In this document: positions 1 through 64,000 of the stretch, in pieces
Layout of the letters: every line of letters starts with the position of its first letter
How positions within the stretch are numbered: position 1 is the stretch's first letter
Program-made: the position numbers and the translations under genes
Notes under the pieces: model-generated
Told to the model about the DNA's origin: nothing
Seen by the model: the letters and a program-made list of their open reading frames with translations, nothing else
Database searches by the model: none
Assembly (NCBI GenBank): GCA_028875055.1
Contig: JAPPGG010000027.1
Span: forward strand, 1-64,000
Direction of reading: 5' to 3'
DNA: 64,000 bases
Origin: Chloroflexota bacterium
GTDB taxonomy: Bacteria; Chloroflexota; Dehalococcoidia; Lucifugimonadales; UBA3495

Positions 1-90
1 TCATCCGCCATGTCCCTACGTAACAACCCCTTACATACCCCTGTCAGCCCATCTAGGGGGAAGGGATAGTCCGAGAGCGGGATGGTGGCA

Positions 91-612
91 TCAGGCCTTT
101 GATCCTTTTACGGACCTGGAGAGATGCTGGAGGTCTTGCAGGTCTTCGACCAGCTTGTCGGTGTCACTTTGGCGGACGACCAGGGAGAGAGCGTAGCGGG
201 CGGCGCGAAGGCGCAGGGCAGGGTCGGGAGAGTGCATGGCGTCGGCAAACACGGAGATGCACAGGGGCAACAGCTTCTGAAGTTCCTGGCTGACACCCGC
301 AGCTGACTCGTAGCGTACGAGGTCCACCTGGCGGCGGAAAGAGGGATTGGTGAACCAGCGGCGCAGGGTGGACTTTCCCACGCCGAGCAGGCGTGCGGCC
401 TCGGCCCTGGTAGGGGCCTGGGCGACGATGGCCAAGGCCGCCTGCTGGCGGAAGGAAAGGTTTGAGAAATCGCGGGGCAGGCCGTCATCATCGCCACTTG
501 CGGGTCCGACGGGCAAGGAAGGGCCGCCGGCTGAGGCCGGAGCCCGGGTTCGCCGGGGCGCCAGGTTAGAGGTATGGGAGCTGCTGGTGTATTGGCGGTT
601 CCTGTCTGGCAT
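91..612 (-). CDS. Helix-turn-helix DNA-binding protein, phage-like
   Basis: A 173-residue protein. Residues about 50-95 form a homeodomain-like helix-turn-helix: a FRQQAALAIVAQ helix, then AARLLGVGKSTLRRWFTNP, which reads as turn and recognition helix. This resembles the HTH of phage terminase small subunits and phBC6A51-type proteins, where it recognises DNA. The first 45 residues are polar and probably disordered. The C-terminal half is helical (KLLPLCISVFADAMHSPDPALRLRAARYAL) and could be a dimerisation region. No phage genes flank it, so a cellular regulator or an orphan phage remnant are both possible. The family assignment rests on motif appearance only. Confidence 0.6.
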   Translation of the reverse strand: MPDRNRQYTSSSHTSNLAPRRTRAPASAGGPSLPVGPASGDDDGLPRDFSNLSFRQQAALAIVAQAPTRAEAARLLGVGKSTLRRWFTNPSFRRQVDLVRYESAAGVSQELQKLLPLCISVFADAMHSPDPALRLRAARYALSLVVRQSDTDKLVEDLQDLQHLSRSVKGSKA

Positions 613-1250
613 AAAAGGTCCGTGGCCTCCGTGGTTTTTCTGATTTGGCCCGGGGGATTTGGCAGGGAGCTATTGGGCCAGTCAAGAATTATGGTAGGGA
701 CGGGCTTTCCAGGGTGGCAAGGGGGAAGTGTCAGGAGGTTGGAGGGACGGACTGGAAACTCTGCTGTAAGAATTCAGATTTGGGGGGAATGCCCTCACCC
801 CCGGCCCCTCTCCCTATGGGAGAGGGGTGACCATCTCTGATGGTGGATTCGTTCCAGTCAATTGCCTCTGTATTTGGTAACCCATCCGGCCGCGCCTCTC
901 CTAAGGAGAATATTTCTTCCCTCTCCCTGAGAGAGAGGGGCAGAGGTGAGGGGGACGCTCCAACTCTGAACTGTTACACTCTGCGGAACTGAAGTGGCAA
1001 GCATGGAGACCGCGTTGGGTCTGCGGCATCAAACCGGAGTGCGGGATAACGCCCGGCCCATTATTTCAGAGTGATGGAATCACTTTCAGGAAGGGCATTT
1101 ACTTGCTTGCCGGCGGGCCTAATGCCAGCAAGGCGGGGGTTGGCCCGGGGCCCGATCATCCCGAGCCCAGACCTCCCTCAATCAAGGGGGAGGTGACTTT
1201 TTATCCCGGTGCCTGGCGCTGGCGCCCCGGGGGGCTTTCATGGGGCAGTT
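613..1250. other. Intergenic region holding one inverted-repeat element
   Basis: No gene is supported here. The region contains a non-autonomous inverted-repeat element at 765-978, listed separately. The remaining sequence has no hairpin or ORF that I can support. Confidence 0.6.
765..978. mobile_element. MITE-like element, GTAACTGTTCAGA-type termini, divergent interior
   Basis: The left end TGTAAGAATTCAGATTTGG and the reverse complement of the right end, TGTAACAGTTCAGAGTTGG, match with few differences. They resemble the ends of elements at 53480-53655, 55909-56076 and 56712-56888. The interior differs: it carries two inverted CCCTCTCC/GGAGAGGG palindromes (about 790-830 and 915-955). There is no coding capacity, so it would need a transposase supplied from elsewhere. 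No target duplication was verified. Confidence 0.55.
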
Positions 1251-2600
1251 TCAGAGGGGTGGGGTGAGGGTGACGTTTAGGGTTTTTTCGCACCAGCGGG
1301 CGGCGGCCAGCAACTGGGCCTCGCCCATGTATTGGCCCACCAGCTGGAGGCCCAGGGGCAGGCCCGAGGCGGCGAGGCCGGAGGGAAGGGTAATGGCGGG
1401 GAGGCCGCAGGAGGTCCAGGGACCCTGGAACATGGTATTGCCGGTGGTGGTCAGGTCGGGGAGGGATGGAGTAGGGGTTGATGGGGTCAGGAGGATGTCA
1501 ACGCCCTCGGCCAGCCGACGCATGTCGGTGATGAACTGCTGGCGGCGTTCCATGGCGCGGGAGTAGGTAACGGCATCGGTGTCGAGGCCTCGCTGGATCA
1601 TGCCCCGGATGCCGGGCTGGTAGTCCATGGCCTGACGGCGGAACATAGGTTCGTGGAAGGTGGAGCCCTCCACGGCCATAACAACCTGCTGGTCCTCGAT
1701 GGCGGAGTCCATGCTGGGAGGCAGGAGAATCTCTTCCACGTCGGCTCCAGCCTCGGCCAGGCGTTCAACCATGGCGTCGGTGTGCTGCCGGGTCTCCTCG
1801 TCGGCGTGGTCGTAGAAGAATTGGCGGATGACGCCGACCCTGGGGGCAGAGGCGGAGTGGAGGTCGGCAAGGTAGTCCGGTACGTCGAGGTCGGAGGCAA
1901 CCCAATCGTTGGGGTCGGGACCGGCCATGACCTGGAGCAGGAGAGCGGCGTCCTCCACCGTCCGGGTCATCCAGCCCATGGTGTCGAGGGACCAGCTGAC
2001 GGGGATAACGCCGTAGCGGCTGACCCGGCCGTAGGAGGGCTTGAAGCCGACGACACCGTTGTAGGAGGCGGGACGGAGGACGGAACCCACGGTCTGGGAG
2101 CCCAGGGCGGCCGGGCACATGCCTGAGGCGACGGCGACGGCGGAACCGCTGCTGGAACCGCCCGGGGTGTGGGCGGCATTCCAGGGATTGACGGTGGGTG
2201 AGGGGTCCATGCAGGCGAACTCGGTGGTGACGGTCTTGCCCAGGATGATGGCGCCGGCCTGCCTGAGCAGGGTTACGGGAGCGGCATCGTGGTCTGGGAC
2301 AAAGTCGGCGAACACGCGGGAACAGGCGGTGGTGGGAATGCCGGCCGTGTAATAGATGTCCTTAACGCCGACGGGGATGCCGTGGAGGGGGCCCGGCCGG
2401 GCGCCGGAGGCAAGCTCGCGGTCCCTGGCTTCGGCGTCGGAGAGCACGGTGTCCCGGTCGAGATAGACCCACGCCCTGAGGGATGGTTCGAGGGAGTGGA
2501 TGCGGTCGAGGAGAGACCGGGCGAGGTCGGCGGCGGAGAGCTCCCGGTTTCGGATGAGGTTGGCGGCCTGGGTGACGGTAAGTTCGTGAGGCTGGGGCAT
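1251..2600 (-). CDS. Amidase signature family hydrolase
   Basis: A 449-residue enzyme of the amidase signature family (GatA/AtzF/malonamidase type), which hydrolyses amide bonds with a Ser-cisSer-Lys triad. All three residues are visible: Lys80 in GIPVGVKDIYYT, cis-Ser149 in TPGGSSSGSA, and nucleophile Ser173 in SQTVGSVLRPAS, with the family's usual 24-residue Ser-Ser spacing. FKPSYGRVSRYG follows as expected. The start is fixed by AGGAGA eight bases upstream of the ATG, overlapping the end of the leucine-rich-repeat gene, so the two are probably co-transcribed. No gatB or gatC lies nearby, so it is a stand-alone amidase rather than the tRNA amidotransferase. Substrate unknown. Confidence 0.93.
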   Translation of the reverse strand: MPQPHELTVTQAANLIRNRELSAADLARSLLDRIHSLEPSLRAWVYLDRDTVLSDAEARDRELASGARPGPLHGIPVGVKDIYYTAGIPTTACSRVFADFVPDHDAAPVTLLRQAGAIILGKTVTTEFACMDPSPTVNPWNAAHTPGGSSSGSAVAVASGMCPAALGSQTVGSVLRPASYNGVVGFKPSYGRVSRYGVIPVSWSLDTMGWMTRTVEDAALLLQVMAGPDPNDWVASDLDVPDYLADLHSASAPRVGVIRQFFYDHADEETRQHTDAMVERLAEAGADVEEILLPPSMDSAIEDQQVVMAVEGSTFHEPMFRRQAMDYQPGIRGMIQRGLDTDAVTYSRAMERRQQFITDMRRLAEGVDILLTPSTPTPSLPDLTTTGNTMFQGPWTSCGLPAITLPSGLAASGLPLGLQLVGQYMGEAQLLAAARWCEKTLNVTLTPPL

Positions 2601-2602
2601 GG

Positions 2603-3898
2603 CTAGTTTCTCCTAGGTGACGGCAATGGAGGCACATCTACTTTGACCTCCTGCCAACTTTCACTACCTTCTGGGGCGACTCTTAAGGTGCATTCTAATA
2701 TTTCTTCATCCCAATCATAGTCAACAACCTCAACCACCTTGTCCTCCACGACTACATCAAACTCGACCCCATAGCGAAGGTCCATATTGCTTTGCATACG
2801 GCACACAACACTTAGTGAATTAAACTCTAGCCTCGAAATTTCTTGAAAGCCGCTTAGATAAACACTACCTAAGTCAGGGTTTCCGACAAATACATCCGGA
2901 GGCACAGAGGGCTTGGTCAAGTGATCTGGCAGATTAATGGCTTCCAAGATCACTGTCCGGAGCGCAGGCAGTTCGCTAAATGTATCCGATTCAACCCGAC
3001 TGACATTGGAAATTTTCAGCTGTTGCAATTTTGGCATGCCGGTCAAGCTCCCGTTTAGCAAAGCTACGGCGTAGTTACTGGCCGAATTCCTTACGCCTAA
3101 GTCGAGAGTTTCCAATTTACTCAATCCTTCAAACATACCCTTTAAGGGTAAAGCCACGACATCTGCCTGCGCTTCTATCCGCAGTTCCAATTGCCGTAGG
3201 GCACTCAAACTCTTGAAAAGGCCGGTTGAAGGCGGTGTCTCTAACACTAACTCCATGTGTTCGAGGCTTTCCAGATCGTCGAATAGGCCCTCAGAGACCT
3301 CTCTGGTAAGCAAGGTCAAGCTGGTCAAGTTTTTGAACCCATCCAGGTCGCCGACTTTCAATGGAATTCTATCGAGTTCCAGCGACCGGACACGTAGGAG
3401 TTCTTCACTGGTTATATCTCTGCAGCGCGTAATGTCAAGCATCTCGATAAGTAGCTGCTGGATTTCGGGTGTCCTGCTGCATATGTTTCGGGTGTCAACC
3501 TCTTGAAGTGTTTCCTCTGCTTCAGGGATATGAGATTGATTCCCCGTCACATCGGTTGAACTGTAGTCCACAACTTCTGTTTCTTCACCTTCACCAATAT
3601 TGCCAGAAATACCTGGGTCGGCCTTGTCTTCGATATTCTCGGACATCTCGCCACTTGAGGTTTCAGTTTCATCTAACTCAAGCGGTGATAAATTCCCTAC
3701 CTTTCCTTCCTCCAAGACCTCATCAATCGACTCGATGGATTTCGATACGGATGGGGCTGAGGGTTGAAAGATAAAGGACTGTCTGAAATCCCCCAGAGCC
3801 TCGTACAACTGGAAAAATGCTACACCAGCGATTACTAATACAACGATACCCACAGTCAGGCAAGCTATTTGCAGGATGGCTCTTATTTCGTTAATCAA
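2603..3898 (-). CDS. Membrane-anchored leucine-rich-repeat-like protein
   Basis: A 431-residue protein with one N-terminal membrane segment (residues about 9-31, LQIACLTVGIVVLVIAGVAF). An acidic, Ser/Glu-rich linker runs to about residue 140. Irregular leucine-rich repeats span about 160-370, recognisable as LTSLTLL, LEHMELVLE, LRQLELRI, LETLDLGV, LQQLKISN and LRTVILEA at roughly 25-30 residue spacing. The topology suggests an anchored protein with an exported repeat domain for protein binding. Base composition is clearly more AT-rich than the flanking genes, suggesting recent acquisition. It ends two bases before the amidase start. Function unknown. Confidence 0.75.
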   Translation of the reverse strand: MINEIRAILQIACLTVGIVVLVIAGVAFFQLYEALGDFRQSFIFQPSAPSVSKSIESIDEVLEEGKVGNLSPLELDETETSSGEMSENIEDKADPGISGNIGEGEETEVVDYSSTDVTGNQSHIPEAEETLQEVDTRNICSRTPEIQQLLIEMLDITRCRDITSEELLRVRSLELDRIPLKVGDLDGFKNLTSLTLLTREVSEGLFDDLESLEHMELVLETPPSTGLFKSLSALRQLELRIEAQADVVALPLKGMFEGLSKLETLDLGVRNSASNYAVALLNGSLTGMPKLQQLKISNVSRVESDTFSELPALRTVILEAINLPDHLTKPSVPPDVFVGNPDLGSVYLSGFQEISRLEFNSLSVVCRMQSNMDLRYGVEFDVVVEDKVVEVVDYDWDEEILECTLRVAPEGSESWQEVKVDVPPLPSPRRN

Positions 3899-3962
3899 AC
3901 TGTTGGCCCTTGTGTGTCAAATGTCTAAGGTTTGAATGTGGCCCTGCAGCCAAGAAAGCCCT

Positions 3963-4394
3963 TCATACCTTTTCCTGGAGGCAGGTGAAGAAGCGGTCGA
4001 GGAGGGTGCGGGCGGCGCTTTCCATCATGCGCTGGCCCACGCGGGCGATGGAGCCGCCGGCCTGGGCCTGACTTTCCACCGTTACGGTGGTTTTGCCGTC
4101 CTGCTCGTTGAGGGTGATCCGGGACTCGCCGCTGCCGAAGCCGATGCTGCTGTTGCCGCTGAGGGAGAGATGGTAGGAGGTGTAGGGGTTGGCCTCGGAG
4201 ATGGCGACTTTGGCGGTGAAGTTGCCGCGGATGGGGCCCATGCCGACGTTGACGACGGCCTGGTATTCGTTGTCTCCGGTGGGCTGAAGGCTCTGACAGC
4301 CGGGGACGCAGGAGGCGAGGGCCTGAGGGTCCATGAGGGTATTCCAGACTTTTTCGGCGGGGGCGTTGAAAATGTAGGTGGCGGAGATGTCCAT
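3963..4394 (-). CDS. CoxG-like SRPBCC family protein
   Basis: 143 residues with the SRPBCC (START-like) helix-grip fold, of the CO dehydrogenase subunit G family. Diagnostic stretches are FNAPAEKVWNTLMDPQALASCVPGC at the N-terminus, GMGPIRGNFTAKVAISE in the middle, and an alpha-helical end with GGSIARVGQRMMESAARTLLDRFF. CoxG proteins are implicated in maturation or membrane recruitment of molybdenum hydroxylases and may bind small ligands. No CO dehydrogenase-like genes are adjacent, so here it may be a stand-alone ligand-binding protein. GGAGG lies eight bases before the ATG. It follows the M20 hydrolase gene in the same direction. Confidence 0.85.
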   Translation of the reverse strand: MDISATYIFNAPAEKVWNTLMDPQALASCVPGCQSLQPTGDNEYQAVVNVGMGPIRGNFTAKVAISEANPYTSYHLSLSGNSSIGFGSGESRITLNEQDGKTTVTVESQAQAGGSIARVGQRMMESAARTLLDRFFTCLQEKV

Positions 4395-4416
4395 TTGGTC
4401 GGCCTCCAGGAAGTTA

Positions 4417-4481
4417 ATCCACGAATGGGCACGAGTAGAAAAAACTATCTCACTAGTGACTATTCGTGCCCATTCGTGGAT
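4417..4481. repeat. Perfect 18-bp inverted repeat
   Basis: Arms ATCCACGAATGGGCACGA at 4417-4434 and its exact complement at 4464-4481 enclose a 29-base AT-rich loop. It lies between the M20 hydrolase and CoxG-like genes, both read on the minus strand. It could fold as an RNA hairpin in either direction, or be a small palindromic repeat element. No T-tract follows, so a canonical terminator is less likely. Confidence 0.8.
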
Positions 4482-4486
4482 AGAAA

Positions 4487-5734
4487 TTACATTCGGGCGT
4501 CGGCCATCAGGAGCATGTTCAGGAGGGCCTGGGCGCCGTTGGCACAGTCGGCGGGCAGGGTAAATTCGTTGGGCGAGTGGCTGATGCCATCGATGCTGGG
4601 AACGAAGACCATGCCGGCGTCGGTTATGGCGGCGATGGACTGGGCGTCGTGGCCGGCGCCGCTGGGCAGTGACTGGAACTGGAGACCCGCCTGGTCGGCG
4701 GCCTCGGCCACGATGTTCTGCATGCGGGCAGGCATTGGGACGGCGCGGGCGGCCTCGACCTGGTTGATGGAAATTTCGACGCGGTTGGCATCGGCGATTT
4801 CGGCGGCGCTGCGGCGGAGGGTAGTTTCGGCGGCGGACAGGGAGTTGGTATCAACGTCGCGGAACTCCACGCCGAGGGCCACTTCGCCGGGGACTACGTT
4901 GACGGCGTTGGGAGTTACCTGGAGATTGCCGACGGTGGCAACGCGGCAGATTTCGTCCACGGTGGCCAGGCGCTGAGTGGCCAGGACCAGATGGGAGGCG
5001 GCGGCAAGGGCGTCGTGGCGGTTGGGCATGGGAGTGGTGCCGGCGTGGTTAGCCATGCCCGTGACCTGGACCTTGAAGACGAACCGGCCGGTGATGCCCG
5101 TGACGGCGCCGAGGGGAATGCCGGACTGGTGGAGGGTGGGGCCCTGCTCAATGTGGAGTTCGAAGTAGGCGGCCAACTCTCCTGGATAGCGGCGGGCCTG
5201 GTCGATGCGGGAGAGATCGCCGCCGATGTCGGCCAGACGCTGCTCGATGCCGACCCCCTCCTCGTCCACCGCATCGTAGTCCTCAGCTTCCAAAAGGCCG
5301 GCCATGGCGCGGCTGCCGAGGAGCCAGCGATGGAATCGGGTGCCCTCTTCGTTGGTGAAGATGATGAGTTCCAGGGAGTGACGCAGGGTGTGGGCGTTTT
5401 CGGCGAGGGTCCGGGCCACCTCGACGGCTCCGAGGACGCCGAGGGCGCCGTCGTACTTGCCGCCGTTGGGGACCGTATCGGTGTGGGAACCCAGGGCAAT
5501 GGCGGGAAGGGACGGGTCGGAGCCGGGCTTGCGGGCGATGACGTTGCCCGCGGGGTCGATGCGGACCTCCAGCCCCGCCTGGCGCATCAGGCCGGTGACG
5601 TACTCACGGCCCTGGATGTCGAAGGGGGAGTAGGCGAGGCGCATCATGCCCTGGGGAGTTTCGCCGATGCGGCCCAGTTCGGCCAGGGTGCGGTTGAGGC
5701 GGGCGGCGTTGATGTTCAGGGTGGAATCAGTCAT
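4487..5734 (-). CDS. M20 family allantoate/N-carbamoyl amino acid amidohydrolase
   Basis: 415 residues, the usual size of hydantoinase/carbamoylase-type M20 metalloenzymes (allantoate amidohydrolase, beta-ureidopropionase, N-carbamoyl-L-amino acid hydrolase). Di-metal ligands are all visible: His84 in LGSHTDTVP, Asp95 in GGKYDGALGV, Glu129-Glu130 in TNEEGTRF, His194 in ELHIEQGP, and His386 near the end in DGISHSPNEF. The dimerisation domain carries GMANHAGTTPM. It would release ammonia and CO2 from ureido compounds in the cytoplasm, giving access to organic nitrogen. Which substrate it prefers cannot be told from motifs. Start supported by GAGGACGTAGCC before the ATG. Confidence 0.92.
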   Translation of the reverse strand: MTDSTLNINAARLNRTLAELGRIGETPQGMMRLAYSPFDIQGREYVTGLMRQAGLEVRIDPAGNVIARKPGSDPSLPAIALGSHTDTVPNGGKYDGALGVLGAVEVARTLAENAHTLRHSLELIIFTNEEGTRFHRWLLGSRAMAGLLEAEDYDAVDEEGVGIEQRLADIGGDLSRIDQARRYPGELAAYFELHIEQGPTLHQSGIPLGAVTGITGRFVFKVQVTGMANHAGTTPMPNRHDALAAASHLVLATQRLATVDEICRVATVGNLQVTPNAVNVVPGEVALGVEFRDVDTNSLSAAETTLRRSAAEIADANRVEISINQVEAARAVPMPARMQNIVAEAADQAGLQFQSLPSGAGHDAQSIAAITDAGMVFVPSIDGISHSPNEFTLPADCANGAQALLNMLLMADARM

Positions 5735-6148
5735 GGCTACGTCCTCAGAAAGTATTTCAAAACCGGCAAGTTGCCGGCAGCGGGGCTCCGCCGCCGGGCC
5801 GGAGAAATTACCCGGGGGCTGACCGGATGCAGATTTAGGGGGTTTGCTGGCAGACCATTCATTCCGGCCTTGGCCCTTCCTTGAATAGGGAAGTAATGCA
5901 GGGCAATAGCGTCATAGTTTAAGGCTACACTGGGCAACAATTCGATAGGCAAGAGTCATGCCGCCCTGAGCTTGCTAAAGGGCCCGAAGTCCTCATACTC
6001 AGCCCGGCTGCGGGTAGTGAAGATGATTCCAGGGATAGATTCTAGATGTTTCGGCTTCGCTCAGCATGACATTCAATTGAAGCGCAATCGCCCTGGGACG
6101 TATTGCCTGACATATTTATTGTCGGGGAAACCGGGGGGCCACAGGCGC
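5735..6148. other. Intergenic region containing MITE-A copy 1
   Basis: No gene is supported. Most of the space is taken up by the 197-bp MITE-like element at 5899-6095. The remainder shows no recognisable regulatory structure. Confidence 0.6.
5899..6095. mobile_element. MITE-A copy 1 (197 bp)
   Basis: Starts CAGGGCAATAGCG and ends CGCAATCGCCCTG, forming terminal inverted repeats. Inside are a second inverted pair, GCCCTGAGCTTGC near the left and GCTTCGCTCAGCATGACA near the right. Flanking 10-mers GGAAGTAATG and GGACGTATTG agree at 8 of 10 positions, consistent with a decayed target duplication. It has no coding capacity. Four further copies of 196-197 bp occur in the window. Confidence 0.8.
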
Positions 6149-9118
6149 CTAGGAGCCCTCGGTGACCTGGAGGAGGCGTTCGGCGAGGCGGAGGCCGCCA
6201 GCCTTGTCCAGGGGACCGTCGAAGGGCGAGTAGGGGAGCAGGCACCAGGCGCAACCGGAAGCGCACCGGCATTGCCGGGCGAGCCCGGCGCCAAAGGTCA
6301 GGATGTCGCGCCAGAGGTCGAAGGTCTTCTTGGCAATACCCTGGGCGGCGGGGCTGACTTCCACCAGGAAAATGGTGGCCCCGCTGGAACAGGTGGCCAG
6401 GTCGTATTGATTGACCGGGAAGGTGAAGCGGGCGCCCACCCGAAGCATATGCTCCAGGGCGGCGACGCTGCCGTCAGGGGCAGGGGAGTCTTCGCCTTTG
6501 GGACCGGCGGCAACGCTGTCGGCGGCGGCGGAATCCCCGGCAAGCAAGCCGGACAGATCCATCCAGAAGGCCTGGGCGGTCAACTGCCAGGAGATTTCCT
6601 CCTCGGGAGTGAAGGTGGCGGTCACCAGGTCCCGCTCCGATTCCGGAAGGGCTTCGGGGTCTTCGTCGAAGCCGGGATTCCCGGACTCATCGACCACGTC
6701 CACGCTGGTCAGGGTTTCCTCAACGGACACACTTCCCAAGTACAGGGACAGACCCTGGGCGGGGGATAGACGAAGGGACTCTTCGCTGACGGTAACGGCG
6801 GAGTCGAACCTGGGGGTGGTCCTCAAGTTGGCCAGGGCTTCAGACTTTTCCAGGAGGATTTCGGGGGCGCCATCGGAACCCACTCCAGGCTCGATAAAAG
6901 CGGCCCGGTACTTGGCGCCGTCGAAGACAATGACGCTGCCCGGGTAAACCTCCCGGAACTTGCTATAGGGGGAAACAGACCCCAGGTACTCACCCTCGCT
7001 TACCAGGGTCCAATCCTCACGGGAATCTGGCTCCAGCGGAACGGCCTGAGGAGGAGAGGAGTCGTCCTTTTCCAGGGCAGGCGCCTCCCGGCGGAGGGCT
7101 TGGAAGAGGGCGTTTCCCAGGACCTCCCGGGAGAAGGAATATACCCGGCCCTCCAACTCCCGAACGAGGGCCGGCAGGTGGGGACGGATTACTTCGGCCA
7201 GGTCGGGGTCAACCACGGTCCGGTCGGGGGCCTTGGCGAGCAGTGAACCCAGGTTGTGGGCCGCGAACCTGTCGGCGCCGCTGCCAGCGGAGAAAAAGAG
7301 GGCGAACGCATTATCCCGGTCCGTATTGCCGACACCCTCTGCCAGACGGAGGAGGGCGCTCAAATCTCCGGGTTGACCGGCAAGGATGAGGCCGTCGAAC
7401 TGCCGGAGAACGGCAGGGGTGGCCTGGGATACGGTGAGGAAGACGGCCTGGCCGGAAGGCGACAGGGAGCCGGCAGCCTTGCCAGACTGGGGAGGAGCAG
7501 CGGTCTCATCGACACCCAGCACGATACTACCCAGGGCGATACGGCCTTCACCGCCGCCGGACTGGACCAGATTTTGTGCCGCCACAAAGGCGGGCCGGAC
7601 CAGGGACTCGCCGCAGCAGACCGCCACCGACTTGCCGGCATCGGCGCAGGCCAGCGCGGCGCGGGCGAGTCGGTCGGGGAGGTCTGCCAGGCCCGGAGAT
7701 TCCAGGTCCAGGGGGTCAACGAACAGGAAGTGCCGCCCGGGAGCGGAACAGTCCAGGCCCGAAATTTCCTCAAATTTCCTGGAAGTAAGGTTCAGGGCCA
7801 GCTCCCCGGCATTGCCGCTGCCCTGAACTATGAGGAAGGTCTGGGGGTCGGCGCCCAGGATAGCCAGGCGGTGGAAGAGGCGCCGCAGCAGGATGGCGAC
7901 GCTGGCCCCAAAGGCTCCCCGATACTCCTGGGCCTGGTCAAGAATCACGAACCTCAAACTCCGTAGAACCGCCTGCCAACCCTCGCCGGTCGCGGCGAGG
8001 GAGACGTTCAACACCTCGGGCGTGGCGACCAGGACTGTGGGTGACTCGCTGTCGTTGAGGGCGGCGAGGGCTGAACTATCGGCGGAGGCGTCGATGACGG
8101 TTAGTCCGATGGCGGGAAAGAGACTCTCGAGCTGGACGACGGCACGGGAGGCCGCAGGCTCGTCGGGGCAGAGGACAAGGCCGCTGCTTCCGGGGCTGCG
8201 GAGCAGGGCCTCCGCCAGTGGCACAGACCAGGAAAGAAACTCGTCGGAGGAGCGGCAGGCTTCCAGGACCACATTGCCGCCGGCCAGAAGGGCTGCCAGC
8301 GCCTCTTCCTGGTAAGACTGAAGGCGCTCAACATCGAGAGCGGCAAGGGCGCGGATGAGGGCCGGGCCCAGGTCCAGGAAAAGGGGGCTGTCGGGATAGC
8401 GAGGGGGGGCAGCGGGCCGGGTGGCCCGGGCCACATAGTCCTGGTCCCGCAACGCCGACGCATCGACGAGGAGGCGATGCAGTTCCGCCATGAAGGGATC
8501 TTCGTCGGCAGGCTGGGCCACAGGTTCGGCGGATGAAATAGTCCCGGGGGATTCCGCCAGTTCCTCGGTGGGAGCATCGCCAGCCGGCGCGGGAGACGAG
8601 CCAACGTCCGAGGTGGACACGTCGAGGGAGGCGGGCAGGACTTCCTCGGCTTGCTCAATTTCCACCTCGATCTCCGATTCGAGGCACTCGCGCTTGAGCA
8701 TATCCAGCTCCAGCGTGCTGGGGCAGGACATGGCGGCCAGCAGCTGCTGGACCGAGTACAGGACCTGGTAGGCAGTTTCACCGGTGAAATGGTGGCGGTT
8801 GGCCCAGTTTTCGTGGGCCAGGGCGACCTCTCGGACGAGGCCGGGTTCGATGCCGCCCAGGGCGCGGTCGAAGACATTCCACCAGGAGGCCTGGACCACG
8901 GCCAGCAGGTCCTGGGTTTTCATGTTGTGGAAGGGCTTCTGGGCGTCTCGATTCTGATTGAGGATCTGGTTCAGAACGTTAACGACCTGGTCGTCGTGGT
9001 GGCTGGAAAATTCGCGGGGGACGAAATTGTCCAGCTCGAGTTTCAGGAGATAAAGGGCCCTGGCCACCCTGGCGTTGTTGGAAATCACGTTGCGCCTCGA
9101 TTGGATTCTGTGATGCAA
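6149..9118 (-). CDS. Swt1-type HEPN domain fused to degenerate MrfA-like helicase
   Basis: 989 residues. Residues about 15-145 resemble the Swt1-type HEPN domain (RVARALYLLKLELDNFVPRE, NMKTQDLLAVVQASWWNVF, ENWANRHHFTGETAYQVL). A Pro/Glu-rich linker follows. Residues about 255-640 align by pattern with the two RecA domains of MrfA/YprA helicases. The catalytic motifs are lost: the Walker A position (286-294) reads EACRSSDEF, the DEAH position (394-397) DQAQ, the SAT position VQGSG, and the QxxGRxxR region RLAEGVGNTDR. Outside these motifs the family sequence persists, including YRGAFGASVAILLRRL and the C-terminal zinc module CRCASGCAWC (950-959) with LDKAGGLRLAERLL. It is probably a non-hydrolysing nucleic-acid-binding pseudo-helicase, not a decayed gene, since the frame is intact. 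Confidence 0.75.
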   Translation of the reverse strand: MHHRIQSRRNVISNNARVARALYLLKLELDNFVPREFSSHHDDQVVNVLNQILNQNRDAQKPFHNMKTQDLLAVVQASWWNVFDRALGGIEPGLVREVALAHENWANRHHFTGETAYQVLYSVQQLLAAMSCPSTLELDMLKRECLESEIEVEIEQAEEVLPASLDVSTSDVGSSPAPAGDAPTEELAESPGTISSAEPVAQPADEDPFMAELHRLLVDASALRDQDYVARATRPAAPPRYPDSPLFLDLGPALIRALAALDVERLQSYQEEALAALLAGGNVVLEACRSSDEFLSWSVPLAEALLRSPGSSGLVLCPDEPAASRAVVQLESLFPAIGLTVIDASADSSALAALNDSESPTVLVATPEVLNVSLAATGEGWQAVLRSLRFVILDQAQEYRGAFGASVAILLRRLFHRLAILGADPQTFLIVQGSGNAGELALNLTSRKFEEISGLDCSAPGRHFLFVDPLDLESPGLADLPDRLARAALACADAGKSVAVCCGESLVRPAFVAAQNLVQSGGGEGRIALGSIVLGVDETAAPPQSGKAAGSLSPSGQAVFLTVSQATPAVLRQFDGLILAGQPGDLSALLRLAEGVGNTDRDNAFALFFSAGSGADRFAAHNLGSLLAKAPDRTVVDPDLAEVIRPHLPALVRELEGRVYSFSREVLGNALFQALRREAPALEKDDSSPPQAVPLEPDSREDWTLVSEGEYLGSVSPYSKFREVYPGSVIVFDGAKYRAAFIEPGVGSDGAPEILLEKSEALANLRTTPRFDSAVTVSEESLRLSPAQGLSLYLGSVSVEETLTSVDVVDESGNPGFDEDPEALPESERDLVTATFTPEEEISWQLTAQAFWMDLSGLLAGDSAAADSVAAGPKGEDSPAPDGSVAALEHMLRVGARFTFPVNQYDLATCSSGATIFLVEVSPAAQGIAKKTFDLWRDILTFGAGLARQCRCASGCAWCLLPYSPFDGPLDKAGGLRLAERLLQVTEGS

Positions 9119-9274
9119 GGCAGATTATACCTGATTCCCGCCGGGTTGTTGTCGTAATGGGAATGTTGAAGGGCCACACGGGCTCGAGGGCATGAAATTT
9201 TGAAGGCCCGGGCCAGAGATCCAGGCCTTGCCTTGCCGAGACACCGGGGGTTCCCTGGAAGCGGAAAGGGGCGG

Positions 9275-10456
9275 TCAGACCATTACCCTGAAGCCGTAGC
9301 CGGTGTTATTCAGGTCACCTTCGGCAAAGCGGGACATTCGCAGGGGAGTTATGTCAATGGAGGTGGCCTGGCCGTCGAGCATCAATTCGGCCATCAGGGT
9401 TCCGACCATGGGCGACAACTTGAAACCGTGGCCGCTGAAGCCGGTGCAGACGTAGAGGCCATCTATCCCATCCACCGCGTCGATGATGGGATGAGAGTCG
9501 GGGGTGGAAGTGTAGAGGCCGGCGTAGCCACCGCTAAACTCGGCATCCTCCATAGCGGGTATCCGGCGGGCGAGGCGGGTCCAGACTTCCTGGATGAATC
9601 CGGGGCTGGCCCGCTGGGCGAAAACTTCCGGGTCCTCAATTACGTCCTCCATGTTGCCGTTGCCGACGAGGGTCAGGTCGGAGCCTTCGGGCCGGAAATA
9701 TATCCGGTTAAGCAGGTCTCCGCCGCCGGGGTGGTAATCGGGGCCGGCGGGCCCCCGGCGCAGGTGCACAACCTCGTGGCGGGTGGCTTCCAGGGGCAGG
9801 TCGATACCGTGCTGGAGCAGGAACCGGCGGCTCCAGGGTCCGGTGGCGATGACCGCCCTTTCGGTGGCAATGCGGCCCAGGGGGCCGGTGACAGCGGTGA
9901 CCCGGCCGCCGGAGATTTCTATCTCTGTGGCGGGGCTGCCCAGGGCGATGCGCGCGCCCATGTCGCGGGCCCGGTGGGCGAAGGACATGCAGGTGGCGGA
10001 GGCGTCGGCGTAGCCACAGGCAGGTTCGTAGGCGATTGTTCCGCAGTCGTCCAGGTTCCAGCTCGGGGCCAGATCGCGGGCTTCATCGGTGGTAACCAAC
10101 CTGGTTTCGATGCCGACGGACTGCTGCATGGCCACGTTGGCACGGAACAGGTCGGCTTCCGCCTCACTGCCCATTATCAGGTGTCCGGTCCGGGTAAAGC
10201 CGCACTCGCCTCCCACCGCTTCCGCAAAGTTCTGAAAGACTTTGAAGCTCTCCCAGGCCATGCGGGCGTGGACTTCGGTGGAGTAGTGCATTCGAATGGC
10301 TGAGGAAGAACGGCCGGTGGAGCCGGAACCCAGGGAGTCCCGCTCCAGGAGGACGGCATCGGTCATGCCCCGAAGGGCCAGGCTGTGAAGTATGCTGCAG
10401 CCCATAACGCCGCCGCCGACTATTACCGTTTCGGCTGTGACCGGCAACATGGTCAT
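9275..10456 (-). CDS. FAD-dependent amine/amino acid oxidoreductase (DadA/SoxB-like)
   Basis: 393 residues. An N-terminal dinucleotide-binding motif VIVGGGVMGCSILHSLALRG (residues 11-30) is followed by an acidic strand end VLLERD, the standard FAD-binding fingerprint of the D-amino acid oxidase/sarcosine oxidase beta family. GGYAGLYTSTPDSHPIIDAV and CTGFSGHGFKLSPMVG near the C-terminus are typical FAD-cradle elements of this family. It would oxidise a secondary or primary amine to an imine with release of H2O2 or transfer to another acceptor. Substrate not determinable. AGGA precedes the ATG by eight bases. It lies nine bases downstream of the HNH gene on the same strand. Confidence 0.88.
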   Translation of the reverse strand: MTMLPVTAETVIVGGGVMGCSILHSLALRGMTDAVLLERDSLGSGSTGRSSSAIRMHYSTEVHARMAWESFKVFQNFAEAVGGECGFTRTGHLIMGSEAEADLFRANVAMQQSVGIETRLVTTDEARDLAPSWNLDDCGTIAYEPACGYADASATCMSFAHRARDMGARIALGSPATEIEISGGRVTAVTGPLGRIATERAVIATGPWSRRFLLQHGIDLPLEATRHEVVHLRRGPAGPDYHPGGGDLLNRIYFRPEGSDLTLVGNGNMEDVIEDPEVFAQRASPGFIQEVWTRLARRIPAMEDAEFSGGYAGLYTSTPDSHPIIDAVDGIDGLYVCTGFSGHGFKLSPMVGTLMAELMLDGQATSIDITPLRMSRFAEGDLNNTGYGFRVMV

Positions 10457-10465
10457 GTCTTTGTC

Positions 10466-10831
10466 CTAGCGCCGGTTGTTGGCCCGGCGGACTTTGAAGC
10501 CGCCGGAACTCTTCTGCTTGCGCACCCATTTCAGGTAGCTGTTGACCTGGGGGTTGGCGCGCAGCAGGGCTATGGAGTTCAGTTCCTCGGCCAGGGTGGC
10601 CTCAGTAAAGAGGGCGTGAAGCTGGCGGTGGCAGGTGGGGCAGAGGTTGGCGGTGGGACCAAACCTTCCGCCCCTGGCCTTGGGAACCAGGTGGTGCACC
10701 GTGTAGCGGTCAACCTCCCGCTGGCAGAGTTCGCAGTCCACCGCCGCCAGCCTGGCGGGCAGGGGTTGGGAACTGGTCTTTGCAGAGATCTTCCGAGCCA
10801 AATCAGCGCTTCCTTGAAAGCAGTTTAGCAT
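10466..10831 (-). CDS. HNH endonuclease domain protein
   Basis: 121 residues with a compact HNH motif: Cys33-x2-Cys36 (CELC), His46-His47 in YTVHHLVPKARGG, Asn62 in TANLCPTC, Cys64-x2-Cys67 and His72. The four cysteines would bind structural zinc and the His-Asn-His residues a catalytic metal. The C-terminal 40 residues are basic (KQKSSGGFKVRRANNRR), fitting nucleic-acid binding. Stand-alone HNH proteins of this size occur in mobile and defence contexts. No phage or restriction partner is next to it. It is probably co-transcribed with the FAD oxidoreductase nine bases downstream, an unexplained pairing. The ribosome-binding site is weak. Confidence 0.85.
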   Translation of the reverse strand: MLNCFQGSADLARKISAKTSSQPLPARLAAVDCELCQREVDRYTVHHLVPKARGGRFGPTANLCPTCHRQLHALFTEATLAEELNSIALLRANPQVNSYLKWVRKQKSSGGFKVRRANNRR

Positions 10832-10939
10832 TTCTTGCCAGTGACCTGACCCCGGCCTTGAAGAGGGAGACTTAGGGCCAACACAACGGCGAGACTAAAA
10901 CCCATCCCCTCGGTTGAAGCCCGGCGCATGGGCAAGCGA

Positions 10940-11410
10940 CTAGGAATCCAGGAACCTCCAGCCGGGCAGGTCCACCTGCCATTGGCCGTCTTCCAGCAAC
11001 ATGGGAATAACGAGTCCCGACATCATGCGGCGGCGGGTGACGGTGCTTTCATTCTCCGTGACGCCGAAGGGGAGGAAGGCGAAGGCGTGGGTGTCGTCGA
11101 TGAAGTTGGTGGGGGCCACGCCCAGGTCGGTCAGGTCTTCCAGGGGCCAGAGGCGCAGGACCGTGTCGCGGAAGTCCTTCATCATAGAAGGACGCAGGTT
11201 ATGATCGTGGTCGTAGGCGGCCCGGTAGGCGTTCTGCATGTCTATGTTGTTGCGGGTGGCCCAGACGCCCATGCGCATGCCCCGGGTCTCCTTGGAGAGC
11301 ATGGACCAGGCCTGGTCCATATCGCCATCACGAACGGCTTCGGCAAAGACGCCGGCGCGGTTGCCGATGTCGTCGGGTTCCTGGCTTCGCTTGTTTCCGG
11401 GGATGCGCAT
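10940..11410 (-). CDS. Hypothetical protein, possibly NTF2-like
   Basis: 156 residues, no signal peptide and no membrane segment. The N-terminal half has FAEAVRDGDMDQAWSMLSKETRGMR, resembling the start of NTF2-like/DUF4878-type folds in which a helix pair precedes a curved sheet. The C-terminal half ends MLLEDGQWQVDLPGWRF, which also fits the final strand of such proteins (WRVDLP). I do not recognise a named family with certainty. Codon usage matches the neighbours and the frame is uninterrupted, supporting a real gene. Confidence 0.6.
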   Translation of the reverse strand: MRIPGNKRSQEPDDIGNRAGVFAEAVRDGDMDQAWSMLSKETRGMRMGVWATRNNIDMQNAYRAAYDHDHNLRPSMMKDFRDTVLRLWPLEDLTDLGVAPTNFIDDTHAFAFLPFGVTENESTVTRRRMMSGLVIPMLLEDGQWQVDLPGWRFLDS

Positions 11411-11606
11411 TATGTGTCTCGCTTCGGCTGCACGCTGAGGTGAGCCAGGTTATGTCGCATTAATGGACCAACATCTTTGAAAGTATGGGCATAACCGGCG
11501 CATTGGCGCTCCGGCGAGAACCGGAAGTTATCAATTGCCGCCAGGTTCCCGCCCATGCGGGAAAGACGGTTAAATCCCATACCATCAATACGGTCATGTT
11601 GACTTG

Positions 11607-13325
11607 CTAATATCCCACGGCGTAGCCGTCGCGGCGGGGGTCGGCGGCGCCGTGGAGGGCGCCGTTTTCCTGGTCCACCTGGATCATCACCTCGCTGCCG
11701 GTGGCATCCCAACCGCCCATGACGTTGAGGACGTGGCCGCGCTGGCGGAGACCTTCCAGGGTCTCGTCGGAGAAGCGCGATTCGACCAGCAGCTCGTCGG
11801 AGCAGGTGTGGGGGACGTAGGACTCGGTGGGGTTCTGGGTGTTGCGCCAGCGGGGGGCTTCCACGGCCTCGGCCACCGTCATCCCGAAGTCCAGGACATG
11901 GCTGATGACCTGCAAGTTGGTCTGCACCTGGGTGTCGGCGCCGGGGGTGCCGAGGACGAGGGAAAGCTGGCGTCCGGCGCCATTGCCGGAAGTGTCAGAG
12001 TTACGAAAGACCATCACCGGGTTCATGGTATGGCGGACCCGCTTGCCAGGCTCGAGACAGTCCACGTGATTTTCTTCAAGATGCCAGTAGGTCATACGGT
12101 TGTTGAGCAAGATTCCGGTTTCGCCGGCGATGAGGCTGGAACCCCAGGCACTCTGGATGCTCTGCAACTGGCAGATGGCGTTGCCCTGACCGTCCACCAC
12201 CACGAAGCAGGTGGTGTCCTCCTGTTCCTGGCCGGCGCCGACTTTCGCGGGACGTCCGGTTGGCTGGGCCGACTGGTAGGCCCAGGGGTTGCCGGCCCTG
12301 GCGTCATAAGCCGCGCGCTCGGGGTCAATGAGCCTGGCGCGGTCACGGGCGTAGTCCTTGGAAAGCAGGCCCTCGATGGGGACGTCAATGTAGTCGGGGT
12401 CGGCGACGAAGGCCTCGCGGTCGATGAAGGCCAGCTTCTTGGCCTCGACCATCAGGTGGATGCTTTCGGCAGTGTTGCAGCCGAGGGACTTGAGGTCGAA
12501 CTCCTCGACCAGGTTCAATTCCTGGAGGAGGACGTGGCCACTGGAGTTGGGGGGCGCCTCGTAAACGGTGTGGCCGTGGTAGGTGGTGGAAATGGCGTCC
12601 TGCCAGCGGGCCCGGCAGTCAGCCAGGTCCTGCAGCGACAGGAGGCCGCCCTGTTCCTCGCTGAACTGGACGATGGCCCGGGCAATTTCACCCTGGTAAA
12701 AGGCCTCGCGTCCACCGTCAACGATGGCCTGGAAGGTGCGGGCCAAGTCCCGCTGGAGGCAGATCTGGCCGGGTTGCAGGGGAGTTCCACCGGGGGCGAA
12801 CACAGCCTGGGAGGTGGGGAACTGGCAGAGGAGCGGGTCGGAGGCGATGGCGCGGGAAAGGACGTGGGTGACGGGGAAGCCGTTGGCGGCCAGGTCAATG
12901 GCCGGGGCAAAGCATTCGGCGAGGGACAGGTGGCCATGCTTTTCGTGGACGTCCAGCCAGCTGTTGACCAGTCCCGGGACGGACACGGACATAATGCCCT
13001 TCATAGGGATGCCGTCGGGCAGGTAGCGGTCGCGGGTGGCGGCGTAAGGAGCGGCGCCGGTGCCGTTGGACACTTCGAGACGGTCGGTGTCCCTGCGGTA
13101 CACCATGATGAAGCCGTCACCGCCGACGCCGGACATGAGGGGTTCCACGACGTTGAGGGCGGCGGCAGTGGCGAGGGCGGCGTCGGCGAAGTTGCCACCC
13201 TTCTGGAGCATGGCGATTCCGGCCTGGGAGGCCAGAGGGTGCCCGGAGCAGACCATGCCGTTACGCCCCATAACAACGGGGCGGTAGGAGTCGTAGGTTA
13301 TGCCGTGGGGTGAATGGGGGGGCAT
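11607..13325 (-). CDS. Gamma-glutamyltransferase family protein
   Basis: An N-terminal nucleophile hydrolase precursor of about 572 residues from the chosen ATG (MPPHSPHGITY), preceded by AAGGAGG at eight bases. An upstream in-frame TTG at 13343 is less likely. Typical features are GHPLASQAGIAMLQKGGNFADAALA, the SGVGGDGFIM stretch, and the autoprocessing site EDTTCFVVVDGQGNA, where the first Thr (residue about 371) becomes the nucleophile of the small subunit. Family members often have TTHF; TTCF here is a variant. It would hydrolyse gamma-glutamyl or acyl amide bonds, cephalosporin acylase-like activity also being possible. No obvious signal peptide. It follows the ATPase/nuclease pair by 14 bases on the same strand. 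Confidence 0.9.
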   Translation of the reverse strand: MPPHSPHGITYDSYRPVVMGRNGMVCSGHPLASQAGIAMLQKGGNFADAALATAAALNVVEPLMSGVGGDGFIMVYRRDTDRLEVSNGTGAAPYAATRDRYLPDGIPMKGIMSVSVPGLVNSWLDVHEKHGHLSLAECFAPAIDLAANGFPVTHVLSRAIASDPLLCQFPTSQAVFAPGGTPLQPGQICLQRDLARTFQAIVDGGREAFYQGEIARAIVQFSEEQGGLLSLQDLADCRARWQDAISTTYHGHTVYEAPPNSSGHVLLQELNLVEEFDLKSLGCNTAESIHLMVEAKKLAFIDREAFVADPDYIDVPIEGLLSKDYARDRARLIDPERAAYDARAGNPWAYQSAQPTGRPAKVGAGQEQEDTTCFVVVDGQGNAICQLQSIQSAWGSSLIAGETGILLNNRMTYWHLEENHVDCLEPGKRVRHTMNPVMVFRNSDTSGNGAGRQLSLVLGTPGADTQVQTNLQVISHVLDFGMTVAEAVEAPRWRNTQNPTESYVPHTCSDELLVESRFSDETLEGLRQRGHVLNVMGGWDATGSEVMIQVDQENGALHGAADPRRDGYAVGY

Positions 13326-13339
13326 GTTGGGGGCCTCCT

Positions 13340-13885
13340 TCAAGCTGACAAAGGGTTGCTGGGGTACCTGTTCCCCAGCTCTTCCAGAATTTCAGTTAAC
13401 TTGCTACCACAGTCCTTCATGAAAATGGTCTTCGGAGCGTCGTTTCTAAATGCGATGCGATTTCTTTGCAGTTGGATATTTCTTACGTACTGTGGACGCC
13501 GTTTTCCAGTACCACTAAACATCAACACGGGGTACCAAGCAGCTACATTTTTTTCTTCCAGGAGTAGTTCTACTGCCTTCATCCCCATTCTGATCTGTTC
13601 AATCGTATCGCTCAAATGGAGGGACATACCACCCTTGAGTTCTATAACGGCAGCCATCAAACCCGACAACGCTTCGATCCGGTGATTCGTGAAAACTAGT
13701 CGATCCGCAATTTTGCTCGAGGAGTCTCCGTGTCTGTCTCGATAGTTCTCTCCGTGGATTATCACTAGTGAGTCAGACCCTATCCCGCTTAGGTCAACGC
13801 TGCAATTTTGATCTTCGCAGTTATCGGTCAAGCAGCAGTCCTGATGAATCTCTCGCAAATCCCCCAGAAATATGGCGGAGGTCAT
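13340..13885 (-). CDS. Putative PD-(D/E)XK-fold nuclease, partner of upstream ATPase
   Basis: 181 residues. The stretch KIADRLVFTNHRIEALSGLM then AAVIELKGGMSLHLSDTIEQI gives Asp61-x20-Glu82-x-Lys84 in a strand-hairpin-strand setting, with a following helix carrying Gln. This is the pattern of PD-(D/E)XK nucleases. The start ATG overlaps the stop of the ATPase gene as ATGA, so the two proteins are translationally coupled and likely act together. The composition is AT-richer than most of the window, like the ATPase. I know no named family for it. Whether it cuts DNA, RNA or is only a structural partner is open. Confidence 0.65.
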   Translation of the reverse strand: MTSAIFLGDLREIHQDCCLTDNCEDQNCSVDLSGIGSDSLVIIHGENYRDRHGDSSSKIADRLVFTNHRIEALSGLMAAVIELKGGMSLHLSDTIEQIRMGMKAVELLLEEKNVAAWYPVLMFSGTGKRRPQYVRNIQLQRNRIAFRNDAPKTIFMKDCGSKLTEILEELGNRYPSNPLSA

Positions 13886-15393
13886 TTAAGTGGAATGCCC
13901 TCCACCAGCATAGTTTCTTCATACTGGTCGTTAACTACTTTGCCGAACTCATCATCGTCAATTCCAACATCCGGGCGAATGGTCAATTCGTCAATCAAGC
14001 TGCCACCCTGGTCATCGTCCCAACGAAACAGATAAGCGCTCACATCCTCACGTTGCAGGCAATCCGACTTTTGGAAACCGTGTTCTTCCAACCATTGTTC
14101 ATTGGCGTGGCTGATTCGCAAGAGGTTGTTTATTTGGTTTAGGAAATAGTCGCTGTGTGTAGTTATAAGCATCTTTACTCCGGCGTTCACCAGCCGAACA
14201 ATGGCCCTAGCCATCTGCCGTTGGGCTGCCGGGTGAAGATGGGACTCGGGTTCTTCCAGGATTAGGAGGTCGCCAGGACTGACTAGGTGCTTTAGGAACA
14301 AGATTATGGGGGCCAGTTCAGAGACCATGGAGGAGGTTTGATTTAGCGCGAACCGACCAATAACGCTCTCACAGCCGTACGGTTCATAGTAGATTTCCGG
14401 GTAAGGAAGTCCAGATTCATGCAAATATATTTTCCCTCGAACCACTTCCTGTTCCAGGAAACTAGTCATTTCGCTTAAACTGGAATCTGTTGTCATACCC
14501 CGTTTTTGGCCTATTGTAAGCAGATGTCCCATAAAATCAGCGATCAAGCCGGAGAATTGTGGGACTTCCATACGCTGAATTCCCGCGAAGGGAGATTGGC
14601 GTATCAACACACTTGCAATGATTCTATGGCCTTGGGCGATGCCCGACCGAGCAGCAGGCAGATAAAAGCTCTTAGGGGGAGAGACTTTCAGCAAATGGGT
14701 CATGACGAGTTCAATCAGCTCGATTAGGAAGTCGCGATACGCATCGTGAACATCTCCTCCAAAACGGTCATGGCCTTCTATGCTCTCGATCAAGTCGCCT
14801 ACCAAGTCGTCTCCAAATACCATACTGTCAAACGGTGAGCCTACGAAATGACATTCAAATGCCTGAGTGTGAAGATTGTCGTTTACCCTTCTTGATTCTG
14901 CCATTGCTATAGATAAACTAGGTTCTTCCTGAAGAAGCTCAATCAGGATCTCAGAGGAGTTAACAGATCGCCTTCGTAGTTGGGGTATTTCTCCTTGGCA
15001 TCTTTGTATTTCCCGGCCAAAAGAAACGGATCCAGACCTCAACTGAGCCAAGACGGTGTCAAACAATAATGCCCTAATTTCCTCAGGAAGATCATCGTAG
15101 TGGAAAGGCCGCGACTCGCGTTCCCAATAGTCGAGATCATTAATCCACCTGCCTATATGTTCTGAGGATTGTTGGACTGCTTCTCTCTCTAGGGCGTTCC
15201 TAGGAACATAGACCCGTCCTGTGCTCAGCCGAGAGAATTTCTCAGGCCCTCGGAAAGCCTGCATCAACGCATAAATCAGCGTCGCCATGTAAGACTTGCC
15301 CGTATTGCTCGGCCCCACAAATATAGTGAGCGGCTTTAATTTAACTGTCCCCTCAACTATGGGGCCGAAGTCTTTGGCAGTTACCTTAAGCAT
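13882..15393 (-). CDS. AAA/ABC-type ATPase with SMC-like signature (AAA_15/21 group)
   Basis: 503 residues. Walker A VGPSNTGKS (26-34) follows LKPLTIFV. The ABC-like signature region is NQTSSMVSEL (351-360), Walker B is LLILEEPESHLHP (376-388), and the H-loop His413 is in LITTHSDYFLNQ. YLPAARSGI (244-252) occurs in many AAA_15-type ATPases of OLD, PARIS and related defence systems. No TOPRIM domain is fused. The ATPase would dimerise on nucleotide and regulate the coupled PD-(D/E)XK-like protein. GC content is below that of neighbours, and the pair sits between two metabolic genes, both signs of acquisition. The start follows a GGAGG-containing stretch. Confidence 0.85.
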   Translation of the reverse strand: MLKVTAKDFGPIVEGTVKLKPLTIFVGPSNTGKSYMATLIYALMQAFRGPEKFSRLSTGRVYVPRNALEREAVQQSSEHIGRWINDLDYWERESRPFHYDDLPEEIRALLFDTVLAQLRSGSVSFGREIQRCQGEIPQLRRRSVNSSEILIELLQEEPSLSIAMAESRRVNDNLHTQAFECHFVGSPFDSMVFGDDLVGDLIESIEGHDRFGGDVHDAYRDFLIELIELVMTHLLKVSPPKSFYLPAARSGIAQGHRIIASVLIRQSPFAGIQRMEVPQFSGLIADFMGHLLTIGQKRGMTTDSSLSEMTSFLEQEVVRGKIYLHESGLPYPEIYYEPYGCESVIGRFALNQTSSMVSELAPIILFLKHLVSPGDLLILEEPESHLHPAAQRQMARAIVRLVNAGVKMLITTHSDYFLNQINNLLRISHANEQWLEEHGFQKSDCLQREDVSAYLFRWDDDQGGSLIDELTIRPDVGIDDDEFGKVVNDQYEETMLVEGIPLK

Positions 15394-15434
15394 TACATGG
15401 CCTCCCTTCCCCGACTTTGCCGGGGATGTTGACC

Positions 15435-17114
15435 CTACTGGCCCATTACTGCCTGGCGGCGGGCTATGGCGGCTTCGGCGCGGGGGCTTATGGCGCGTTC
15501 TACTACTACGTTTACCAGGGCGGGTTTGTTGGCGGCGAAGGCGCGTTCGAGGGCGGGCTTGAGGTCTTCGGGACGCTCGACGAATTCTCCGTGGCCGCCG
15601 AGGCCCCGGACCACCAGGTCGTAGCGGGTCTGGAGCAGGTCAGTGGCGACGGGGCGGCCGTAGAGGCCCAGCTGGATCTGGCGGTCAATGCCCCAGGCGG
15701 AGTCGTTGCCCAGGACGGTTACCACGTTCAGTCCGTGGCGGACAGCAGTGTCGAACTCCATGCCGTTGAAACCGAAGGCGCCGTCGCCGGTGAGATTGAT
15801 GACGCGGGAGTCGGGGTAGGCCACCTGGGCGGCCAGGGCCGAGGGCAGGGAGGAGCCGAGCATGCCAAGGCTGGAGACGTAGGACCACTTCTTGGGCATC
15901 TGGGCGGGCAGCAGGGCCCGTCCGAAGTGGCAGTAGTCGCCGCCGTCGAAGGAGAGGAAGTCGTCGGGGCGCAGCATGGACTCCAGGGTCTTGTGGACAA
16001 ACATGGCGTGCATGGGAGTCTCGGAGACGGCGAGGCCTTCGGCCCACTCGGCCTGGGCGGCGCGGGAAGCGCGCAACTCTTCCAGCCAGGGAAGGTCCTG
16101 CCAGGCGTGTTTCGAAGCTTCCTGGGTAAGCTGCTGGACCACGCTGGTCACATCGCCGACGATGCCCACGGACACGCCCCGGTTGCGGCCGATTTCGGCG
16201 GGCGAGGGGTCTATCTGGATGATTTTTGCGTCGGCGGCCACGTTGGGGGGACGGCAGAAGCCGATGGTGTAGTCCTGCTTGCGGCCGAGGAGCACCACCA
16301 CGTCGGCATTGCGGAGCATGGTGGCGGCGCGGTTGAGGCCCCGCTCGAAGAAGCCGAAGCCGTAGGGGTGGTCGTCGGGAACGAGACCCCGGGCCTGGCC
16401 CTCGGTGAGTATTGGTACACGGAGAGTTTCGGCAAAGTCCATCAGGGCCTGACCGTCCTGGGTGTAGCCGGCGGCCTCGCCGGCGATGACGAAGGGACGC
16501 TGGGCCTGGCGCAGGAGGGAAATGGCCTGCTCTACCTGGGCCTGAGGGCCGAGGATGGCTTCGCTGGCGCGGTATTCGTCAGGATTGAAGAAGACCACCT
16601 CATCCTCGTCCAGTTCCTGTTCCTGGACGTCGGTGGGGATGGTCAGGTGGACGGGTCCCCGGCGTCCGCTGAAGGCCAGCCGGACGGCCCGAGCGATAGT
16701 GTCGGGAATGCGGCGGGCGTCGTAGATCATGAGGGATTCCTTGGTGGTGGCGGCGGCCATGCCGACCTGGTCAATTTCCTGCATAGCGCCGCGACCGAGT
16801 TCGGACAAGTCGGCGGAACCGGCGATGGACAGCAGTGGACTTTCGCTGTGCATGGCGTTGGTCAGACCGGGGATGGCGTTGGCAAAGCCGGGGGTGGTGT
16901 ACATGCAGACGCCGAGCTGGCCAGTAATGCGGCCATAGGCATCGGCCATGTGGACTGCAGCCTGCTCGTGGCGGGTGTCGATGAAGCGAAAATCGTCGTC
17001 GGCCATGACGTCCAGCACCGGCAGCACGTGGTCGCCCGCCAGGGTAAAGATGTTGTAAACGCCCTCCAGCTTCAGGGCCTTGGCAATCAGGTGACTTCCG
17101 GTGACTCGGGCCAT
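15435..17114 (-). CDS. Thiamine diphosphate-dependent enzyme, acetolactate synthase-like
   Basis: 559 residues from the ATG preceded by AGGAGGAAAC, an excellent ribosome-binding site. A longer reading from 17153 lacks one. The fold order is Pyr domain, central domain, PP domain. The catalytic Glu lies in DTRHEQAAVHMADAYGR. The ThDP/Mg motif is GDGAFGFNGMEFDTAV through VLGNDSAWG, with the usual Asn-Asp ending. The central domain shows FVIAGEAAGYTQDGQALMDFA. It could be a catabolic acetolactate synthase, benzoylformate decarboxylase or oxalyl-CoA decarboxylase-like enzyme. No regulatory subunit (ilvH) or ilvC is adjacent, so biosynthesis of branched amino acids is less likely. Confidence 0.88.
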   Translation of the reverse strand: MARVTGSHLIAKALKLEGVYNIFTLAGDHVLPVLDVMADDDFRFIDTRHEQAAVHMADAYGRITGQLGVCMYTTPGFANAIPGLTNAMHSESPLLSIAGSADLSELGRGAMQEIDQVGMAAATTKESLMIYDARRIPDTIARAVRLAFSGRRGPVHLTIPTDVQEQELDEDEVVFFNPDEYRASEAILGPQAQVEQAISLLRQAQRPFVIAGEAAGYTQDGQALMDFAETLRVPILTEGQARGLVPDDHPYGFGFFERGLNRAATMLRNADVVVLLGRKQDYTIGFCRPPNVAADAKIIQIDPSPAEIGRNRGVSVGIVGDVTSVVQQLTQEASKHAWQDLPWLEELRASRAAQAEWAEGLAVSETPMHAMFVHKTLESMLRPDDFLSFDGGDYCHFGRALLPAQMPKKWSYVSSLGMLGSSLPSALAAQVAYPDSRVINLTGDGAFGFNGMEFDTAVRHGLNVVTVLGNDSAWGIDRQIQLGLYGRPVATDLLQTRYDLVVRGLGGHGEFVERPEDLKPALERAFAANKPALVNVVVERAISPRAEAAIARRQAVMGQ

Positions 17115-17239
17115 GTTTCCTCCTGAGAAACGATCGGTATGGTGTGCAATCAAGAACGGGGTACCGGACGCCCGCGCAACCGGGCGAAGCCGGATATGGT
17201 AGCTAGATTATGGTGGGGTGGGGGTGGAGCGTCAAGGTT

Positions 17240-17398
<159 letters not shown>

Positions 17399-17522
17399 AG
17401 GCTTTCATTGCTCAATGACAGAGGCCCAATTAGAATGTCAGACAATCAAATTGAACTGTGACAGGTAAATCTGTACGTTAAGCCCTTCCAGCCGACGTAG
17501 CCGAAAACAGGCGGCTTACCAA

Positions 17523-17810
17523 TTGTTGATAGAAGACTACCAAGGCCGCCAAGTTCGACTACCTGAAGAACGCTGGCAACATATCATCAGTGGTCACGAT
17601 GAAATGGTAACTATGTTGCCCGAACTTAGGGAAACTCTTGAACACCCGGACACAGTAGTGATTCCCGGTGATGAAACAGAAACTGCGAGGCGCTATTACA
17701 AATGGTTTGCCGACACGATAGTGGGCGACAAGTGGATGCGGGTCGCAGTAAAGTGTCTTAGAAATGATGCGTTTGTCCTTACCGCATTTCTGACCAATCG
17801 TGTGGTTTAA
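17523..17810 (+). CDS. Putative BECR-fold small toxin/nuclease
   Basis: 95 residues starting at TTG. The pattern LPEERWQHIISGHDEM, then LRETLEHPDTVVIPGDETETARRYYKWF, then strands WMRVAVKCLRNDAFVLTAFLTNRV, matches small PBECR/DUF4258-like proteins of the barnase-EndoU-colicin-RelE fold. Candidate catalytic residues are His20, His25, Arg56-Arg57 and Tyr58-Tyr59. Proteins of this type are often encoded beside DUF2283 proteins, and here one begins 11 bases downstream. That context suggests a toxin-antitoxin-like pair. No clear ribosome-binding site precedes the TTG, and the sequence upstream is close to the dubious homopolymer tract, so a truncated N-terminus is possible. Confidence 0.6.
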   Translation: MLIEDYQGRQVRLPEERWQHIISGHDEMVTMLPELRETLEHPDTVVIPGDETETARRYYKWFADTIVGDKWMRVAVKCLRNDAFVLTAFLTNRVV

Positions 17811-17821
17811 GGGGTCAAATT

Positions 17822-18814
17822 ATGAATGAAGATAAGCGCAAAATACAGATTTGGCTCGACGAAGAGGGTGATTCCCTGACTGTGACCTGGGGTTTCGAAA
17901 AGGGTTATTACTCTGAGACCGACAATGAGCAAGTATTGGTGCGACTGGATATACAGGGAAACATCCAAGGTGTCCAGGTAGATAGTCTCGAAAGTATTAG
18001 AAACAGAGTTGTAGAAGCCCATCACTCTAGCGCATGGTGGGAGCAACTCGGAAAGGACAACAGGGGCAGCCGTCCCCGGTGCGTGTTACTGATGGGTGGG
18101 GACAAGGAAGAGGTTGCCAGGCGTTTGACCCAGCTGGTAGGTATTCCCGATGTCCTGGTGCGTTCGGTGGACACGTGGATGCCCAGGGGCAAGCCATTGA
18201 AGCTCCAGGGCAACAAATGGGACAAATCCCCAATTCATGAAGCTGAACTCGACAAAGCAGCCACTCTCCTGGACAGCAAGACAAGGGACCATCTTCGAAG
18301 CTGGTGGCTGGCTGCAGGCAGGAATCCCAGGACACCCAATTGGGACATTGCCAGCACCTGTTCAATCGGCGGTAAACAGGGTCTGCTCTTGATTGAAGCG
18401 AAGGCCCACGCCGCCGAGCTTGCTCCCAAGTCTGACAAGTGCGGCAGTAACAATATGGATAACCTGCGCCGCATATCTGAAGCTATTTCGCAAGCCAACG
18501 TAGGCCTGCGTACAGCAACAGAGGGGAATTGGAACCTGTCGAGCGACCACCACTACCAACTCTCCAACCGATTCGCCTGGGCGTGGAAACTGGCGTCTCT
18601 CGGCATACCAGTCGTCCTGGTTTATTTGGGGTTCCTCCATGCCCGGGACATGGCGGGAAAAAAGCTGTTCGAATCCCGTGAAGCCTGGGAGCAGAGTGTC
18701 AAGAAGTATGGCGAAGAGGTTGTGGACAACAGTTGCTGGGGACAGAGCCTGGACATAGAAGGCACCCCCTTGCTGCCGCTAATCCGCTCCTGCGAACAGG
18801 CCTTCTATCCCTGA
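17822..18814 (+). CDS. DUF2283-like domain fused to PD-(D/E)XK-like domain
   Basis: 330 residues. Residues 1-65 (IQIWLDEEGDSLTV, SETDNEQVLVRLDIQGNIQG) look like DUF2283, a small beta-rich domain usually found alone as a toxin partner. The remaining 265 residues are a separate domain. Asp175 in TPNWDIASTC and Glu192-x-Lys194 in GLLLIEAKAHAAEL form a PD-(D/E)XK-like core, followed by HYQLSNRFAWAWKLASLGIPVVLVYLGFL, a well-ordered alpha/beta segment. No frameshift separates the two parts. A nuclease attached to a probable antitoxin domain, directly behind a BECR-like gene, is an unusual arrangement. Function unknown. Confidence 0.65.
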   Translation: MNEDKRKIQIWLDEEGDSLTVTWGFEKGYYSETDNEQVLVRLDIQGNIQGVQVDSLESIRNRVVEAHHSSAWWEQLGKDNRGSRPRCVLLMGGDKEEVARRLTQLVGIPDVLVRSVDTWMPRGKPLKLQGNKWDKSPIHEAELDKAATLLDSKTRDHLRSWWLAAGRNPRTPNWDIASTCSIGGKQGLLLIEAKAHAAELAPKSDKCGSNNMDNLRRISEAISQANVGLRTATEGNWNLSSDHHYQLSNRFAWAWKLASLGIPVVLVYLGFLHARDMAGKKLFESREAWEQSVKKYGEEVVDNSCWGQSLDIEGTPLLPLIRSCEQAFYP

Positions 18815-18929
18815 CCTGCGGGGGTTCCGACAGTCGCACACTTTTGGGCGCAGGGTTCACTTGTTGCCTGCGCCCCGCTGGTTTAAAGTAGCTTCAAATT
18901 TCCCACTGATCAGAAAGCGGGGGTGTTCC

Positions 18930-20078
18930 ATGCAGTTTGGCCTGGCTTACGAGATGCAGCGACCGGCCCTGGATGACCATGCGGTTATTGAAGAGACAAT
19001 TGAGCAGTGCGTGCTGGCGGACGAGATGGGGTTTGATTACGTGTGGTTTGTTGAGCACCACTTCCTGACCACCTTTTCGTCGTCGCCTTGCCCGGAGGTT
19101 ATATTCGGGGCGCTGAGCCGCCTGACCAAGAACATCCGGCTGGGGTTCGGGGTAGTCATTTTGCCGTATCACCATCCGGTCAGGGTGGCGGAGCGGGTGG
19201 CAATGGTGGACCACCTGTCCAATGGTCGGGTAGATTTCGGCACGGGCCGGTCCGCGCCCTACGAGCAGACGGGCATGGGCATTGACCCAAGGGACAGCCG
19301 CGACATGTGGGAAGAGTCGCTGTCCATGGTCCCGAAGATCTGGGAGTCGGACTATTTTGAGTGGGACGGCAGGTTCTGGAAGGTGCCGCCGAGGCAGGTG
19401 CTGCCGAAGCCCTACCAGAAGCCTCACCCACCCATCTGGGTGGCAGCTCTGCAGCCGACAACCTATCAACTGGCGGCCCGGAAGGGCATAGGCGTCATGG
19501 CGCTGGGCGTCAGCGCGCCGTCGGTGCTGGAGCCCCATATACAGGACTACCGGACGACCATCAAGGAAGCGGACCCGGTGGGCGGATTCGTCAACAACCA
19601 GTGGCTGAGTTCGATCTTTGGCTACTGCGGTGAGGACAACCACGAGGCGCGGGAACTGTGCGCCAACTCGCTGAAGACCTTCTTCGGCCCAGGGCGTCCT
19701 TACGTTCAGGACCAGAAGGACATTTACTCGCGGCTACTGGAGCAGTGGGGCGGGATTCCCGAGCACCTGGTGCACAATTTTTCACGGTACATTGACGTGA
19801 AGGAAGTGACCGATGAGGGGGCGGCGACGCAGTTTGACCTGTCGGGCGGGAGCGCGCTGGCCCAGAAGATATGGGAGGAGATGGACTCGGATACGCTGGC
19901 AGAACGGGGAGTGATTGTGGCGGGGGACCCGGAAAGCTGCATCAACGCGGTGAAACTGCACGAGGCGACGGGGGTGGACCAGGTGCAGTTCCTGATGGCG
20001 ACCGAGACCATCGGCCACGAGCAGGTGATGAAGTCCATTGAGCTGTTCGGGAAGCACGTGATACCGGCGTTCAATTAG
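18930..20078 (+). CDS. LLM class flavin-dependent monooxygenase 1
   Basis: 382 residues from the ATG at 18930 (MQFGLAYEMQRP); a start 69 bases upstream is less likely, as family proteins begin here. It is a TIM-barrel bacterial luciferase-like protein: VWFVEHHFL early, then IRLGFGVVILPYHHPVRVAE, DHLSNGRVDFGTGRS and PKPYQKPHPPIWVAA. The fold uses reduced FMN or F420 to oxygenate or reduce organic substrates. An inserted 230-300 region and GVIVAGDPESCINAV near the C-terminus are typical of the long subgroup. It lies alone on the plus strand, convergent with the aldolase gene. Substrate unknown. Confidence 0.88.
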   Translation: MQFGLAYEMQRPALDDHAVIEETIEQCVLADEMGFDYVWFVEHHFLTTFSSSPCPEVIFGALSRLTKNIRLGFGVVILPYHHPVRVAERVAMVDHLSNGRVDFGTGRSAPYEQTGMGIDPRDSRDMWEESLSMVPKIWESDYFEWDGRFWKVPPRQVLPKPYQKPHPPIWVAALQPTTYQLAARKGIGVMALGVSAPSVLEPHIQDYRTTIKEADPVGGFVNNQWLSSIFGYCGEDNHEARELCANSLKTFFGPGRPYVQDQKDIYSRLLEQWGGIPEHLVHNFSRYIDVKEVTDEGAATQFDLSGGSALAQKIWEEMDSDTLAERGVIVAGDPESCINAVKLHEATGVDQVQFLMATETIGHEQVMKSIELFGKHVIPAFN

Positions 20079-20228
20079 GGGGTAGGGGGTCTGCAGAACG
20101 CCAGCCAGACTGGCAAAGAGGGGGCTTGAGGGAAACCAGGGCCAGGGAGGGGAGAGTCCTCCGTGGCCCTTTCAATTTGTTGAAATGGGGCGAAGGCGTC
20201 TTCCTTTTCCTGTCTTGTATTCCCGAGA

Positions 20229-20253
20229 GGGGGCGGCCTTTGTTGCCGCCCCC
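20229..20253. terminator. Hairpin between convergent genes
   Basis: GGGGGCGGC at 20229-20237 and its exact complement at 20245-20253 enclose a 7-base loop. It lies between the monooxygenase (plus) and the aldolase (minus), so it probably ends transcription from one or both sides. No strong T-tract follows. Confidence 0.55.
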
Positions 20254-20281
20254 TGGGTTTCGGGAAGCGCGCTCCGGAAGG

Positions 20282-21055
20282 CTAGCCCCGCATCGTGCTC
20301 AAAAAACCGTCGCCGCCGGCGCGGATCATGTCCTGGGCGCCGATGGACATCAGCTGGACACCGCGGCTGGCGAAATGCTGGAAGCGGGGGACGTTGTTGA
20401 GGGACATGCCCGCGCCGGCGACGCCGATGGCCTTACCCTCGGCTTTGGTCCCTTCGATTACCTTGTCAATGGCCGCGTCCAGCTCGGCGGGAGTGGCCAT
20501 GCCCATGGTCTGGGTGAGGTCGCTGCTGCCCACGAGGAGGGCGTCAACGCCGGGGACGGAGGCTATTTCGCGGACGTTCTCCACCGCTTCGGGTGTCTCG
20601 ATCATAACGATGACCAGCACCTCGCGGTTGGCGGAGGCGTAGTACTCGGGGGTGGACAGTCCGGCGCCGAAGCGGTTGGTGCGGCCACCGGTGGCGCTGC
20701 TGCGGTCCCCGTCGGGGTAGTGGTGAGAGGCGCGGGCCACGCCCTCGGCTTCCTCCCGGGTGGAGATGTGGGGGACTATGAGCCCCTGCACGCCCCGGTC
20801 CAGAAAGCGCAGGATGGTGGAAGGGTAGGCGTTGGGAATGCGGGCGATGGGAGTCAGGTCGTATAGCTCGGCGGCGCGCACCATGTTTTCGGTCTCGGAA
20901 TCGTTGGATGAGCCGTGTTCGCAGTCAATCCACACCCAGTCGAACCCCATGACGCCGTAGAGTTCCACGAGGCCGGGGGCGTAGAAATTGATGCTGGCGC
21001 CGAGGGCCACCTGGCCTTCGTTGATTTTTGCCTTGGTCAAGTTTGTGCGGACCAT
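20282..21055 (-). CDS. HpcH/HpaI family aldolase
   Basis: 257 residues from the ATG at 21055, chosen because AGGAGACGAT precedes it; an in-frame ATG 30 bases upstream has no such site. It is a TIM-barrel class II pyruvate aldolase family protein. The catalytic His is in WIDCEHGSS (His47), the substrate-binding Arg72 in ARIPNAYPS, and the metal ligand Glu in VMIETPEAVENV, followed by PGVDALLVGSSDLTQTMG. It would cleave a 2-keto-3-deoxy or 4-hydroxy-2-oxo acid to pyruvate (or glyoxylate) and an aldehyde. It stands just downstream of the RNase P RNA gene on the same strand. Confidence 0.9.
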   Translation of the reverse strand: MVRTNLTKAKINEGQVALGASINFYAPGLVELYGVMGFDWVWIDCEHGSSNDSETENMVRAAELYDLTPIARIPNAYPSTILRFLDRGVQGLIVPHISTREEAEGVARASHHYPDGDRSSATGGRTNRFGAGLSTPEYYASANREVLVIVMIETPEAVENVREIASVPGVDALLVGSSDLTQTMGMATPAELDAAIDKVIEGTKAEGKAIGVAGAGMSLNNVPRFQHFASRGVQLMSIGAQDMIRAGGDGFLSTMRG

Positions 21056-21138
21056 ATCGTCTCCTGAAGCTGGGTTAGCAGGCAACGGGCGGCAGGACCC
21101 TTCCGGCGCCGCTGCCGGGGTACGGGGGAAGGTCGAGG

Positions 21139-21637
21139 GAGAGGGCCGGGCAAGACCTGTAAGCCGGGTTCTGTATCCTGGCGGCCATACGCCGACAGGA
21201 CGGTGACCATCTATCTAGCCCCCTGCGATGCGGTCGGGTGGACCGACGCAGGTCCGCGCGCGAGAAGCGAGCGGGACGACGTTGCCGTCGGGGTCGAGCA
21301 GCCAACCCGGGGACGAGCCGGACGCCCATAGTCCCCCTATTCGGCCTTGCTCCAGGTGGGGTTTAGCCGTCGCTGTGTCGCCACAAGCGACCGGACGCTC
21401 TTACCGTCCGATTTCAACCTTACCTCCGGCACTCAGGCAGTCCATTGCGGGGAATGGGCTGCGCGGGTTCATGGCGGAGGCGGTATGTTTCTGTGCCACT
21501 TTCCGTCCCCTGGCGCAGTGGTCAAACTGCATCAGAAGCCTGGGAGTTACCCAGCACCCTGTCCGGTGGAGCCCGGACTTTCCTCCCCGGCGAGAATAAC
21601 TCGCCGCGGCGGCCACCCGGACTTGCCCAGCCTCTCC
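21139..21637 (-). ncRNA. rnpB: RNase P RNA, bacterial type A-like
   Basis: On the minus strand the conserved blocks appear in order: GAGGAAAGTCCGGGCTCC, ACAGGGTGCTGGGTAAC, GGTAAGAGCGTCCGG, AAACCCCACCTGGAGCAAG, GGCCGAATAGG, AGATAGATGGTCACC and ACAGAACCCGGCTTACAG. The ends GGAGAGGCTGGGCAAG and CTTGCCCGGCCCTCTC pair to form P1 and set the boundaries to within a few bases. At about 499 nt it is longer than most bacterial RNase P RNAs, with extra GC-rich sequence between the third and fourth blocks. It is the catalytic subunit of tRNA 5' maturation. A zinc-ribbon coiled-coil gene is encoded just upstream. Confidence 0.93.
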
Positions 21638-21711
21638 GGATCCAATCTAGCATAGGGGTATAGGGCGGTCAAGGAAGGTTTAGACGGGGCAGCAATCTGC
21701 CTGGAAAAGTA

Positions 21712-21742
21712 CCATCCCCCGGAAGTCTGTTCCGGGGGATGG
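21712..21742 (-). terminator. Rho-independent terminator
   Basis: CCATCCCCCGGAA (21712-21724) pairs perfectly with TTCCGGGGGATGG (21730-21742) across a 5-base loop. On the minus strand it is followed by TACTTTTCC. It would end the zinc-ribbon gene's transcript and separate it from rnpB. Confidence 0.75.
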
Positions 21743-21773
21743 CGCCTGGTTGCCGGTATCAGGGAAGAGGGCT

Positions 21774-22475
21774 TCAGCCGGGAAGGAGGATGCGGCCGCA
21801 GTTGTTGCAGAGGACAGTTTGGCGGCCGTTGCGGACGCGCTGGAGGTGCTGGGAGGGCAGGGACATGCGGCAGGCCTGGCAGAGACCCCTTACGACGCGG
21901 GCGAGGGCCTGGCCGCCCTTGCTGCGGCGCAGACCTTCGTACCGGGTCAACTCCACGGGTTCTACGCATGAGGCCAGGCTGTTGCGGTCTTTATTCAGAG
22001 CTTCCTGCCGGTCGGAAAGCTGCTCAAGCTGCTGCCAGAGTTCGGCCTGGCGGGTGTCCCATGCGGACTGGGTATCGGCCAGATGCTGTTCCAGGCCAGC
22101 AATACGGGTACGGGCATCCTCAGCCTGCAGGGACATCTCAAGCAGTCGGACGTCCATTTGTTCCAGGGTGTGCCGGACGTTGTTGGCTTCCAGCTGCAGG
22201 GCTTCGAGGTCCCTGGGATTCTCTACGGCCCCGCCATAGAGTTGCTCTTCCAGGGAGGTGGACCGCTCCCGCTGGCTGCCGGTCTCCAGCTGAAGCTCCC
22301 GGTGGCTGGACTGAATCTGCTGCAAATCAGCCCTGGCCTGCTCCAGAGACTCCTCAATTTTGTCCAGTGATAGCCGCCCCTCCAACTCCCGCTCCACTTC
22401 CGCAATTTGACCGTTGACACCGTCCAGGTCTAGGTCCACTTCCTGGAGGGTGTAGAGCTGCTTGAGAGTGGTCAT
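21774..22475 (-). CDS. C4-type zinc ribbon coiled-coil protein (CT398/DUF164-like)
   Basis: 233 residues. About residues 1-165 are a long coiled coil (repeating LEQARADLQQIQSSHREL, LEEQLYGG, VRHTLEQMDVRLLEM). The C-terminal zinc ribbon has Cys-x2-Cys in GLCQACRMSLPSQ and Cys-x2-Cys in TVLCNNCGRIL. The short PRDLEALQLE after a YGG turn is a hallmark of this family. The members bind nucleic acid or flagellar or secretion components in different bacteria, and their role is not settled. Location next to rnpB is seen in several bacterial groups. Length is normal for the family. Confidence 0.9.
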   Translation of the reverse strand: MTTLKQLYTLQEVDLDLDGVNGQIAEVERELEGRLSLDKIEESLEQARADLQQIQSSHRELQLETGSQRERSTSLEEQLYGGAVENPRDLEALQLEANNVRHTLEQMDVRLLEMSLQAEDARTRIAGLEQHLADTQSAWDTRQAELWQQLEQLSDRQEALNKDRNSLASCVEPVELTRYEGLRRSKGGQALARVVRGLCQACRMSLPSQHLQRVRNGRQTVLCNNCGRILLPG

Positions 22476-23064
22476 TCTGACCCGTTCCTACGTACAGATA
22501 GCCAATTAGAACCGCCTGATAACGAATCGGCCCTATTGATTCTATTGAGCGCCACTTGCCGTGTCAATGACAACTATAATTATGATAAATAGTTGGCTGT
22601 TGTATTGCACGGCGAAATACCGGCCGGATGGGGCAGGACCGGGAGTGTTGAGGGGGGCGGTTTTGACGATGCTGTTGGAGAGAAAATAGGGGAAGAAGCC
22701 AGGTATGCGGAGGTAGGGTACTGCCAGGTAAGTCGCCCTGAGGTGGGCGGATGGGCCGGGTGCGGGCGGGCTTGGTCACCAGGGCAATCACGCTCCAATT
22801 AAACGTCATGCTGAGCGAAGCCGAAGCATCTAAAATCTATCCCCGGAACCACCTTCACAACCCGCAGCCGGGCTGAGGATGAACACTTCAGGCCCTTCGG
22901 CAAGCTCAGGGCGACATGAACTTTGCCTACCGAACCAGGTCCCCTGTAGCCTGCATCTATAGCGCGTTTGCCCTGCCTGGGTCACTTGATCTGGCACGAG
23001 GGCTGCCGGGGGTTTGCTATACTCGTCTGAATCCTGATTGCTGGGCATTTGGCGGGGATTATTG
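22476..23064. other. Intergenic region with MITE-A copy 2
   Basis: No gene is supported in this gap between divergent genes. The MITE-like element at 22780-22975 takes up about a third. The AT-rich stretch around 22560-22600 (ATAATTATGATAAATAG) may hold promoters for the zinc-ribbon gene, but I cannot assign boxes. Confidence 0.5.
22780..22975. mobile_element. MITE-A copy 2 (196 bp)
   Basis: Begins CAGGGCAATCACGC and ends GCGCGTTTGCCCTG. The interior is the same as in the other copies, with GTCATGCTGAGCGAAGCC near the left and GGCAAGCTCAGGGCGACATG near the right. Flanks GCTTGGTCAC and CCTGGGTCAC agree at 8 of 10 positions, fitting an old target duplication. Confidence 0.8.
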
Positions 23065-24327
23065 ATGCGAATTCTACATTTTGCGGACCTGCATATCGGC
23101 GTGGAAAACTACGGGCGGCTGGACCCGGCTACGGGGTTGTCCACGCGGCTGGCGGACTTTCTAGGGGCGCTGGACGAAGTGGTGGAGTTTGCCCTCGCCC
23201 AGCAAATTGACCTGCTACTGCTGGCAGGGGACGCCTACAAGGGCAGGGACCCATCCCAGACCCACCAGCGGGAGTTTGCAAGCCGGCTGTTCCGAGTGGC
23301 GTCGGCGGGAATACCGGTGTTTTTGCTGGTGGGAAATCACGACCTGCCCAACGCCAGCAGCCGGGCCAACGCGGTGGAAATATTCCCGACGTTGCAGGTG
23401 CCCAACGTTTATATCGGTGACAACCTGCAGACTTACATGGTCAGCACCCCCGCCGGCCCGCTGCAGGTATTGGCAGTTCCCTGGCCCCGCCGGGGGCGAC
23501 TGCTCAGCCGGGAGGAGTCGAGGGGCTTGACCATCGACCAGGTGCGCGAGGAAATTGAGAGCAGGATGACCGAAGCCATTGCCCAGCGAGCCAGGGAACT
23601 GGACCCGGACATTCCGGCCATCCTGACGGGGCACGTGACCATCAACGGTTCCACGACAGGTACGGAACGATCCATGATGCTGGGAAACGACCATGTGCTT
23701 TTGGCAAGCGCAGTGCACCGTCCCGAGCTGGAGTACGTGGCCCTGGGACATATCCACAAACACCAGGTGTTGAGGCGCGAGGCGCCCACTATGGCTTACT
23801 CGGGTAGCCTGCAAAGGGTGGACTTTTCGGAGGAGAAGGACGAAAAGGGCTTTTGCGTGGTGGACCTGGACACACAGGCGCCGCAGGGCCAGCGCTTAAC
23901 GAGCTTTGAATTCCAGAAGGTGAACGCGCGAAGGTTCGTGACGGTGGAGGTTACGATTGCCCCGGGCGAACCCGACCCTACGGCGGCGGTCATCCGCGCC
24001 ATCGGCCGCCATGACGTGGAGGACGCGGTGGTAAGGGTACGGATACGACTGCCGGCGGAGGCGGAGGCGGGATTGAGGGAAGGCGAAATCAGGCAGGCGC
24101 TGCAGTCGGCCCATTTTATCGCGGCCATCAGCCACGATGTCGAGGGTGCGCGGCGCACCAGGCTGGCCAGCGGTGAGTCGGAAGGGCTGCAACCCCTGCA
24201 GGCGCTGCGCATTTACGTGGAGGGAAGGGATACTACTCCAGAGAGGGCAGAGAAGATTCTGCAATACGGCGAGGAAATTATAAGCGAGATAGAGCTCGGA
24301 GTGGCCGACCCCGCCGACCAGGTTTAG
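23065..24327 (+). CDS. sbcD: DNA repair exonuclease SbcD/Mre11-like
   Basis: 420 residues from ATG 23065 (MRILHFADLHIG); nine extra upstream residues are not conserved. Calcineurin-like phosphoesterase motifs: Asp8 and His10 in FADLHIG, Asp56 in LLLAGDAYKG, Asn91-His92 in LVGNHDLP, His in ILTGHVTI, and GHIHKHQ. This is the double-metal nuclease core of SbcD. It would process hairpins and double-strand break ends together with the SMC-like ATPase SbcC. No sbcC follows; the next gene is a peptidase. It may be complemented by an unlinked sbcC or be an orphan family member. Confidence 0.9.
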   Translation: MRILHFADLHIGVENYGRLDPATGLSTRLADFLGALDEVVEFALAQQIDLLLLAGDAYKGRDPSQTHQREFASRLFRVASAGIPVFLLVGNHDLPNASSRANAVEIFPTLQVPNVYIGDNLQTYMVSTPAGPLQVLAVPWPRRGRLLSREESRGLTIDQVREEIESRMTEAIAQRARELDPDIPAILTGHVTINGSTTGTERSMMLGNDHVLLASAVHRPELEYVALGHIHKHQVLRREAPTMAYSGSLQRVDFSEEKDEKGFCVVDLDTQAPQGQRLTSFEFQKVNARRFVTVEVTIAPGEPDPTAAVIRAIGRHDVEDAVVRVRIRLPAEAEAGLREGEIRQALQSAHFIAAISHDVEGARRTRLASGESEGLQPLQALRIYVEGRDTTPERAEKILQYGEEIISEIELGVADPADQV

Positions 24328-24446
24328 TAACTATCTCAAAAGGCAGGATAAGCATCGCAGCTAACGGTGAGGTCATACTGGGTAATTTCTCACCCCCATC
24401 CTAACCTTCCCCCGTTAAGGGGGAAGGGACTCTTGAGATAGTTTCT
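24326..24446. repeat. 121-bp element with AGTAACTATCTCAA termini
   Basis: AGTAACTATCTCAA at the left and the complement of TTGAGATAGTTTCT at the right differ at one position. Inside is a CCATCCTAACCTTCCCCC / GGGGGAAGGG palindrome of the same flavour as at 765-978 and 37263-37309. The left end overlaps the sbcD stop codon, so insertion into the 3' end of the gene is likely. No transposase. Confidence 0.6.
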
Positions 24447-24767
24447 TAGTGGGCGAATAAACACGGGTCCTTCAGCCAGGCGCCTGGGTGAGCAATTCCG
24501 GGTCGCGTTTCAACAGCTTGACACCCGTTTTGGCTGCCCGTAAACTGCCCCTTGCAATCCACCCGCAGCGGGGGGTTAGCGGCCGGTTGTACCGGCAGAC
24601 TCTTTTCCAGGCACGGTGGGCCGCTGGGATCCTGTGTTGACCGAGACGGCCAAAGTTGAATGTCGCGTTTGAGGACAGCCGAAAAAGCTGCGCCGTTGTG
24701 GGGCGCGGCTTTATTTTTGTCCACCGGCGATGACCGGCTTAACCCTGGATTTGGACGATAGCAGAGA
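24328..24767. other. Intergenic region after sbcD
   Basis: Apart from the 121-bp inverted-repeat element and the terminator-like hairpin near 24683-24712, I see no gene and no regulatory motif here. Confidence 0.5.
24683..24718 (+). terminator. Probable rho-independent terminator
   Basis: AAAAGCTGCGCC pairs imperfectly with GGGCGCGGCTTT around a short loop, followed on the plus strand by TTATTTTTG. It probably stops transcription coming from sbcD before the peptidase operon. Confidence 0.65.
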
Positions 24768-25754
24768 ATGAACACAACCCTGACTGCGGTATCGGGAATT
24801 GAGGTTGGCCACTATACGGACGTGGCCAACGGAACTGGATGCACGGTCATCCTGGCCCGAGAGGGAGCGTCCGGGGGCGTGGACGTGCGGGGCGGGTCGC
24901 CAGGCACGCGGGAGACCGACTTGCTGCAACCGATGCACCGGGTGGACCGGGTCCACGGGGTGGTACTGAGCGGGGGCAGCGCCTACGGGCTGGATGCCGC
25001 GTCGGGGGTAATGCGATACCTGGAAGAGCAGGGCATTGGCGTGCGGGTGGGAGCGGCCCTGGTGCCCATAGTTGCTTCCGCGATTCTGTTCGACCTGAAT
25101 ATGATCACCAACAAGGTGAGACCGGGCCCGGAGGAGGGGTACGCCGCCGCCCTGTCCGCCAGCGCCAGCGCGGCGCCGGAAGGCACGACGGGGGCGGGCA
25201 CGGGCGCGACGGTGGGAAAACTCCTGGGGCCGGAGCGGGCGGTAAAGGGGGGCATTGGCAGCGCGGCGACAACCCTGCCGGATGGGACCACCGTGGCGGC
25301 GCTGATCGCGGTCAACGCGGTGGGCGATGTGGTGGACCACCGGACCGGTCGGGCGCTGGCGGCTCCCAGGCGGACCTCGGGGGCCGGCTTTGTATCATCG
25401 GTCCAGGCATTGCTGACGGGAGCGTCGCCAGGAGAAGCGGAGCTACCGCCGACAATGGGGAACACGACCATCGGGGTGGTGGCGACCGACGCCACGTTGA
25501 CCAAGGAAGAGGCAAACTGGGTGGCGCGGATGAGCCACGACGGCCTGGCGTTGACCATCCGGCCGTGCCACACGCCGAGGGACGGGGACTCCATGTTCGT
25601 AATGGCCAGCAATCGTCGCCAGCCGCCGGGAGACTTGACCAGCATTGGCGCGGCAGCAGTGGAAATGACGGCCCAGGCTGTTTTGCGGGCGGTTACGACC
25701 GCCACCGGGCTGGGGGGCATACCCTCGGTCAGCGAGCTTGAACGTGAAGGCTGA
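24768..25754 (+). CDS. P1 family (DmpA/BapA-type) aminopeptidase
   Basis: 328 residues. It has the signature of P1/S58 self-processing peptidases: IEVGHYTDVANGTGCTVILA at the N-terminus, HGVVLSGGSAYGLDAASGV, GTGATVGKLLG, and GNTTIGVVATDATLTK (residues 231-246). The first Thr of GNTT is the likely autocleavage and nucleophile residue, giving alpha and beta chains. DmpA relatives remove N-terminal D- or L-residues or beta-amino acids. It starts a plus-strand group: the next gene overlaps its last codons, then panB follows. Overlap with the DUF2520 gene implies translational coupling, though a shared pathway with pantothenate is not obvious. Confidence 0.9.
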   Translation: MNTTLTAVSGIEVGHYTDVANGTGCTVILAREGASGGVDVRGGSPGTRETDLLQPMHRVDRVHGVVLSGGSAYGLDAASGVMRYLEEQGIGVRVGAALVPIVASAILFDLNMITNKVRPGPEEGYAAALSASASAAPEGTTGAGTGATVGKLLGPERAVKGGIGSAATTLPDGTTVAALIAVNAVGDVVDHRTGRALAAPRRTSGAGFVSSVQALLTGASPGEAELPPTMGNTTIGVVATDATLTKEEANWVARMSHDGLALTIRPCHTPRDGDSMFVMASNRRQPPGDLTSIGAAAVEMTAQAVLRAVTTATGLGGIPSVSELEREG

Positions 25755-26667
25755 AGGCGCGGGCCGCAGAATCGGCTTTATAGGCGCCGGAGCGGTGGGC
25801 TCCGGGCTCGCCCTGGCGCTGCACCGGCTGGGTTACGAAGTGAGGGCGGTCGCCAGCCGCACCGCGGAGTCGGCACGGGTACTGGCTGAAGGGATTGAGG
25901 GATGCCAGGCCATGGATTCGGCGCAGGCAGCGGCGGACGCGGCGGACCTGGTTTTCATCACGACACCCGATTCGGCCATTGCCCCGGTGGCGGCGGCGGT
26001 ACGCTGGAGAGAGGGCCAGGAGGTAGTCCACTGCTGCGGAGCGTCGGGCAGGGACATCCTGCGGGCGGCGTCGGAGCAGAGGGCAAGCACGGGAGCTTTC
26101 CACCCCTTCCAGACCTTTGCAGGGATTGCGGGACCCGAAGAGGCGGTGGAGCGACTGAAAGGCGTGACCTTCGCGCTGTCCGCAGCTGGCTCCCTGGCCC
26201 AGTTCCTGGCGGGCGTGGCGAGGGACCTGCGGGGAACAGCGGTTACGGTTACGGACGGGGACCGCCCACTCTATCACGCAGCGGCGATTCTCAGCTGCGG
26301 GTACGTGGTGACGTTGCTGCAGACGGCGCTGGAGGTCCTGCAGGCGGCGGGGTTCACGGAAGAACAGGCCAGCCAGGCGGTCGCTTCCCTTTCCGCCGCA
26401 ACGCTGGAGAATGTGGACCGGCTGGGCGTTGAGTCGAGCGTCACGGGGCCGCTGGTACGCGGGGACGTGACAACGGTAATGCAGCACATGGACGCGCTCG
26501 CCGGCAGCAGACCCGCGGCCGCCGGACTTTACGCGCATCTCACCCTGCTCTCCATTCCCCTGGCGTGCCGGCTGGGACTGGGAGCCGAGGGGGCAAAGAG
26601 CGTACTGGGAAAACTGGAAGGGCTGAGTTCCTTTCAATTTCGGGAAGACAACCAGGGAACGAGGTAA
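25744..26667 (+). CDS. DUF2520/Rossmann-like NAD(P)-binding protein
   Basis: 307 residues from GTG 25744, which overlaps the peptidase stop; a TTG six bases earlier is an alternative. The Rossmann fingerprint GFIGAGAVGSGLALALHRLG (GAGAVG at 14-19) is followed by AVASRT. The C-terminal DUF2520 domain contains GAFHPFQTF and YHAAAILSCGYVVTLLQ. Overall organisation resembles pyrroline-5-carboxylate reductase and ketopantoate reductase-like enzymes. Genes of this family often sit in pantothenate clusters, and panB follows by only five bases, so a role in pantothenate or related ketoacid reduction is a reasonable inference. No panE homologue is otherwise present in the window. Confidence 0.85.
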   Translation: MKAEGAGRRIGFIGAGAVGSGLALALHRLGYEVRAVASRTAESARVLAEGIEGCQAMDSAQAAADAADLVFITTPDSAIAPVAAAVRWREGQEVVHCCGASGRDILRAASEQRASTGAFHPFQTFAGIAGPEEAVERLKGVTFALSAAGSLAQFLAGVARDLRGTAVTVTDGDRPLYHAAAILSCGYVVTLLQTALEVLQAAGFTEEQASQAVASLSAATLENVDRLGVESSVTGPLVRGDVTTVMQHMDALAGSRPAAAGLYAHLTLLSIPLACRLGLGAEGAKSVLGKLEGLSSFQFREDNQGTR

Positions 26668-26672
26668 CAGGC

Positions 26673-27509
26673 ATGGCGAAAGTCACCGTCAGTCAGTTGG
26701 CCGAGATGAAGGAACGGGGCGAAAAGATCCCCATGATCACGGCCTACGACTACACAACGGGCATCCTGGCGGACGCCGCGGAGATTCCGGTGGTACTGGT
26801 GGGGGACAGCCTGGGGATGGTGGTAATGGGGCATGAGTCCACCATACCGGTAACCCTGGACGACATCATCCGGCACACCAGGATGGTTGTCCGGGGGAAC
26901 AAGACGTCGCTGATCGTGGCCGACCTGCCGTTCATGACCTACCAGGTGGAACCGGCCGAGGCCCTGCGGAATGCCGCGCGACTGCTGCAGGAGGGAGGAG
27001 CCCACTCGCTGAAGCTGGAGGGCGGCGAGAACGTGGCTGCCACCGTCCGGCGAATTGTGGACTGCGACATTCCGGTAATGGGTCACATCGGGGTTACGCC
27101 GCAGTCGGTGAACGCCTTTGGCGGGTACCGGGTCCGCGGGAGGAACGTGGAGCAGGCGCGGCAAATCCTGCGGGACGCGCTGGCCCTGGAAAAGGCGGGG
27201 GCTTACGCGGTGGTGCTGGAACTGGTCCCATCGCCGCTGGCGCAGCTGATAACCGACCGGTTGAGCATTCCTACCATCGGGATTGGGGCCGGGGCGGGAT
27301 GTGACGGACAGGTACAGGTGCTCCACGACATGCTGGGGCTTTTCACGGACTTTGTGCCGCGCCATGCCAGGCAGTACGCCAACCTGGGGCCGATAATAAG
27401 GGAGGCCTTCGTGCAGTACTCCAGCGAGGTGAGGGAGGGAAGCTTTCCCACGGCCCGGGAAAGCTTCACAATGGACGAAAGCATCCTGGCAGAACTCCGG
27501 GACATCTGA
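26673..27509 (+). CDS. panB: 3-methyl-2-oxobutanoate hydroxymethyltransferase
   Basis: 279 residues, normal for PanB, from the ATG at 26673. The enzyme transfers a hydroxymethyl group from methylene-tetrahydrofolate to alpha-ketoisovalerate, giving ketopantoate for pantothenate/CoA. Metal and substrate residues are in place: Asp45 in VVLVGDSLGMV, Asp84 in IVADLPFMTY, Lys114 and Glu116 in SLKLEGGE, His138 in GHIGVTPQSVN, and Glu183 in AVVLELVPSPLA. IGIGAGAGCDGQVQVLHD is also standard. It is the last gene of the plus-strand group and is followed by a hairpin terminator at 27721. panC and panD are not in the window. Confidence 0.96.
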   Translation: MAKVTVSQLAEMKERGEKIPMITAYDYTTGILADAAEIPVVLVGDSLGMVVMGHESTIPVTLDDIIRHTRMVVRGNKTSLIVADLPFMTYQVEPAEALRNAARLLQEGGAHSLKLEGGENVAATVRRIVDCDIPVMGHIGVTPQSVNAFGGYRVRGRNVEQARQILRDALALEKAGAYAVVLELVPSPLAQLITDRLSIPTIGIGAGAGCDGQVQVLHDMLGLFTDFVPRHARQYANLGPIIREAFVQYSSEVREGSFPTARESFTMDESILAELRDI

Positions 27510-27861
27510 AGCAAAGGCCGGAGGCTGAACTAAAGCCGGAGCGGGATACGCGATTGGCATTGGCCCACACTCAGGCGCAAGCCCGCGCCCAGATGGGCCA
27601 GGAACGAGCCAAGGCCATCAAGGCCGTCAACACGTGATGACGACTGTCACGAGGAAGGCGGTAACGTCCCCCAAATCCCTGCTAATGCAGGACTCATCCC
27701 GGTTTCAAGTCAAGAAAAGAACTGCGCCGCGCTGGGGAGCGCGGCGCAGTTGTTTAGGTCTTTTTCCTTCTCGACAGGAGTGAAGCCTGCGCCTGGCAGG
27801 ACTTTACCCCCGCTCTGACCCTCTCCGGTTGAGGGAAAAGGAATCCCGAGGAGGATGGCGA
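27510..27861. other. Intergenic region between convergent genes
   Basis: No gene is supported. It holds the strong terminator at 27721-27750. Otherwise nothing is seen. Confidence 0.5.
27721..27750 (+). terminator. Strong hairpin terminator after panB
   Basis: ACTGCGCCGCGCT and AGCGCGGCGCAGT pair perfectly around a GGGG loop. TGTTTAGGTCTTTTT follows on the plus strand, so it most likely ends the panB transcript. Confidence 0.85.
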
Positions 27862-28680
27862 TCATGACCTGGGACGACGGCTCTCCAACTGGTCGATGAT
27901 GGCCTGGATTTCGTCGAGGCCTGACTGGGTGGTTGCGGGGTCCTGAATGGTAACCCGATAGCCGGACAGGTCGGCGACGCCGGTGGGGTCAAGCTGCATG
28001 GCAGCCGCGATGTTGCCATCGCTGTTCACCAGGGGAAGGTTCTGCTTGATCAGGGCAATCCGCATCTGGGAGGAAAGCATACCCGGGCCATGGGGCTGGG
28101 TGGTGTAAAACTGACTGGATTCGACGGTGCCAGATTCCTTGTCGAAATGGATAACGGTCGATGGCGCGTCCGGGTAATAGACCGTCAGCTGGGCATTGTT
28201 GATCAAGTCGGACTGGCTGTAGTTCTCGACCACAATGGACCGGCTGATGGCCATTCCAGTGGGGTCGTAGAGGGCAAAGAACAGCACGATGTTCTGGGTG
28301 CTGGTGTCCACCTGGAAAGTATAGAAAGTGCGGACGATGCCGCCACCGACGATCTGGAGATCCACAAAGCCTTCCGCCAGGATTTCACCGTAGAGGACTT
28401 CGGGAGGCTGGAAAGCCTGGGGGCCCATCTGGGGCGCTTCGTCCGGACCGGGCGCGGGCGGCGGCGGAGGAGTCAGTTGAATGGGCGCAGGAGGCGGTAC
28501 CACGGGCTGCACCGGCGCGGGGGCCGGGGCAGGTTCGACGGGGGCGGGGCTGACGGGGTTGCTGCCCAAGAGCAGGTACAGAACCACCCCGGCAACAATC
28601 AGAACGGCGAGCAGGACCAGAATCAACACTATGGGGGAACCGGAGCCACCACGATACTCCGGCATTCTCGAGACTCTCAA
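27862..28680 (-). CDS. Membrane-anchored protein with Pro-rich linker, next to CetZ-like gene
   Basis: About 272 residues. The start is set by GGAGG five bases before the TTG at 28680; an ATG at 28665 is the alternative and has no such spacing. A single membrane segment near residues 15-38 (IVLILVLLAVLIVAGVVLYL) is followed by a Pro/Ala-rich linker of about 55 residues. A soluble domain then contains strands such as VRTFYTFQVDTSTQNIVLFFALYDPTG and ends in a helical tail. The linker resembles periplasm-spanning tethers. It is encoded downstream of the FtsZ-like gene with a hairpin between, so they may be partly co-expressed. Family unknown. Confidence 0.7.
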   Translation of the reverse strand: MRVSRMPEYRGGSGSPIVLILVLLAVLIVAGVVLYLLLGSNPVSPAPVEPAPAPAPVQPVVPPPAPIQLTPPPPPAPGPDEAPQMGPQAFQPPEVLYGEILAEGFVDLQIVGGGIVRTFYTFQVDTSTQNIVLFFALYDPTGMAISRSIVVENYSQSDLINNAQLTVYYPDAPSTVIHFDKESGTVESSQFYTTQPHGPGMLSSQMRIALIKQNLPLVNSDGNIAAAMQLDPTGVADLSGYRVTIQDPATTQSGLDEIQAIIDQLESRRPRS

Positions 28681-28707
28681 TTTTGCCTCCAAAAAAACGG
28701 TACATAG

Positions 28708-28734
28708 CCGGCCCCGAAGTGTGGTCGGGGCCGG
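28708..28734 (-). terminator. Hairpin between FtsZ-like and membrane protein genes
   Basis: CCGGCCCCGA and TCGGGGCCGG form a perfect 10-bp stem with a 7-base loop. On the minus strand a T7 run follows about ten bases later, immediately before the next gene's ribosome-binding site. It could act as a terminator or attenuator between the two genes. Confidence 0.6.
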
Positions 28735-28750
28735 TAATCAATTCAACAGA

Positions 28751-30025
28751 CTACAGATTGGGGAGAGCGTCAGACAGCTTGGAGATGTCTTCCCAGCGCC
28801 GGCCTCGGCCTTCCCGCCGGTCGCGGGAGGTGTTCATCATGTTGGCGGCCTCGCGATAGAACCACTCGATGCGGTCCATCGCCTTGCCCTCGCCGATGTT
28901 GGCCACAATGGCGGTGACGCTGATGGTGTCGGAGGTGCGGCCGGGGTAGGTTCCCTTGCGGCGACCGGCCCCGGGGACCAGTTCCGCGAAGGTATTGTCC
29001 ATCATTTCGACGATTTCTTCGGTGGCTTCAACGGCGGGGCCGCTGAAGAGGCCCAACACGTGCTGGGCGTCGTAGAGGACCTTGCCTTCCTCGATGTACT
29101 CGCAGTCCAGGGACAGCTCGGCCAGAGCCTGGGTGACCACAGTCTGGGCGCGCTCGATCTGGGCCTTGGACACGGAGAAGTGCTGCTGCTGGCGTTCGCT
29201 GCCGCGCAGGCGGCCAAAGAGGCCGCCGCTGCTGGTGCGAGCCTTGCGAGTTACGGGAAGAGCCGCGTGGCTGACGCCGATGACAGTGGGGCCCTTGAGG
29301 ATACGGATCACGTCGTTGGCGTCCAGAACCTCGCCGATGAAGCGGCGGTCGGTCTCTTCACCGACGCAGAGAATGTCCATAAAGGAGTCGGCGATTTTCC
29401 GATTGATGGTGGCGAAGTTGACACCCATGGCGTCCTGCTTGCGAGCGAACTTCTGGTTGTCCACCAGGAAAACGGCGTCGGCCTTGGAGTTTTCCAGGAC
29501 CTTCTTCAGACAGGTAGCGGTGTTAATGACGCTGTCCGGTTCGTCGTACTGGTTCTCGAAGGGAAGGACCAGCATGGCGTACACGGGCTTTTTGAACTCT
29601 TCCTTCAGCAGGTCAACGATAACGCCGACTGAGCCGGAACCGGTACCGCCGGCGGTGGTAGCGATAACCATGATGGCGTCAGCGGAGTAAACATCCCCGT
29701 GGTCGCGAATGGTGGAGACGATCTTCCGAGAGTCGCGACGGGCCTGCTCGGCGCCGTCGGCGTTGACCTTGCCGGCGCCGCGGCCCCGGAACTCGTCGGT
29801 AGTACCCATCAAAATAGTGTGGTCATCCGTTTGCGGAATGTGCTCAAGACCGTAGAGGTCTCCCGCACCCAAATTCACTGCGAAAACGCCCTTGGCGATT
29901 GGGTCCGCTTCGGTGCCGGTGAAAATTCGCACCCTCCTGTTCGTCCACACCCACTGCCCCAGGGCGACGAATTCATCAGCGATATTTGAACCGCCTTGAC
30001 CCGTCCCAACGACAACTAGCTTCAT
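28751..30025 (-). CDS. FtsZ/tubulin superfamily GTPase, CetZ-like
   Basis: 424 residues. The nucleotide-binding start MKLVVVGTGQGGSNIADEF and the T4 tubulin signature TTAGGTGSGS (123-132) mark a tubulin/FtsZ GTPase. It is not canonical FtsZ: the T7 synergy loop, normally Asn-x-Asp-x2-Asp, reads GVNFATINRKIADSF (201-215), closer to the CetZ pattern. The N-terminal GQGGSN and a basic loop SSGGLFGRLRGSERQQQH are also divergent. It probably forms filaments that influence cell shape rather than the division ring. A housekeeping ftsZ with a dcw cluster is not in the window. AGGAG lies six bases before the ATG. Confidence 0.85.
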   Translation of the reverse strand: MKLVVVGTGQGGSNIADEFVALGQWVWTNRRVRIFTGTEADPIAKGVFAVNLGAGDLYGLEHIPQTDDHTILMGTTDEFRGRGAGKVNADGAEQARRDSRKIVSTIRDHGDVYSADAIMVIATTAGGTGSGSVGVIVDLLKEEFKKPVYAMLVLPFENQYDEPDSVINTATCLKKVLENSKADAVFLVDNQKFARKQDAMGVNFATINRKIADSFMDILCVGEETDRRFIGEVLDANDVIRILKGPTVIGVSHAALPVTRKARTSSGGLFGRLRGSERQQQHFSVSKAQIERAQTVVTQALAELSLDCEYIEEGKVLYDAQHVLGLFSGPAVEATEEIVEMMDNTFAELVPGAGRRKGTYPGRTSDTISVTAIVANIGEGKAMDRIEWFYREAANMMNTSRDRREGRGRRWEDISKLSDALPNL

Positions 30026-30910
30026 ATCAAACTCCTACTCCTCAAAGAGACAGTTATACAAGCTGTGCGGCCATTGAATCGCCATCTGGGCAACCAACCC
30101 CGCCTGCACTCATCCCTACCTTGATGCCCAATTACCCGACATAATATCTCTTATATTAACATACGCGATTGTAACACGGACTACAGATTGCGTCCAATTA
30201 TGCGCCTAATAGAGAAATCGAGCTTATAGATTTGGAATTGCTTTTACATAATATTACCTTACCTTCCGATGGAATTGTTAGTGTTTCCGAACCAATTGCC
30301 GGCATTTTAGGGCCCCAGCCAGGTTCAGCAAGACCGGTTGTCAACCGGCTGGAGCCGCGCGGTCAGGAAGGTTCATCTCCGCCCCTGCCGGCGATGCCTG
30401 GAAACCCGCCGGGGCCTGGAGCGGACTGCGCCTGCCAACCGGCGTCGCCTGAAGGCATTAAACCTTATGCGGCGGCCATCGGCCGTGCGGGAGGGCGTCC
30501 GGAAGGGGGCGTTCCGATGTTGCCGACGTATTGAATGGCCGCGTTGTTATGGAGGAAGGCGGATGGGCACCACGCCAAGGCCACGGCGTGCGGCCCCGGT
30601 GTGGCGCCGGGATGACATTTGCGCATGGTTCCGGAGCGGGTTGGGACCGCCGGAGTAAAGAGGAGTTTATGTGGGCGACCAGTTCGTTGACACTACCTTG
30701 ACTATGGCATATATTTGGCTAAACTTTTGCCGCAGCAAGCGGAGCTTTTCACCGTTGGCTGTCGCCGAATTTTCTGCGTGACGTTAAGGGGCCAGCGCCA
30801 CCTTGCCAGCCTGTGGCGGGCGCGGGACAGTTCGGGGTACCGGCAGAATGCACGGGGCGGGCACAGGCCCTGGCCAGGCAAGGACAGGGTACTCTCATCG
30901 AGGTAAAGGT
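30026..30910. other. Long intergenic region with no supported gene
   Basis: An AT-rich block at about 30120-30300 probably contains the promoter of the FtsZ-like gene, but no clear box pair was found. From about 30300 the sequence turns GC-rich, with an arginine-rich plus-strand frame (30338-30658) that has no recognisable domain. I see no gene here. Confidence 0.5.
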
Positions 30911-31828
30911 ATGCAACGGTTTATCCTGATCAGGTGCTTATACGCGCTCCTGGTGCTGTTCATTGTCAGCATTATAGTTTTCGCCCTGGCCCGCATCAGT
31001 GGCAATCCCGTGGACGTGTTCCTGCCATTCGATGCCGGCCCAGCTCAGGAGAGGGCGCTAGAGCGTTCCCTGGGCCTGGACCAGCCCCTGCCAATTCAAT
31101 ACCTGAAGTTTGTCGGGAACGCTTTGCGGGGCGACTTTGGTCAGTCCATCAACTGGGCGGACAAGACGGCAATCGGGCTTGTTATCGAGCGCTTCCCCGC
31201 AACGTTCCAGTTGGCCGCCATTGCCATGGGCATCAGCATCCTGATAGCAGTACCAATCGGGGTCCTTTCGGCGGTGAAGAAGGACTCCATCTTCGACTAC
31301 ATAGGTAAACTGATTGCCCTGGCGGGCCAGTCGCTGCCGCCCTTCTGGCTGGGCATTGTCTTGATTTTCATTTTCGCCGTCCAGCTGGATCTGTTCCCCA
31401 CACAAGGCCGGGGAGGGGGCAAGAACCTGATACTACCCGCCATTACCCTGGGCTGGTTCCAGGTCGCGGCAATGATGCGCCTGGTGCGCTCGGCCATGCT
31501 GGAAGTGCTGGATTCGGAATACATTAAACTGGCCCGCATAAAGGGTCTTCTGGAATGGAAGGTAGTGTGGAAACACGCCCTCAAGAACGCCTCCATTCCG
31601 CCCCTTACCTTCTTCGGCATCGTGGCGGGACAGTTGATGACCGGGGCGGTTATCACAGAGAGCGTCTTCACCTGGCCGGGCACCGGCCTGCTGGCCATTC
31701 AGGCCATCAACGCAAGGGACTATCCCGTAGTACAGGCTGTGGTAATCACCTTTGCGGGCATCTATATCCTTGCCAACCTTATAGTGGACATCCTTTACGC
31801 TTACCTGGACCCCAGGATCCGCTATTAA
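30911..31828 (+). CDS. Peptide/nickel-type ABC transporter permease, DppB-like
   Basis: 305 residues from ATG 30911, preceded by GAGGTAAAGGT. Six membrane segments are evident, beginning CLYALLVLFIVSIIVFALARI. The short N-terminal region then the GNPVDVFLPF and LGLDQPLPIQYLKF stretches are typical of DppB/OppB permeases. The EAA-like cytoplasmic loop is DSEYIKLARIKGLLEWKVVWKHALKNASIPPL. It would form the inner-membrane pore with the DppC-like protein. ATPase subunits are absent nearby, and the binding protein is 3 kb away on the other strand, so assembly with unlinked ATPases is implied. Confidence 0.93.
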   Translation: MQRFILIRCLYALLVLFIVSIIVFALARISGNPVDVFLPFDAGPAQERALERSLGLDQPLPIQYLKFVGNALRGDFGQSINWADKTAIGLVIERFPATFQLAAIAMGISILIAVPIGVLSAVKKDSIFDYIGKLIALAGQSLPPFWLGIVLIFIFAVQLDLFPTQGRGGGKNLILPAITLGWFQVAAMMRLVRSAMLEVLDSEYIKLARIKGLLEWKVVWKHALKNASIPPLTFFGIVAGQLMTGAVITESVFTWPGTGLLAIQAINARDYPVVQAVVITFAGIYILANLIVDILYAYLDPRIRY

Positions 31829-31852
31829 GCAGCCAGCAATGCCAGGTGGCAA

Positions 31853-32818
31853 ATGTCCCTCTTACCTGAGGTAGGAGACGGGGACACGGTTCTCCCAATT
31901 GACCAGGAGTGGACAGCAATGCAAGTAACTGCGCCAGCACAGAAACCGGCTTGGTACTCGCCCAGCAACATTGGGTACTACCTACAGGAGGCCCGGCGCT
32001 TCCCTCTCATCCCCTTGGCGGTGATAGTGGTAGTCTTGGTCATTCCTGCCTTTTTTGCTGCCTACGTGGCGCCCCACCATCCAACAAGGGGCCAATTTGC
32101 TGAGCGGCTGACCCCGCCAGCCTGGCAGGAAGGGGGTTCCGCCAAGTATCTCCTGGGCACTGACAAGCAGGGCCGGGACATTTTGAGTCGTATCATCCAC
32201 GGCGCCAAGTACGTCCTGGCGGTTTCGCTGACGGTCATTGCCATCAGCGGCGTGATCGGAGTGGGGCTGGGACTGATAGCGGGTTACTACGGCGGCCGTT
32301 CCGACATGCTGATCATGCGGGGGGTGGACATCGCCCTTTCCATACCGGCAATTCTGTTAGCCCTGGCCATTGTGGCGGCCAGGGGACCCAGCTTTGGAGT
32401 GGTGATTTTCGTCATCTGCGTTATCCTGTGGTCGCGTTACGCCAGGCAGGTGAGGGGCGAAGTGCTGGCCATCAAGAACCAGGACTTCATCGGTCGGGCG
32501 AAGGTGGCGGGGTCATCGGACTTCCGCATCATCGTGCGGCACGTGTTCCCCAACGTAGTGAACTCCATTATCGTGCTGGCAACCCTGCAGGTAGGATTCG
32601 TGATTCTGCTGGAAGCGAGCTTGAGCTTCCTGGGCGCGGGGATTCCCAGGCCCACTCCCGCCTGGGGGCTGATGGTGGCCAACGGACGGGAATTGGTGGT
32701 AACGGCGTGGTGGGTCTCATTCTTCCCAGGCGTGGCAATCTCGCTGGTGGTGCTGTCACTCAACCTGATGGGCGACTGGCTGCGGGACAGGCTTGACCCC
32801 AAGCAGCGCAATTTGTAA
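31853..32818 (+). CDS. Peptide-type ABC transporter permease, DppC-like
   Basis: 321 residues from ATG 31853, or 299 from ATG 31919, which has AGGAG nine bases upstream. Both starts are plausible. The N-terminal OppC-like segment leads to membrane helix [25 protein letters not shown], then [21 protein letters not shown], the signature of this subunit, and the EAA loop [45 protein letters not shown] is also family-typical. It pairs with the preceding permease, 24 bases upstream. A strong terminator follows at 32841. Confidence 0.93.
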
Positions 32819-32840
32819 ACGACCGACAAGAAGCCGGATC

Positions 32841-32875
32841 GGGCCCCGGGGTTTGAATCCCCGGGGCCCTTTTTT
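32841..32875 (+). terminator. Rho-independent terminator after permease operon
   Basis: GGGCCCCGGGG pairs with CCCCGGGGCCC across a short TTTGAAT loop and is followed by TTTTTTG. This is a textbook plus-strand terminator. Confidence 0.9.
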
Positions 32876-32962
32876 GTGACTGGCGGCGGCCAGGGATTGG
32901 GGATTGGCAGGGATGTGCCCGTGGTCGGGTAGCCTGGGAGTTTGGCCTGGTTGATTCGGGGA

Positions 32963-33463
32963 TCAGCGCAGTTCGTCGGACCAGAGCTGGTAGGCGGCGG
33001 CGAAAACGGCGGGCCAAATTGCGATGCACAGAAGGACCAGTCCCCAGCTGACCTCAACGCTGCTCCTGAAGTAGGTGCGGGAGTCGGCCTGAGGGATGTA
33101 GCCGGGGTAGGCCCAGTTGACGGTGGCGATAACCGCCGACAGCAGCAGCAGGCACAGGACGCTGGAGAGCAGGAAGCCGCTGGACTTGGGTGGCCAGATC
33201 AAACGCCACAGAATCAGCAGGGCGGACAAGGAAACCATAACCAGTATGACGGTTCCGTCACCGAAGATTGGTACCATGCCCGGGGCTTCGGGGCCCATAA
33301 CCCAGAAGACGCCTTCTCCGGCGGCGGCGTTGTCGTAGCCGGCTTCGTAGGTCGGAACCCGGGCCCAGGGCCCCAGGGCGCCTACTATGGCCAGGGCAGT
33401 GCAGACGCAGCAGACGAGCATGGCCACAGGCAGGGCGGCCAGGCGGGGTGCGGAGGCTTCCAT
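32963..33463 (-). CDS. Small integral membrane protein of unknown function
   Basis: About 166 residues from ATG 33463; a TTG at 33475 with GAAGGAAG upstream is an alternative, and the frame is open up to 33601. Four membrane segments are visible: LAALPVAMLVCCVCTALAIV, TVILVMVSLSALLILWRLIW, FLLSSVLCLLLLSAVIATVN and WGLVLLCIAIWPAVFAAAY. No motif links it to a known transporter or enzyme. It lies opposite the permease operon. Function unknown. Confidence 0.65.
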   Translation of the reverse strand: MEASAPRLAALPVAMLVCCVCTALAIVGALGPWARVPTYEAGYDNAAAGEGVFWVMGPEAPGMVPIFGDGTVILVMVSLSALLILWRLIWPPKSSGFLLSSVLCLLLLSAVIATVNWAYPGYIPQADSRTYFRSSVEVSWGLVLLCIAIWPAVFAAAYQLWSDELR

Positions 33464-33738
33464 TGGTGCGCTCAAGTTTCTTCCTTCTATCTCTGACTTG
33501 TATGTATTTCGGGCCGGGGCGGTAGTGACCGGAGCGAAACTCCGGGCCTCACCCTCATGCCGGGTTTCTCCCGACGGGGAATGAGGCGCCTGGTTGGTCA
33601 ATCAGCTGAGGGAGCCACCCCGAGCCTGGCCCCTACCCCGTCGAGGGGGAAGGTCCTGTTGGCTGGCCCTCGCCCGTCGTGGGGAAAGGTATTCTTGGGC
33701 GGAACCCCGCATCTTTACACGTTAGACGGTATTGCGGG

Positions 33739-34797
33739 TCAGCGCAAGGCGGGCATTACTTCTTCCACGAAGAGGCCGACGGACCGCATAACCTGCTCGT
33801 GGGAGAGGTCGCCCCAGGCGAAGATGGAGTTGAAGTAGTTAATGCTGCTCTCCTCAACTGTCCGGCCCACCTGCTCGCGGACGGTGGCGGGAGAGCCCAC
33901 CAGCATGACTTCCTTCTCAACCCAGTCGTCAAAATTGATGGCGGCGGGAAGGGGTACGTCGTGCTTGTCCCACAGGAAGTTGATGTTGTAGAACCAGGTG
34001 TCGAAGGCGGCGCGGCACTCCTTCAGGGCCTCAGCGTCGGTGGGAGCGATGTAAACGTGGCGGGTGAGGCCAAGCTTGGGCTCCGGAACGTGGGCGTTGA
34101 GGCGGTCGCCGTCGGACTTGTGGTCCTGCCACACCTGGCGGTAAAGGTCGAAGTGCTCCTTCACGTCGGGGGCCGCGTCGAAGACGGTGCTGGTGTTGAA
34201 GCCGTGCTGGGCAATCCAGGGCACGGTGTCCCGGTTGTTGGTGGCGTACCAGAGGGGCGGGTAGGGCCGCTGCTGCGGTTCGGACCATACCTGGATGTCC
34301 TCGTACTGGTAGTGCTTGCCGACGTAGTTGAGGGTCTGCTGGGACATGCCCATGATAAGAACGTCGAGGGCTTCCTGGAACATTTCACGGCCCTCGTCAA
34401 AGTCCACGTCGTAGTGGGCGGCCTCCATGGGAACAATGCCGCGGCCAACACCGAGGTCCAGGCGGCCGTTGCTCAAGTTGTCCAGCATGCAGACTTCGTG
34501 CAACAGGCGGAGGGGGCTGTAGAAGGGCAGCAGGTAAACGAGGGGGCCCAGGCGAATGTTGGAAGTGCGCTGGGCAGCAGCGGCCAGGAACACCCCGGGC
34601 GAGGGGGCGAGGCTCAGGGGGGTGACGTGGTGCTCGGCCAGGTGATAGCAATAGAAACCGTTCCTGTCCGCGTACTCCAGCAGCTTCAGGCGTTCCTCGT
34701 AGATTTTGTTGTGGGGCTGCCGTTCCCATTCAATCCAGTCGAACAGGCCAAATTCCAGGGCATGGCCGTTGCCGGACCGCGTCTGTTGCGTGCTCAT
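33739..34797 (-). CDS. LLM class flavin-dependent monooxygenase 2
   Basis: 352 residues. Luciferase-like TIM barrel: FGLFDWIEWERQP, then CYHLAEHHVTPLSLAPSPGVFLAA, IRLGPLVYLLPFYSPLRLLHEV, LDNLSNGRLDLGVGRGIVPMEA, PYPPLWYATNN and a C-terminal VGSPATVREQV. This order is that of the alkanal/nitronate-type LLM family. It would use reduced flavin and O2. It lies upstream on the same strand as nothing related; the next minus-strand gene upstream is the ABC binding protein, which ends at a terminator. Substrate unknown. Confidence 0.88.
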   Translation of the reverse strand: MSTQQTRSGNGHALEFGLFDWIEWERQPHNKIYEERLKLLEYADRNGFYCYHLAEHHVTPLSLAPSPGVFLAAAAQRTSNIRLGPLVYLLPFYSPLRLLHEVCMLDNLSNGRLDLGVGRGIVPMEAAHYDVDFDEGREMFQEALDVLIMGMSQQTLNYVGKHYQYEDIQVWSEPQQRPYPPLWYATNNRDTVPWIAQHGFNTSTVFDAAPDVKEHFDLYRQVWQDHKSDGDRLNAHVPEPKLGLTRHVYIAPTDAEALKECRAAFDTWFYNINFLWDKHDVPLPAAINFDDWVEKEVMLVGSPATVREQVGRTVEESSINYFNSIFAWGDLSHEQVMRSVGLFVEEVMPALR

Positions 34798-34854
34798 AGT
34801 TTAGACTCCCTTGCCGGTCAAATTGGTATGAATCAATAGGGGATTATAAAGAAA

Positions 34855-34882
34855 GGCAGGCCGCTTTGAAAGCGGCCTGCCC
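34855..34882 (-). terminator. Terminator of the substrate-binding protein gene
   Basis: GGCAGGCCGCTTT and AAAGCGGCCTGCC form a near-perfect hairpin with a tiny loop. On the minus strand it is followed by TTTCTTTATAA. It ends transcription of the binding-protein gene. Confidence 0.85.
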
Positions 34883-34914
34883 AATTTGAACCAGAGGTTC
34901 AGGTTAACCGGGCG

Positions 34915-37002
34915 CTAGCCCTTGTAGGCAGCCCTGACAGCGTGCATGTGACCGTTACGGGGCACGGTGCTGCCGGGGTACACCCAGCTTTCCACGACCG
35001 CGGGGTCGCCCACCACGGTGTGGGGGAACCAGAACAGGGGCATGGTCATGTAGTTATCAAAGGCCCAGTTGCCCCACTCGCGAGCAATGCGATCACGCTC
35101 GTTGAAGTCGGTGGCGTTGCGCCAGTCAGTCGCTACACGGTTGACCCAATTATCCTGGTAATGGCTGCTGGAACCAAAGGTGCTGGTGAAACCGGTAAGG
35201 TTACCGTACTCCAGCGGGAAGTAGATGATGATGTTGGGCCAGACCCGGTTCTGCATCTCGCGGCCCCGGTAGCGTTCCCGAACCTGGGAGGCGCTCAGGT
35301 CCTCGATATCCACTTCGATGCCCACCTGGGCCCAGTAGGTGGCAATGGCTTCCATCGCCTGGGGCAGTTCGGCCTCACCGGGGGAGACGTAGGACTGCAC
35401 CGTCACCTTGACCGGGTTGTCGGGACCGTAGCCGGCCTCGGACAGCAGCTGCACGGCCTCGTCCGGATTGTACTTGTACTCGGTCTCGTAGCGGTCAGGC
35501 CAGGTATCGTCCCAACCGTAGTGGCTGGGGTGGAAGTAGCCGACATACATCAGCTCGCCGATGCCCTTGTAAAGCACGTCCAGGAGTTCTTCCCGGTTGA
35601 TGGCCTTGTTCATGGCGCGGCGGACCTTCCAGCCGTTGTTCTGGAACTGGGGTGAATTGCGGTCCTGAACCGGTTCCTGGCCGGCCCAGGGAGTCTCGGC
35701 CCAGGGTACGCTGGGGTCATAAGCCGCAACGTCCTTGGGGTCGTCGCTCAGGTACATCCCACCGAAGAAGACGAAGAAGTTGTTGGAAGTGAACTGGGAC
35801 CGGAACAACCTCATGCCGTTTTCAGCGGCGTCCTTCTGCAGGTCCAAGGGCAGGTCGGCCAGGTGGGCTTCGCCGGCCAAGAGGGCGGCGTAGCGGCTGG
35901 CGTCCTCAGGCGTCCAGTAGAGCCGGATTTCCTGGAAATCGGGATCATCGGGCAGAACGCCTTCCGGAAGGTCTACGTTATGGGTCCAGTGAGTGCCGGG
36001 AGTCTTCTCCATGATAAATGCCAAGGCAGGCTCGCGGCCCATGTATTGGTAGGAGCCTGTGCCCTGCAGGCCTTCGTCGTCAAGGAGAGCTTCCCTCGCC
36101 TCCAGGGTTGTCGTGCAAGAGGCGGGGGCGGTCTCGCCGCAGAAGTACACCTCATCACTGCCGCCGACCGAATTCCAGAAGTCCTTGCTCCAGGGTCCCA
36201 TTTCGGAGGAGGCATTGCTCATCACGAATTCGGCGTCAAAAGTGGTCGTCGGGTTGCCGTCCCTGCCGTGGAAGGTGACGGTAAAGGTGTAGTCGTCGAT
36301 CTTGGTGAAGTACTTGTCGGGACCGGCCAAGGGAGTGCCGTCATCGTTCCGGTCGCCTACGAAGTAACGCCAGGTACCCAGCCGGGTATCGGGCCTGGTC
36401 AGAACCTGGGCGGTGTGCAGGAAGTCGTCGGCAGTAAGTTCGCCCCAGCCATTGTGGAACTGGACGCCCTCGCGAAGCCAGAACGTCCACTCGGACAGGT
36501 CGTCGTTGGCTTCCCACTTATGGGCCAGTTCCGGCACGTATTCGCTGGTGGTGGGGTGGATGCCGATGGCGTAGTCCAGCGTGGGGTCATACTGCACGTA
36601 GGCCTGGCGGCTGCCCTTCCAGGGGCGGTTGGTCTCGTTGTTGGCGGAAGTGATAGCAAACTCGAGACGGGTTACCTGCTTGGCCGCAACATCAGGCTCC
36701 TCGGACATGGCCGGCGCTGCCGTCGGAGCAGGCTCCTGCTGCTGGGTCATGGTATCGGTGCCCTGGGTGGTTCCGCCCGCGCCGCCTTCCATGCCGGTGC
36801 TGGGCTGACGCTGGGCCGCCGGTGGGGGACCTGCCGGCTGAGTCATCTGTTCCTGGGCTGATTGCTGGGCCGCGGTGCTGGGGGCATCCCCGGTCTCGGC
36901 GGGGCTTTCTTCGGCCGCGCCACAGGCGATCATCAGGGCCAGCAGCATGCTCAGCGAGCAATAGAGCCATAGCTTGGGTTTGGTTAACCAGTGATAAGCC
37001 AT
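34915..37002 (-). CDS. ABC transporter substrate-binding lipoprotein (family 5)
   Basis: 695 residues, longer than the usual 500-550. The N-terminal signal ends in the lipobox LMIACG with Cys27 as the lipid anchor. About 80 residues of Ala/Pro/Gln-rich linker follow. The mature part is the SBP_bac_5 fold: ELAHKWEANDDLSEWTFWLREGVQFHNGWGELTADDF, then WKVRRAMNKAINREELLDVLYKG and GYGPDNPVKVTVQSY. It delivers peptides or similar solutes to the permeases. The DppB/C-like permeases lie 3 kb away on the plus strand, so partnership is plausible but not proven. Confidence 0.92.
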   Translation of the reverse strand: MAYHWLTKPKLWLYCSLSMLLALMIACGAAEESPAETGDAPSTAAQQSAQEQMTQPAGPPPAAQRQPSTGMEGGAGGTTQGTDTMTQQQEPAPTAAPAMSEEPDVAAKQVTRLEFAITSANNETNRPWKGSRQAYVQYDPTLDYAIGIHPTTSEYVPELAHKWEANDDLSEWTFWLREGVQFHNGWGELTADDFLHTAQVLTRPDTRLGTWRYFVGDRNDDGTPLAGPDKYFTKIDDYTFTVTFHGRDGNPTTTFDAEFVMSNASSEMGPWSKDFWNSVGGSDEVYFCGETAPASCTTTLEAREALLDDEGLQGTGSYQYMGREPALAFIMEKTPGTHWTHNVDLPEGVLPDDPDFQEIRLYWTPEDASRYAALLAGEAHLADLPLDLQKDAAENGMRLFRSQFTSNNFFVFFGGMYLSDDPKDVAAYDPSVPWAETPWAGQEPVQDRNSPQFQNNGWKVRRAMNKAINREELLDVLYKGIGELMYVGYFHPSHYGWDDTWPDRYETEYKYNPDEAVQLLSEAGYGPDNPVKVTVQSYVSPGEAELPQAMEAIATYWAQVGIEVDIEDLSASQVRERYRGREMQNRVWPNIIIYFPLEYGNLTGFTSTFGSSSHYQDNWVNRVATDWRNATDFNERDRIAREWGNWAFDNYMTMPLFWFPHTVVGDPAVVESWVYPGSTVPRNGHMHAVRAAYKG

Positions 37003-37314
37003 TATTCCTCCATTCCCTCCTTTAAGTCTCAGGTTGGATAGAACTGTGTGATGATAGACAAACCGGCTCCGGCTACTCTATTTCCGCCAAATAGAGATTG
37101 GGCCAGCCCAAGTCTGACAATTTGTCGAACTATATGACACCGCGGTTGAGAATGTCAATAATTTGTTAAGTTCATTATTTCGAGGTTTGAAGGTGGTCGG
37201 GAACCTGCTAAGCAATTGGGGGCGCTCGGGTGAGGGGTGGGTTGAGAAACGGTGGGAGGTGACCCCCATCCTGACCCTTCCCCGTCGAGGAGGAAGGGTC
37301 GGGATGGGCAAGGT
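37003..37314. other. Intergenic region with palindrome
   Basis: No gene is supported. It contains an imperfect inverted repeat at 37263-37309 and, near 37140-37180, an AT-rich stretch that may include the binding-protein promoter. Confidence 0.5.
37263..37309. repeat. CCATCCTGACCCTTCC palindrome
   Basis: CCCCATCCTGACCCTTCC and GGAAGGGTCGGGATGGG form an imperfect hairpin just past the amidase stop. The same motif occurs inside the elements at 765-978 and 24326-24446. It may serve as a terminator for the amidase gene. Confidence 0.6.
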
Positions 37315-39621
37315 TCAGGCGAGGGGGCCGAAGTCGGGCGGCATTACCCTGCGGCGAGAGGCCGCCTCGTAGGACGATGCGATGTTGAGAAGAATGTCTT
37401 CCTTGCCCGGTTCGGTGCGGAACACCAGGGAGAAGGGCAGCCCGGGCGCGTCCAGGGCGGTGGGTTCGCCGGAAGGAGCGGATACGTAGCTCATCCTGTC
37501 GTCGGAGAGGCGGAAGACGGGGTCGTAGGCGGTGTCCACATAGCCGGCGGGAATCAGGACCTCGGTGAGGCCGGCGTTGGGGCCGTTGGTGGATTCCTGG
37601 CGGATGTTGTTGCCGCCGCTGCTCTGGTTGGCGCCGCCGATGAGGGCCGGGGGATAGGGGGTGTGGAGCCTGACCAGGGCGTCGAGCTTGTTTTCCAGGA
37701 TCACCATCATATCCACGCGCCGGAGGAATTCCCGCAGCATGATGCGCTCGTCAACGCCCTGCCGGCCGCCGAGAGGATTGCGGAGGTCGGTAACCTCTTC
37801 CCAGTTGCTGAAGGCGGCGCGCTGGTCGTCGCCCCAGTACTTGGAGCGGGCGTTGAGGGTGGGCCAGTCCACCAGGGTCTCCGAGTAACCCAGGGCGCGC
37901 CAGTCGGCGGCGCGGCGGGTGAGGTACTGCTTGATGTGGTATCGGAAGGACATGGCCAGGATCTGGTCCTGGATGGTGGCCAGGTCGAGGTTTGAAGGGG
38001 GTTCGATGAGCCCGTCTGCCAGCTCCACAAAGTAGTCCACGGGCTGCATTTCGCCGGAGCCGAAGAAGACGCCTGGGGCGAATTCGGTGGGGACGATGAC
38101 GTCGGCAAACTCCTTGAATACGGGCTGCCCGTCGGAGCCCAGGCGATAGAGGATATCGGGCATAAAGACGGGGAGCAGGGCGGCGATGGCCCGGCGGAAG
38201 TCCACCTTCATGGGCTCGATTTCGGGGTCGGCGGGGAAGTTTCGGTCGCCGGATTCGAGCAGGGTAGCGCCCAGGTGGTCGCGGAGCACGTCCTTGATTT
38301 CCTGGTTGACCGCGTCAACGATGGGCTTTTCGGTCAGGGAGCCGGCCGGGTAGGCCATGGACTCGCGGATGACGCCGAGACGCACGCCCCGCAGGGAACC
38401 GGCCTCGCCGGGGGCGCGGGCATGGACGGCATAGGAGGGCAGGACGGAGGAACGGGGCACGGTGGTAAAGGGGTCGCGGGGGTCGTAGTAGCCTTCCTCC
38501 GGGTCCTTCAGGGCATCCAGAACCCGGGCGCAGTCCTGGATGGCGCGGCAGTGGATGCCGCTGCGGTCGCAGTAAATGTCAGCGCCGATGGCCCCGCCGT
38601 CAAAGCCCAGCATGGCCTTGTGGGGAAGGATGAGGGCCACCGAATTGTGGTTGGCCGGCCCGCGGGTGGAGGCCCGGGTCTCCTCGCCCAGGCTGGCCAT
38701 GACCATGTTAGTGCTTACCGAAAGGGCGGACCCGGAGCTGGAACCCAGGGACGCGGATCGGGAAGTGTCGTAGGGATTGGAAGGATTGCCGCCCCAGCTG
38801 CTGCGCTGGTAACCCAGCACCGAGGGGAGGATCTTGTCGGGGGTGTGGCGTCCGCCCGGGTCGCCGGCGCGGCCGTTGTACTCGGTATTGACGGCCTTGG
38901 CGAAGATTATGGCACCCTTGTTGCGAAGCTGTTCCACCAGGACGTGGTCGCGGGCGGGGAAGTCGATGTCGTAGGCCGCATCGCCGCCACCGGTGGAGCG
39001 CATGTCCTTCGTATCAAAGGGGTCCTTGAAGGAAAAGGTGACGCCGTACATGGGCATGGCTTCCAGGTCGGGGTTGGCGCCGTACTGGGCGTCCAGTTCG
39101 GCTGCGCGCTCCAGGGCGTCGGGGAATTGGCGGAAGTGTTCGCAGACGGGAGGGGCGCCGGGGGGGAGCGGCCCCTGGGAAGGGTGGCGGTCGAAGTCCC
39201 CCTTGCAGGTGACGGACCGCTCGCCGCGGATGTTGACGGTGGCCAGGGCGTTGACCTGTCCGGCTTTTTTCCTGGCGACGATCATGCCGTATTGCTGCTG
39301 GACCGAAGGGTCTGAGGCGGTGGGCTCCATGCGGCCGAACTCCAGGGGCTTGCCCTGGTACTGGTCCAGGTCGGGGAAGATTTCGGATGCCTGGACGGTC
39401 TCGGTGGGGAACCGAATGGGGTCGCCGCCCCGGACCGTGCCGGTGGCGTCGGGAATGGGAGCCCCGTCCTCGGTTACGAGCACGCTGGGGACTCCGTTGT
39501 AGGCCCGTACCCGGTCAATGTAACGCTGAACAATTTCCACACACGTCGTCTGGCCGGATTGAATTGCCGAATGCAGGTCGGCGATAGTTGCTTCTTCCAG
39601 CCGGAAGGGGTTTGAGCTCAT
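37315..39621 (-). CDS. Long amidase signature family protein
   Basis: 768 residues, against about 450-500 for most family members. The triad is present: Lys199 in TFSFKDPFDTK, cis-Ser294 in ASLGSSSGSA, and Ser318 in GEETRASTRGPA, again 24 residues apart. The usual GG before the nucleophile is replaced by RA. Extra length lies in an N-terminal insertion (about 60-180, between the first helices and the Lys motif), an insertion at 205-290, and a long C-terminal region. It would be cytoplasmic, as no signal is seen. It probably hydrolyses a bulky amide. It is a separate enzyme from the 1251-2600 amidase. Substrate unknown. Confidence 0.88.
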   Translation of the reverse strand: MSSNPFRLEEATIADLHSAIQSGQTTCVEIVQRYIDRVRAYNGVPSVLVTEDGAPIPDATGTVRGGDPIRFPTETVQASEIFPDLDQYQGKPLEFGRMEPTASDPSVQQQYGMIVARKKAGQVNALATVNIRGERSVTCKGDFDRHPSQGPLPPGAPPVCEHFRQFPDALERAAELDAQYGANPDLEAMPMYGVTFSFKDPFDTKDMRSTGGGDAAYDIDFPARDHVLVEQLRNKGAIIFAKAVNTEYNGRAGDPGGRHTPDKILPSVLGYQRSSWGGNPSNPYDTSRSASLGSSSGSALSVSTNMVMASLGEETRASTRGPANHNSVALILPHKAMLGFDGGAIGADIYCDRSGIHCRAIQDCARVLDALKDPEEGYYDPRDPFTTVPRSSVLPSYAVHARAPGEAGSLRGVRLGVIRESMAYPAGSLTEKPIVDAVNQEIKDVLRDHLGATLLESGDRNFPADPEIEPMKVDFRRAIAALLPVFMPDILYRLGSDGQPVFKEFADVIVPTEFAPGVFFGSGEMQPVDYFVELADGLIEPPSNLDLATIQDQILAMSFRYHIKQYLTRRAADWRALGYSETLVDWPTLNARSKYWGDDQRAAFSNWEEVTDLRNPLGGRQGVDERIMLREFLRRVDMMVILENKLDALVRLHTPYPPALIGGANQSSGGNNIRQESTNGPNAGLTEVLIPAGYVDTAYDPVFRLSDDRMSYVSAPSGEPTALDAPGLPFSLVFRTEPGKEDILLNIASSYEAASRRRVMPPDFGPLA

Positions 39622-39796
39622 GGCTTCACCTTTACTCTCGGTTCAGATTGCCTGGCGGTCTCTACCATTTAGTCGCTACCATTAAGAGGAGGGCGGCCGC
39701 AGGGGCAGCCCCCATACACACATTGAGAAATAGCTGCGCCTTTCCGGCCAGCCGGGCTGGCCGGTTGGCGAAGAGACGCAATCAATTGCAATTCTC

Positions 39797-40819
39797 CTAT
39801 CCGATTACCACCTGCTCGTCGAGGAGGATGCCGCCCTCGAGGTATGCGATGGTAATGGGGTCGCGCTGGAGGGCGGCCTGGACGGTCTCGATGGGCATTG
39901 ACCGGGGAGTGCCGGGAACAACCACGCGACGGACGGCGCTGCGGTGAACGATCCGGCCCTCGGCCGCGCTGGTCTGGGACAGGTCGCGGCCGCCGGACAT
40001 ATTCAGGCCCACTTCCACCTGGATGTCCCGGGTGTCCTGCGCATCTTCGAGGGGCAGGAGGCTGGTCAAGGTGGTGGCAGTGGAAGCGGCCCAGCCGGCG
40101 TGGGCGGAGGGGAAGGGCGGGGGAATCAGGCCCGGAGAGCTGTGACCGGCCAGCACCGTCCACCGGCTGTGGTGGGTCAGGTTTCGGGTGCTTATGTAAA
40201 CCTTGGCCTCGCCTTCGTGTTCCATGACCCCGTCCGGGTTGTATTCCCTGGTGTCCAGCAGGTAGCTGCCGTGGACGGTACCCGGCTGGATTACAGGCAG
40301 GGTCCCTTCCAAGTCCGGCAGGTTGCCGCGGGACGCCGGGATGGCGGTTGTCTCGCCGGAGCGCCACTGGACTTCGTCCTCAATCTGCATGGAGCCCTTG
40401 GTAAGGGCCTGGGCCACGGGGCAGTAACGAGAGGCCCGCTGCAGCCGGACGCGCTGGCCTTCGGTCAGGTCGCCCTTCAGGGTGACCAGTTCGCGCACTC
40501 CAAAGCCAATGGAGCCGGCGCGCTCCAGGGGTTCCAGTTCGAAGTCAACCTCAATGTCTTCCAGGGGAATGCCGCCGCGGTAGGCCACGCCTACCACCGT
40601 AACCACCGTTCAAGCAGCCCAGGCGGCCACCGACAGGTACTGGGCCGGCGGGCCGGCCAGGTCGGTTTTCAGGTTGGGGATGCCAGTGACGAAGGGCCAG
40701 GGACCGCGGGTGTGGTCGCCCGCTCCAATGAGGGTCAGGACGGTGTCGGCGCCCACCGGCCTCGATACTATGTTCCTGGGGGTTTCCAGGTTGACGGGAG
40801 GTGCATTCGGCTGAGTCAT
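39797..40819 (-). CDS. Putative selenocysteine-containing OsmC-like protein, tandem domains
   Basis: 340 residues read from ATG 40819 (AAGGAGCGCGTT upstream) through an in-frame UGA at 40612-40610 to the stop at 39797. The UGA is codon 70, in LSVAAWAA-U-TVVTVVGVAYRGG. This is where OsmC/Ohr proteins have the peroxidatic Cys at the start of the central helix. The resolving-type Cys133 is in SRYCPVAQAL. Frame, family pattern and hairpin after the UGA all point to selenocysteine, not a broken gene. Residues about 140-340 look like a second OsmC-like copy in which the same positions are Ser246 (GWAASTATTL) and Asp (RDPITIAYLEGG), so probably non-catalytic. It would reduce organic peroxides. SelA, SelB and tRNA-Sec are not in the window. 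Confidence 0.8.
40577..40597 (-). promoter_or_regulatory. Candidate bacterial SECIS hairpin
   Basis: Directly downstream of the UGA on the minus strand, GTGGTAGGC (40597-40589) pairs with GCCTACCGC (40585-40577), including one wobble, around a GTG loop (40588-40586). The loop begins with G and lies 21 bases after the UGA. That spacing and loop match bacterial SECIS elements, which recruit SelB. It is embedded in the coding sequence. Confidence 0.75.
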
Positions 40820-41099
40820 AACGCGCTCCTTGGCGCCGCAGGCATTCTTTCCGACACTCCAGGGACCAGGAAATGCCTCGGTGGTTCGAATTACCCGCAC
40901 TATAAGCAAGAGCGCGGTAGGGGTCAACCTGAAGAAAGTGAGGACGGCTGGGTGTGAGCGCCCCAATTGCCAGTCCAGCAGGTACTTGTTCAACTACGGT
41001 GAAATTGTCCCATCGGAGGCGAAGGAATCGAGGAAATAGCGAGAGAAGCAAAGCGCGGCGTATAATGGAGATGATAAAAGTTGGGACCGGAAGAGATAA

Positions 41100-41339
41100 A
41101 TGGCCATGGCAACCGTACCGATTACCATCCAAGTGGACGCCGAAGCAGCCAAGGTTTACACGGAAGCCTCCGCCCAGGACCGCCAGCGAATTGAAATGTT
41201 GTTGAGCTTGCAATTGCAGGATTTCATCGCAAATCCACCCCGACCGCTTGGGGAGGTTATCGAGGAAATCAGCGCTCGCGTTGCGGACCGTGGGCTGACG
41301 GAGGAAATCCTGGAATCGATTTTGCGGGATGAGGAATAA
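41100..41339 (+). CDS. Antitoxin of PIN toxin-antitoxin pair
   Basis: 79 residues. The N-terminal strand ATVPITIQVDAEAAKVYTEASAQDRQRIEMLL resembles ribbon-helix-helix/AbrB-type antitoxins, with a first beta strand then two helices. The C-terminus is a helical tail GEVIEEISARVADRGLTEEILESIL that would neutralise the toxin. The last codons overlap the start of the PIN gene by eleven bases (ATGAGGAATAA), the usual coupled arrangement. Autoregulation of the pair by the complex is expected for the class but no operator was identified. Confidence 0.8.
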   Translation: MAMATVPITIQVDAEAAKVYTEASAQDRQRIEMLLSLQLQDFIANPPRPLGEVIEEISARVADRGLTEEILESILRDEE

Positions 41340-41745
41340 ATTACGCGTTGTTGTGGACACCAATGTACTGGTTAGTGCAGCGCTGTTTTCGTCGTCTCTC
41401 CCCGGGCAAGCCCTGAGTCATGCCATCAACCACGGATGTTTGCTTATGTCGGCAAACACTGCTTCCGAACTGAGAACCGTTCTGTTTCGTCCCCGGCTTA
41501 GCCGCTATCTGCATTCGGAAGAAGCAACCGAATTCCTGGCTTCCGTTCTCAGGTATGCGGAACCGGTTGAGATTACAGTTTCCATAGCAATTTGCCGAGA
41601 CCCCAAGGACGACAAGTTCCTTGAGTTGGCGGTCAGCGGCCAGGCTTCCCATATCGTAAGCGGCGACCAGGATATTCTGGCACTCCATCCATTCCGCGGA
41701 ATTCCAGTGATGTCACCCCGCAACTTCTCGGAGATTGTGACATAA
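41329..41745 (+). CDS. PIN-domain toxin (COG1569-like)
   Basis: 138 residues. Acidic residues of the PIN nuclease site are in place: Asp10 in RVVVDTNVLVSA, Glu47 in TASELRTVL, the Asp91/Asp94-Asp95 cluster in CRDPKDDKFLELA, and Asp113 in IVSGDQDILAL. Such proteins are Mg2+-dependent RNases, and in VapC-like systems they cut tRNA or rRNA. FRGIPVMSPRNFSEIV is the family's usual C-terminus. It is encoded directly after its antitoxin and ended by the terminator at 41842. Which RNA it cuts is unknown. Confidence 0.9.
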   Translation: MRNKLRVVVDTNVLVSAALFSSSLPGQALSHAINHGCLLMSANTASELRTVLFRPRLSRYLHSEEATEFLASVLRYAEPVEITVSIAICRDPKDDKFLELAVSGQASHIVSGDQDILALHPFRGIPVMSPRNFSEIVT

Positions 41746-41841
41746 GCTCGTTCCACCGGACCCTTTCGCTTCAGAAAAAATCCGGGCATTGGGCATCCTT
41801 CTTTAGGAACGCCTTGTGCAATATCGCGACTGGAAGCGGGA

Positions 41842-41870
41842 CGGCCCGCCGGACATTCACCGGCGGGCCG
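41842..41870. terminator. Hairpin between convergent genes
   Basis: CGGCCCGCCGG and its exact complement CCGGCGGGCCG surround a 7-base loop. It lies between the PIN toxin (plus) and the monooxygenase (minus), and probably terminates one or both. Confidence 0.7.
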
Positions 41871-41904
41871 CTTACATTCGAATCAGTTGATTGCTGTCCT
41901 GGCC

Positions 41905-43131
41905 TTACGGGTCAACGTCAAAGGGCCCCGGAAGCTCCAACTCGTCGCCGATCTGGCGGATGGCGGGAAGGACCTCCTGGTCCATAAGTTCCAGGCAGCG
42001 CATGGTGTCCTTGTGCGTGATGGAACCGTCGTTGGTCCAGACCGCGAGGATGCCGGGGCGCACCATCTCCAGCACCTCACGAACCTTGCGGATGACGGTG
42101 TCGGGGCTGCCGATGACCATGCGGTTGTCGTCAATCATGGCCTGGTACGTCTCGTCGTCCACGGGGCCGGTGCGGAAGGGGTCGTTGGCGCGGGTGGCGC
42201 GCACCTGGGCCTCCCGCTCGTCGTCGGCCCAGATATCGCGAGTGGCGCGGTTGTAGCCGGGCGGGAAGGAATACTCTCGGGGCATGGGGACGCGGCCGAC
42301 GCCCACCAGGGCTTCCAGGAAACCCCGGCCAGCTACCCTGGCCTTTTCATCGGTGTCCTGGACGTGGATGGGCAGCATGTAACCGAAGTTCTGCGGGCCG
42401 GCCTCGTAACCGTACATGCGGGCGGCGTCGCGGTAAATGTCCTGCATGTACCCGAAGGTGTAGGGGACGATGCCCAGGTAGAAGTAAGGGTAGTGATGCT
42501 CGGCGCACCAGGCGGCGGTTTCGGCGCTGCCTGTTCCGGGAATCCAGATGGGCGGATGGGGCTTTTGCAGCGGCACCTGGAAGGGATTCACGTGGCGGAA
42601 GTGGTAATGCTTGCCTTCCCACCGGAAGGGGCCGGGCGTGGTCCAGGTCTTCACCACCAGGTCGTGGGCTTCCTCGAACCGTTCGCGGTTGTAAACGGGA
42701 TTGGTGTTGGTGGCCCAGCTTTCGGTGCCGCCGCCGCGAACGAAGCCGGAAACCAGGCGGCCGCGGGAGATGCAGTCGATTTCGGCGAGTTCTTCGGCCA
42801 GGCGCAGGGGGTTGTCGTGAATGGGCAGGGGATTGCCCATCAGGACAATTTTGGGCTTCTTTGTGATGCGGGCCAGGATGGCGGCTTCCAGGTTCATTGC
42901 CGCGCCCAGGCTGGTGGGGGTGCTGTGATGCTCGTTGAGCATCATTCCGTCGAAGCCAATTTCCTCGCAGTACTGCCACTCGTCCAGGTAGTAGTTGTAC
43001 TGGTCGGCGGCCACCGCGGGGTCGAAGTGGGAGTTGGAGAAGGTTACGCGGTGCGCGCCGCCGGGACTGTTCTTCACGTCATCTTCGGTGTAGTTGAAAT
43101 AGGCGCGCTCGGTAAACCTCATCACAAACAT
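41905..43131 (-). CDS. LLM class flavin-dependent monooxygenase 3
   Basis: 408 residues from ATG 43131, chosen because AGGAGGCGTCCC precedes it; upstream codons to 43230 are not conserved in style. Luciferase-like motifs: GFDGMMLNEHHSTPTSLGAAMNLEAAI, IVLMGNPLPIHDNPLRLAEELAEID, SRGRLVSGFVRGGGTES, PLQKPHPPIWIPG, and MVIGSPDTVIRKV near the end. The large insertion (residues about 190-320) is typical of the long subgroup. It faces the epoxide hydrolase gene divergently, with a 311-base gap between. Substrate unknown. Confidence 0.88.
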   Translation of the reverse strand: MFVMRFTERAYFNYTEDDVKNSPGGAHRVTFSNSHFDPAVAADQYNYYLDEWQYCEEIGFDGMMLNEHHSTPTSLGAAMNLEAAILARITKKPKIVLMGNPLPIHDNPLRLAEELAEIDCISRGRLVSGFVRGGGTESWATNTNPVYNRERFEEAHDLVVKTWTTPGPFRWEGKHYHFRHVNPFQVPLQKPHPPIWIPGTGSAETAAWCAEHHYPYFYLGIVPYTFGYMQDIYRDAARMYGYEAGPQNFGYMLPIHVQDTDEKARVAGRGFLEALVGVGRVPMPREYSFPPGYNRATRDIWADDEREAQVRATRANDPFRTGPVDDETYQAMIDDNRMVIGSPDTVIRKVREVLEMVRPGILAVWTNDGSITHKDTMRCLELMDQEVLPAIRQIGDELELPGPFDVDP

Positions 43132-43442
43132 GGGACGCCTCCTAGTTTCTGGGGAGTTCAGATTCTGATGTAAGTTACTCCATACCCTTTCGTTCGTCAA
43201 ACCACCGCCGTGGGTGGCCTCAGGATGCATGGCTCCATTGATAGCAGCAGTGAAAGCGGGAAGGACCGGGGGACCGGGGCAAAATAGTAAGGCAAGGGCA
43301 CCGAATACGGGCCTTCGTCCGTATGAAATGGCTGGGGGTGTTTCCTTTTACGTCGCCGGGCTGCGCTACAGGACGCGTTATTCGGGCGCGGTTTCCTCTA
43401 TAATTCCCGCAACTGCTCAACCTTGTGCGAGGCTGGTGGACT
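43132..43442. other. Divergent promoter region
   Basis: Lies between the divergent monooxygenase and epoxide hydrolase genes, so both promoters should be here. A TATAAT-like TCTATAATTCC near 43395-43405 may be the plus-strand -10 box for the hydrolase. No operator was recognised. Confidence 0.45.
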
Positions 43443-44600
43443 ATGGAAGTTACGCCCTTTGAGATAAGCATCCCCGAATCGACACTGGAGGACCTGCGGG
43501 AACGACTGGAGCGGACGCGGTGGCCCGACGAAATGCCCGGTTCGGGCTGGACGTACGGTTCCAACCTGGCATACGTGAAGGAGTTGACGGAGTACTGGCG
43601 GCATGAGTTTGACTGGCGAAAGCAGGAGGCTTGCCTCAATACCTTTGACCACTATCGCACCACGGTGGAGGGGCTGGGGATTCACTTCATCCACGCGAAG
43701 GGAAGGGGGCCCAACCCGCTGCCGCTGGTCCTGACGCACGGTTGGCCCAGCACCTTCTTCGAAATGGTGAAGGTGATACCGAGGCTGACTGACCCGGCCT
43801 CCTTTGGGGGAGATGCGTCGGACTCCTTTGACGTGGTCGTCCCGTCGATGCCGGGGTACGGGTTCTCCGACGCCGCGCAGGAACCGGGGATGAGTCCGGC
43901 CAGGGTTGCCGACCTGTGGGCCAGGCTAATGACGGAGAACCTGGGGTACGACCGGTTCGTGGCCCAGGGAGGGGACTGGGGAGCGGGGGTGACGGCCCGC
44001 CTGGGGTATGCGTACCCGGAGCGGGTGGCGGGAATCCACGTCACCGCGGTATCGGGGGCGGCAATGACTCCGGACCTGGGAGAGGGGTCGCGTCCCCTGT
44101 CGGAGGGGGAAAGGGCGCTGATCGAGGAGCGGGCGCAGTGGCGGGAGGCCGAGGGCGGTTACTCCCACATCCAGGGGACCAAGCCGCAGACCCTTTCCTA
44201 CGGGCTGAACGATTCCCCCACGGGGCTGGCGGCATGGATTGTGGAGAAGTTCCGGACTTGGAGCGACTGCGGGGGAGACGTTGAGTCGCGGTTCAGCAAG
44301 GACGAACTGCTGACCAACATTACGCTCTACTGGGCCACCAATACCATAGGCTCCTCGGTGCGGATCTACTACGAATCCCAGCACAATTCCTGGACCTTTG
44401 GGCCGGGCGAGCGGATTACCGCTCCGACCGCGGTGGCCCTGTTCCCGGTGGACCTGAGTCATCCGCCAAGGGAGTGGGCGGAGCGCTCCTACAACGTGCA
44501 GAGGTGGACGGAGATGCCCAGGGGAGGGCACTTTGCCGCCTTGGAGGAGCCGGACCTGCTGGTGGAAGATATGCGGGAGTTTTTCCGGACGGTTCGGTAG
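43443..44600 (+). CDS. Epoxide hydrolase, alpha/beta-hydrolase family
   Basis: 385 residues from ATG 43443 (MEVTPFEISIPES), the usual N-terminus of this family; an ATG 18 bases upstream is possible. The N-terminal EHN domain (LEDLRERLERTRWPDEMPGSGWTYG) precedes a core with oxyanion motif LTHGWPSTFFE, cap-preceding PSMPGYGFSD, and nucleophile Asp178 in AQGGDWGAGVTARLG. The general-base His is in MPRGGHFAALEEPDLL. It would open an epoxide to a diol, or hydrolyse a related compound, in the cytoplasm. Two stem-loops follow, one a likely terminator. Confidence 0.92.
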   Translation: MEVTPFEISIPESTLEDLRERLERTRWPDEMPGSGWTYGSNLAYVKELTEYWRHEFDWRKQEACLNTFDHYRTTVEGLGIHFIHAKGRGPNPLPLVLTHGWPSTFFEMVKVIPRLTDPASFGGDASDSFDVVVPSMPGYGFSDAAQEPGMSPARVADLWARLMTENLGYDRFVAQGGDWGAGVTARLGYAYPERVAGIHVTAVSGAAMTPDLGEGSRPLSEGERALIEERAQWREAEGGYSHIQGTKPQTLSYGLNDSPTGLAAWIVEKFRTWSDCGGDVESRFSKDELLTNITLYWATNTIGSSVRIYYESQHNSWTFGPGERITAPTAVALFPVDLSHPPREWAERSYNVQRWTEMPRGGHFAALEEPDLLVEDMREFFRTVR

Positions 44601-45059
44601 GCAACTGCGGTTCAGCCAGCCCGTACACCTGAAAAACAGGCGACATCGGAAAACGGGGGCGGCCCGCAACCTGGTGGCCGCCCCCTTTCTGCCGGCGCGG
44701 GGGCGTTGTGGGACTGGTGGTCCAACTGCATTGAAATGATGAGTCCTAAATGTTTGGCGTCATTCCGGCTCAAGGCCTGAATCCAGAAAGACTGCAAGAA
44801 GTCAACTACACGGCACAGGTGCGGTCCTGGATTCCGGCCTGCGCCGTAATGACGACTATTCCCCAACCCATCACTTCGATAGCTATAGCTTACAAGTGGT
44901 CCAAGTGCATTGAATTGATGGATGGCACTTGTCTATCGCCATACCTGCGGGAACCTGATCTTTCAAGTAGCAGCGAGGTTCCCGCCTGCGCGGCAACGAC
45001 AGTTTAGCGGGGGAAGGACGGTTTAGCCCCAAACCCAGTAATGCAATCCGGTTGAACTA
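44601..45059. other. Intergenic region with repeats
   Basis: No gene is supported. It has a terminator at 44655, a hairpin-like repeat at 44758-44854 (CGTCATTCCGGC against GCCGTAATGACG), and an imperfect direct repeat TGGTCCAACTGCATTGAA at 44718 and 44897. Confidence 0.55.
44655..44690 (+). terminator. Terminator after epoxide hydrolase
   Basis: GGGGGCGGCC (44655-44664) and GGCCGCCCCC (44676-44685) form a perfect 10-bp stem. TTTCT follows on the plus strand. Confidence 0.75.
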
Positions 45060-45848
45060 CTAGCCGGGGATGAACTGCACCAGGCCGACTACGATGCCCT
45101 GAGGGTCTCTCAGGTAGGCGAAGCGAACATTGCCCTCCTGCATGACAGGCACCAGGACTTCCGCACCCAGTCCGACGGCCTCGCCAAAACTGGCATCGAC
45201 ATCCTCCACGCAGAAGTAGGCGGACCAGTGGGGAGGCACGTCGCCCCAGTCCGGTTGAATCTGGATCATCCCTGCCACCCCGGTTTCACCCAGCGTGAAG
45301 AAGTGGTAGTCGCCCTCGTCCTGCTCCATAGGGGCGCTGTTGAGGGACCAGCCAAAGACGCTTTGGTAAAAGCTGGCAGCGCTTTCCATGTCGGTGGTGT
45401 TGAGCTCATTCCAGCCCAGGGACCCCGGCTCGGAAATGAGACCGGCGCCGACGTGGCTTTTGGGCTGCCAGATGCCGAAGGTGGCGCCGGCGGGGTCTGC
45501 CACCACGGACATGCGGCCGGCATCGAAGACGTCAAAGGGGCCGTTGATTACGCTGCCCCCGGCCCCGGTGACACGGGCGGTGGCGGATTCCACGTCGTCG
45601 GTGGCGATATAGCAGACCCAGTGGGGCTGGAAGCCCTCGGCAATCATTTGATCGTGGATCTGGAAGAGGCCGCAGACGAAGTCGCCGCCCTTCTGCATCA
45701 TGGAATAGACCATGTTTTCGCCCATGGGGTTGTCGGTCCAGGTCCAGCCCAGCAACTGGGAGTAGAAGCTCCTGGAGGCGTCCGCGTCGGGGGTGGCCAG
45801 TTCAACCCAGCAAAAGGAGCCGGGAGTGTGGCTGCTGACTTGGGGCAT
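45060..45848 (-). CDS. VOC/glyoxalase-fold protein, tandem domains
   Basis: 262 residues with two vicinal-oxygen-chelate modules. Module 1 begins GSFCWVELATPDADASRSFYSQLLGWTW and module 2 GWNELNTTDMESAASFYQSVFGWSL, so the repeats are about 125 residues apart. Each has the beta-alpha-beta-beta-beta signature and acidic/histidine candidates for metal binding. Members include glyoxalases, dioxygenases and drug-binding proteins, and the two-domain form resembles the 27-kDa antigen-like (CFP30B) group. No catalytic substrate can be inferred. It lies beside the phosphate transporter genes on the same strand, separated by 38 bases. Confidence 0.88.
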   Translation of the reverse strand: MPQVSSHTPGSFCWVELATPDADASRSFYSQLLGWTWTDNPMGENMVYSMMQKGGDFVCGLFQIHDQMIAEGFQPHWVCYIATDDVESATARVTGAGGSVINGPFDVFDAGRMSVVADPAGATFGIWQPKSHVGAGLISEPGSLGWNELNTTDMESAASFYQSVFGWSLNSAPMEQDEGDYHFFTLGETGVAGMIQIQPDWGDVPPHWSAYFCVEDVDASFGEAVGLGAEVLVPVMQEGNVRFAYLRDPQGIVVGLVQFIPG

Positions 45849-45886
45849 GGGGGTTCACGTCTCCTGAAGATCCGGACGGCGGGACA

Positions 45887-46660
45887 TCAGCCAAACCGTC
45901 CAGTAATGTAGGCCTCGGTCCTTTCGTCCTTGGGGTTGGTAAAGATCTGGCGGGTCTGGTCAAACTCGATGAGTTCGCTGATCTTGTCCTCCCGGGGGTT
46001 CAGGAAGGCGGTGTAGTCGGAAACCCGGGCCGCCTGCTGCATATTGTGGGTAACAATGACAATGGAATACTCGTTGGACAGTTCCCGCATCAGCTCCTCA
46101 ATGGCTTGGGTGGAGATGGGGTCAAGGGCGGAGCAGGGTTCGTCCATCAGGATTACGCGGGGCTGGACGGCAAGGGCCCTGGCGATGCAGAGGCGCTGCT
46201 GCTGACCGCCGGACAGGGACAGGGCGCTGTCCTTCAGCCGGTCCTTTACCTCATCCCAGAGGGCGGCGCGGCGGATGGACTGCTCGACCAGCGCAGCCAG
46301 GTCGCCCCGGAAGCCATTCACCCTGGGTCCGAAGGCCACGTTGTCGAAGATGGACTTGGGGAAGGGGTTGGGCCGCTGGAAGACCATGCCTATCTGGTAG
46401 CGAATTTCGGTGGGGTCAACGCTGTCGTCGTACAGGTCCTCCCCGGCGAAGAGAACCGAACCGGACATATGAAAGCTGGGAATCAGGTCATTCATCCGGT
46501 TGAAGCAGCGCAGAAGGGTGCTTTTTCCTGAGCCGGAAGGACCGATAATGGCGGTTATCCTGTTGGGTTCCACGCCCATGTTCACCTGGTCAATTACGCA
46601 GACGGGCCCGTAACAGACGTTCAGTTCCCTGGTCTCTATGATGGGACAGTTTTCGGCCAT
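45887..46660 (-). CDS. pstB: Phosphate ABC transporter ATP-binding protein
   Basis: 257 residues. Walker [10 protein letters not shown] (40-48) is followed by [11 protein letters not shown], a PstB-specific stretch. The Q-loop is in [17 protein letters not shown], the signature is [15 protein letters not shown], Walker B is [14 protein letters not shown], and the H-loop His in [16 protein letters not shown]. The NPFPKSI and [14 protein letters not shown] stretches are diagnostic of PstB. It powers high-affinity phosphate import through PstCA. The gene is four bases downstream of pstA. PstS and PhoU are not found in the window. Confidence 0.96.
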
Positions 46661-46663
46661 GGC

Positions 46664-47548
46664 CTAGCCCTCCATGCGCCGCTGGAACCGGTTGCGGAGC
46701 AGAACGGCCAGGGCGTTCATGGACAGCAGCACGACCAGCAGTACGATGATTCCGGCGGCGGCGGCTTCGTGGAAGCCCTCCTGAGGCCGGGAAACCCAGT
46801 TGAAAATCTGAATGGGGAGCACGGTGAACCTGCTCAGCGGCCCGTCGGGGGTGAAGGGAACGAAGGTCAGCGCCCCCATGACGATGAGGGGAGCCGTCTC
46901 ACCAATGGCCCGGCTGACGGCGAGGATTACGCCGGTAAGGATGCCGGGGAAAGCCTGGGGCAGGACCAGCCGCCAGATAGTCTGCCAGCGGGTGGCGCCC
47001 AGGGCATATCCACCCTCGCGAATGGAAGACGGCACGGCGCGGAGGGCTTCCTCGGAGGCAATGATGACGATGGGCAATACCAGCAGGGCCAGAGTGAAGC
47101 CGCCGGCCAGGACGCTCTTGCCGAGGGCCAAGAACCGGACAAAAATCTCCAGGCCGAGGATGCCGTAAACGATGGAGGGCACACCGGCCAGGTTGGCGAT
47201 GTTGATCTGGATGACCCGGGCGAACCAGTTGCGAGAGGCGTATTCTTCGAGATAGATGGCAGCCGCGACGCCAAAGCTGAAGGCCAGGGTTCCGGCCACG
47301 GCAATTACGTAGATGCTGCCAAAGAGGGCGGCGCGAATGCCGGCAGCCTCCGGATGGCGGGAGGGAAAGCTGGTAAGGAAGGACCAGTTAACCCTTTGCC
47401 AGCCCTCCATGAAAATGTTCAGCAGCAGGGCCGCCAGCATTCCCAGGCCGACGAGAATGGAGAGGAGGCAGAGGACATGGAAAATCTGCCCCTCCAGGCG
47501 ACGCCGGCGCATGCGGCGGTCGAACCGGCCTGGAATTCTGTCGGCCAC
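46664..47548 (-). CDS. pstA: Phosphate ABC transporter permease PstA
   Basis: 294 residues, starting at GTG 47548, which shares its first base with the last base of the pstC stop (TAGTG). The frame stays open far upstream, but that extension is antisense-like low-complexity sequence without membrane character. Six membrane segments are visible, with the loop [39 protein letters not shown] typical of Pst[17 protein letters not shown] and [16 protein letters not shown] are also diagnostic. It forms the channel with PstC. Confidence 0.94.
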
Positions 47549-48501
47549 TACTCGTACACCTCCCGGAAGCGGCGGACTATGAACTGGCTGAGCAGGTTCA
47601 TGGACAGGGTGATTACGAAGAGGCTCAGGCCAACCGCGAAGATGGTCTTGAATTCCAGGGTGCCGGTGGGGGTGTCGCCCAGGCTGACCTGGACGATGTA
47701 GGCGGTCATGGTCTCGATGGGTACGAAGGGATTGAAGGTAAAGGTGGGGTTCTGGCCGGCGGCGATGGTCACGATCATGGTCTCGCCGATGGCGCGGGAC
47801 GTGGCCAGGATAAAGGCCGCCACAATGCCCGAGAGGGCCGCCGGTATTACCACGCGGGTGGACACCTCGAGCCTGGTGGCCCCCAGGGCATAGGCGCCCT
47901 CCCGCAGCGACCGCGGGACCGACCGCATGGCATCCTCGCTGAGGCTGGAGACCATGGGAAGAATCATTATTCCCATGACGATGGAGGCGCTCAGGCCGTT
48001 GAACACGGATATGTCGTCGGAGATGGACCGCAGAATGGGAGTGACGAAGAGCAGGGCGAAGTAGCCGTAAACCACGGTGGGGATGCCCGCCAGAATTTCC
48101 AGGACGGGCTTGACGATCTGGCGCGCGGTATCCGGGGCGTACTCGCTGAGGTAGATGGCGCTCATCAATCCCAGGGGGAGAGCAACGAACATCGCGCCCA
48201 TGGATGTGAGAATGGTCCCAGTTACCAGGGGAAGGATGCCGAAGTTCTTGGAGGCGAACAGCGGAGTCCACTTGGTGTTGGTAAGGAACTCCACTATGGA
48301 GACTTCCTGGAAGAAGAGGGCGGCCTCGAAGATGAGGACGGAAACGATGCCGACAGTGGTGAAAATGGAGACTATGCTGCAGAAGAACAGGACCGCCTTG
48401 ATGATCCGTTCCGGCAGGTATCGCTTCCAACGACGGGTCCGGCCGACCCAGGGGATGGGGCCGGACACGAGTTCCTCGTAGGCGGTATCGGGACTGGTCA
48501 C
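47548..48501 (-). CDS. pstC: Phosphate ABC transporter permease PstC
   Basis: 317 residues. The N-terminal cytoplasmic part is followed by the first membrane segment ([22 protein letters not shown]) and the PstC-type periplasmic segment [43 protein letters not shown] and the EAA loop [37 protein letters not shown] identify the protein. It is the first gene of the pstCAB operon. A possible PHO-box array is upstream at 48664-48700. PstS is missing from its usual position. Confidence 0.94.
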
Positions 48502-48663
48502 GTTGTCGCGTCCACCGGGCGCACAGCCGGGGAAATCCCCGTGTAGTGGTCAGGAAAGGAAATCAGGGGAATACCTCTTTTTCCGGGTTCGATCAGGGCT
48601 CAGATTCAGGCCAACAAATAGATTAAGTTACCGATATGGCATAAACAATGGCTATTCTGAAAG

Positions 48664-48700
48664 CAATTGTTTAACGATTTGTTTAACGATTGTTAAAGCG
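48664..48700 (-). promoter_or_regulatory. Candidate PHO-box-like direct repeats
   Basis: On the minus strand TTTAACAATCG, TTAAACAAATCG and TTAAACAATTG follow each other at 11-12 base spacing, about 165 bases before pstC. Direct TT(A/T)A(A)CA repeats at helical spacing are how PhoP binds in Gram-positive bacteria. The link to phosphate regulation is inferred from the position. Confidence 0.5.
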
Positions 48701-48903
48701 GTTTTCCACGGGCGGGCCGTAGGGGCTGGGAGATGGCGGCTTAACTGAATGTCCCTCTGAGCGAAGCCGAAGAGTCCAGGGGCTGACGTCAAATTGAAGG
48801 TAGAAGTATCCCAGCGCACCAATTCGTCGTTCTCGCGAAGGCGGGAACCTCGCCGGCTGTAGTCAAGCTTCCTGCTCTCACAGAAATGACGGGGCAACTT
48901 GAC

Positions 48904-49100
48904 CAGAGCTATCGCATGAAAGATTCGCCCTACAGCCGGCTAATATCCACGAGGCAAAGCAATGTCGCCCTGAGCTTGCCGAAGGGGCCTGAAATCCTCA
49001 TCCTCAGCACAGTTTCGAGTTGAGAAGGTGGTTCCAGGGATAGATTTTAGATGCTTCGGCTTCGCTCAGCATGACATTCAATTGAAGCGCGATTGCCCTG
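48904..49100. mobile_element. MITE-A copy 3 (197 bp)
   Basis: Begins CAGAGCTATCGCATGA and ends GCGCGATTGCCCTG. It has the same interior as the other copies and the same length. The flanking bases show no clear target duplication, so the ends may have diverged or recombined. Confidence 0.75.
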
Positions 49101-49184
49101 TCCAGTCGGAATACCCTTTACTCCCACCCTCTCCCTCCCCCACCGAGGAGCGGGTCCCTATGCCTGGCGGGCAGTTGAAATTCG

Positions 49185-49212
49185 TTGTTGAGCGTAACGG
49201 CAATGCTATAAT
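49185..49212 (+). promoter_or_regulatory. Sigma-70-like promoter for monooxygenase 4
   Basis: TTGTTG (49185-49190), a 16-base spacer and a perfect TATAAT (49207-49212) lie about 30 bases before the GTG start. The AGGAG ribosome site follows at 49231. Confidence 0.65.
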
Positions 49213-49241
49213 TTGCCGCATTCACCATCCAGGAGTTGAAC

Positions 49242-50282
49242 GTGGGCGGCAGTTTAATCTTGAGCGTCGTGGACCAGTCTCCGGTCAGGGCCGGGGGCAC
49301 GGCCGGGGATGCCTTGCGGGAGACCATCCAGCTGGCGGTGGCGGCGGAAAAACTGGGCTACTACCGCTACTGGCTGGCCGAACACCACAACATCCGCAAT
49401 TTCGCCGGCACCAGTCCCGAGGTACTGGTGGGACAGGTGGCGGCCCACACCAATACGATCCGGGTGGGGAGCGGCGGCGTTATGCTGTCCCACTACAGCG
49501 CGCTCAAGGTGGCGGAGAACTTCCGGATGCTGGACTCCCTGTACCCGGGGCGGATTGACCTGGGTGTGGGCCGAGCGCCGGGAAGCGACCACCTGACGGC
49601 GGCGGCCCTGTCCTATCCGGGCAGCCCCAAGGACGTCCAGCATTATCCCAGGCAGGTGGTGGACCTGGTGGGATACCTGAACGGAGGACTGGAGCCCGAG
49701 CATCCCTTTGCGCAGGTTCAGGCCGGTCCGGACCGGCCGCAGACGGCTCCCGAGGTGTGGCTGCTGGGGTCGCGGTACGAGAGCGCCTACATGGCGGCGA
49801 AGCTGGGGATGCCCTTCGCCTACGCCCACTTTTTCGGCCTTGGGGTGGACGAGGGCCCGTCCATTGTGGAGGGGTACCGCAAACAGTTTGAGCCCTCCAG
49901 GTTCCTGGACGAACCCAAGATCAATATTGGGGTGCAGGTACTCTGCGCTGAGACGGAGGAGGCGGCGCTGAGAATAGCGGCCAGCCGCAACCTGGGGCGC
50001 CTGTACTCGGTGACCAACCGTGCCAAGGGGATTCCGACGGTGGAGGAGGCCGAGAGCTACAACTACCAGATGAACGAGCTGGCCTTCATCCGCCAGTACA
50101 GCCAGGTGTGCGCCGACGGGGACCCGCAGCAGGTGAAGGAGAAGCTGGAAAAGATCGCGAAGCTGTACCAGACGCCGGACCTGAGCGTGGTTACCATCTG
50201 CCACGACTTTGCGGACCGGGTGCGGTCCTACGAACTGGTGGCGGAGGCTTTCGGGCTGGGCGAGGGTTGCGCCGGCAGGTAG
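49242..50282 (+). CDS. LLM class flavin-dependent oxidoreductase 4 (MsnO8-like)
   Basis: 346 residues from GTG 49242, chosen because AGGAG lies six bases upstream; a TTG two codons earlier overlaps that site. SVVDQSPVRAGGTAGDALRETIQLAVAAEKLGY is the characteristic start of MsnO8-type LLM proteins, followed by YWLAEHHNIRNFAGTSPEVL, IRVGSGGVMLSHYSALKVAENFRMLD and YPGRIDLGVGRAPGSD. PEVWLLGSRYESAYMAAKLGMPFAYAHF is also subgroup-typical. Members use FMN and O2 and have no demonstrated universal substrate. It has its own promoter. Confidence 0.9.
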   Translation: MGGSLILSVVDQSPVRAGGTAGDALRETIQLAVAAEKLGYYRYWLAEHHNIRNFAGTSPEVLVGQVAAHTNTIRVGSGGVMLSHYSALKVAENFRMLDSLYPGRIDLGVGRAPGSDHLTAAALSYPGSPKDVQHYPRQVVDLVGYLNGGLEPEHPFAQVQAGPDRPQTAPEVWLLGSRYESAYMAAKLGMPFAYAHFFGLGVDEGPSIVEGYRKQFEPSRFLDEPKINIGVQVLCAETEEAALRIAASRNLGRLYSVTNRAKGIPTVEEAESYNYQMNELAFIRQYSQVCADGDPQQVKEKLEKIAKLYQTPDLSVVTICHDFADRVRSYELVAEAFGLGEGCAGR

Positions 50283-50600
50283 GGGTGACCGGCGTGCCTG
50301 CCTGGCGGGATTCCGGCCGTGTTGCGAAAAGGGACGGAACTCCTGAGCATGGCCCGGGACTGTAGGTGGTTACACGGCTGATGGCGAGGGTTGGCATTCT
50401 TCACTGCATTCATGAAGGGCAGTGGCGCGAGTCCTGGTCACTGGGCAGCCGGGGTACCGCCTGAACCGTTTGGACCAGCCTCATCGAACTTATGGCCAGG
50501 AAAAGGGCAGCTCCTCTCGGGCGAGGACCGAGAACTGCGGACCGAGGACCAAGAGTCCTTACTTGGTTCCCGCAAACGCGGCATTCATTCCGGTTTCAGG
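50283..50600. other. Intergenic region, nothing recognised
   Basis: No gene, repeat or regulatory structure was recognised between the two convergent monooxygenase genes. Confidence 0.5.
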
Positions 50601-51593
50601 TCAGCCCTCAAAGGTCTCGATCACCCGCTGGTATGACTGCCTGGCATCATCCACGGTGAAGGGGGCAACCACCGGGAGGGCCAGGCCCAGGCCGCGCCGC
50701 CTCTCAATTTCGGCGCGACACTCCTCGGCGCTGCCAACCACGGCCACCTGGTCCTGCATTTCCACGCTGATGCATCCGGAAGCTTCCCGCAGATCTCCTC
50801 GGTCGATAGCGTCGGCGGCGGCGGCCATTTCCGGTCCAAAGCCCATTTCGCGGAAGAAGTTGCAGTAGAAGGGATTGCTGGCGTAACGGGCGATCTGCTC
50901 CTGGAGGCTGGCGCGGGCGTCGCGCAGGTTGTCCGACACTGCCACCCGGACGTAGCCAGCGATGTCTATCTCAGCAGGGTCGCGGCCGGCTTTTTCGGCG
51001 CCACGACGCAGGTGGTGGACGGCCTGCTCCAGGTAGCTGGAGGTGGTCCAGTTGAGGAGGACGCCGTCAGCCAGTTCGCCGGTCAGTTCCAGCATCCGGG
51101 GGCCGAGGGCCGCCACATAGATGGGCACCCGCTGCAGGGGAGCGGCGGCGCCGAGGGTGGCGTTCCCCACGTTGAACTGCCGGCCCGCGAGGGAGACGCT
51201 TTCACCGTCCAGGAGCCGGCGGGCCAGGACCAGGGTTTCCCGCATGTGGGTAAGCGGGCGGCGGAAGGGGATGCCATGGACATTTTCCACCGAAGGCCGG
51301 TGGCCCACGCCCAGGCCCAGTACGAACCGACCCTGGGAAAGGGTGGCGAGCCCGGCGGCGGACATGGCGGTCAGCATGGGGGTGCGGTAATAGATGGGCA
51401 GGATGCCGGTGGCCAGTCTTATGGTCTGGGTCTGGGGAGCCAGAAAAGCTAGCTGGGTCAGGGAATCGCGACCGGAGCCCTCGGGGACCCAGACCATCTC
51501 GTAGCCCCGGCTTTCGGCCAGGCGGGCCAGCGCCAGGGAATCGGCAGGAGGCAACTGGGGGTCGTTTTCCAGGCGGACGGCGATGCGGGGCAT
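50601..51593 (-). CDS. LLM class F420/FMN-dependent oxidoreductase 5
   Basis: 330 residues from ATG 51593, preceded by AAGGAGAACCAT; a longer reading from 51644 is not needed. TIM-barrel luciferase-like protein with ARLAESRGYEMVWVPEGSGRDSLTQLAFLA, IRLATGILPIYYRTPMLTAMSAAGL, LSQGRFVLGLGVGHRPSVE and RVPIYVAALGPRMLELTGELADGVLLNW. The last two are close to the F420-dependent methylene-tetrahydromethanopterin reductase-like group. Substrate unknown. Downstream of it on the plus-strand side lies monooxygenase 4, so two luciferase-like genes are convergent neighbours. Confidence 0.9.
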   Translation of the reverse strand: MPRIAVRLENDPQLPPADSLALARLAESRGYEMVWVPEGSGRDSLTQLAFLAPQTQTIRLATGILPIYYRTPMLTAMSAAGLATLSQGRFVLGLGVGHRPSVENVHGIPFRRPLTHMRETLVLARRLLDGESVSLAGRQFNVGNATLGAAAPLQRVPIYVAALGPRMLELTGELADGVLLNWTTSSYLEQAVHHLRRGAEKAGRDPAEIDIAGYVRVAVSDNLRDARASLQEQIARYASNPFYCNFFREMGFGPEMAAAADAIDRGDLREASGCISVEMQDQVAVVGSAEECRAEIERRRGLGLALPVVAPFTVDDARQSYQRVIETFEG

Positions 51594-52213
51594 ATGGTTC
51601 TCCTTCGAGGGGAATGGGGTTGGAGGAATTGGGACCGCCAACAATTATCTCAGAGGTGGTAAGGCGCTGGCGAGGAGGACCTCCTGGCAACCAGGGCAAT
51701 CGCGTTTTAATTGAATGTCATGCTGAGCGAAGCCGAAGCATCTAAGATCTATCCCTGGAACCACCTTCACTACCCGCAGCCGGGCTGAGGATGAGGACTT
51801 CAGGCCCTTCGGCAAGCTCAGGGCGACATGACTTCTGCCCACCGAATTGTGCCTCCTGTAGCCTGATTCTATAGTGCAATTGCCCTGTCCTGGCAACCGG
51901 TTTGCCCAACTCTGGCAGTCCTACCAGGTTGCTATGGTGGGCGCCCAGTCCGGATTGTCATTCCGGTCTCGAGCGTCGGTCGGGGCGGGTTGCCTCTGGT
52001 CAACCGCCAGCCGGACAAGGGGTCCAGGACGCCAGCCAAAGCCGGAACGACGGGTAACTCCCCGCCGATCCCTCATGGCAGGGGCGCCGCCTGACGGTTC
52101 TGGAGGAGTGGGCTGAAGCGATATCGCACCTCGAGATTCGCGGGACGGTCTAAAACGCGCGCCCGCGACGCCGGCCCGGGCCCTTGACGGGAAGCCTTCC
52201 GTGAACCGATACG
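51594..52213. other. Intergenic region with MITE-A copy 4
   Basis: No gene is supported. It holds the 196-bp element at 51692-51887 with flanking direct repeats. The rest shows no recognisable signal. Confidence 0.6.
51692..51887. mobile_element. MITE-A copy 4 (196 bp) with target duplication
   Basis: Begins CAGGGCAATCGCG and ends TGCAATTGCCCTG; CAGGGCAAT/ATTGCCCTG are perfect inverted ends. TCCTGGCAACC at 51682-51692 and 51888-51898 is an exact direct repeat bracketing the element, a target-site duplication of 10-11 bp. The inner inverted pair GTCATGCTGAGCGAAGCC and GGCAAGCTCAGGGCGACATG is as in other copies. Confidence 0.88.
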
Positions 52214-52927
52214 TTACACCCCCATTTGACGGGCCAGGTCAGTGAAGTCGGTGGCCACTATGTCGAAAGACGGGTCCGGAGTGGGATCAGGGGTGCGGTC
52301 GGGGCCGTGTTCCATGGGGCGTGGGACGAAACCGGACTTCAGGCCCACCTTCTGGGCGGAGAGCAGGTCGCCCTGGTGGGCGGCGGTCATCATCACCTGT
52401 TCCGGGCGCAGGCCCAGCAGTTCCACGGTGGTCAGGTAGCTCTCGGGGTCGGGCTTGTAATGGTGGGCCACCTCGGCCCCCAGGATGGCGTCCCAGGGGA
52501 GACCGCCGTTCTTGGCCATGTTGGTCATCAGGGCAATGTTGCCGTTGGACATGGTAGCGATGATGTAGCGCTGCTTCAGGCGGTAAAGGCCCGGCACGGA
52601 GTCCGCCCAGGGACGCAGGTTGTGCCAGAAGAAGTTTACTTCCCGCTTTTCGTCCTCGGACAAGCCTTCTATTCCATACTCGGTCAGCACTTCTTCCAGG
52701 GACATTCGGTGGAGAGCGTCCAGGTTGGTCCAGGGGAGTTCGCCGGTGCGCACCTTGTTCATAAAGGGCTGGTACTTGCCACGCCAAGCGTCGGCGAAAG
52801 CGTCCCAGTCCCGCTCGATGCCCCGGGCGCTGCCGAAAGCGGCGCACTGGGCGATGATGCTGCCGCGCCAGTCCACTACCGTGCCGAATACGTCAAAAAT
52901 CAGGGCCCTGACATCAGGTGGAGCCAT
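52214..52927 (-). CDS. Type II haloacid dehalogenase-like HAD hydrolase
   Basis: 237 residues. The HAD nucleophile Asp12 is in IFDVFGTVVDW, which is the L-2-haloacid dehalogenase type II pattern. ATMSNGNIALMTNM is motif II, Lys in HHYKPDPESY is motif III, and MTAAHQGDLLSAQKVGLKSGFV is motif IV, with AAHxGDL characteristic of the dehalogenase group. It could release halide from short-chain 2-haloacids, or act on another small phosphorylated or halogenated acid. A possible role in halogenated compound turnover fits the rest of the gene content, but is inferred. Confidence 0.9.
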   Translation of the reverse strand: MAPPDVRALIFDVFGTVVDWRGSIIAQCAAFGSARGIERDWDAFADAWRGKYQPFMNKVRTGELPWTNLDALHRMSLEEVLTEYGIEGLSEDEKREVNFFWHNLRPWADSVPGLYRLKQRYIIATMSNGNIALMTNMAKNGGLPWDAILGAEVAHHYKPDPESYLTTVELLGLRPEQVMMTAAHQGDLLSAQKVGLKSGFVPRPMEHGPDRTPDPTPDPSFDIVATDFTDLARQMGV

Positions 52928-52971
52928 GCTTCCTCCGGTATTTGCTTATTTCCGCGCCGCCAGGACTAGTA

Positions 52972-53376
52972 TCAGTCCAGGCCCAGCGGCAATCCTTTGT
53001 CCTTAACTATCTGCAGGCAGGCGGGGCAGCACTTGTCGTCGCTCAGCTCATCCTGGACGGCCCACAGGTTTTCGCTCTCCAGCCCGCACAGGAAGACGGG
53101 GACAGTTTCCTCGATGCCGACGTCAACGATGTAGTGAATGTTGCCGGTCCTGGTCTCAACAGGCCACCACCACAGGGGCATTCCACTGGCCATCTCGTGA
53201 TACCGGGCCTTGTCGTCGTCCAGCCAGCCTTCGCCGGGCATTTCGACCATCCAGGTCCGGTCCCGGGGGCCGCCTTCCCTGGTGGCCTTGAGGCGGCCTT
53301 CACGGATGTAGCGGCGAATTTCGGCCTGGGAGAGATTAAGCCGATAAGATGCTTCCTGAATTGTTACACGCTCCAT
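52972..53376 (-). CDS. HTH-domain protein with C-terminal cysteine motif
   Basis: 134 residues. ERVTIQEASYRLNLSQAEIRRYIREGRLKA (residues 2-31) is a MerR/excisionase-like helix-turn-helix. The middle part is Trp/Met-rich (WMVEMPGEGWLD, MPLWWWPVETRTGNIHYIVDV). The C-terminus has DDKCCPACLQIVKDKG, a possible partial zinc site. It may be a small regulator. Its target and any ligand are unknown. It lies 44 bases upstream of the HAD gene on the same strand. Confidence 0.7.
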   Translation of the reverse strand: MERVTIQEASYRLNLSQAEIRRYIREGRLKATREGGPRDRTWMVEMPGEGWLDDDKARYHEMASGMPLWWWPVETRTGNIHYIVDVGIEETVPVFLCGLESENLWAVQDELSDDKCCPACLQIVKDKGLPLGLD

Positions 53377-53704
53377 TCTTGTCCCTCGTCAGCTTACATG
53401 GGCTGCCTGGACTGGCACCAGGTCCGGGTAACAGGATACCGCAAAACATGGCAATGCTGTAGGTCTTCCGGGGAGGCAGCAAAAGTTTAGAGTTGGTGTG
53501 TTACAAGGCTGGAAAACCCGTCGTTCCCGCGCAGGCGGGAACCTGGAACCGGTGCAAACCGTGGGTTGGGTAGGGGCGCATGGCCATGCGCCCCTACGAA
53601 GTCGGAGGTATGACGGGTGTATGGGCAGGCAATTCCCTCAACTCAGAACTGTTACGGGAAGCAAGGCTGAGGGCTCCGCCTGGGTTACCGAGCTTGAAGG
53701 CCGG
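53377..53704. other. Intergenic region with repeat B copy 1
   Basis: No gene is supported. Most of this interval is the inverted-repeat element at about 53480-53655. Confidence 0.55.
53480..53655. mobile_element. MITE-B copy 1
   Basis: Contains the shared core AACCCGTCGTTCCCGCGCAG then GCGGGAACCTGGAACC and the palindrome GGGGCGCATGGCCATGCGCCCC. The right end GAACTGTTAC matches the complement of GTAACTGTTC at the left ends of copies 2 and 3. The left end here (AAGTTTAGAGTTGG) is diverged, so the boundary is approximate. No coding capacity. Confidence 0.6.
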
Positions 53705-54367
53705 TCAGAAGTCTTCGGTGACTCCGGCGGACGGGGGAGCGTCAACGCTGACCCGCTCGGGGCAGTCCCTGGCGCCGATGGGACAGAAACGGCATTCACT
53801 GTAGCTGGGTACCTTCCTGGGCGCCTGCAGCGTGCTCAGGGTGCGAATCAGGCTGCCGAGGGCGCTCACGAACTGCTGGTCCACCGCCGCACCGGGAATG
53901 TCCACCGGACCGTCGGGGTAAACCAACTGGCCACTGACGGCGGCGCCGTGGAACCTGCTCTTGAGGGCGCGGGGCAGAGCGTACAGGTAGGTCATTACCT
54001 GGGCGGTGTGGGAAGCGCTGGGCTGTCCCACCTTGGCGTCCACCACTATCACCTCGTTGTCCCGGGCGACAACGAGGTCGGGCCGGCCGGCGAGGGTAGC
54101 CACATTCCCCCTGAGGGTGAAAGAGTTCTGGGAATCCAGGGAGACCTGGTAACCCTGCCTTTCATAATAGCGGCGGGTCTGCTCCAGGAGTTCGCCGTGG
54201 CGGATAAGCCACTGGACCTGGTCGAAGTCGGAGGGTACCTTTTCCCAGGAAGACCCCTCGAACTGGGCCCGAAACCAGGCCCCCCACTGGCAGGAGACTT
54301 CGCCCACCAGGAGCTTGCTGATCCAGGACACCCAGATGTAAGGTCCACCGACCCGGGCCAGGGCCAT
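53705..54367 (-). CDS. Cas4/RecB-like PD-(D/E)XK nuclease with Fe-S cysteines
   Basis: About 221 residues from ATG 54367, preceded by GAGGTGA; an ATG 81 bases upstream is an alternative. Nuclease residues: Asp97 in AGRPDLVVARDNE, Asp110-x-Lys112 in VIVVDAKVGQPS, Gln123 in TAQVMTYLYALP. The Fe-S site would use Cys26 (GEVSCQWGAWF) and the C-terminal Cys192, Cys195 and Cys202 in SECRFCPIGARDCPERV, the Cas4/AddB pattern. It could be a 5'-3' single-strand exonuclease in repair. No CRISPR array or cas gene was seen nearby, so a CRISPR role is not supported. Confidence 0.85.
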   Translation of the reverse strand: MALARVGGPYIWVSWISKLLVGEVSCQWGAWFRAQFEGSSWEKVPSDFDQVQWLIRHGELLEQTRRYYERQGYQVSLDSQNSFTLRGNVATLAGRPDLVVARDNEVIVVDAKVGQPSASHTAQVMTYLYALPRALKSRFHGAAVSGQLVYPDGPVDIPGAAVDQQFVSALGSLIRTLSTLQAPRKVPSYSECRFCPIGARDCPERVSVDAPPSAGVTEDF

Positions 54368-54690
54368 GCCGTCACCTCGCCTGCTGCATTCGAATAAATG
54401 TTCTGCAGACCAGTCTATAAAGGGAAGGGCGGGTAAGGCAATGGGCAAGTGTCAGCAGAAGCTGCAGGAGATCTGGCGCAACCTGGTTTGGCTGGGTATG
54501 ATTTGCCAGTATGCCGCATATGCCAGGCCGACAGCGGAATTTCCGCAAAATAGAGCCGGGGTTTACCGGACGGACCTCGGCGGCGGAGAAGAGCAGCTGC
54601 CGATTTGAGCGGTCCAGGGAGACCGGGAGCGGCGCACAGACAAGGGGCCAGTCAACCTGAAAAGCAAGCAAGGCCGTGGAGGGAACCGCA
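54368..54690. other. Intergenic region, nothing recognised
   Basis: Divergent promoter space between the nuclease and monooxygenase 6. I see no box pair, repeat or gene that I can support. Confidence 0.45.
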
Positions 54691-55731
54691 ATGACTCAGC
54701 CGATCAAGATTTCCATGCGGGTTCCGGGCACATCGCCAATGCCCGAAATTCTGGACATGATCCGCCGGATTGAGGCGGCAGGATTTGACGGAGCCGGCAT
54801 CCTGGACAGCCAGATGATTTGCCGGGACACCTTCGTAACCCTGGGGCTGGCGGCGGGGGCTACCAGCAGGCTGCAGCTTTTCCCCGCAGTCACAAATCCC
54901 TTCGGACGCATTCCTTCGGTGATGGCGGGGGCGGCCCAGACGGTGGCGGAACTGGCCCCGGGGCGCACGCGGGTTATAGTGGGAACGGGTTACACCTCGG
55001 CAAGCACCATAGGTCGGCGGCCGGCCACACTGCGCCAAATGCGCCGGTGCATTACCGAGGTCAAGGCGCTGCTGGCCGGAGAAACCGTGGACTACGGCGT
55101 TATGAGCAATCGCCTGGACTTTACCGACGGGCCTCGAGTGCCGGTGCTGATGGCGGCATCCGGCCCCCGCTCGCTGGAGCTGGCGGGAGAGGTCGCGGAC
55201 GGCGTGCTGGCGCTGGTGGGCTATACGCCCGGGATTGTGGAGAAGGCCCTGGGCCACATGGAAACGGGGGCAAAACGCGGCGGGCGCAGCCTGGACGACC
55301 TGGACATTATGTTCGCGGTCAGGACCTGCGTGGCGGACTCAGACGAGGAGGCCCGCCGGCTGGCCAGGCCGGTTTCGGTCCACTGGGGCCTGATGTGGGG
55401 CGGACCCAACTGGCTGCCCTCGTCGGGGTTTGAAATACCGTCTTACCAGATTCCCCAGGCGGTGTACGACGTCTATCCGGACCTGGGGCATGCGCCGAAC
55501 TGGGAGGAGGCCATCGAGCTCACCCGGTTTGTCAGTGACGACGTCAATGGACAACTGTGCGACGCCATGGGCCTGATCGGGACGCCGGAGCACTGCACGG
55601 AACGCATCCGGGAAATGGCGCGGCACGGGGTTAACCAGCTTTACCTGATGCCCTGCCTGACCTTCGCGCCGCCGGAAGCCGAAGTGGCGGCCTTTGGAGA
55701 CCAGATTCTGCCCGCCCTGGCGGCGAGGTAG
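54691..55731 (+). CDS. LLM class F420-dependent oxidoreductase 6
   Basis: 346 residues from ATG 54691, preceded by GGAGGGAACCGCA; an ATG 15 bases earlier is less well placed. It has the F420-dependent reductase pattern of the LLM superfamily: RIEAAGFDGAGILDSQMICRDTFVTLGLAA, LQLFPAVTNPFGRIPSVMA, LAPGRTRVIVGTGYTSAS, and VPVLMAASGPRSLELAGEVADGVL. The last stretch is typical of methylene-tetrahydromethanopterin reductase-like members. GLIGTPEHCTERIREM closes the barrel. Substrate unknown. Confidence 0.9.
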   Translation: MTQPIKISMRVPGTSPMPEILDMIRRIEAAGFDGAGILDSQMICRDTFVTLGLAAGATSRLQLFPAVTNPFGRIPSVMAGAAQTVAELAPGRTRVIVGTGYTSASTIGRRPATLRQMRRCITEVKALLAGETVDYGVMSNRLDFTDGPRVPVLMAASGPRSLELAGEVADGVLALVGYTPGIVEKALGHMETGAKRGGRSLDDLDIMFAVRTCVADSDEEARRLARPVSVHWGLMWGGPNWLPSSGFEIPSYQIPQAVYDVYPDLGHAPNWEEAIELTRFVSDDVNGQLCDAMGLIGTPEHCTERIREMARHGVNQLYLMPCLTFAPPEAEVAAFGDQILPALAAR

Positions 55732-56141
55732 GGCAATGCCGCCTTGTGACTGTTGAAGGGCCCGTGGGCGTTATGACCATTCCCGGTCGGCGGGCCGGTA
55801 CAACCGTGAGGGGCAGTGATCGGGACGCTTCCGTTTTACTCAGCGGGCCACTTGCCCAAAATACTACGGGGGCGCCGGGGCGAGGGGATTGAGTGCAGCG
55901 ATACGCGCGTAACTGTTCAGAGTTGGAGGGTGCTGATTAGGTGAAAACCCGTCGTTCCCGCGCAGGCGGGAACCTGGAACCTGTGCAAGTCGAGGGTTGG
56001 GCAGGGGCGCACGGCCGTGCGCCCCTACGGTGTCGGCCGTAGAGGCAGGGTATTCCCCTAATTTCTGAACTGCTACCAGCAGTCCGCTGGGAGCGGGTGG
56101 AACATTAGCGCAATACTGGAAAACGAGCGAGATATACCGCC
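55732..56141. other. Intergenic region with MITE-B copy 2
   Basis: No gene is supported. The element at 55909-56076 is listed separately. Confidence 0.55.
55909..56076. mobile_element. MITE-B copy 2 (168 bp)
   Basis: Left end GTAACTGTTCAGAGTTGG; right end TTCTGAACTGCTAC, whose complement GTAGCAGTTCAGAA matches well. The same core AACCCGTCGTTCCCGCGCAG and a GGGGCGCACGGCCGTGCGCC palindrome are present. No target duplication was detected. Confidence 0.7.
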
Positions 56142-56606
56142 ATGCCCAAGACGATCTACCTGGCCAATCATTATGGTTTTTCCGCGCAGCAGCGGGAGTT
56201 GCTGCTCCCGCCCCTGGTTGCCGCCCTGGAGGGGTTGGGGCTGGAGGTATGGGAGCCCTTTGCCAGGAACAACCAGGTGGACTTCTCGGAGGCCGGATGG
56301 GCTTACCAGGTGGGGCAGGCCGACTTCCGGGACGTGGTGGAATCGGACGCCACCTTCGCGGTGGTTAACGGCGTGCCGCCCGACGAGGGGGTGATGGTGG
56401 AACTGGGCATGGCAATAGCCCTGGGCAAGCCCACCTTTCTGTTCCGCGACGACTTCAGGCGGGCCACCGACAGCGAGGAGTATCCGCTGAACCTGATGCT
56501 GTTTACCGGCATGCCCGAGCAACACTGGAGGGACTATTACTACACCTCTGTGGCTGAGATAGCGGACGGGGACAAGGCCCTGGCACGCTGGGCGGGAGCG
56601 CCCTGA
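56142..56606 (+). CDS. Nucleoside 2-deoxyribosyltransferase-like protein
   Basis: 154 residues. TIYLANHYGFSAQQRELLLPP opens the flavodoxin-like fold, QADFRDVVESDATFAVVNGVPPDEGVMVELGMAIALGKP is the central motif with the likely nucleophile Glu87, and TFLFRDDFRRATDSEEYPLNLMLF is at the C-terminal side. Nucleoside deoxyribosyltransferases move deoxyribose between bases in salvage. A few family members are hydrolases, and this one lacks close sequence evidence for either. It is bracketed by two MITE-B elements. Confidence 0.85.
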   Translation: MPKTIYLANHYGFSAQQRELLLPPLVAALEGLGLEVWEPFARNNQVDFSEAGWAYQVGQADFRDVVESDATFAVVNGVPPDEGVMVELGMAIALGKPTFLFRDDFRRATDSEEYPLNLMLFTGMPEQHWRDYYYTSVAEIADGDKALARWAGAP

Positions 56607-56711
56607 GCCAAATGGGGGATGCACCTTCGGCATTGACCGTAATTCCCGTTCAGGCCGGCACGAAGAGTTCCTGACCTCTATGGATACCAATTCTGACGTG
56701 TTACCCCCAAC

Positions 56712-56888
56712 GTAACTGTTCAGACCTGGTATGTTACAAGGCTGCAAAACCCGTCGTTCCCGCGCAGGCGGGAACCTCGAACCTGTGCAAGTCGTGGGTT
56801 GGGTAGGGACGTATGGCCCTGGGCCCCTGCGAAGTCGGGGGTATGACGGGTGTATGAGCAGGCAATTCCCTCAACTCCGAACTTTCAC
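56712..56888. mobile_element. MITE-B copy 3 (177 bp)
   Basis: Left end GTAACTGTTCAGACC; right end CCGAACTTTCAC. Its complement GTGAAAGTTCGG is diverged at a few positions. It shares the AACCCGTCGTTCCCGCGCAG core with copies 1 and 2. Its right end directly abuts the target duplication of MITE-A copy 5. Confidence 0.65.
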
Positions 56889-56896
56889 CCCCGCGC

Positions 56897-57093
56897 CAGG
56901 GCAATCGCATGAGTGAGTAAATCGTCATTCTGAGCTTGCCGAAGAATCTAAACTCCTCCCCACCAACTGGCTTTCGGAACCGTAGCGAGGCCGTGGGGAA
57001 GGATTTTAGGCCCTCCGGCAAGCTCAGGGCGACATTGCTTTGCCTTGTGGATATTAGCGGGCTGTAGGGCGAATCTTTCATGCGATAGCCCTG
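56897..57093. mobile_element. MITE-A copy 5 (197 bp) with perfect target duplication
   Basis: Begins CAGGGCAATCGCATGA and ends TCATGCGATAGCCCTG, inverted repeats of 16 bp with one difference. ACCCCCGCGC at 56887-56896 and 57094-57103 is a perfect 10-bp direct repeat bracketing the element. No coding capacity. The inner inverted pair is present in altered form. Confidence 0.92.
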
Positions 57094-57204
57094 ACCCCCG
57101 CGCGCCTGTCCTTGCCTGTACCCCTGCCAATGCTCTATCATCGCCCAGGCAAGCTTTCTCAAAATCGTTTCCGGTCATATCCCGCCCGTGGGGGTTAGAG
57201 CGCC

Positions 57205-58644
57205 GTGCAGCCAGCACAATTCATTGAGAGTCTGAAGGAAATAGTCGGGGAGGAGTACGTGATTTTCCACCCCGAAGACCTGCTGGTGTACGAGTACGAC
57301 GGCTCCGTTGACCGGTCAATGCCCCGGGCGGTAGTCCTGCCCGCCAACGAGGACGAAGTGAGCCGCACCCTGGCCCTGGCCTATCGCGAGGGGGTCCCCG
57401 TGGCCGGGCGCGGGTCAGGTACAGGCCTCAGCGGCGGGGCCCTGGCAGCGCCGGGAGGCATCCAGATTTCCTTCACCCGCATGAACCGCATCCTTCAGGT
57501 GGACACCGAGAACCGCACTGCCACCATCGAGCCGGGCGTCATCAACCTTGACCTTGACACCCACGTGCGCAAGTTCGGAATGAGGTACGCCCCCGACCCC
57601 TCAAGCCAGAAGGCGTGCAGCCTGGGCGGCAACATCGCCGAAAACGCCGGCGGCCCCCACTGCCTGGCTTACGGCACCACCACCAACCATGTCCTGGGCA
57701 TGCGGGTGGCGCTGGAGGACGGCGCCATGGTCAACCTGGGATCAGGGGCCCGAGAAATTCCCGGGTACGACCTGCGGGGCGTATTCGTAGGGTCCGAGGG
57801 CACCTTTGGCATCGCCACCCGGATCACCGTGCGGCTGCTCCCCCTACCTGAGACGGTCAAGACTTTCCTGGGCGTCTTCCCCGACATCGACTCCGCCTGC
57901 AGCGCCGTCTCCGCCGTAATCGGCCACGGCATAGTGCCCGCCGCCCTCGAAATGATCGACGCCCTCAGCATCCGCGCCGTACAGAACGTGACCGATGCCG
58001 GCTACCCTGAGGACGCGGGGGCAGTCCTGCTCATCGAACTGGAAGGTTTGTGGGAAGAGGTGGACGAAGTCAGCCGGGAGGTGGAGTCCGCCCTGTGGGA
58101 AACGGGGGCCAGCGACGTCAGGGTGGCCGAAGAGGACAGCGAGCGGGAACGCCTGTGGCTGGGCCGCAAGACCGCCTTCGGGGCCTTCGGCACCATCGCC
58201 CCCAACTACTACCTGGTGGACGGCGTGGTGCCCCGGACCCGCCTGACGCAGGTCCTGCGCAAGGTCTCCGAGGTGTCCGAAAAATATGGAATTATCATCG
58301 CCAACGTCTTCCACGCCGGCGATGGAAACCTTCATCCCTGCATGCTCTTTGACGAGCGTGAGCCGGGGGTAAAGGAACGGGCCATGGCCGGGGCAGCCGA
58401 GTTGATGGAGTACTGCGTGGAAATGGGGGGCAGCCTCAGCGGTGAACACGGCATCGGACTCGAAAAGAAGCAGTTCATGCCCCTGGTCTATACCGAGCGC
58501 GACATGGACACCATGAAGCTGGTACGCGACGCCTTCGCGCCGGCCAATCGCCTCAACCCCGGCAAGATTTTCCCCGATGGGGAGTCATACGAGCCTGCCC
58601 TGCAGCGCACTCCCACGCAGGTGGATCCGGGTATGTATGTCTAG
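57205..58644 (+). CDS. glcD: Glycolate oxidase FAD subunit GlcD
   Basis: 479 residues from GTG 57205. The PP-loop/FAD motif is VAGRGSGTGLSGGALAAPGG (67-86), followed by the FAD-binding barrel NAGGPHCLAYGTT and IPGYDLRGVFVGSEGTFGIAT. The C-terminal domain has ANVFHAGDGNLHPCMLF, with the HAGDGNLHP signature, and SLSGEHGIGLEKK, the substrate and FAD-side motif of D-lactate/glycolate dehydrogenases. It oxidises glycolate (or D-lactate) to glyoxylate and passes electrons to GlcF. It begins the glcDEF operon; spacing to glcE is 24 bases. Confidence 0.95.
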   Translation: MQPAQFIESLKEIVGEEYVIFHPEDLLVYEYDGSVDRSMPRAVVLPANEDEVSRTLALAYREGVPVAGRGSGTGLSGGALAAPGGIQISFTRMNRILQVDTENRTATIEPGVINLDLDTHVRKFGMRYAPDPSSQKACSLGGNIAENAGGPHCLAYGTTTNHVLGMRVALEDGAMVNLGSGAREIPGYDLRGVFVGSEGTFGIATRITVRLLPLPETVKTFLGVFPDIDSACSAVSAVIGHGIVPAALEMIDALSIRAVQNVTDAGYPEDAGAVLLIELEGLWEEVDEVSREVESALWETGASDVRVAEEDSERERLWLGRKTAFGAFGTIAPNYYLVDGVVPRTRLTQVLRKVSEVSEKYGIIIANVFHAGDGNLHPCMLFDEREPGVKERAMAGAAELMEYCVEMGGSLSGEHGIGLEKKQFMPLVYTERDMDTMKLVRDAFAPANRLNPGKIFPDGESYEPALQRTPTQVDPGMYV

Positions 58645-58668
58645 CCTTCCCCTCACCCGCTTCGGGAT

Positions 58669-60003
58669 ATGACCTCGTCCCCTGCCTTTGCCCGGAACTT
58701 GTCGTCCAGGGTCGGCCCCAACGCTGTCCTGGCAGCGGAAGGCGCATCCGTGGACAGGGTGGCTGCCCGGGCCGTGGTGCGCCCCGCAGACCGCCAGCAG
58801 CTTTCCGAAGTAATCCGGTGGGCAACCGCCGACGGAGTGAGGCTTTACCCGCGCGGCGGCGGCGTCCTGTCCTCCCTGGGCAACCTGCCGGCCCAGGTTG
58901 ACGTGATTCTGGACCTGTCCGGCCTCAACCGGATAATGGACTACCAGCCTGCCGACCTGACCGTCACCACCGAAGCGGGTATAACCCTGGCGGCCCTGCG
59001 GCGGGAACTGGTCCAGGGCGACAAGTATGTGCCGCTGGAGGCTCCCCGGCCCGACCGCGCTACAGTTGGCGGGATTCTGGCTACCGGATTCAGTGGCCCA
59101 TTGCGTTTTTCCTACGGCCTGCCCAGGGACTGGACCATCGGCATCAGCGTTGCGGGTTCCGACGGCAGCGAGGCCAGGGCCGGTGGGCGCGTGGTCAAGA
59201 ACGTTACGGGCTACGACCTGAACAAGCTGTACACCGGTTCCCTGGGCACCCTGGGCGTGATTGTGGAGGCCTCCTTCAAGCTGGCGCCCATCCAGGGCAC
59301 GTGGGCAGCGCTGGCGGCCCCCTTCCCATCAATATCCGGAGCGGTGGCCGCCGCCGGGGCCCTCATCTCCCAGGTCTATGCGCCCCAGGGCCTGCAGGTA
59401 GTCAGCCGCAATATAGCGGCAAGGCTGGGGCTGGATGTTCCAGGCGACTCGGGCGCCGTGGCCCTGGCCTTCATTTCAGGTCGCCCCCGGGCGGCGTCGC
59501 GTCGCCTGGAAGAGTCCGCCCGCCAGCTGGAAGCCGGCGGCTCTCCAGGCGGAGAAACCCTGGATGAGTCGGCGGCTACAGACCTGCTGGCCAGGCTGAC
59601 GGACCTTCCCTGGCGAGAGGAGGACTTGCCTTTCCTTGCCCTGAAAGTCACACTCCCTCCCAGCAACGTGGGCTCCCTGGTGGCCGCCATGGAGCTCCCG
59701 GCGGGCGCGGGACTCATCGCCGACCCCGGATTTGGCACAGTGCACCTGCTCTGGTGGCCACCAGCGGAAGTCGGAGAACCGGAGACCGACGCCACGCTGG
59801 ACCTGATTGACTCGGCCCGCCGGAACGCCCGAAATCTCGGCGGCGCCGTGGCCGTCGAGGTCTGCCCTCCCCGGATAAAGGCGGGCGCCGACGTCTGGGA
59901 AGGTAGCGTCGGCGAGGCTGAGCTGGAAATCATGCGCCGCATCAAGCGGAACTTCGACCCTGCGGGCATCTTCAACCCCGGACGCTTTGTCGGCCGGTTG
60001 TAG
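58669..60003 (+). CDS. glcE: Glycolate oxidase FAD-binding subunit GlcE
   Basis: 444 residues. It is the second FAD_binding_4 protein, with LYPRGGGVLSSLGNLPAQVDVILDLSGLNRI, the PP-loop region degenerate as usual for GlcE, and APRPDRATVGGILATGFSGPLRFSYGLPRDWTIG. GGRVVKNVTGYDLNKLYTGSLGTLGVI is the diagnostic GlcE stretch. It lacks the C-terminal HAGDGN motif of GlcD. It is part of the membrane-associated complex with GlcD and GlcF, which lies 27 bases downstream. Confidence 0.93.
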   Translation: MTSSPAFARNLSSRVGPNAVLAAEGASVDRVAARAVVRPADRQQLSEVIRWATADGVRLYPRGGGVLSSLGNLPAQVDVILDLSGLNRIMDYQPADLTVTTEAGITLAALRRELVQGDKYVPLEAPRPDRATVGGILATGFSGPLRFSYGLPRDWTIGISVAGSDGSEARAGGRVVKNVTGYDLNKLYTGSLGTLGVIVEASFKLAPIQGTWAALAAPFPSISGAVAAAGALISQVYAPQGLQVVSRNIAARLGLDVPGDSGAVALAFISGRPRAASRRLEESARQLEAGGSPGGETLDESAATDLLARLTDLPWREEDLPFLALKVTLPPSNVGSLVAAMELPAGAGLIADPGFGTVHLLWWPPAEVGEPETDATLDLIDSARRNARNLGGAVAVEVCPPRIKAGADVWEGSVGEAELEIMRRIKRNFDPAGIFNPGRFVGRL

Positions 60004-60030
60004 CAGATAACGAACTCCCAAGGAGGCCCC

Positions 60031-61461
60031 GTGGCACAGCCTGAAACCCCGGCCCGCTCAACTACCCCGCATCCCGATGCCCTTCAGCCCGTTGGCGAGC
60101 CCCTGAACAGTGAGGCCGGTTTCTCCGGCGTGGACGTTCCGTCGGAAGCCGACCTCTACCGGTGTGTCCATTGCGGGCTGTGCCTCAGTTCCTGTCCCAC
60201 CTACACCACGCTGAAGGTGGAAACCGAGTCGCCCCGAGGCCGAATTGCGTTGATGCGGGCGGTCCACGAAGGCCGCGCAGGCATCAGCGACAGGATCGTC
60301 TCTCACTGGGAAATGTGCCTCCAGTGCCGGGCCTGCGAGGCCGTCTGTCCTTCCGGAGTTCCCTACGGTCGCATCATGGAATACACCCGAGCCCAGACCC
60401 TCGCTCGGGACAAGCGGGGCGCCGCCCTGAAGCGGGTCGATCGTTTCTTCCTCCGCGGGGCTCTCCCGCACCCCCGGCGGCTGCGCTTGGGGTTCCAGCT
60501 CCTCCGAATTTACCAGCGCACCGGATTGCGCAGAATAGTCCGGGCATCCCGGCTCCTCAGACTCCTGCCTGGGACCCTCCGCCACATGGAGGCCCAGCTT
60601 CCAGCGTTGAGGGAACCCTTCTTCAACGCCGGCCCCCGGGTGTATCCGGCACAGCCCCGCCAGGCCTCGGGTGAAGCCGCGCCAGGGACCACCCGGACCG
60701 TTGCCCTCCTCTCCGGCTGCGTTATGCCCCTGATGCAGGGCGATACCATGCGCGCCGCCGTTCGGGTCCTCACCCGCAACGGCTGCAACGTTGACGTTCC
60801 CTCCGGACAGGTCTGCTGCGGGGCCCTGAACCTCCACGCCGGGGACCTGGAGACCGCCCGCCGGCTGGCCCGTCGCAACATCGACGCCTTTCTGGCCACC
60901 GGCGCCGGCAATGAGGGATACAGGATCATCACCGCCTCCGCCGGCTGCGGTTCCAACATGAAGGAATACGGTGAACTGCTGAAAAACGATCCTCAGTACG
61001 CCGAACCCGCCCGCCGCTTCGCCCGGATGACCATGGATATTACCGAGTTCCTGGCAAGCCTGCCCCTGGAACCCCCCGGGGGGCGAGTCGGCCGGCGCGT
61101 CACCTACCAGGACCCCTGCCACCTGGCCCACGCCCAGCGCATCACCGGGCAACCCCGCGAGGTCCTGAAAGCCATACCTGGCCTGGAACTGGTGGAAATG
61201 GAAGCCTCTTCCATGTGTTGTGGCGGCGCCGGATTCTATTCCATGGTCCAACCCGACCTGTCCGCCCAGATACTGACAACCAAGCTGGGGAATATCCAGG
61301 CCACCGGCGCGGAACAGGTGGTAACCGCCAACCCGGGGTGCATGATGCAGATAGAAGAGGGTCTGCGTTCCTCGGACGGCCCGGCCCGCGCCCGGAGGGT
61401 ATCTCACGTAGTGGACATTCTTGACGAAGCCTACCGGGCCGAAAAGGCCCCGCCCGGCTGA
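60031..61461 (+). CDS. glcF: Glycolate oxidase iron-sulfur subunit GlcF
   Basis: 476 residues from GTG 60031, preceded by AAGGAGG. Two 4Fe-4S clusters are bound by CVHCGLCLSSCP (Cys45, 48, 51, 55) and CLQCRACEAVCP (Cys96, 99, 102, 106). Two CCG domains follow: SGQVCCGALNLHAGD in the first and ASSMCCGGAGFYSM in the second, with LSGCVMPLMQGDT and DPCHLAHAQR. It accepts electrons from GlcDE and delivers them to the quinone pool at the membrane. It closes the glc operon, and the convergent methyltransferase follows. Confidence 0.95.
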   Translation: MAQPETPARSTTPHPDALQPVGEPLNSEAGFSGVDVPSEADLYRCVHCGLCLSSCPTYTTLKVETESPRGRIALMRAVHEGRAGISDRIVSHWEMCLQCRACEAVCPSGVPYGRIMEYTRAQTLARDKRGAALKRVDRFFLRGALPHPRRLRLGFQLLRIYQRTGLRRIVRASRLLRLLPGTLRHMEAQLPALREPFFNAGPRVYPAQPRQASGEAAPGTTRTVALLSGCVMPLMQGDTMRAAVRVLTRNGCNVDVPSGQVCCGALNLHAGDLETARRLARRNIDAFLATGAGNEGYRIITASAGCGSNMKEYGELLKNDPQYAEPARRFARMTMDITEFLASLPLEPPGGRVGRRVTYQDPCHLAHAQRITGQPREVLKAIPGLELVEMEASSMCCGGAGFYSMVQPDLSAQILTTKLGNIQATGAEQVVTANPGCMMQIEEGLRSSDGPARARRVSHVVDILDEAYRAEKAPPG

Positions 61462-61496
61462 TTCCCTGCCCAGGGGACGGGCCAGGCTCCTCCCAG

Positions 61497-62306
61497 TTAC
61501 CCTCGCCTGGCACTCCTGGAGGCCACAATGAACATATAGTCGCCTCCCTGGTTCGCGTAACGCTGGGCGACTTCCTTTATTCTCCCCGACGCGATGTCCC
61601 GCGCCAGCCGCAGCGTACCCGCTTCCAGTTCCGCAGGCTCTGCCAGCGTGGAAAAGGTTGAAATCCCCCGGCGGATGTCGGCCGACAGGTAAAGTTCGGG
61701 CCGGAGCTTTCCCGCATAGAGGAACAGGTCCTCCAGGTCCTCACGGACGTCGTAAAGCTCCTGCCGGTCCACCGAAAGGCCCGCCGCCGCCAGCGCCTCC
61801 AATATGGTCGACTGCGAAGGCATCTGTACCGTGGAACGTTGCATGGCTATGGGGAAATACTCATTGAGCCAGTAGCCGGCCATCTGCTCAGCCGTCGAAG
61901 TGAACATTACCAGCTTGCCCCCACGCAGCAATCGCCGGATTTCCGAATACACCGGTTCGAGCCTGGGCAGATGGTGCAGGGCCATGGTGCAGATTGCCCC
62001 GTCGAAGCTCCCATCCCTGAAGGGCAGGGCTGCCGCGTCCCCCAACAGAAACCCCACTTGGCCGCCCTTGGCTTGCGCCCTTCTTAACATTCCCGACGAA
62101 ACATCCACCCCATACCAGTCACCACCCCCCTCCGCCAGCGCGTGTGTGTAATTCCCGGTGCCGCAGGCAATGTCCAGGTACCTGCCGCCGGGCTGCAACG
62201 CCAGGTTATGGAACAGGCGCTCCGTCAGATGCGGGTCGGCCCGGCGGGTGGAGTCGTAATGCACGCCAATGTTGTCATAAAGGGGCGCAGAGCGGGCGCT
62301 GGACAT
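61497..62306 (-). CDS. Class I SAM-dependent methyltransferase
   Basis: 269 residues. Motif I YLDIACGTGNYTHAL (43-57) binds S-adenosylmethionine. GVDVSSGMLRRAQAKG is motif II, LLGDAAALPFRDGSFDGAICTMALHHL gives motif III/IV, and RRLLRGGKLVMFTST the post-IV strand. The arrangement is that of the UbiE/methyltransf_11 group. It lacks the UbiE-specific termini, so a menaquinone role is not claimed. GGGGGAGG lies before the ATG. Target molecule unknown. It is read toward glcF on the opposite strand. Confidence 0.9.
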   Translation of the reverse strand: MSSARSAPLYDNIGVHYDSTRRADPHLTERLFHNLALQPGGRYLDIACGTGNYTHALAEGGGDWYGVDVSSGMLRRAQAKGGQVGFLLGDAAALPFRDGSFDGAICTMALHHLPRLEPVYSEIRRLLRGGKLVMFTSTAEQMAGYWLNEYFPIAMQRSTVQMPSQSTILEALAAAGLSVDRQELYDVREDLEDLFLYAGKLRPELYLSADIRRGISTFSTLAEPAELEAGTLRLARDIASGRIKEVAQRYANQGGDYMFIVASRSARRG

Positions 62307-62659
62307 AAAGGAAGCCTCCCCCTTTACCTGTTAACTGGGCTGGGTAATCATAAATACTAGCTTATTTGCTAGCGATAGTAAATAATTTACACTTTGTAAT
62401 CTCCAGGGAATTGCCCGGCGCGGCGAGGTGAATCAGTAAGAGGGAGAACGCCGGGGACTCGGCTGGCGCTGCAACATCCTCTCCGCCAGGACCGGCCTCC
62501 ACCGACTCCATCCCGCCAGTTGCTGACTTGACCAGGGAATTGGAGGTTGCAATACTGCTTCCTGGCACACCCCCGAAGGGCGCTGAAAGGTGGAGGCAGC
62601 GGCTGGCGTGGCAGGGTAAGAATTTTGTCCATTGCGGACGGGACGGTCTGGAGGGAGAG

Positions 62660-63751
62660 ATGGCAGAGAAAACAGGACTGGGCATAATCGGAGCGAACAT
62701 CCACCGGGGCTGGGCTCCCCGGGCTCACCTGCCGGCCGTGGTGGCAAGCCCGGAGTTTGAACTGACGGGTGTGTGCACCACGCGCATGGAAAGCGCGGAG
62801 GAGTCGAAAGAGGCCTTTGGCGCCAGGTACGCCTTTGACGATTACCGAAAGATGCTGGAACACCCCGAGATCGATGCGGTGGTGGTGTGCCTCCGGGTGC
62901 CGAACCACTTCGAGCCTACCATGGCGGCGCTGGAGGCCGGCAAGCACGTCTATACCGAGTGGCCCCTGGGACGCACCACCGCCGAAGCCGAGGAAATGGC
63001 GGCCCTGGCCGAGACCAGGGGAGTGAGAAACATGGTGGGGCTCCAGGCCAGGGGCAACCCCGCCATGCTCTACCTGAAAGACCTGGTGGCAGAGGGGTAC
63101 GTTGGGGACGTCCTGTCCTGCCACGTCAGCCGCATATCCGACGGCGGACTCCGGCGCACTTCGGACCGTACCTGGCAGCGGGAGAGGGACCTGGGGGCCA
63201 ACACCCTGACCATCACCAACGGCCACACCATAGATGCCCTGCGTTTCGTGGTGGGCGACTTTAGCCACGTTTCAGCAGTGGTCAGCACCCAGGTAAACCA
63301 GTGGTACGAGACCGATACCGAGCGGTACGTGGAAGTGACCGCGCCGGACAACATCCTGGTAAGCGGCAGGCTGGCGACAGGCGGAGTCGCGTCGTCCCAC
63401 GTGGCGAACAATCCCTGGGCGGGCAGCGGCTACCGGATGGAAATATACGGCAGCGAGGGCACGCTGGCAGCTTCCTCGGATGAGTCACCCAACCACATTG
63501 GGGTCAAGGTGGAAGGGGCCAGGCAAGGCAACCGGCTGGAAGAGCTGCCGGTCCCCACCAGCTACACCTACGTGCTGGAAGGCATGCCGATGGGAGCGCC
63601 GTACAATGTGGGCCAGATGTACTATAAGTTTGGAGAGGGTATCCGCCAGGGCAGCGGCTGCCAGCCCGACTTTGCCGAGGCCGTGCGGCTGCACCATTTT
63701 ATCGACCGCATCCAGGAGGCGTCGGACACGGGCAGGGAGGTGGCTGTTTAG
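62660..63751 (+). CDS. Gfo/Idh/MocA family oxidoreductase
   Basis: 363 residues from ATG 62660, preceded by GGAGGGAG; an upstream reading is not conserved. The Rossmann start is GLGIIGANIHRGWAPRAHLPAV, then VVVCLRVPNHFEPTMAALEAGKHVYTEWPLGR. EWPLG replaces the common EKP motif, as in Gal80/galactose dehydrogenase-like members. The C-terminal domain has ARGNPAMLYLKDLVAEGYVGDVLSCH and NGHTIDALRFVVGDF. It would reduce or oxidise a sugar or related hydroxyl compound with NAD(P). No sugar operon is adjacent, so the substrate is not known. Confidence 0.9.
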   Translation: MAEKTGLGIIGANIHRGWAPRAHLPAVVASPEFELTGVCTTRMESAEESKEAFGARYAFDDYRKMLEHPEIDAVVVCLRVPNHFEPTMAALEAGKHVYTEWPLGRTTAEAEEMAALAETRGVRNMVGLQARGNPAMLYLKDLVAEGYVGDVLSCHVSRISDGGLRRTSDRTWQRERDLGANTLTITNGHTIDALRFVVGDFSHVSAVVSTQVNQWYETDTERYVEVTAPDNILVSGRLATGGVASSHVANNPWAGSGYRMEIYGSEGTLAASSDESPNHIGVKVEGARQGNRLEELPVPTSYTYVLEGMPMGAPYNVGQMYYKFGEGIRQGSGCQPDFAEAVRLHHFIDRIQEASDTGREVAV

Positions 63752-64000
63752 GCTGCGTCCTGCCCTGTCTGCAATGACGGCCGGCTATCCACCAGGGCTG
63801 TAGGGATGGGTACCAGCAGCGTAGAGCCCTCGGGCGAGAAACGGGGTCCATAAGTTCCCAGCAGGTTCCTGCCGGCGCGGGAACGACGGTTAACCCCCAA
63901 CCCATCAATACCAGCCTGCTGACCTGCGGAAACGACTGACCGCTGGCGGAGGGCCGGCCCTGGCGCCCGTGGCTATCGTGCGGGACCTTCAGCGGAGTGT
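63752..64000. other. Terminal intergenic region, repeat fragment
   Basis: No gene is supported. It includes a GTTCCTGCCGGCGCGGGAACGA stretch like those inside the MITE-B elements, but no complete element. The window edge cuts what follows. Confidence 0.45.

Follow-up and report, generated by a model that had tools for sequence, protein, structure and literature searches.

A HEPN_Swt1-YprA/MrfA helicase fusion with degenerate catalytic motifs, conserved in a group of Chloroflexota

The closest described relative of the helicase part of the protein studied here is MrfA/YprA of Bacillus subtilis (PDB 6znp, 6znq and 6zns; TIGR03817), in which a RecA1-RecA2 core is followed by a C-terminal MZB domain. 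For the N-terminal part it is the HEPN-DUF499 ATPase (HmaC) of BREX-related type 1 systems (PMC12839542), which carries an N-terminal Swt1-type HEPN domain with an intact R[N/H]xWAHQ motif. Both parental domains are associated with defence (PMC3710099, PMC12839542), and the literature searched yielded no account of a HEPN-YprA fusion. The gene analysed here lies in a stretch of 64,000 nucleotides, referred to as the window. Its product has the domain order of MrfA/YprA, but lacks every ATPase motif and has an added HEPN domain at its N-terminus. It shares the latter with HmaC, but has a helicase in place of the DUF499 AAA+ ATPase.

Gene and domain anatomy

The 989-codon ORF at 6149-9118 (-) is open throughout, in agreement with the original prediction. 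Translation probably begins with the GTG at 9088, as the six orthologues can be aligned from this codon, with GAGG just before it and TATAAT approximately 36 nucleotides upstream. When the upstream regions of the six orthologues were compared, the TTG of the ORF list was located upstream of this common start, and the GTG is preferred over it because an in-frame TGA separates the two in the orthologue of the second genus (G007). No good -35 element was found upstream of the TATAAT, and a sigma-70/terminator scan, the output of which did not include this element, yielded nothing above chance.

The gene almost certainly encodes a Swt1-type HEPN domain followed by a YprA/MrfA-family helicase with an MZB domain. 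The HEPN_Swt1 profile matched with an E-value of 8.9e-14 (52.2 bits, gathering score 27.5), and the DEAD (1.5e-8) and MZB (2.7e-7) matches were both over the Pfam cut-off. The nearest solved protein is YprA/MrfA, with 8.4e-19 for the single sequence and 1.4e-55 for a five-sequence profile. Both the MrfA/YprA descent and the N-terminal Swt1-type HEPN domain that had been proposed are thus borne out. The RecA1-RecA2 core, the C-terminal MZB/DUF1998 domain and the YprA sequence match make the protein a member of this family by descent, but as an enzyme it lacks Walker A, DExH, SAT and QxxGRxGR. Its TIGR03817 (DECH_helic) score was 129 bits, below the curated cut-off of 874, versus 890 bits for a standard MrfA of the same order. 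The four cysteines of the zinc module are retained in the window protein and in G002, G004 and G007, and two of the four are missing in G001. The predicted structure, calculated from an input alignment of the window protein and one partial orthologue, had a pLDDT of 33 and was not interpreted.

Table 1. Features of the fusion gene and its flanks in the window
Feature	Coordinates	Strand	Basis or remark
HEPN-helicase fusion gene (putative double pseudoenzyme)	6149..9088	-	Probable GTG start, 979 aa; start at TTG 9118 gives the longest open frame
TATAAT, -10-like element	9124..9129	-	Matching position upstream of 6/6 orthologues (sequence comparison)
GAGG, RBS-like	9095..9098	-	6 nt ahead of GTG start; upstream comparison of orthologues
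HEPN_Swt1 domain (PF18731)	8726..9061	-	Pfam
HENWANR replacing HEPN catalytic motif R[N/H]xWAHQ	8795..8815	-	Comparison with other HEPN_Swt1
RecA1-like DEAD domain, degenerate	7877..8317	-	Pfam
ACRSSDEF replacing Walker A/motif I (SPTASGKT)	8237..8260	-	Alignment
DQAQ replacing motif II (DEMH)	7928..7939	-	Alignment
VQGSGN replacing motif III (TATCAN)	7811..7828	-	Alignment
RLAEGVGNTDRD replacing motif VI (QQIGRAGRGWDKD)	7313..7348	-	Alignment; both GRxGR arginines lost
MZB/DUF1998 zinc-binding domain (PF09369)	6239..6457	-	Pfam
CRCASGCAWC	6242..6271	-	Alignment of orthologues
Upstream conserved neighbour, FAD-dependent oxidoreductase (DAO family)	9275..10456	-	
Downstream conserved neighbour, M20-family amidohydrolase	4487..5734	-	

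Motif losses and charge

The window protein and its orthologues were aligned with 18 intact MrfA-type helicases of the same order. In addition to the replacements in Table 1, motif V reads TVSQATPAVL versus TTNALEIGLDV in the intact helicases, and motifs Ia and Ib are likewise degenerate. Every orthologue whose sequence extends that far has lost motifs II, III, V and VI; G003, truncated by a contig end, is excluded from statements on motifs II to VI. Motif II, which is DEMH or DEAH in the relatives, is DQAQ in the window protein and G002, YRAE in G004, DGAQ in G001 and GEMQ in G007. Of the five full-length proteins, only the basal G007 retains Walker A (APPSGGKT), so that the original prediction of a helicase with all its motifs lost holds for the window protein but, as to Walker A, not for the whole family. 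The window protein retains 12 of the 38 motif columns (32%) that are invariant in intact relatives versus 32 of 49 (65%) elsewhere (Fisher p=0.0025); across the pseudo-helicases, 26-45% of the conserved motif columns and 53-80% of the other conserved columns are kept. This is the reverse of what is expected of an ordinary diverged helicase, in which the motif columns would be best kept. As the orthologues share the losses, the possibility that the window gene is a lone mutant was rejected.

In the HEPN domain of the window protein both catalytic positions are lost (R to H and H to N), a more complete loss than the altered motif noted earlier. HExWA[N/S/G]R is found in all six orthologues, none of which has the Rx4-6H arrangement of catalytic HEPN RNases (here R[N/H]xWAH). 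Because five residues of this signature (H, E, W, A and R) never vary although the catalytic residues are gone, the sequences suggest a new constraint instead of drift, and a new role. The H and R of this motif might alternatively act as an inverted catalytic pair, leaving the RNase alive and only the helicase dead. Their invariance, next to a linker that is only ~20-83% identical to that of the window protein, would fit such a relocated site, but R-[N/H]-x-W-A-H-Q is present in every other HEPN_Swt1 compared (more than 30, from 30 loci of the phylum and further ones of the order). We know of no HEPN RNase with an inverted pair, and consider this explanation highly improbable. To judge from the motifs, catalysis by the fusion protein is very unlikely.

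Most of the other HEPN_Swt1 proteins are in frames of 1,100-1,200 amino acids, and the two that were read further on (L021 and L076) have an ATPase-like stretch after the HEPN domain. Such frames match HEPN-DUF499 proteins in size and layout (PMC3710099, PMC12839542). Two further loci were observed: three tandem standalone HEPN_Swt1 genes (205-245 amino acids) with the catalytic RNxWAHQ intact in G044 (L159, 4874-7115), and, in the window's genome (G000:C50, about 98.5 kb; L169, 1286-2944), a 552-amino-acid protein that matches HEPN_Swt1 below the threshold and PADLOC HEC-07 with 5.6e-14.

The helicase half is poor in K/R (5.6-8.7% versus 9.3-13.6% in intact relatives), and its net charge is -54 to -67 within the genus (-36 to -67 over all pseudo-helicases) versus -6 to -19 in intact full-length sisters. 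Per 100 residues, the net charge is -4.5 to -8.1, whereas intact relatives have +0.5 to -3.3 and the products of neighbouring genes -2.1 to -4.8; as these host proteins are acidic too, part of the shift is host background. Of the positions at which the intact sister group has a conserved K/R, only 30-45% still carry K or R, and some basic residues remain (LLRRL, KFR). Since the hydrophobic class is retained in 75-80% of the conserved columns, the fold of the helicase half is probably intact.

These data bear on whether the protein may still hold single-stranded DNA or RNA through its RecA/OB/MZB canopy and act as a roadblock, sensor or regulator. The retention of the MZB cysteines in four of five proteins and the probably intact fold are consistent with this, as are the precedent of Deinococcus radiodurans PriA, which binds DNA without ATPase activity (PMC4504706), and the RNA binding proposed for inactive HEPN domains (PMC3710099). 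The loss of K/R columns, the strongly negative charge and the degenerate motifs Ia and Ib argue against it, and we regard this as a rather unlikely explanation. The nucleic-acid-binding or regulatory pseudo-helicase of the original prediction is a real YprA/MrfA-derived pseudo-helicase, but the case for nucleic-acid binding is weakened, and the acidic, K/R-poor helicase half would favour a protein-binding scaffold or regulator.

Conservation, selection and genomic location

Each of the genus's five genomes carries the gene, as does one genome of a second genus; all six belong to one family. Five copies, including that of the window, are full-length and one is partial, with 39-93% identity. The sole match of a contig search was L033, a partial copy from a Chloroflexota MAG with 92% identity over 363 amino acids. 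The coding frame has no internal stops in the six genomes, and all indels are in-frame. The dN/dS ratio (NG86) between the window and G003 was 0.19 (352 codons), and that between the window and G002 was 0.22; the corresponding values were 0.04 and 0.08 for HEPN and 0.25 and 0.22 for RecA1, and neighbouring genes had 0.10-0.16 in these comparisons. More distant pairs, with dS > 1.3, were not relied on. Neutral simulation at the distance of G002 predicted ~29 stops (minimum 13 in 500 simulations), versus none seen. Purifying selection, as the original prediction had anticipated, keeps the gene at one chromosomal position in two genera, with the HEPN domain under the tightest constraint.

A decaying pseudogene, or a misassembled or misread frame, might account for the loss of all catalytic motifs and for a divergence faster than that of the neighbours (~40% identity between genera versus 74-76%). 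It is contradicted by the absence of internal stops, the in-frame indels, a dN/dS far below 1 and the conservation of the promoter-like element and the start. Both readings are refuted by dN/dS and the stop-codon simulation, and we give them virtually no credence. The shared motif losses, together with the purifying dN/dS, point to a selected double pseudoenzyme.

In a maximum-likelihood tree the pseudo-helicases form one clade (100/100), to which intact HEPN-less helicases (100/99) are sister, with the standard MrfA clade apart; some branches are long and composition is uneven between rows, so that the fine branching is not to be leaned on. This intact sister group, termed m2, comprises orphan YprA-family helicases from the Chloroflexota genomes G001, G003, G028, G056, G079, G090 and G210, with further members in G460 and G560. 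Unlike the window protein they have intact GKT/DEMH/QxxGRxGR motifs and no HEPN domain. With 57-75% mutual identity, no common neighbours and a low GC3 (0.52-0.69), they are apparently mobile. One is near a CBASS locus (cyclase and E1-E2 gene) in G028, and another adjoins a DUF499/HmaC-like ATPase in G001. At the latter locus (L158, 1-7386), this ATPase and an AbiLi-like AAA gene are upstream of the helicase on the same strand, and the helicase may be a partner for the DUF499/HmaC-like system. A constant partnership between the pseudo-helicase and an intact paralogue was rejected, as the paralogue occurs only in G001 and G003. Searches of ~250 genomes from the order and of 400 from the phylum revealed no intact HEPN-YprA fusion; since each species was represented by a single genome, this result carries limited weight. 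No relatives were detected in viral contigs, and plasmids yielded only ordinary DEAD-box stretches, in cyanobacteria.

In G000 (the window's genome), G002, G004 and G007 the gene lies between the FAD oxidoreductase and the M20 hydrolase; in G001 and G003 one side is cut off by a contig end. These fixed flanks are metabolic and not a defence island, and no conserved defence partner was found at the locus; the operon genes of Druantia/DISARM/ARMADA-type systems (DruA, DrmB, methylase, BrxHII, nuclease) are missing there, and PADLOC gave only weak matches to the protein. There is no MrfB-like gene beside it. The MrfB-type exonuclease profile PF13482 had weak matches (~1e-5, frames of 589-988 amino acids) in most of the genomes, a stronger one in G002 (843-amino-acid frame) and none in G003, so that a strong match is lacking from G007 and from every genome of the genus but G002. 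The suggested sensor in a defence system therefore finds no support in the location, only in ancestry.

The dead HEPN might nevertheless poison the HEPN of an active HEPN-DUF499 protein by pairing with it, or the protein might be a bait that senses phage anti-defence proteins. Its closest HEPN relatives are of the HEPN-DUF499 kind with an intact motif, and the intact sisters of the helicase half have the defence-type neighbours mentioned above for G001 and G028. But in five of the six genomes the only HEPN_Swt1 above the cut-off is that of the pseudo-helicase gene, G007 having one other, weaker match, and the metabolic neighbourhood and stably inherited position also make a decoy or immunity factor improbable.

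In 18 other genomes of the family the slot between the FAD and M20 genes is empty (G018, ~0.4 kb) or has other cargo, and tblastn with the pseudo-helicase gave no match in any of the 18. A divergent copy in the equivalent slot of other genera, suggested by a spacing of 2.8-2.9 kb, was rejected. According to genus, the slots (L130-L147) are empty or contain TPR-like, PIN-type toxin-antitoxin or ABC transporter-like genes. With the same flanks and 18 slots lacking the gene, this comparison indicates that the common ancestor of the two genera acquired it by insertion or retained it, and that inheritance has been vertical from then on.

Other observations concern the genome of the window. At 13340-15393 (-) of the window, a gene for a 503-amino-acid ATPase (PADLOC PD-T4-4_A, 1.7e-48) overlaps by 4 bases a gene for 181 amino acids without matches; this block, with a GC3 of ~0.50-0.54 versus ~0.8 nearby, is likely a defence insertion between metabolic genes. 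At 2603-3898 (-), an LRR-type protein with one N-terminal hydrophobic segment (GC3 0.49) is 46% identical to its G002 counterpart. Contig G000:C42 (L168, 2593-9254) has a Druantia-like pair, DruA (3.9e-133) and DruE (8.9e-281), adjoining a ParB-domain gene; this DruE is a YprA-family helicase still with its MZB.

Proposed role and comparison with known systems

On balance we lean towards a domesticated, non-catalytic double pseudoenzyme that would serve as a scaffold or regulator. The HEPN fold would dimerise or dock the fusion protein. The two inactive RecA domains and the OB-CON-MZB canopy would hold a protein partner or a regulated target without using ATP, acting as a scaffold and neither as motor nor as RNase. 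A likely order of events is a fusion of HEPN and helicase, then the loss of hydrolysis and HEPN catalysis before the two genera split, and finally, in the genus of the window, the disappearance of nucleotide binding (Walker A) together with a further increase in acidity. More tentatively, two defence enzymes may have been fused, silenced and fixed as a resident housekeeping or regulatory factor with the invariant H-E-x-W-A-x-R, which might bind proteins as a hub or permanently inhibit HEPN toxins. If so, parts of defence systems (HEPN RNase and YprA helicase) could be converted into a stable cellular component, the protein would represent the MrfA architecture in a natural form that lacks a motor, and G007, which still has Walker A, would be an evolutionary intermediate.

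The fusion of a PaREP1/8-type HEPN with an inactive Vasa-like ATPase in Caenorhabditis (PMC3710099) is similar in that a wholly or partly inactive HEPN is joined to an inactive helicase ATPase domain. It is eukaryotic, with other HEPN and helicase families and a single helicase domain, and is thus a convergent parallel, not an ancestor. The PriA pseudohelicase of D. radiodurans is likewise a bacterial SF2 helicase retained in a lineage where its motifs have been lost, but it belongs to the PriA family and has no HEPN domain. That bacterial pseudohelicase of the literature searched is a single dead enzyme, whereas in the protein described here two unrelated nucleic-acid enzymes are joined, both apparently dead.

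Follow-up and report, generated by a model that had tools for sequence, protein, structure and literature searches.

A gene with an in-frame UGA at codon 70, located on a 64,000-nucleotide stretch of DNA (hereafter the window) from a Chloroflexota bacterium, is best explained overall as encoding a selenoprotein with two OsmC/Ohr-type domains in tandem, a reading to which we assign a probability of roughly 0.9. The reading frame, the conserved UGA codon, the conserved hairpin behind it, the selenocysteine (Sec) machinery and the probable domain duplication were all computed directly. From this sequence evidence, the presence of Sec in the protein itself appears almost certain. The source genome (3.75 Mb, estimated to be 98% complete) was compared with 59 relatives, and the alignment used throughout consists of 13 rows, namely the gene of the window and 12 full-length orthologues that are 51–99% identical.

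Gene and domain architecture

The frame contains exactly one internal stop, the TGA at codon 70, which lies between the residues AAWAA and TVV (Table 1). The initial annotation had described a good ribosome-binding site, an ATG start and this single UGA, and had placed the UGA where OsmC/Ohr proteins have their peroxidatic Cys; the former were found as described, including the TAG end, and the latter was borne out by alignment to PDB chains. The two redox residues, Sec70 and Cys133, are approximately 60 residues apart and both are invariant, which agrees with the earlier claim of a conserved second Cys 63 residues after the UGA. Codon 133 is the sole Cys codon of the gene. The initial annotation was also correct in calling the protein OsmC-like before and after the UGA, but it had overlooked the apparent second, degenerate OsmC domain in the C-terminal half.

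Table 1. Features of the tandem OsmC-like gene and its surroundings, in window coordinates.
Feature	Position	Strand	Evidence
Tandem OsmC-like gene, predicted selenoprotein of 340 aa; ATG start 40819, TAG stop 39797-39799	39797..40819	minus	Read-through frame, Pfam match, 13 orthologues in relatives
Ribosome-binding site AAGGAG	40826..40831	minus	Read from sequence
UGA codon 70, peroxidatic position, predicted to be read as Sec	40610..40612	minus	TGA invariant in 13 aligned rows and in L108
N-terminal OsmC domain core, residues 58-146, with Sec70 and invariant Cys133	40382..40648	minus	PF02566, E 4.4e-9; orthologue alignment
Cys133 codon TGC, likely resolving Cys	40421..40423	minus	Invariant in 13 aligned rows
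C-terminal degenerate OsmC-like domain, residues 170-340, with Ser246 and Asp320 at the two Cys positions	39800..40312	minus	Profile-profile match, E 1.3e-5; fold match, Z up to 10.8
SECIS-like hairpin, 9 bp here (8 bp conserved, 40578-40596), GUG loop 40586-40588	40577..40597	minus	Folding, alignment, frozen synonymous sites

The Pfam search of the read-through protein matched the N-terminal domain only (37.1 bits, cut-off 27.5), and this OsmC domain is also supported by a PDB sequence search. When the C-terminal half was scanned against Pfam by itself, no OsmC match was returned. An hhalign comparison aligned its profile with that of the N-terminal half and paired WAA-S-TATT with WAA-U-TVVT and RDPI with YCPV, and the orthologue alignment shows Ser246 and Asp320 to be invariant where the redox residues of the second domain would be. 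The nearest entries to a low-confidence structural model of the C-terminal half (pLDDT 56) were approximately 30 Ohr/OsmC structures with Z scores starting at 7.7, and the first unrelated row scored 7.6. The full-length model is of moderate confidence (mean pLDDT 71), and one OsmC chain aligns with residues ~9–340 of it, drawing on elements of both halves; two domains interlocked in the manner of an Ohr dimer would be expected to give this pattern. The C-terminal half appears to be a degenerate OsmC domain whose Cys positions are taken by Ser and Asp, and we infer as a last step that the whole chain is a fused pseudo-dimer in which a single selenium site is still live. In the first domain, Sec70 at the N-terminal end of the central helix would be the peroxidatic residue and Cys133 the resolving residue; the second domain, with both redox residues lost, would probably be the structural half of the internal pseudo-dimer.

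Proteins of the OsmC/Ohr family act as thiol peroxidases on organic hydroperoxides, and Sec70 together with the invariant Cys133 would fit a selenium version of this chemistry. The selenolate of Sec70 would attack an organic or lipid hydroperoxide and be converted to a selenenic acid, which Cys133 would resolve as a selenenylsulfide that a cellular dithiol, for example a dihydrolipoyl protein, would reduce. We consider peroxidase activity with this type of substrate and reductant probable. Possible too, although clearly less favoured, is a selenoprotein without peroxidase activity, in which the OsmC-like selenol acts on another electrophile or metabolite or serves as a redox sensor. The OsmC superfamily is broad in function, and the catalytic Glu of Ohr proteins, which is located in the loop before the central helix, aligns with a variable residue 60 (Gln, Ala or Glu) in the orthologue and PDB alignments, so that the classical Arg-Glu peroxidase network is unconfirmed. 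Against this, the combination of Sec at the peroxidatic position and an invariant second Cys is the arrangement expected of a two-thiol peroxidase.

No conserved gene neighbourhood pointing to a pathway was found beyond the genus and genome G007, and because the neighbourhood is kept only there, it provides no operon argument for the function. The adjacent amidase and luciferase-like genes were dropped as candidate partners on the same grounds.

Hairpin and selenocysteine machinery

A 9-bp hairpin with a GTG loop had initially been placed 21 bases after the UGA. Both stem and loop are real; the distance of 21 nt is incorrect for the start of the stem and correct for the loop. The loop of bacterial SECIS elements is given as lying 16–37 nt after the UGA (PMC10778597), and the 21-nt spacing, together with a small apical loop containing G, agrees with the criteria for such elements (PMC10778597, PMC1088965). 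In RNAalifold, all 13 aligned rows fold into a single 8-bp helix capped by a GUG loop. The pairing is kept in 104/104 cells of the alignment and the loop is constant; when the partner strand is slid by 1–3 columns, pairing falls to 14–63%. Codons 75–81 have a synonymous identity of 82%, compared with 43% expected from the rest of the gene, which is the highest value among 272 windows of the gene and lies approximately 4 standard deviations up. Covariation is limited because the stem hardly varies: it consists of one double change, a compensatory A-U to G-C replacement at one stem pair in orthologue L035 at the cost of a Tyr to His substitution, and was equalled in 73 of 500 control shuffles. 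The synonymous constraint is better evidence for the hairpin than the covariation.

Folding of single 60-nt RNA segments gave competing structures in a few orthologues (L033, L037), which were resolved by the alignment-level fold. A search of the region against Rfam gave no match, which says little on bacterial SECIS elements. Just one other of the 170 TGA codons in the window with an open frame on both sides is followed by a stronger hairpin in the SECIS range, and a hairpin by chance is ruled out because the structure is conserved in the orthologues. The same hairpin type occurs in other UGA genes of the genome.

Two further RNA features of the window were observed. The stronger hairpin, at the TGA at 41885 (~41835–41875, minus strand), has a GC-rich stem of 12 bp; situated immediately behind the luciferase-like monooxygenase gene, it probably acts as a terminator. 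A class A RNase P RNA is located at 21144–21628 on the minus strand (222.6 bits).

The Sec machinery is complete. Profile searches of the genome detected SelA (542 bits, cut-off 268), SelB (345 bits, cut-off 242) and SelD (385 bits, cut-off 125), and a tRNA-Sec with a UCA anticodon was identified by ARAGORN among other methods. The initial annotation had tied the Sec reading to the occurrence of selB, selC and selD in a near-complete genome, and selA, selB, selD and selC are all present. The selD gene (G000:C49:5814-6737, minus strand) has an in-frame UGA of its own in the active-site motif SHCAG-U-AA, which is the known Sec form of SelD. SelB and tRNA-Sec would decode the UGA at codon 70 as Sec, guided by the hairpin just downstream.

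Reassignment of UGA exists in some bacteria, and an ordinary or modified tRNA might insert Cys or Trp in place of Sec at codon 70, through a local or global reassignment. We regard this as very improbable, since the tRNA-Trp of the genome has a CCA anticodon and the adjacent amidase gene terminates at TGA, showing that UGA still works as a stop. Plain reassignment would also need neither a full Sec system nor a SECIS-like hairpin with frozen synonymous sites.

Conservation of the UGA codon

Each of the 12 full-length orthologues detected in the 59 relatives contains exactly one TGA. Within the family, the gene, counting that of the window, is present in 14 of 50 genomes from six genera, and 14 of 14 copies have one TGA at the same codon; these include L108, an orthologue additional to the aligned ones. 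A Cys version of the tandem gene was not found among the 50 genomes of the family. The initial annotation had noted that close relatives with a plain Cys codon and no conserved hairpin would weaken the Sec reading, and the relatives keep both the UGA and the hairpin. Among 393 genomes sampled from the class and 400 from the phylum, the only OsmC relatives to appear are single-domain proteins. The closest of the single-domain relatives, L051 and L052, have UGA at the same site, and more distant single-domain OsmC proteins (for example L109–L113) have Cys at the Sec position, as do the PDB chains. Two C-terminal fragments in different frames (L044 and L045 on G031:C154) are apparently a decayed second tandem OsmC copy and are uninformative on codon 70.

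A regulatory role of the UGA as a true stop, with translation ending at codon 70 or restarting at the GTG at 40606 under control of the hairpin, is conceivable in that this GTG is in frame one codon after the UGA and would give a 269-residue product. Such a product would lack the N-terminal strands of the OsmC domain and the catalytic residue, and conservation is alike on both sides of the UGA, with GPW, PP and YL invariant ahead of it. The same hairpin type in other UGA genes of this genome also argues against a regulatory stop, which we consider highly unlikely. Even less credible is a pseudogene arising from a nonsense mutation or sequencing error: TGA is one base change from TGT or TGC, but the reading is refuted because the same TGA is conserved in every orthologue from separately assembled genomes of six genera, the frame downstream is under strong amino-acid constraint and the Sec machinery is present. 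The earlier ranking of a nonsense mutation as the less likely alternative is thereby vindicated. Incorporation of Sec at codon 70, as originally proposed, is now strongly supported by the machinery, the conserved UGA and the conserved hairpin, from which we infer the incorporation itself.

Relation to known OsmC-like selenoproteins

OsmC-like selenoproteins with the motif UxxT were found in Sargasso Sea data in 2005 (PMC1088965) and again in GOS data in 2008 (PMC2398784), and the family is listed in a 2026 review (PMC13188914). The tandem protein is therefore of a known kind. As far as the available parts of these publications describe the family, it resembles the published members in its PF02566/COG1765 domain, in a UGA-encoded Sec at the redox-active position, in its occurrence in marine bacteria and in a SECIS-like hairpin of bacterial type whose small apical loop contains G. 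It differs in having U-T-V-V-T (UxxxT) where the motif given there is UxxT. The tandem form is absent from the family descriptions in those parts, which sets it apart by description only, as it may equal a published sequence. Compared with Ohr proteins (for example 2bjo and 6mjn), it has the same fold, a central helix with the peroxidatic residue and a second Cys approximately 60 residues on, but it has Sec for Cys, two domains in one chain as opposed to a homodimer, and no conservation at the position of the catalytic Glu. The single-domain UGA-containing OsmC proteins of related Dehalococcoidia (L051, L052 and L040–L042) have UGA at the same active-site position, and L051 and L052 also have the motifs GPWS and LAAUTV in common with the tandem protein; they consist of one domain of ~150–200 aa.

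Two other OsmC-family genes with an in-frame UGA were observed in the source genome. The first (L003, G000:C14:23311-23757, minus strand), with counterparts L071–L090, encodes a plain Cys at the first site and has the UGA in WKRR-U-PLYG; in L003 and L072 it apparently sits at the position of the second (resolving) Cys. This gene type is present in 30 of the 59 relatives with one TGA each, and the 20 relatives inspected have the UGA at one shared site, followed at equal spacing by a hairpin (GGTCGCC-GTG-GCGACC, ~21 nt after the UGA), with compensatory changes in L078 and L080. It is possibly an undescribed selenoprotein group. The second (L002, G000:C68:116182-116685, plus strand), with counterparts L116–L125, is a third OsmC-like gene, with the UGA in SILF-U-EMTQLERYAQM. 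Its UGA is conserved in the ten genomes inspected, and a hairpin (GAGCG-GTA-CGCTC) lies ~20 nt downstream.

No tandem OsmC selenoprotein was found in the literature searched, which had most subscription papers outside its reach, and within the same scope no description was found of the UxxxT spacing or of a genome with Sec in three of its OsmC-family proteins. This silence is weak evidence of novelty for the three features. The tandem architecture may be new; Sec in OsmC-like proteins has been known since 2005, so that no new principle is involved. On balance, we lean towards a new OsmC selenoprotein subfamily, a fused asymmetric pseudo-dimer with one Sec site and one dead site, from a SAR202-type Dehalococcoidia family that has placed Sec in three different members of the OsmC family, in one case at the second (resolving) Cys.

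With this gene, a mostly uncultured marine lineage gains a well-supported selenoprotein whose architecture is unusual. Standard annotation would stop the protein at codon 70 or begin it past the UGA. If our reading is true, the pseudo-dimer with its single Sec would make it possible to test directly whether the paired active sites of Ohr/OsmC dimers function independently of each other, and also to test why these bacteria favour selenium.
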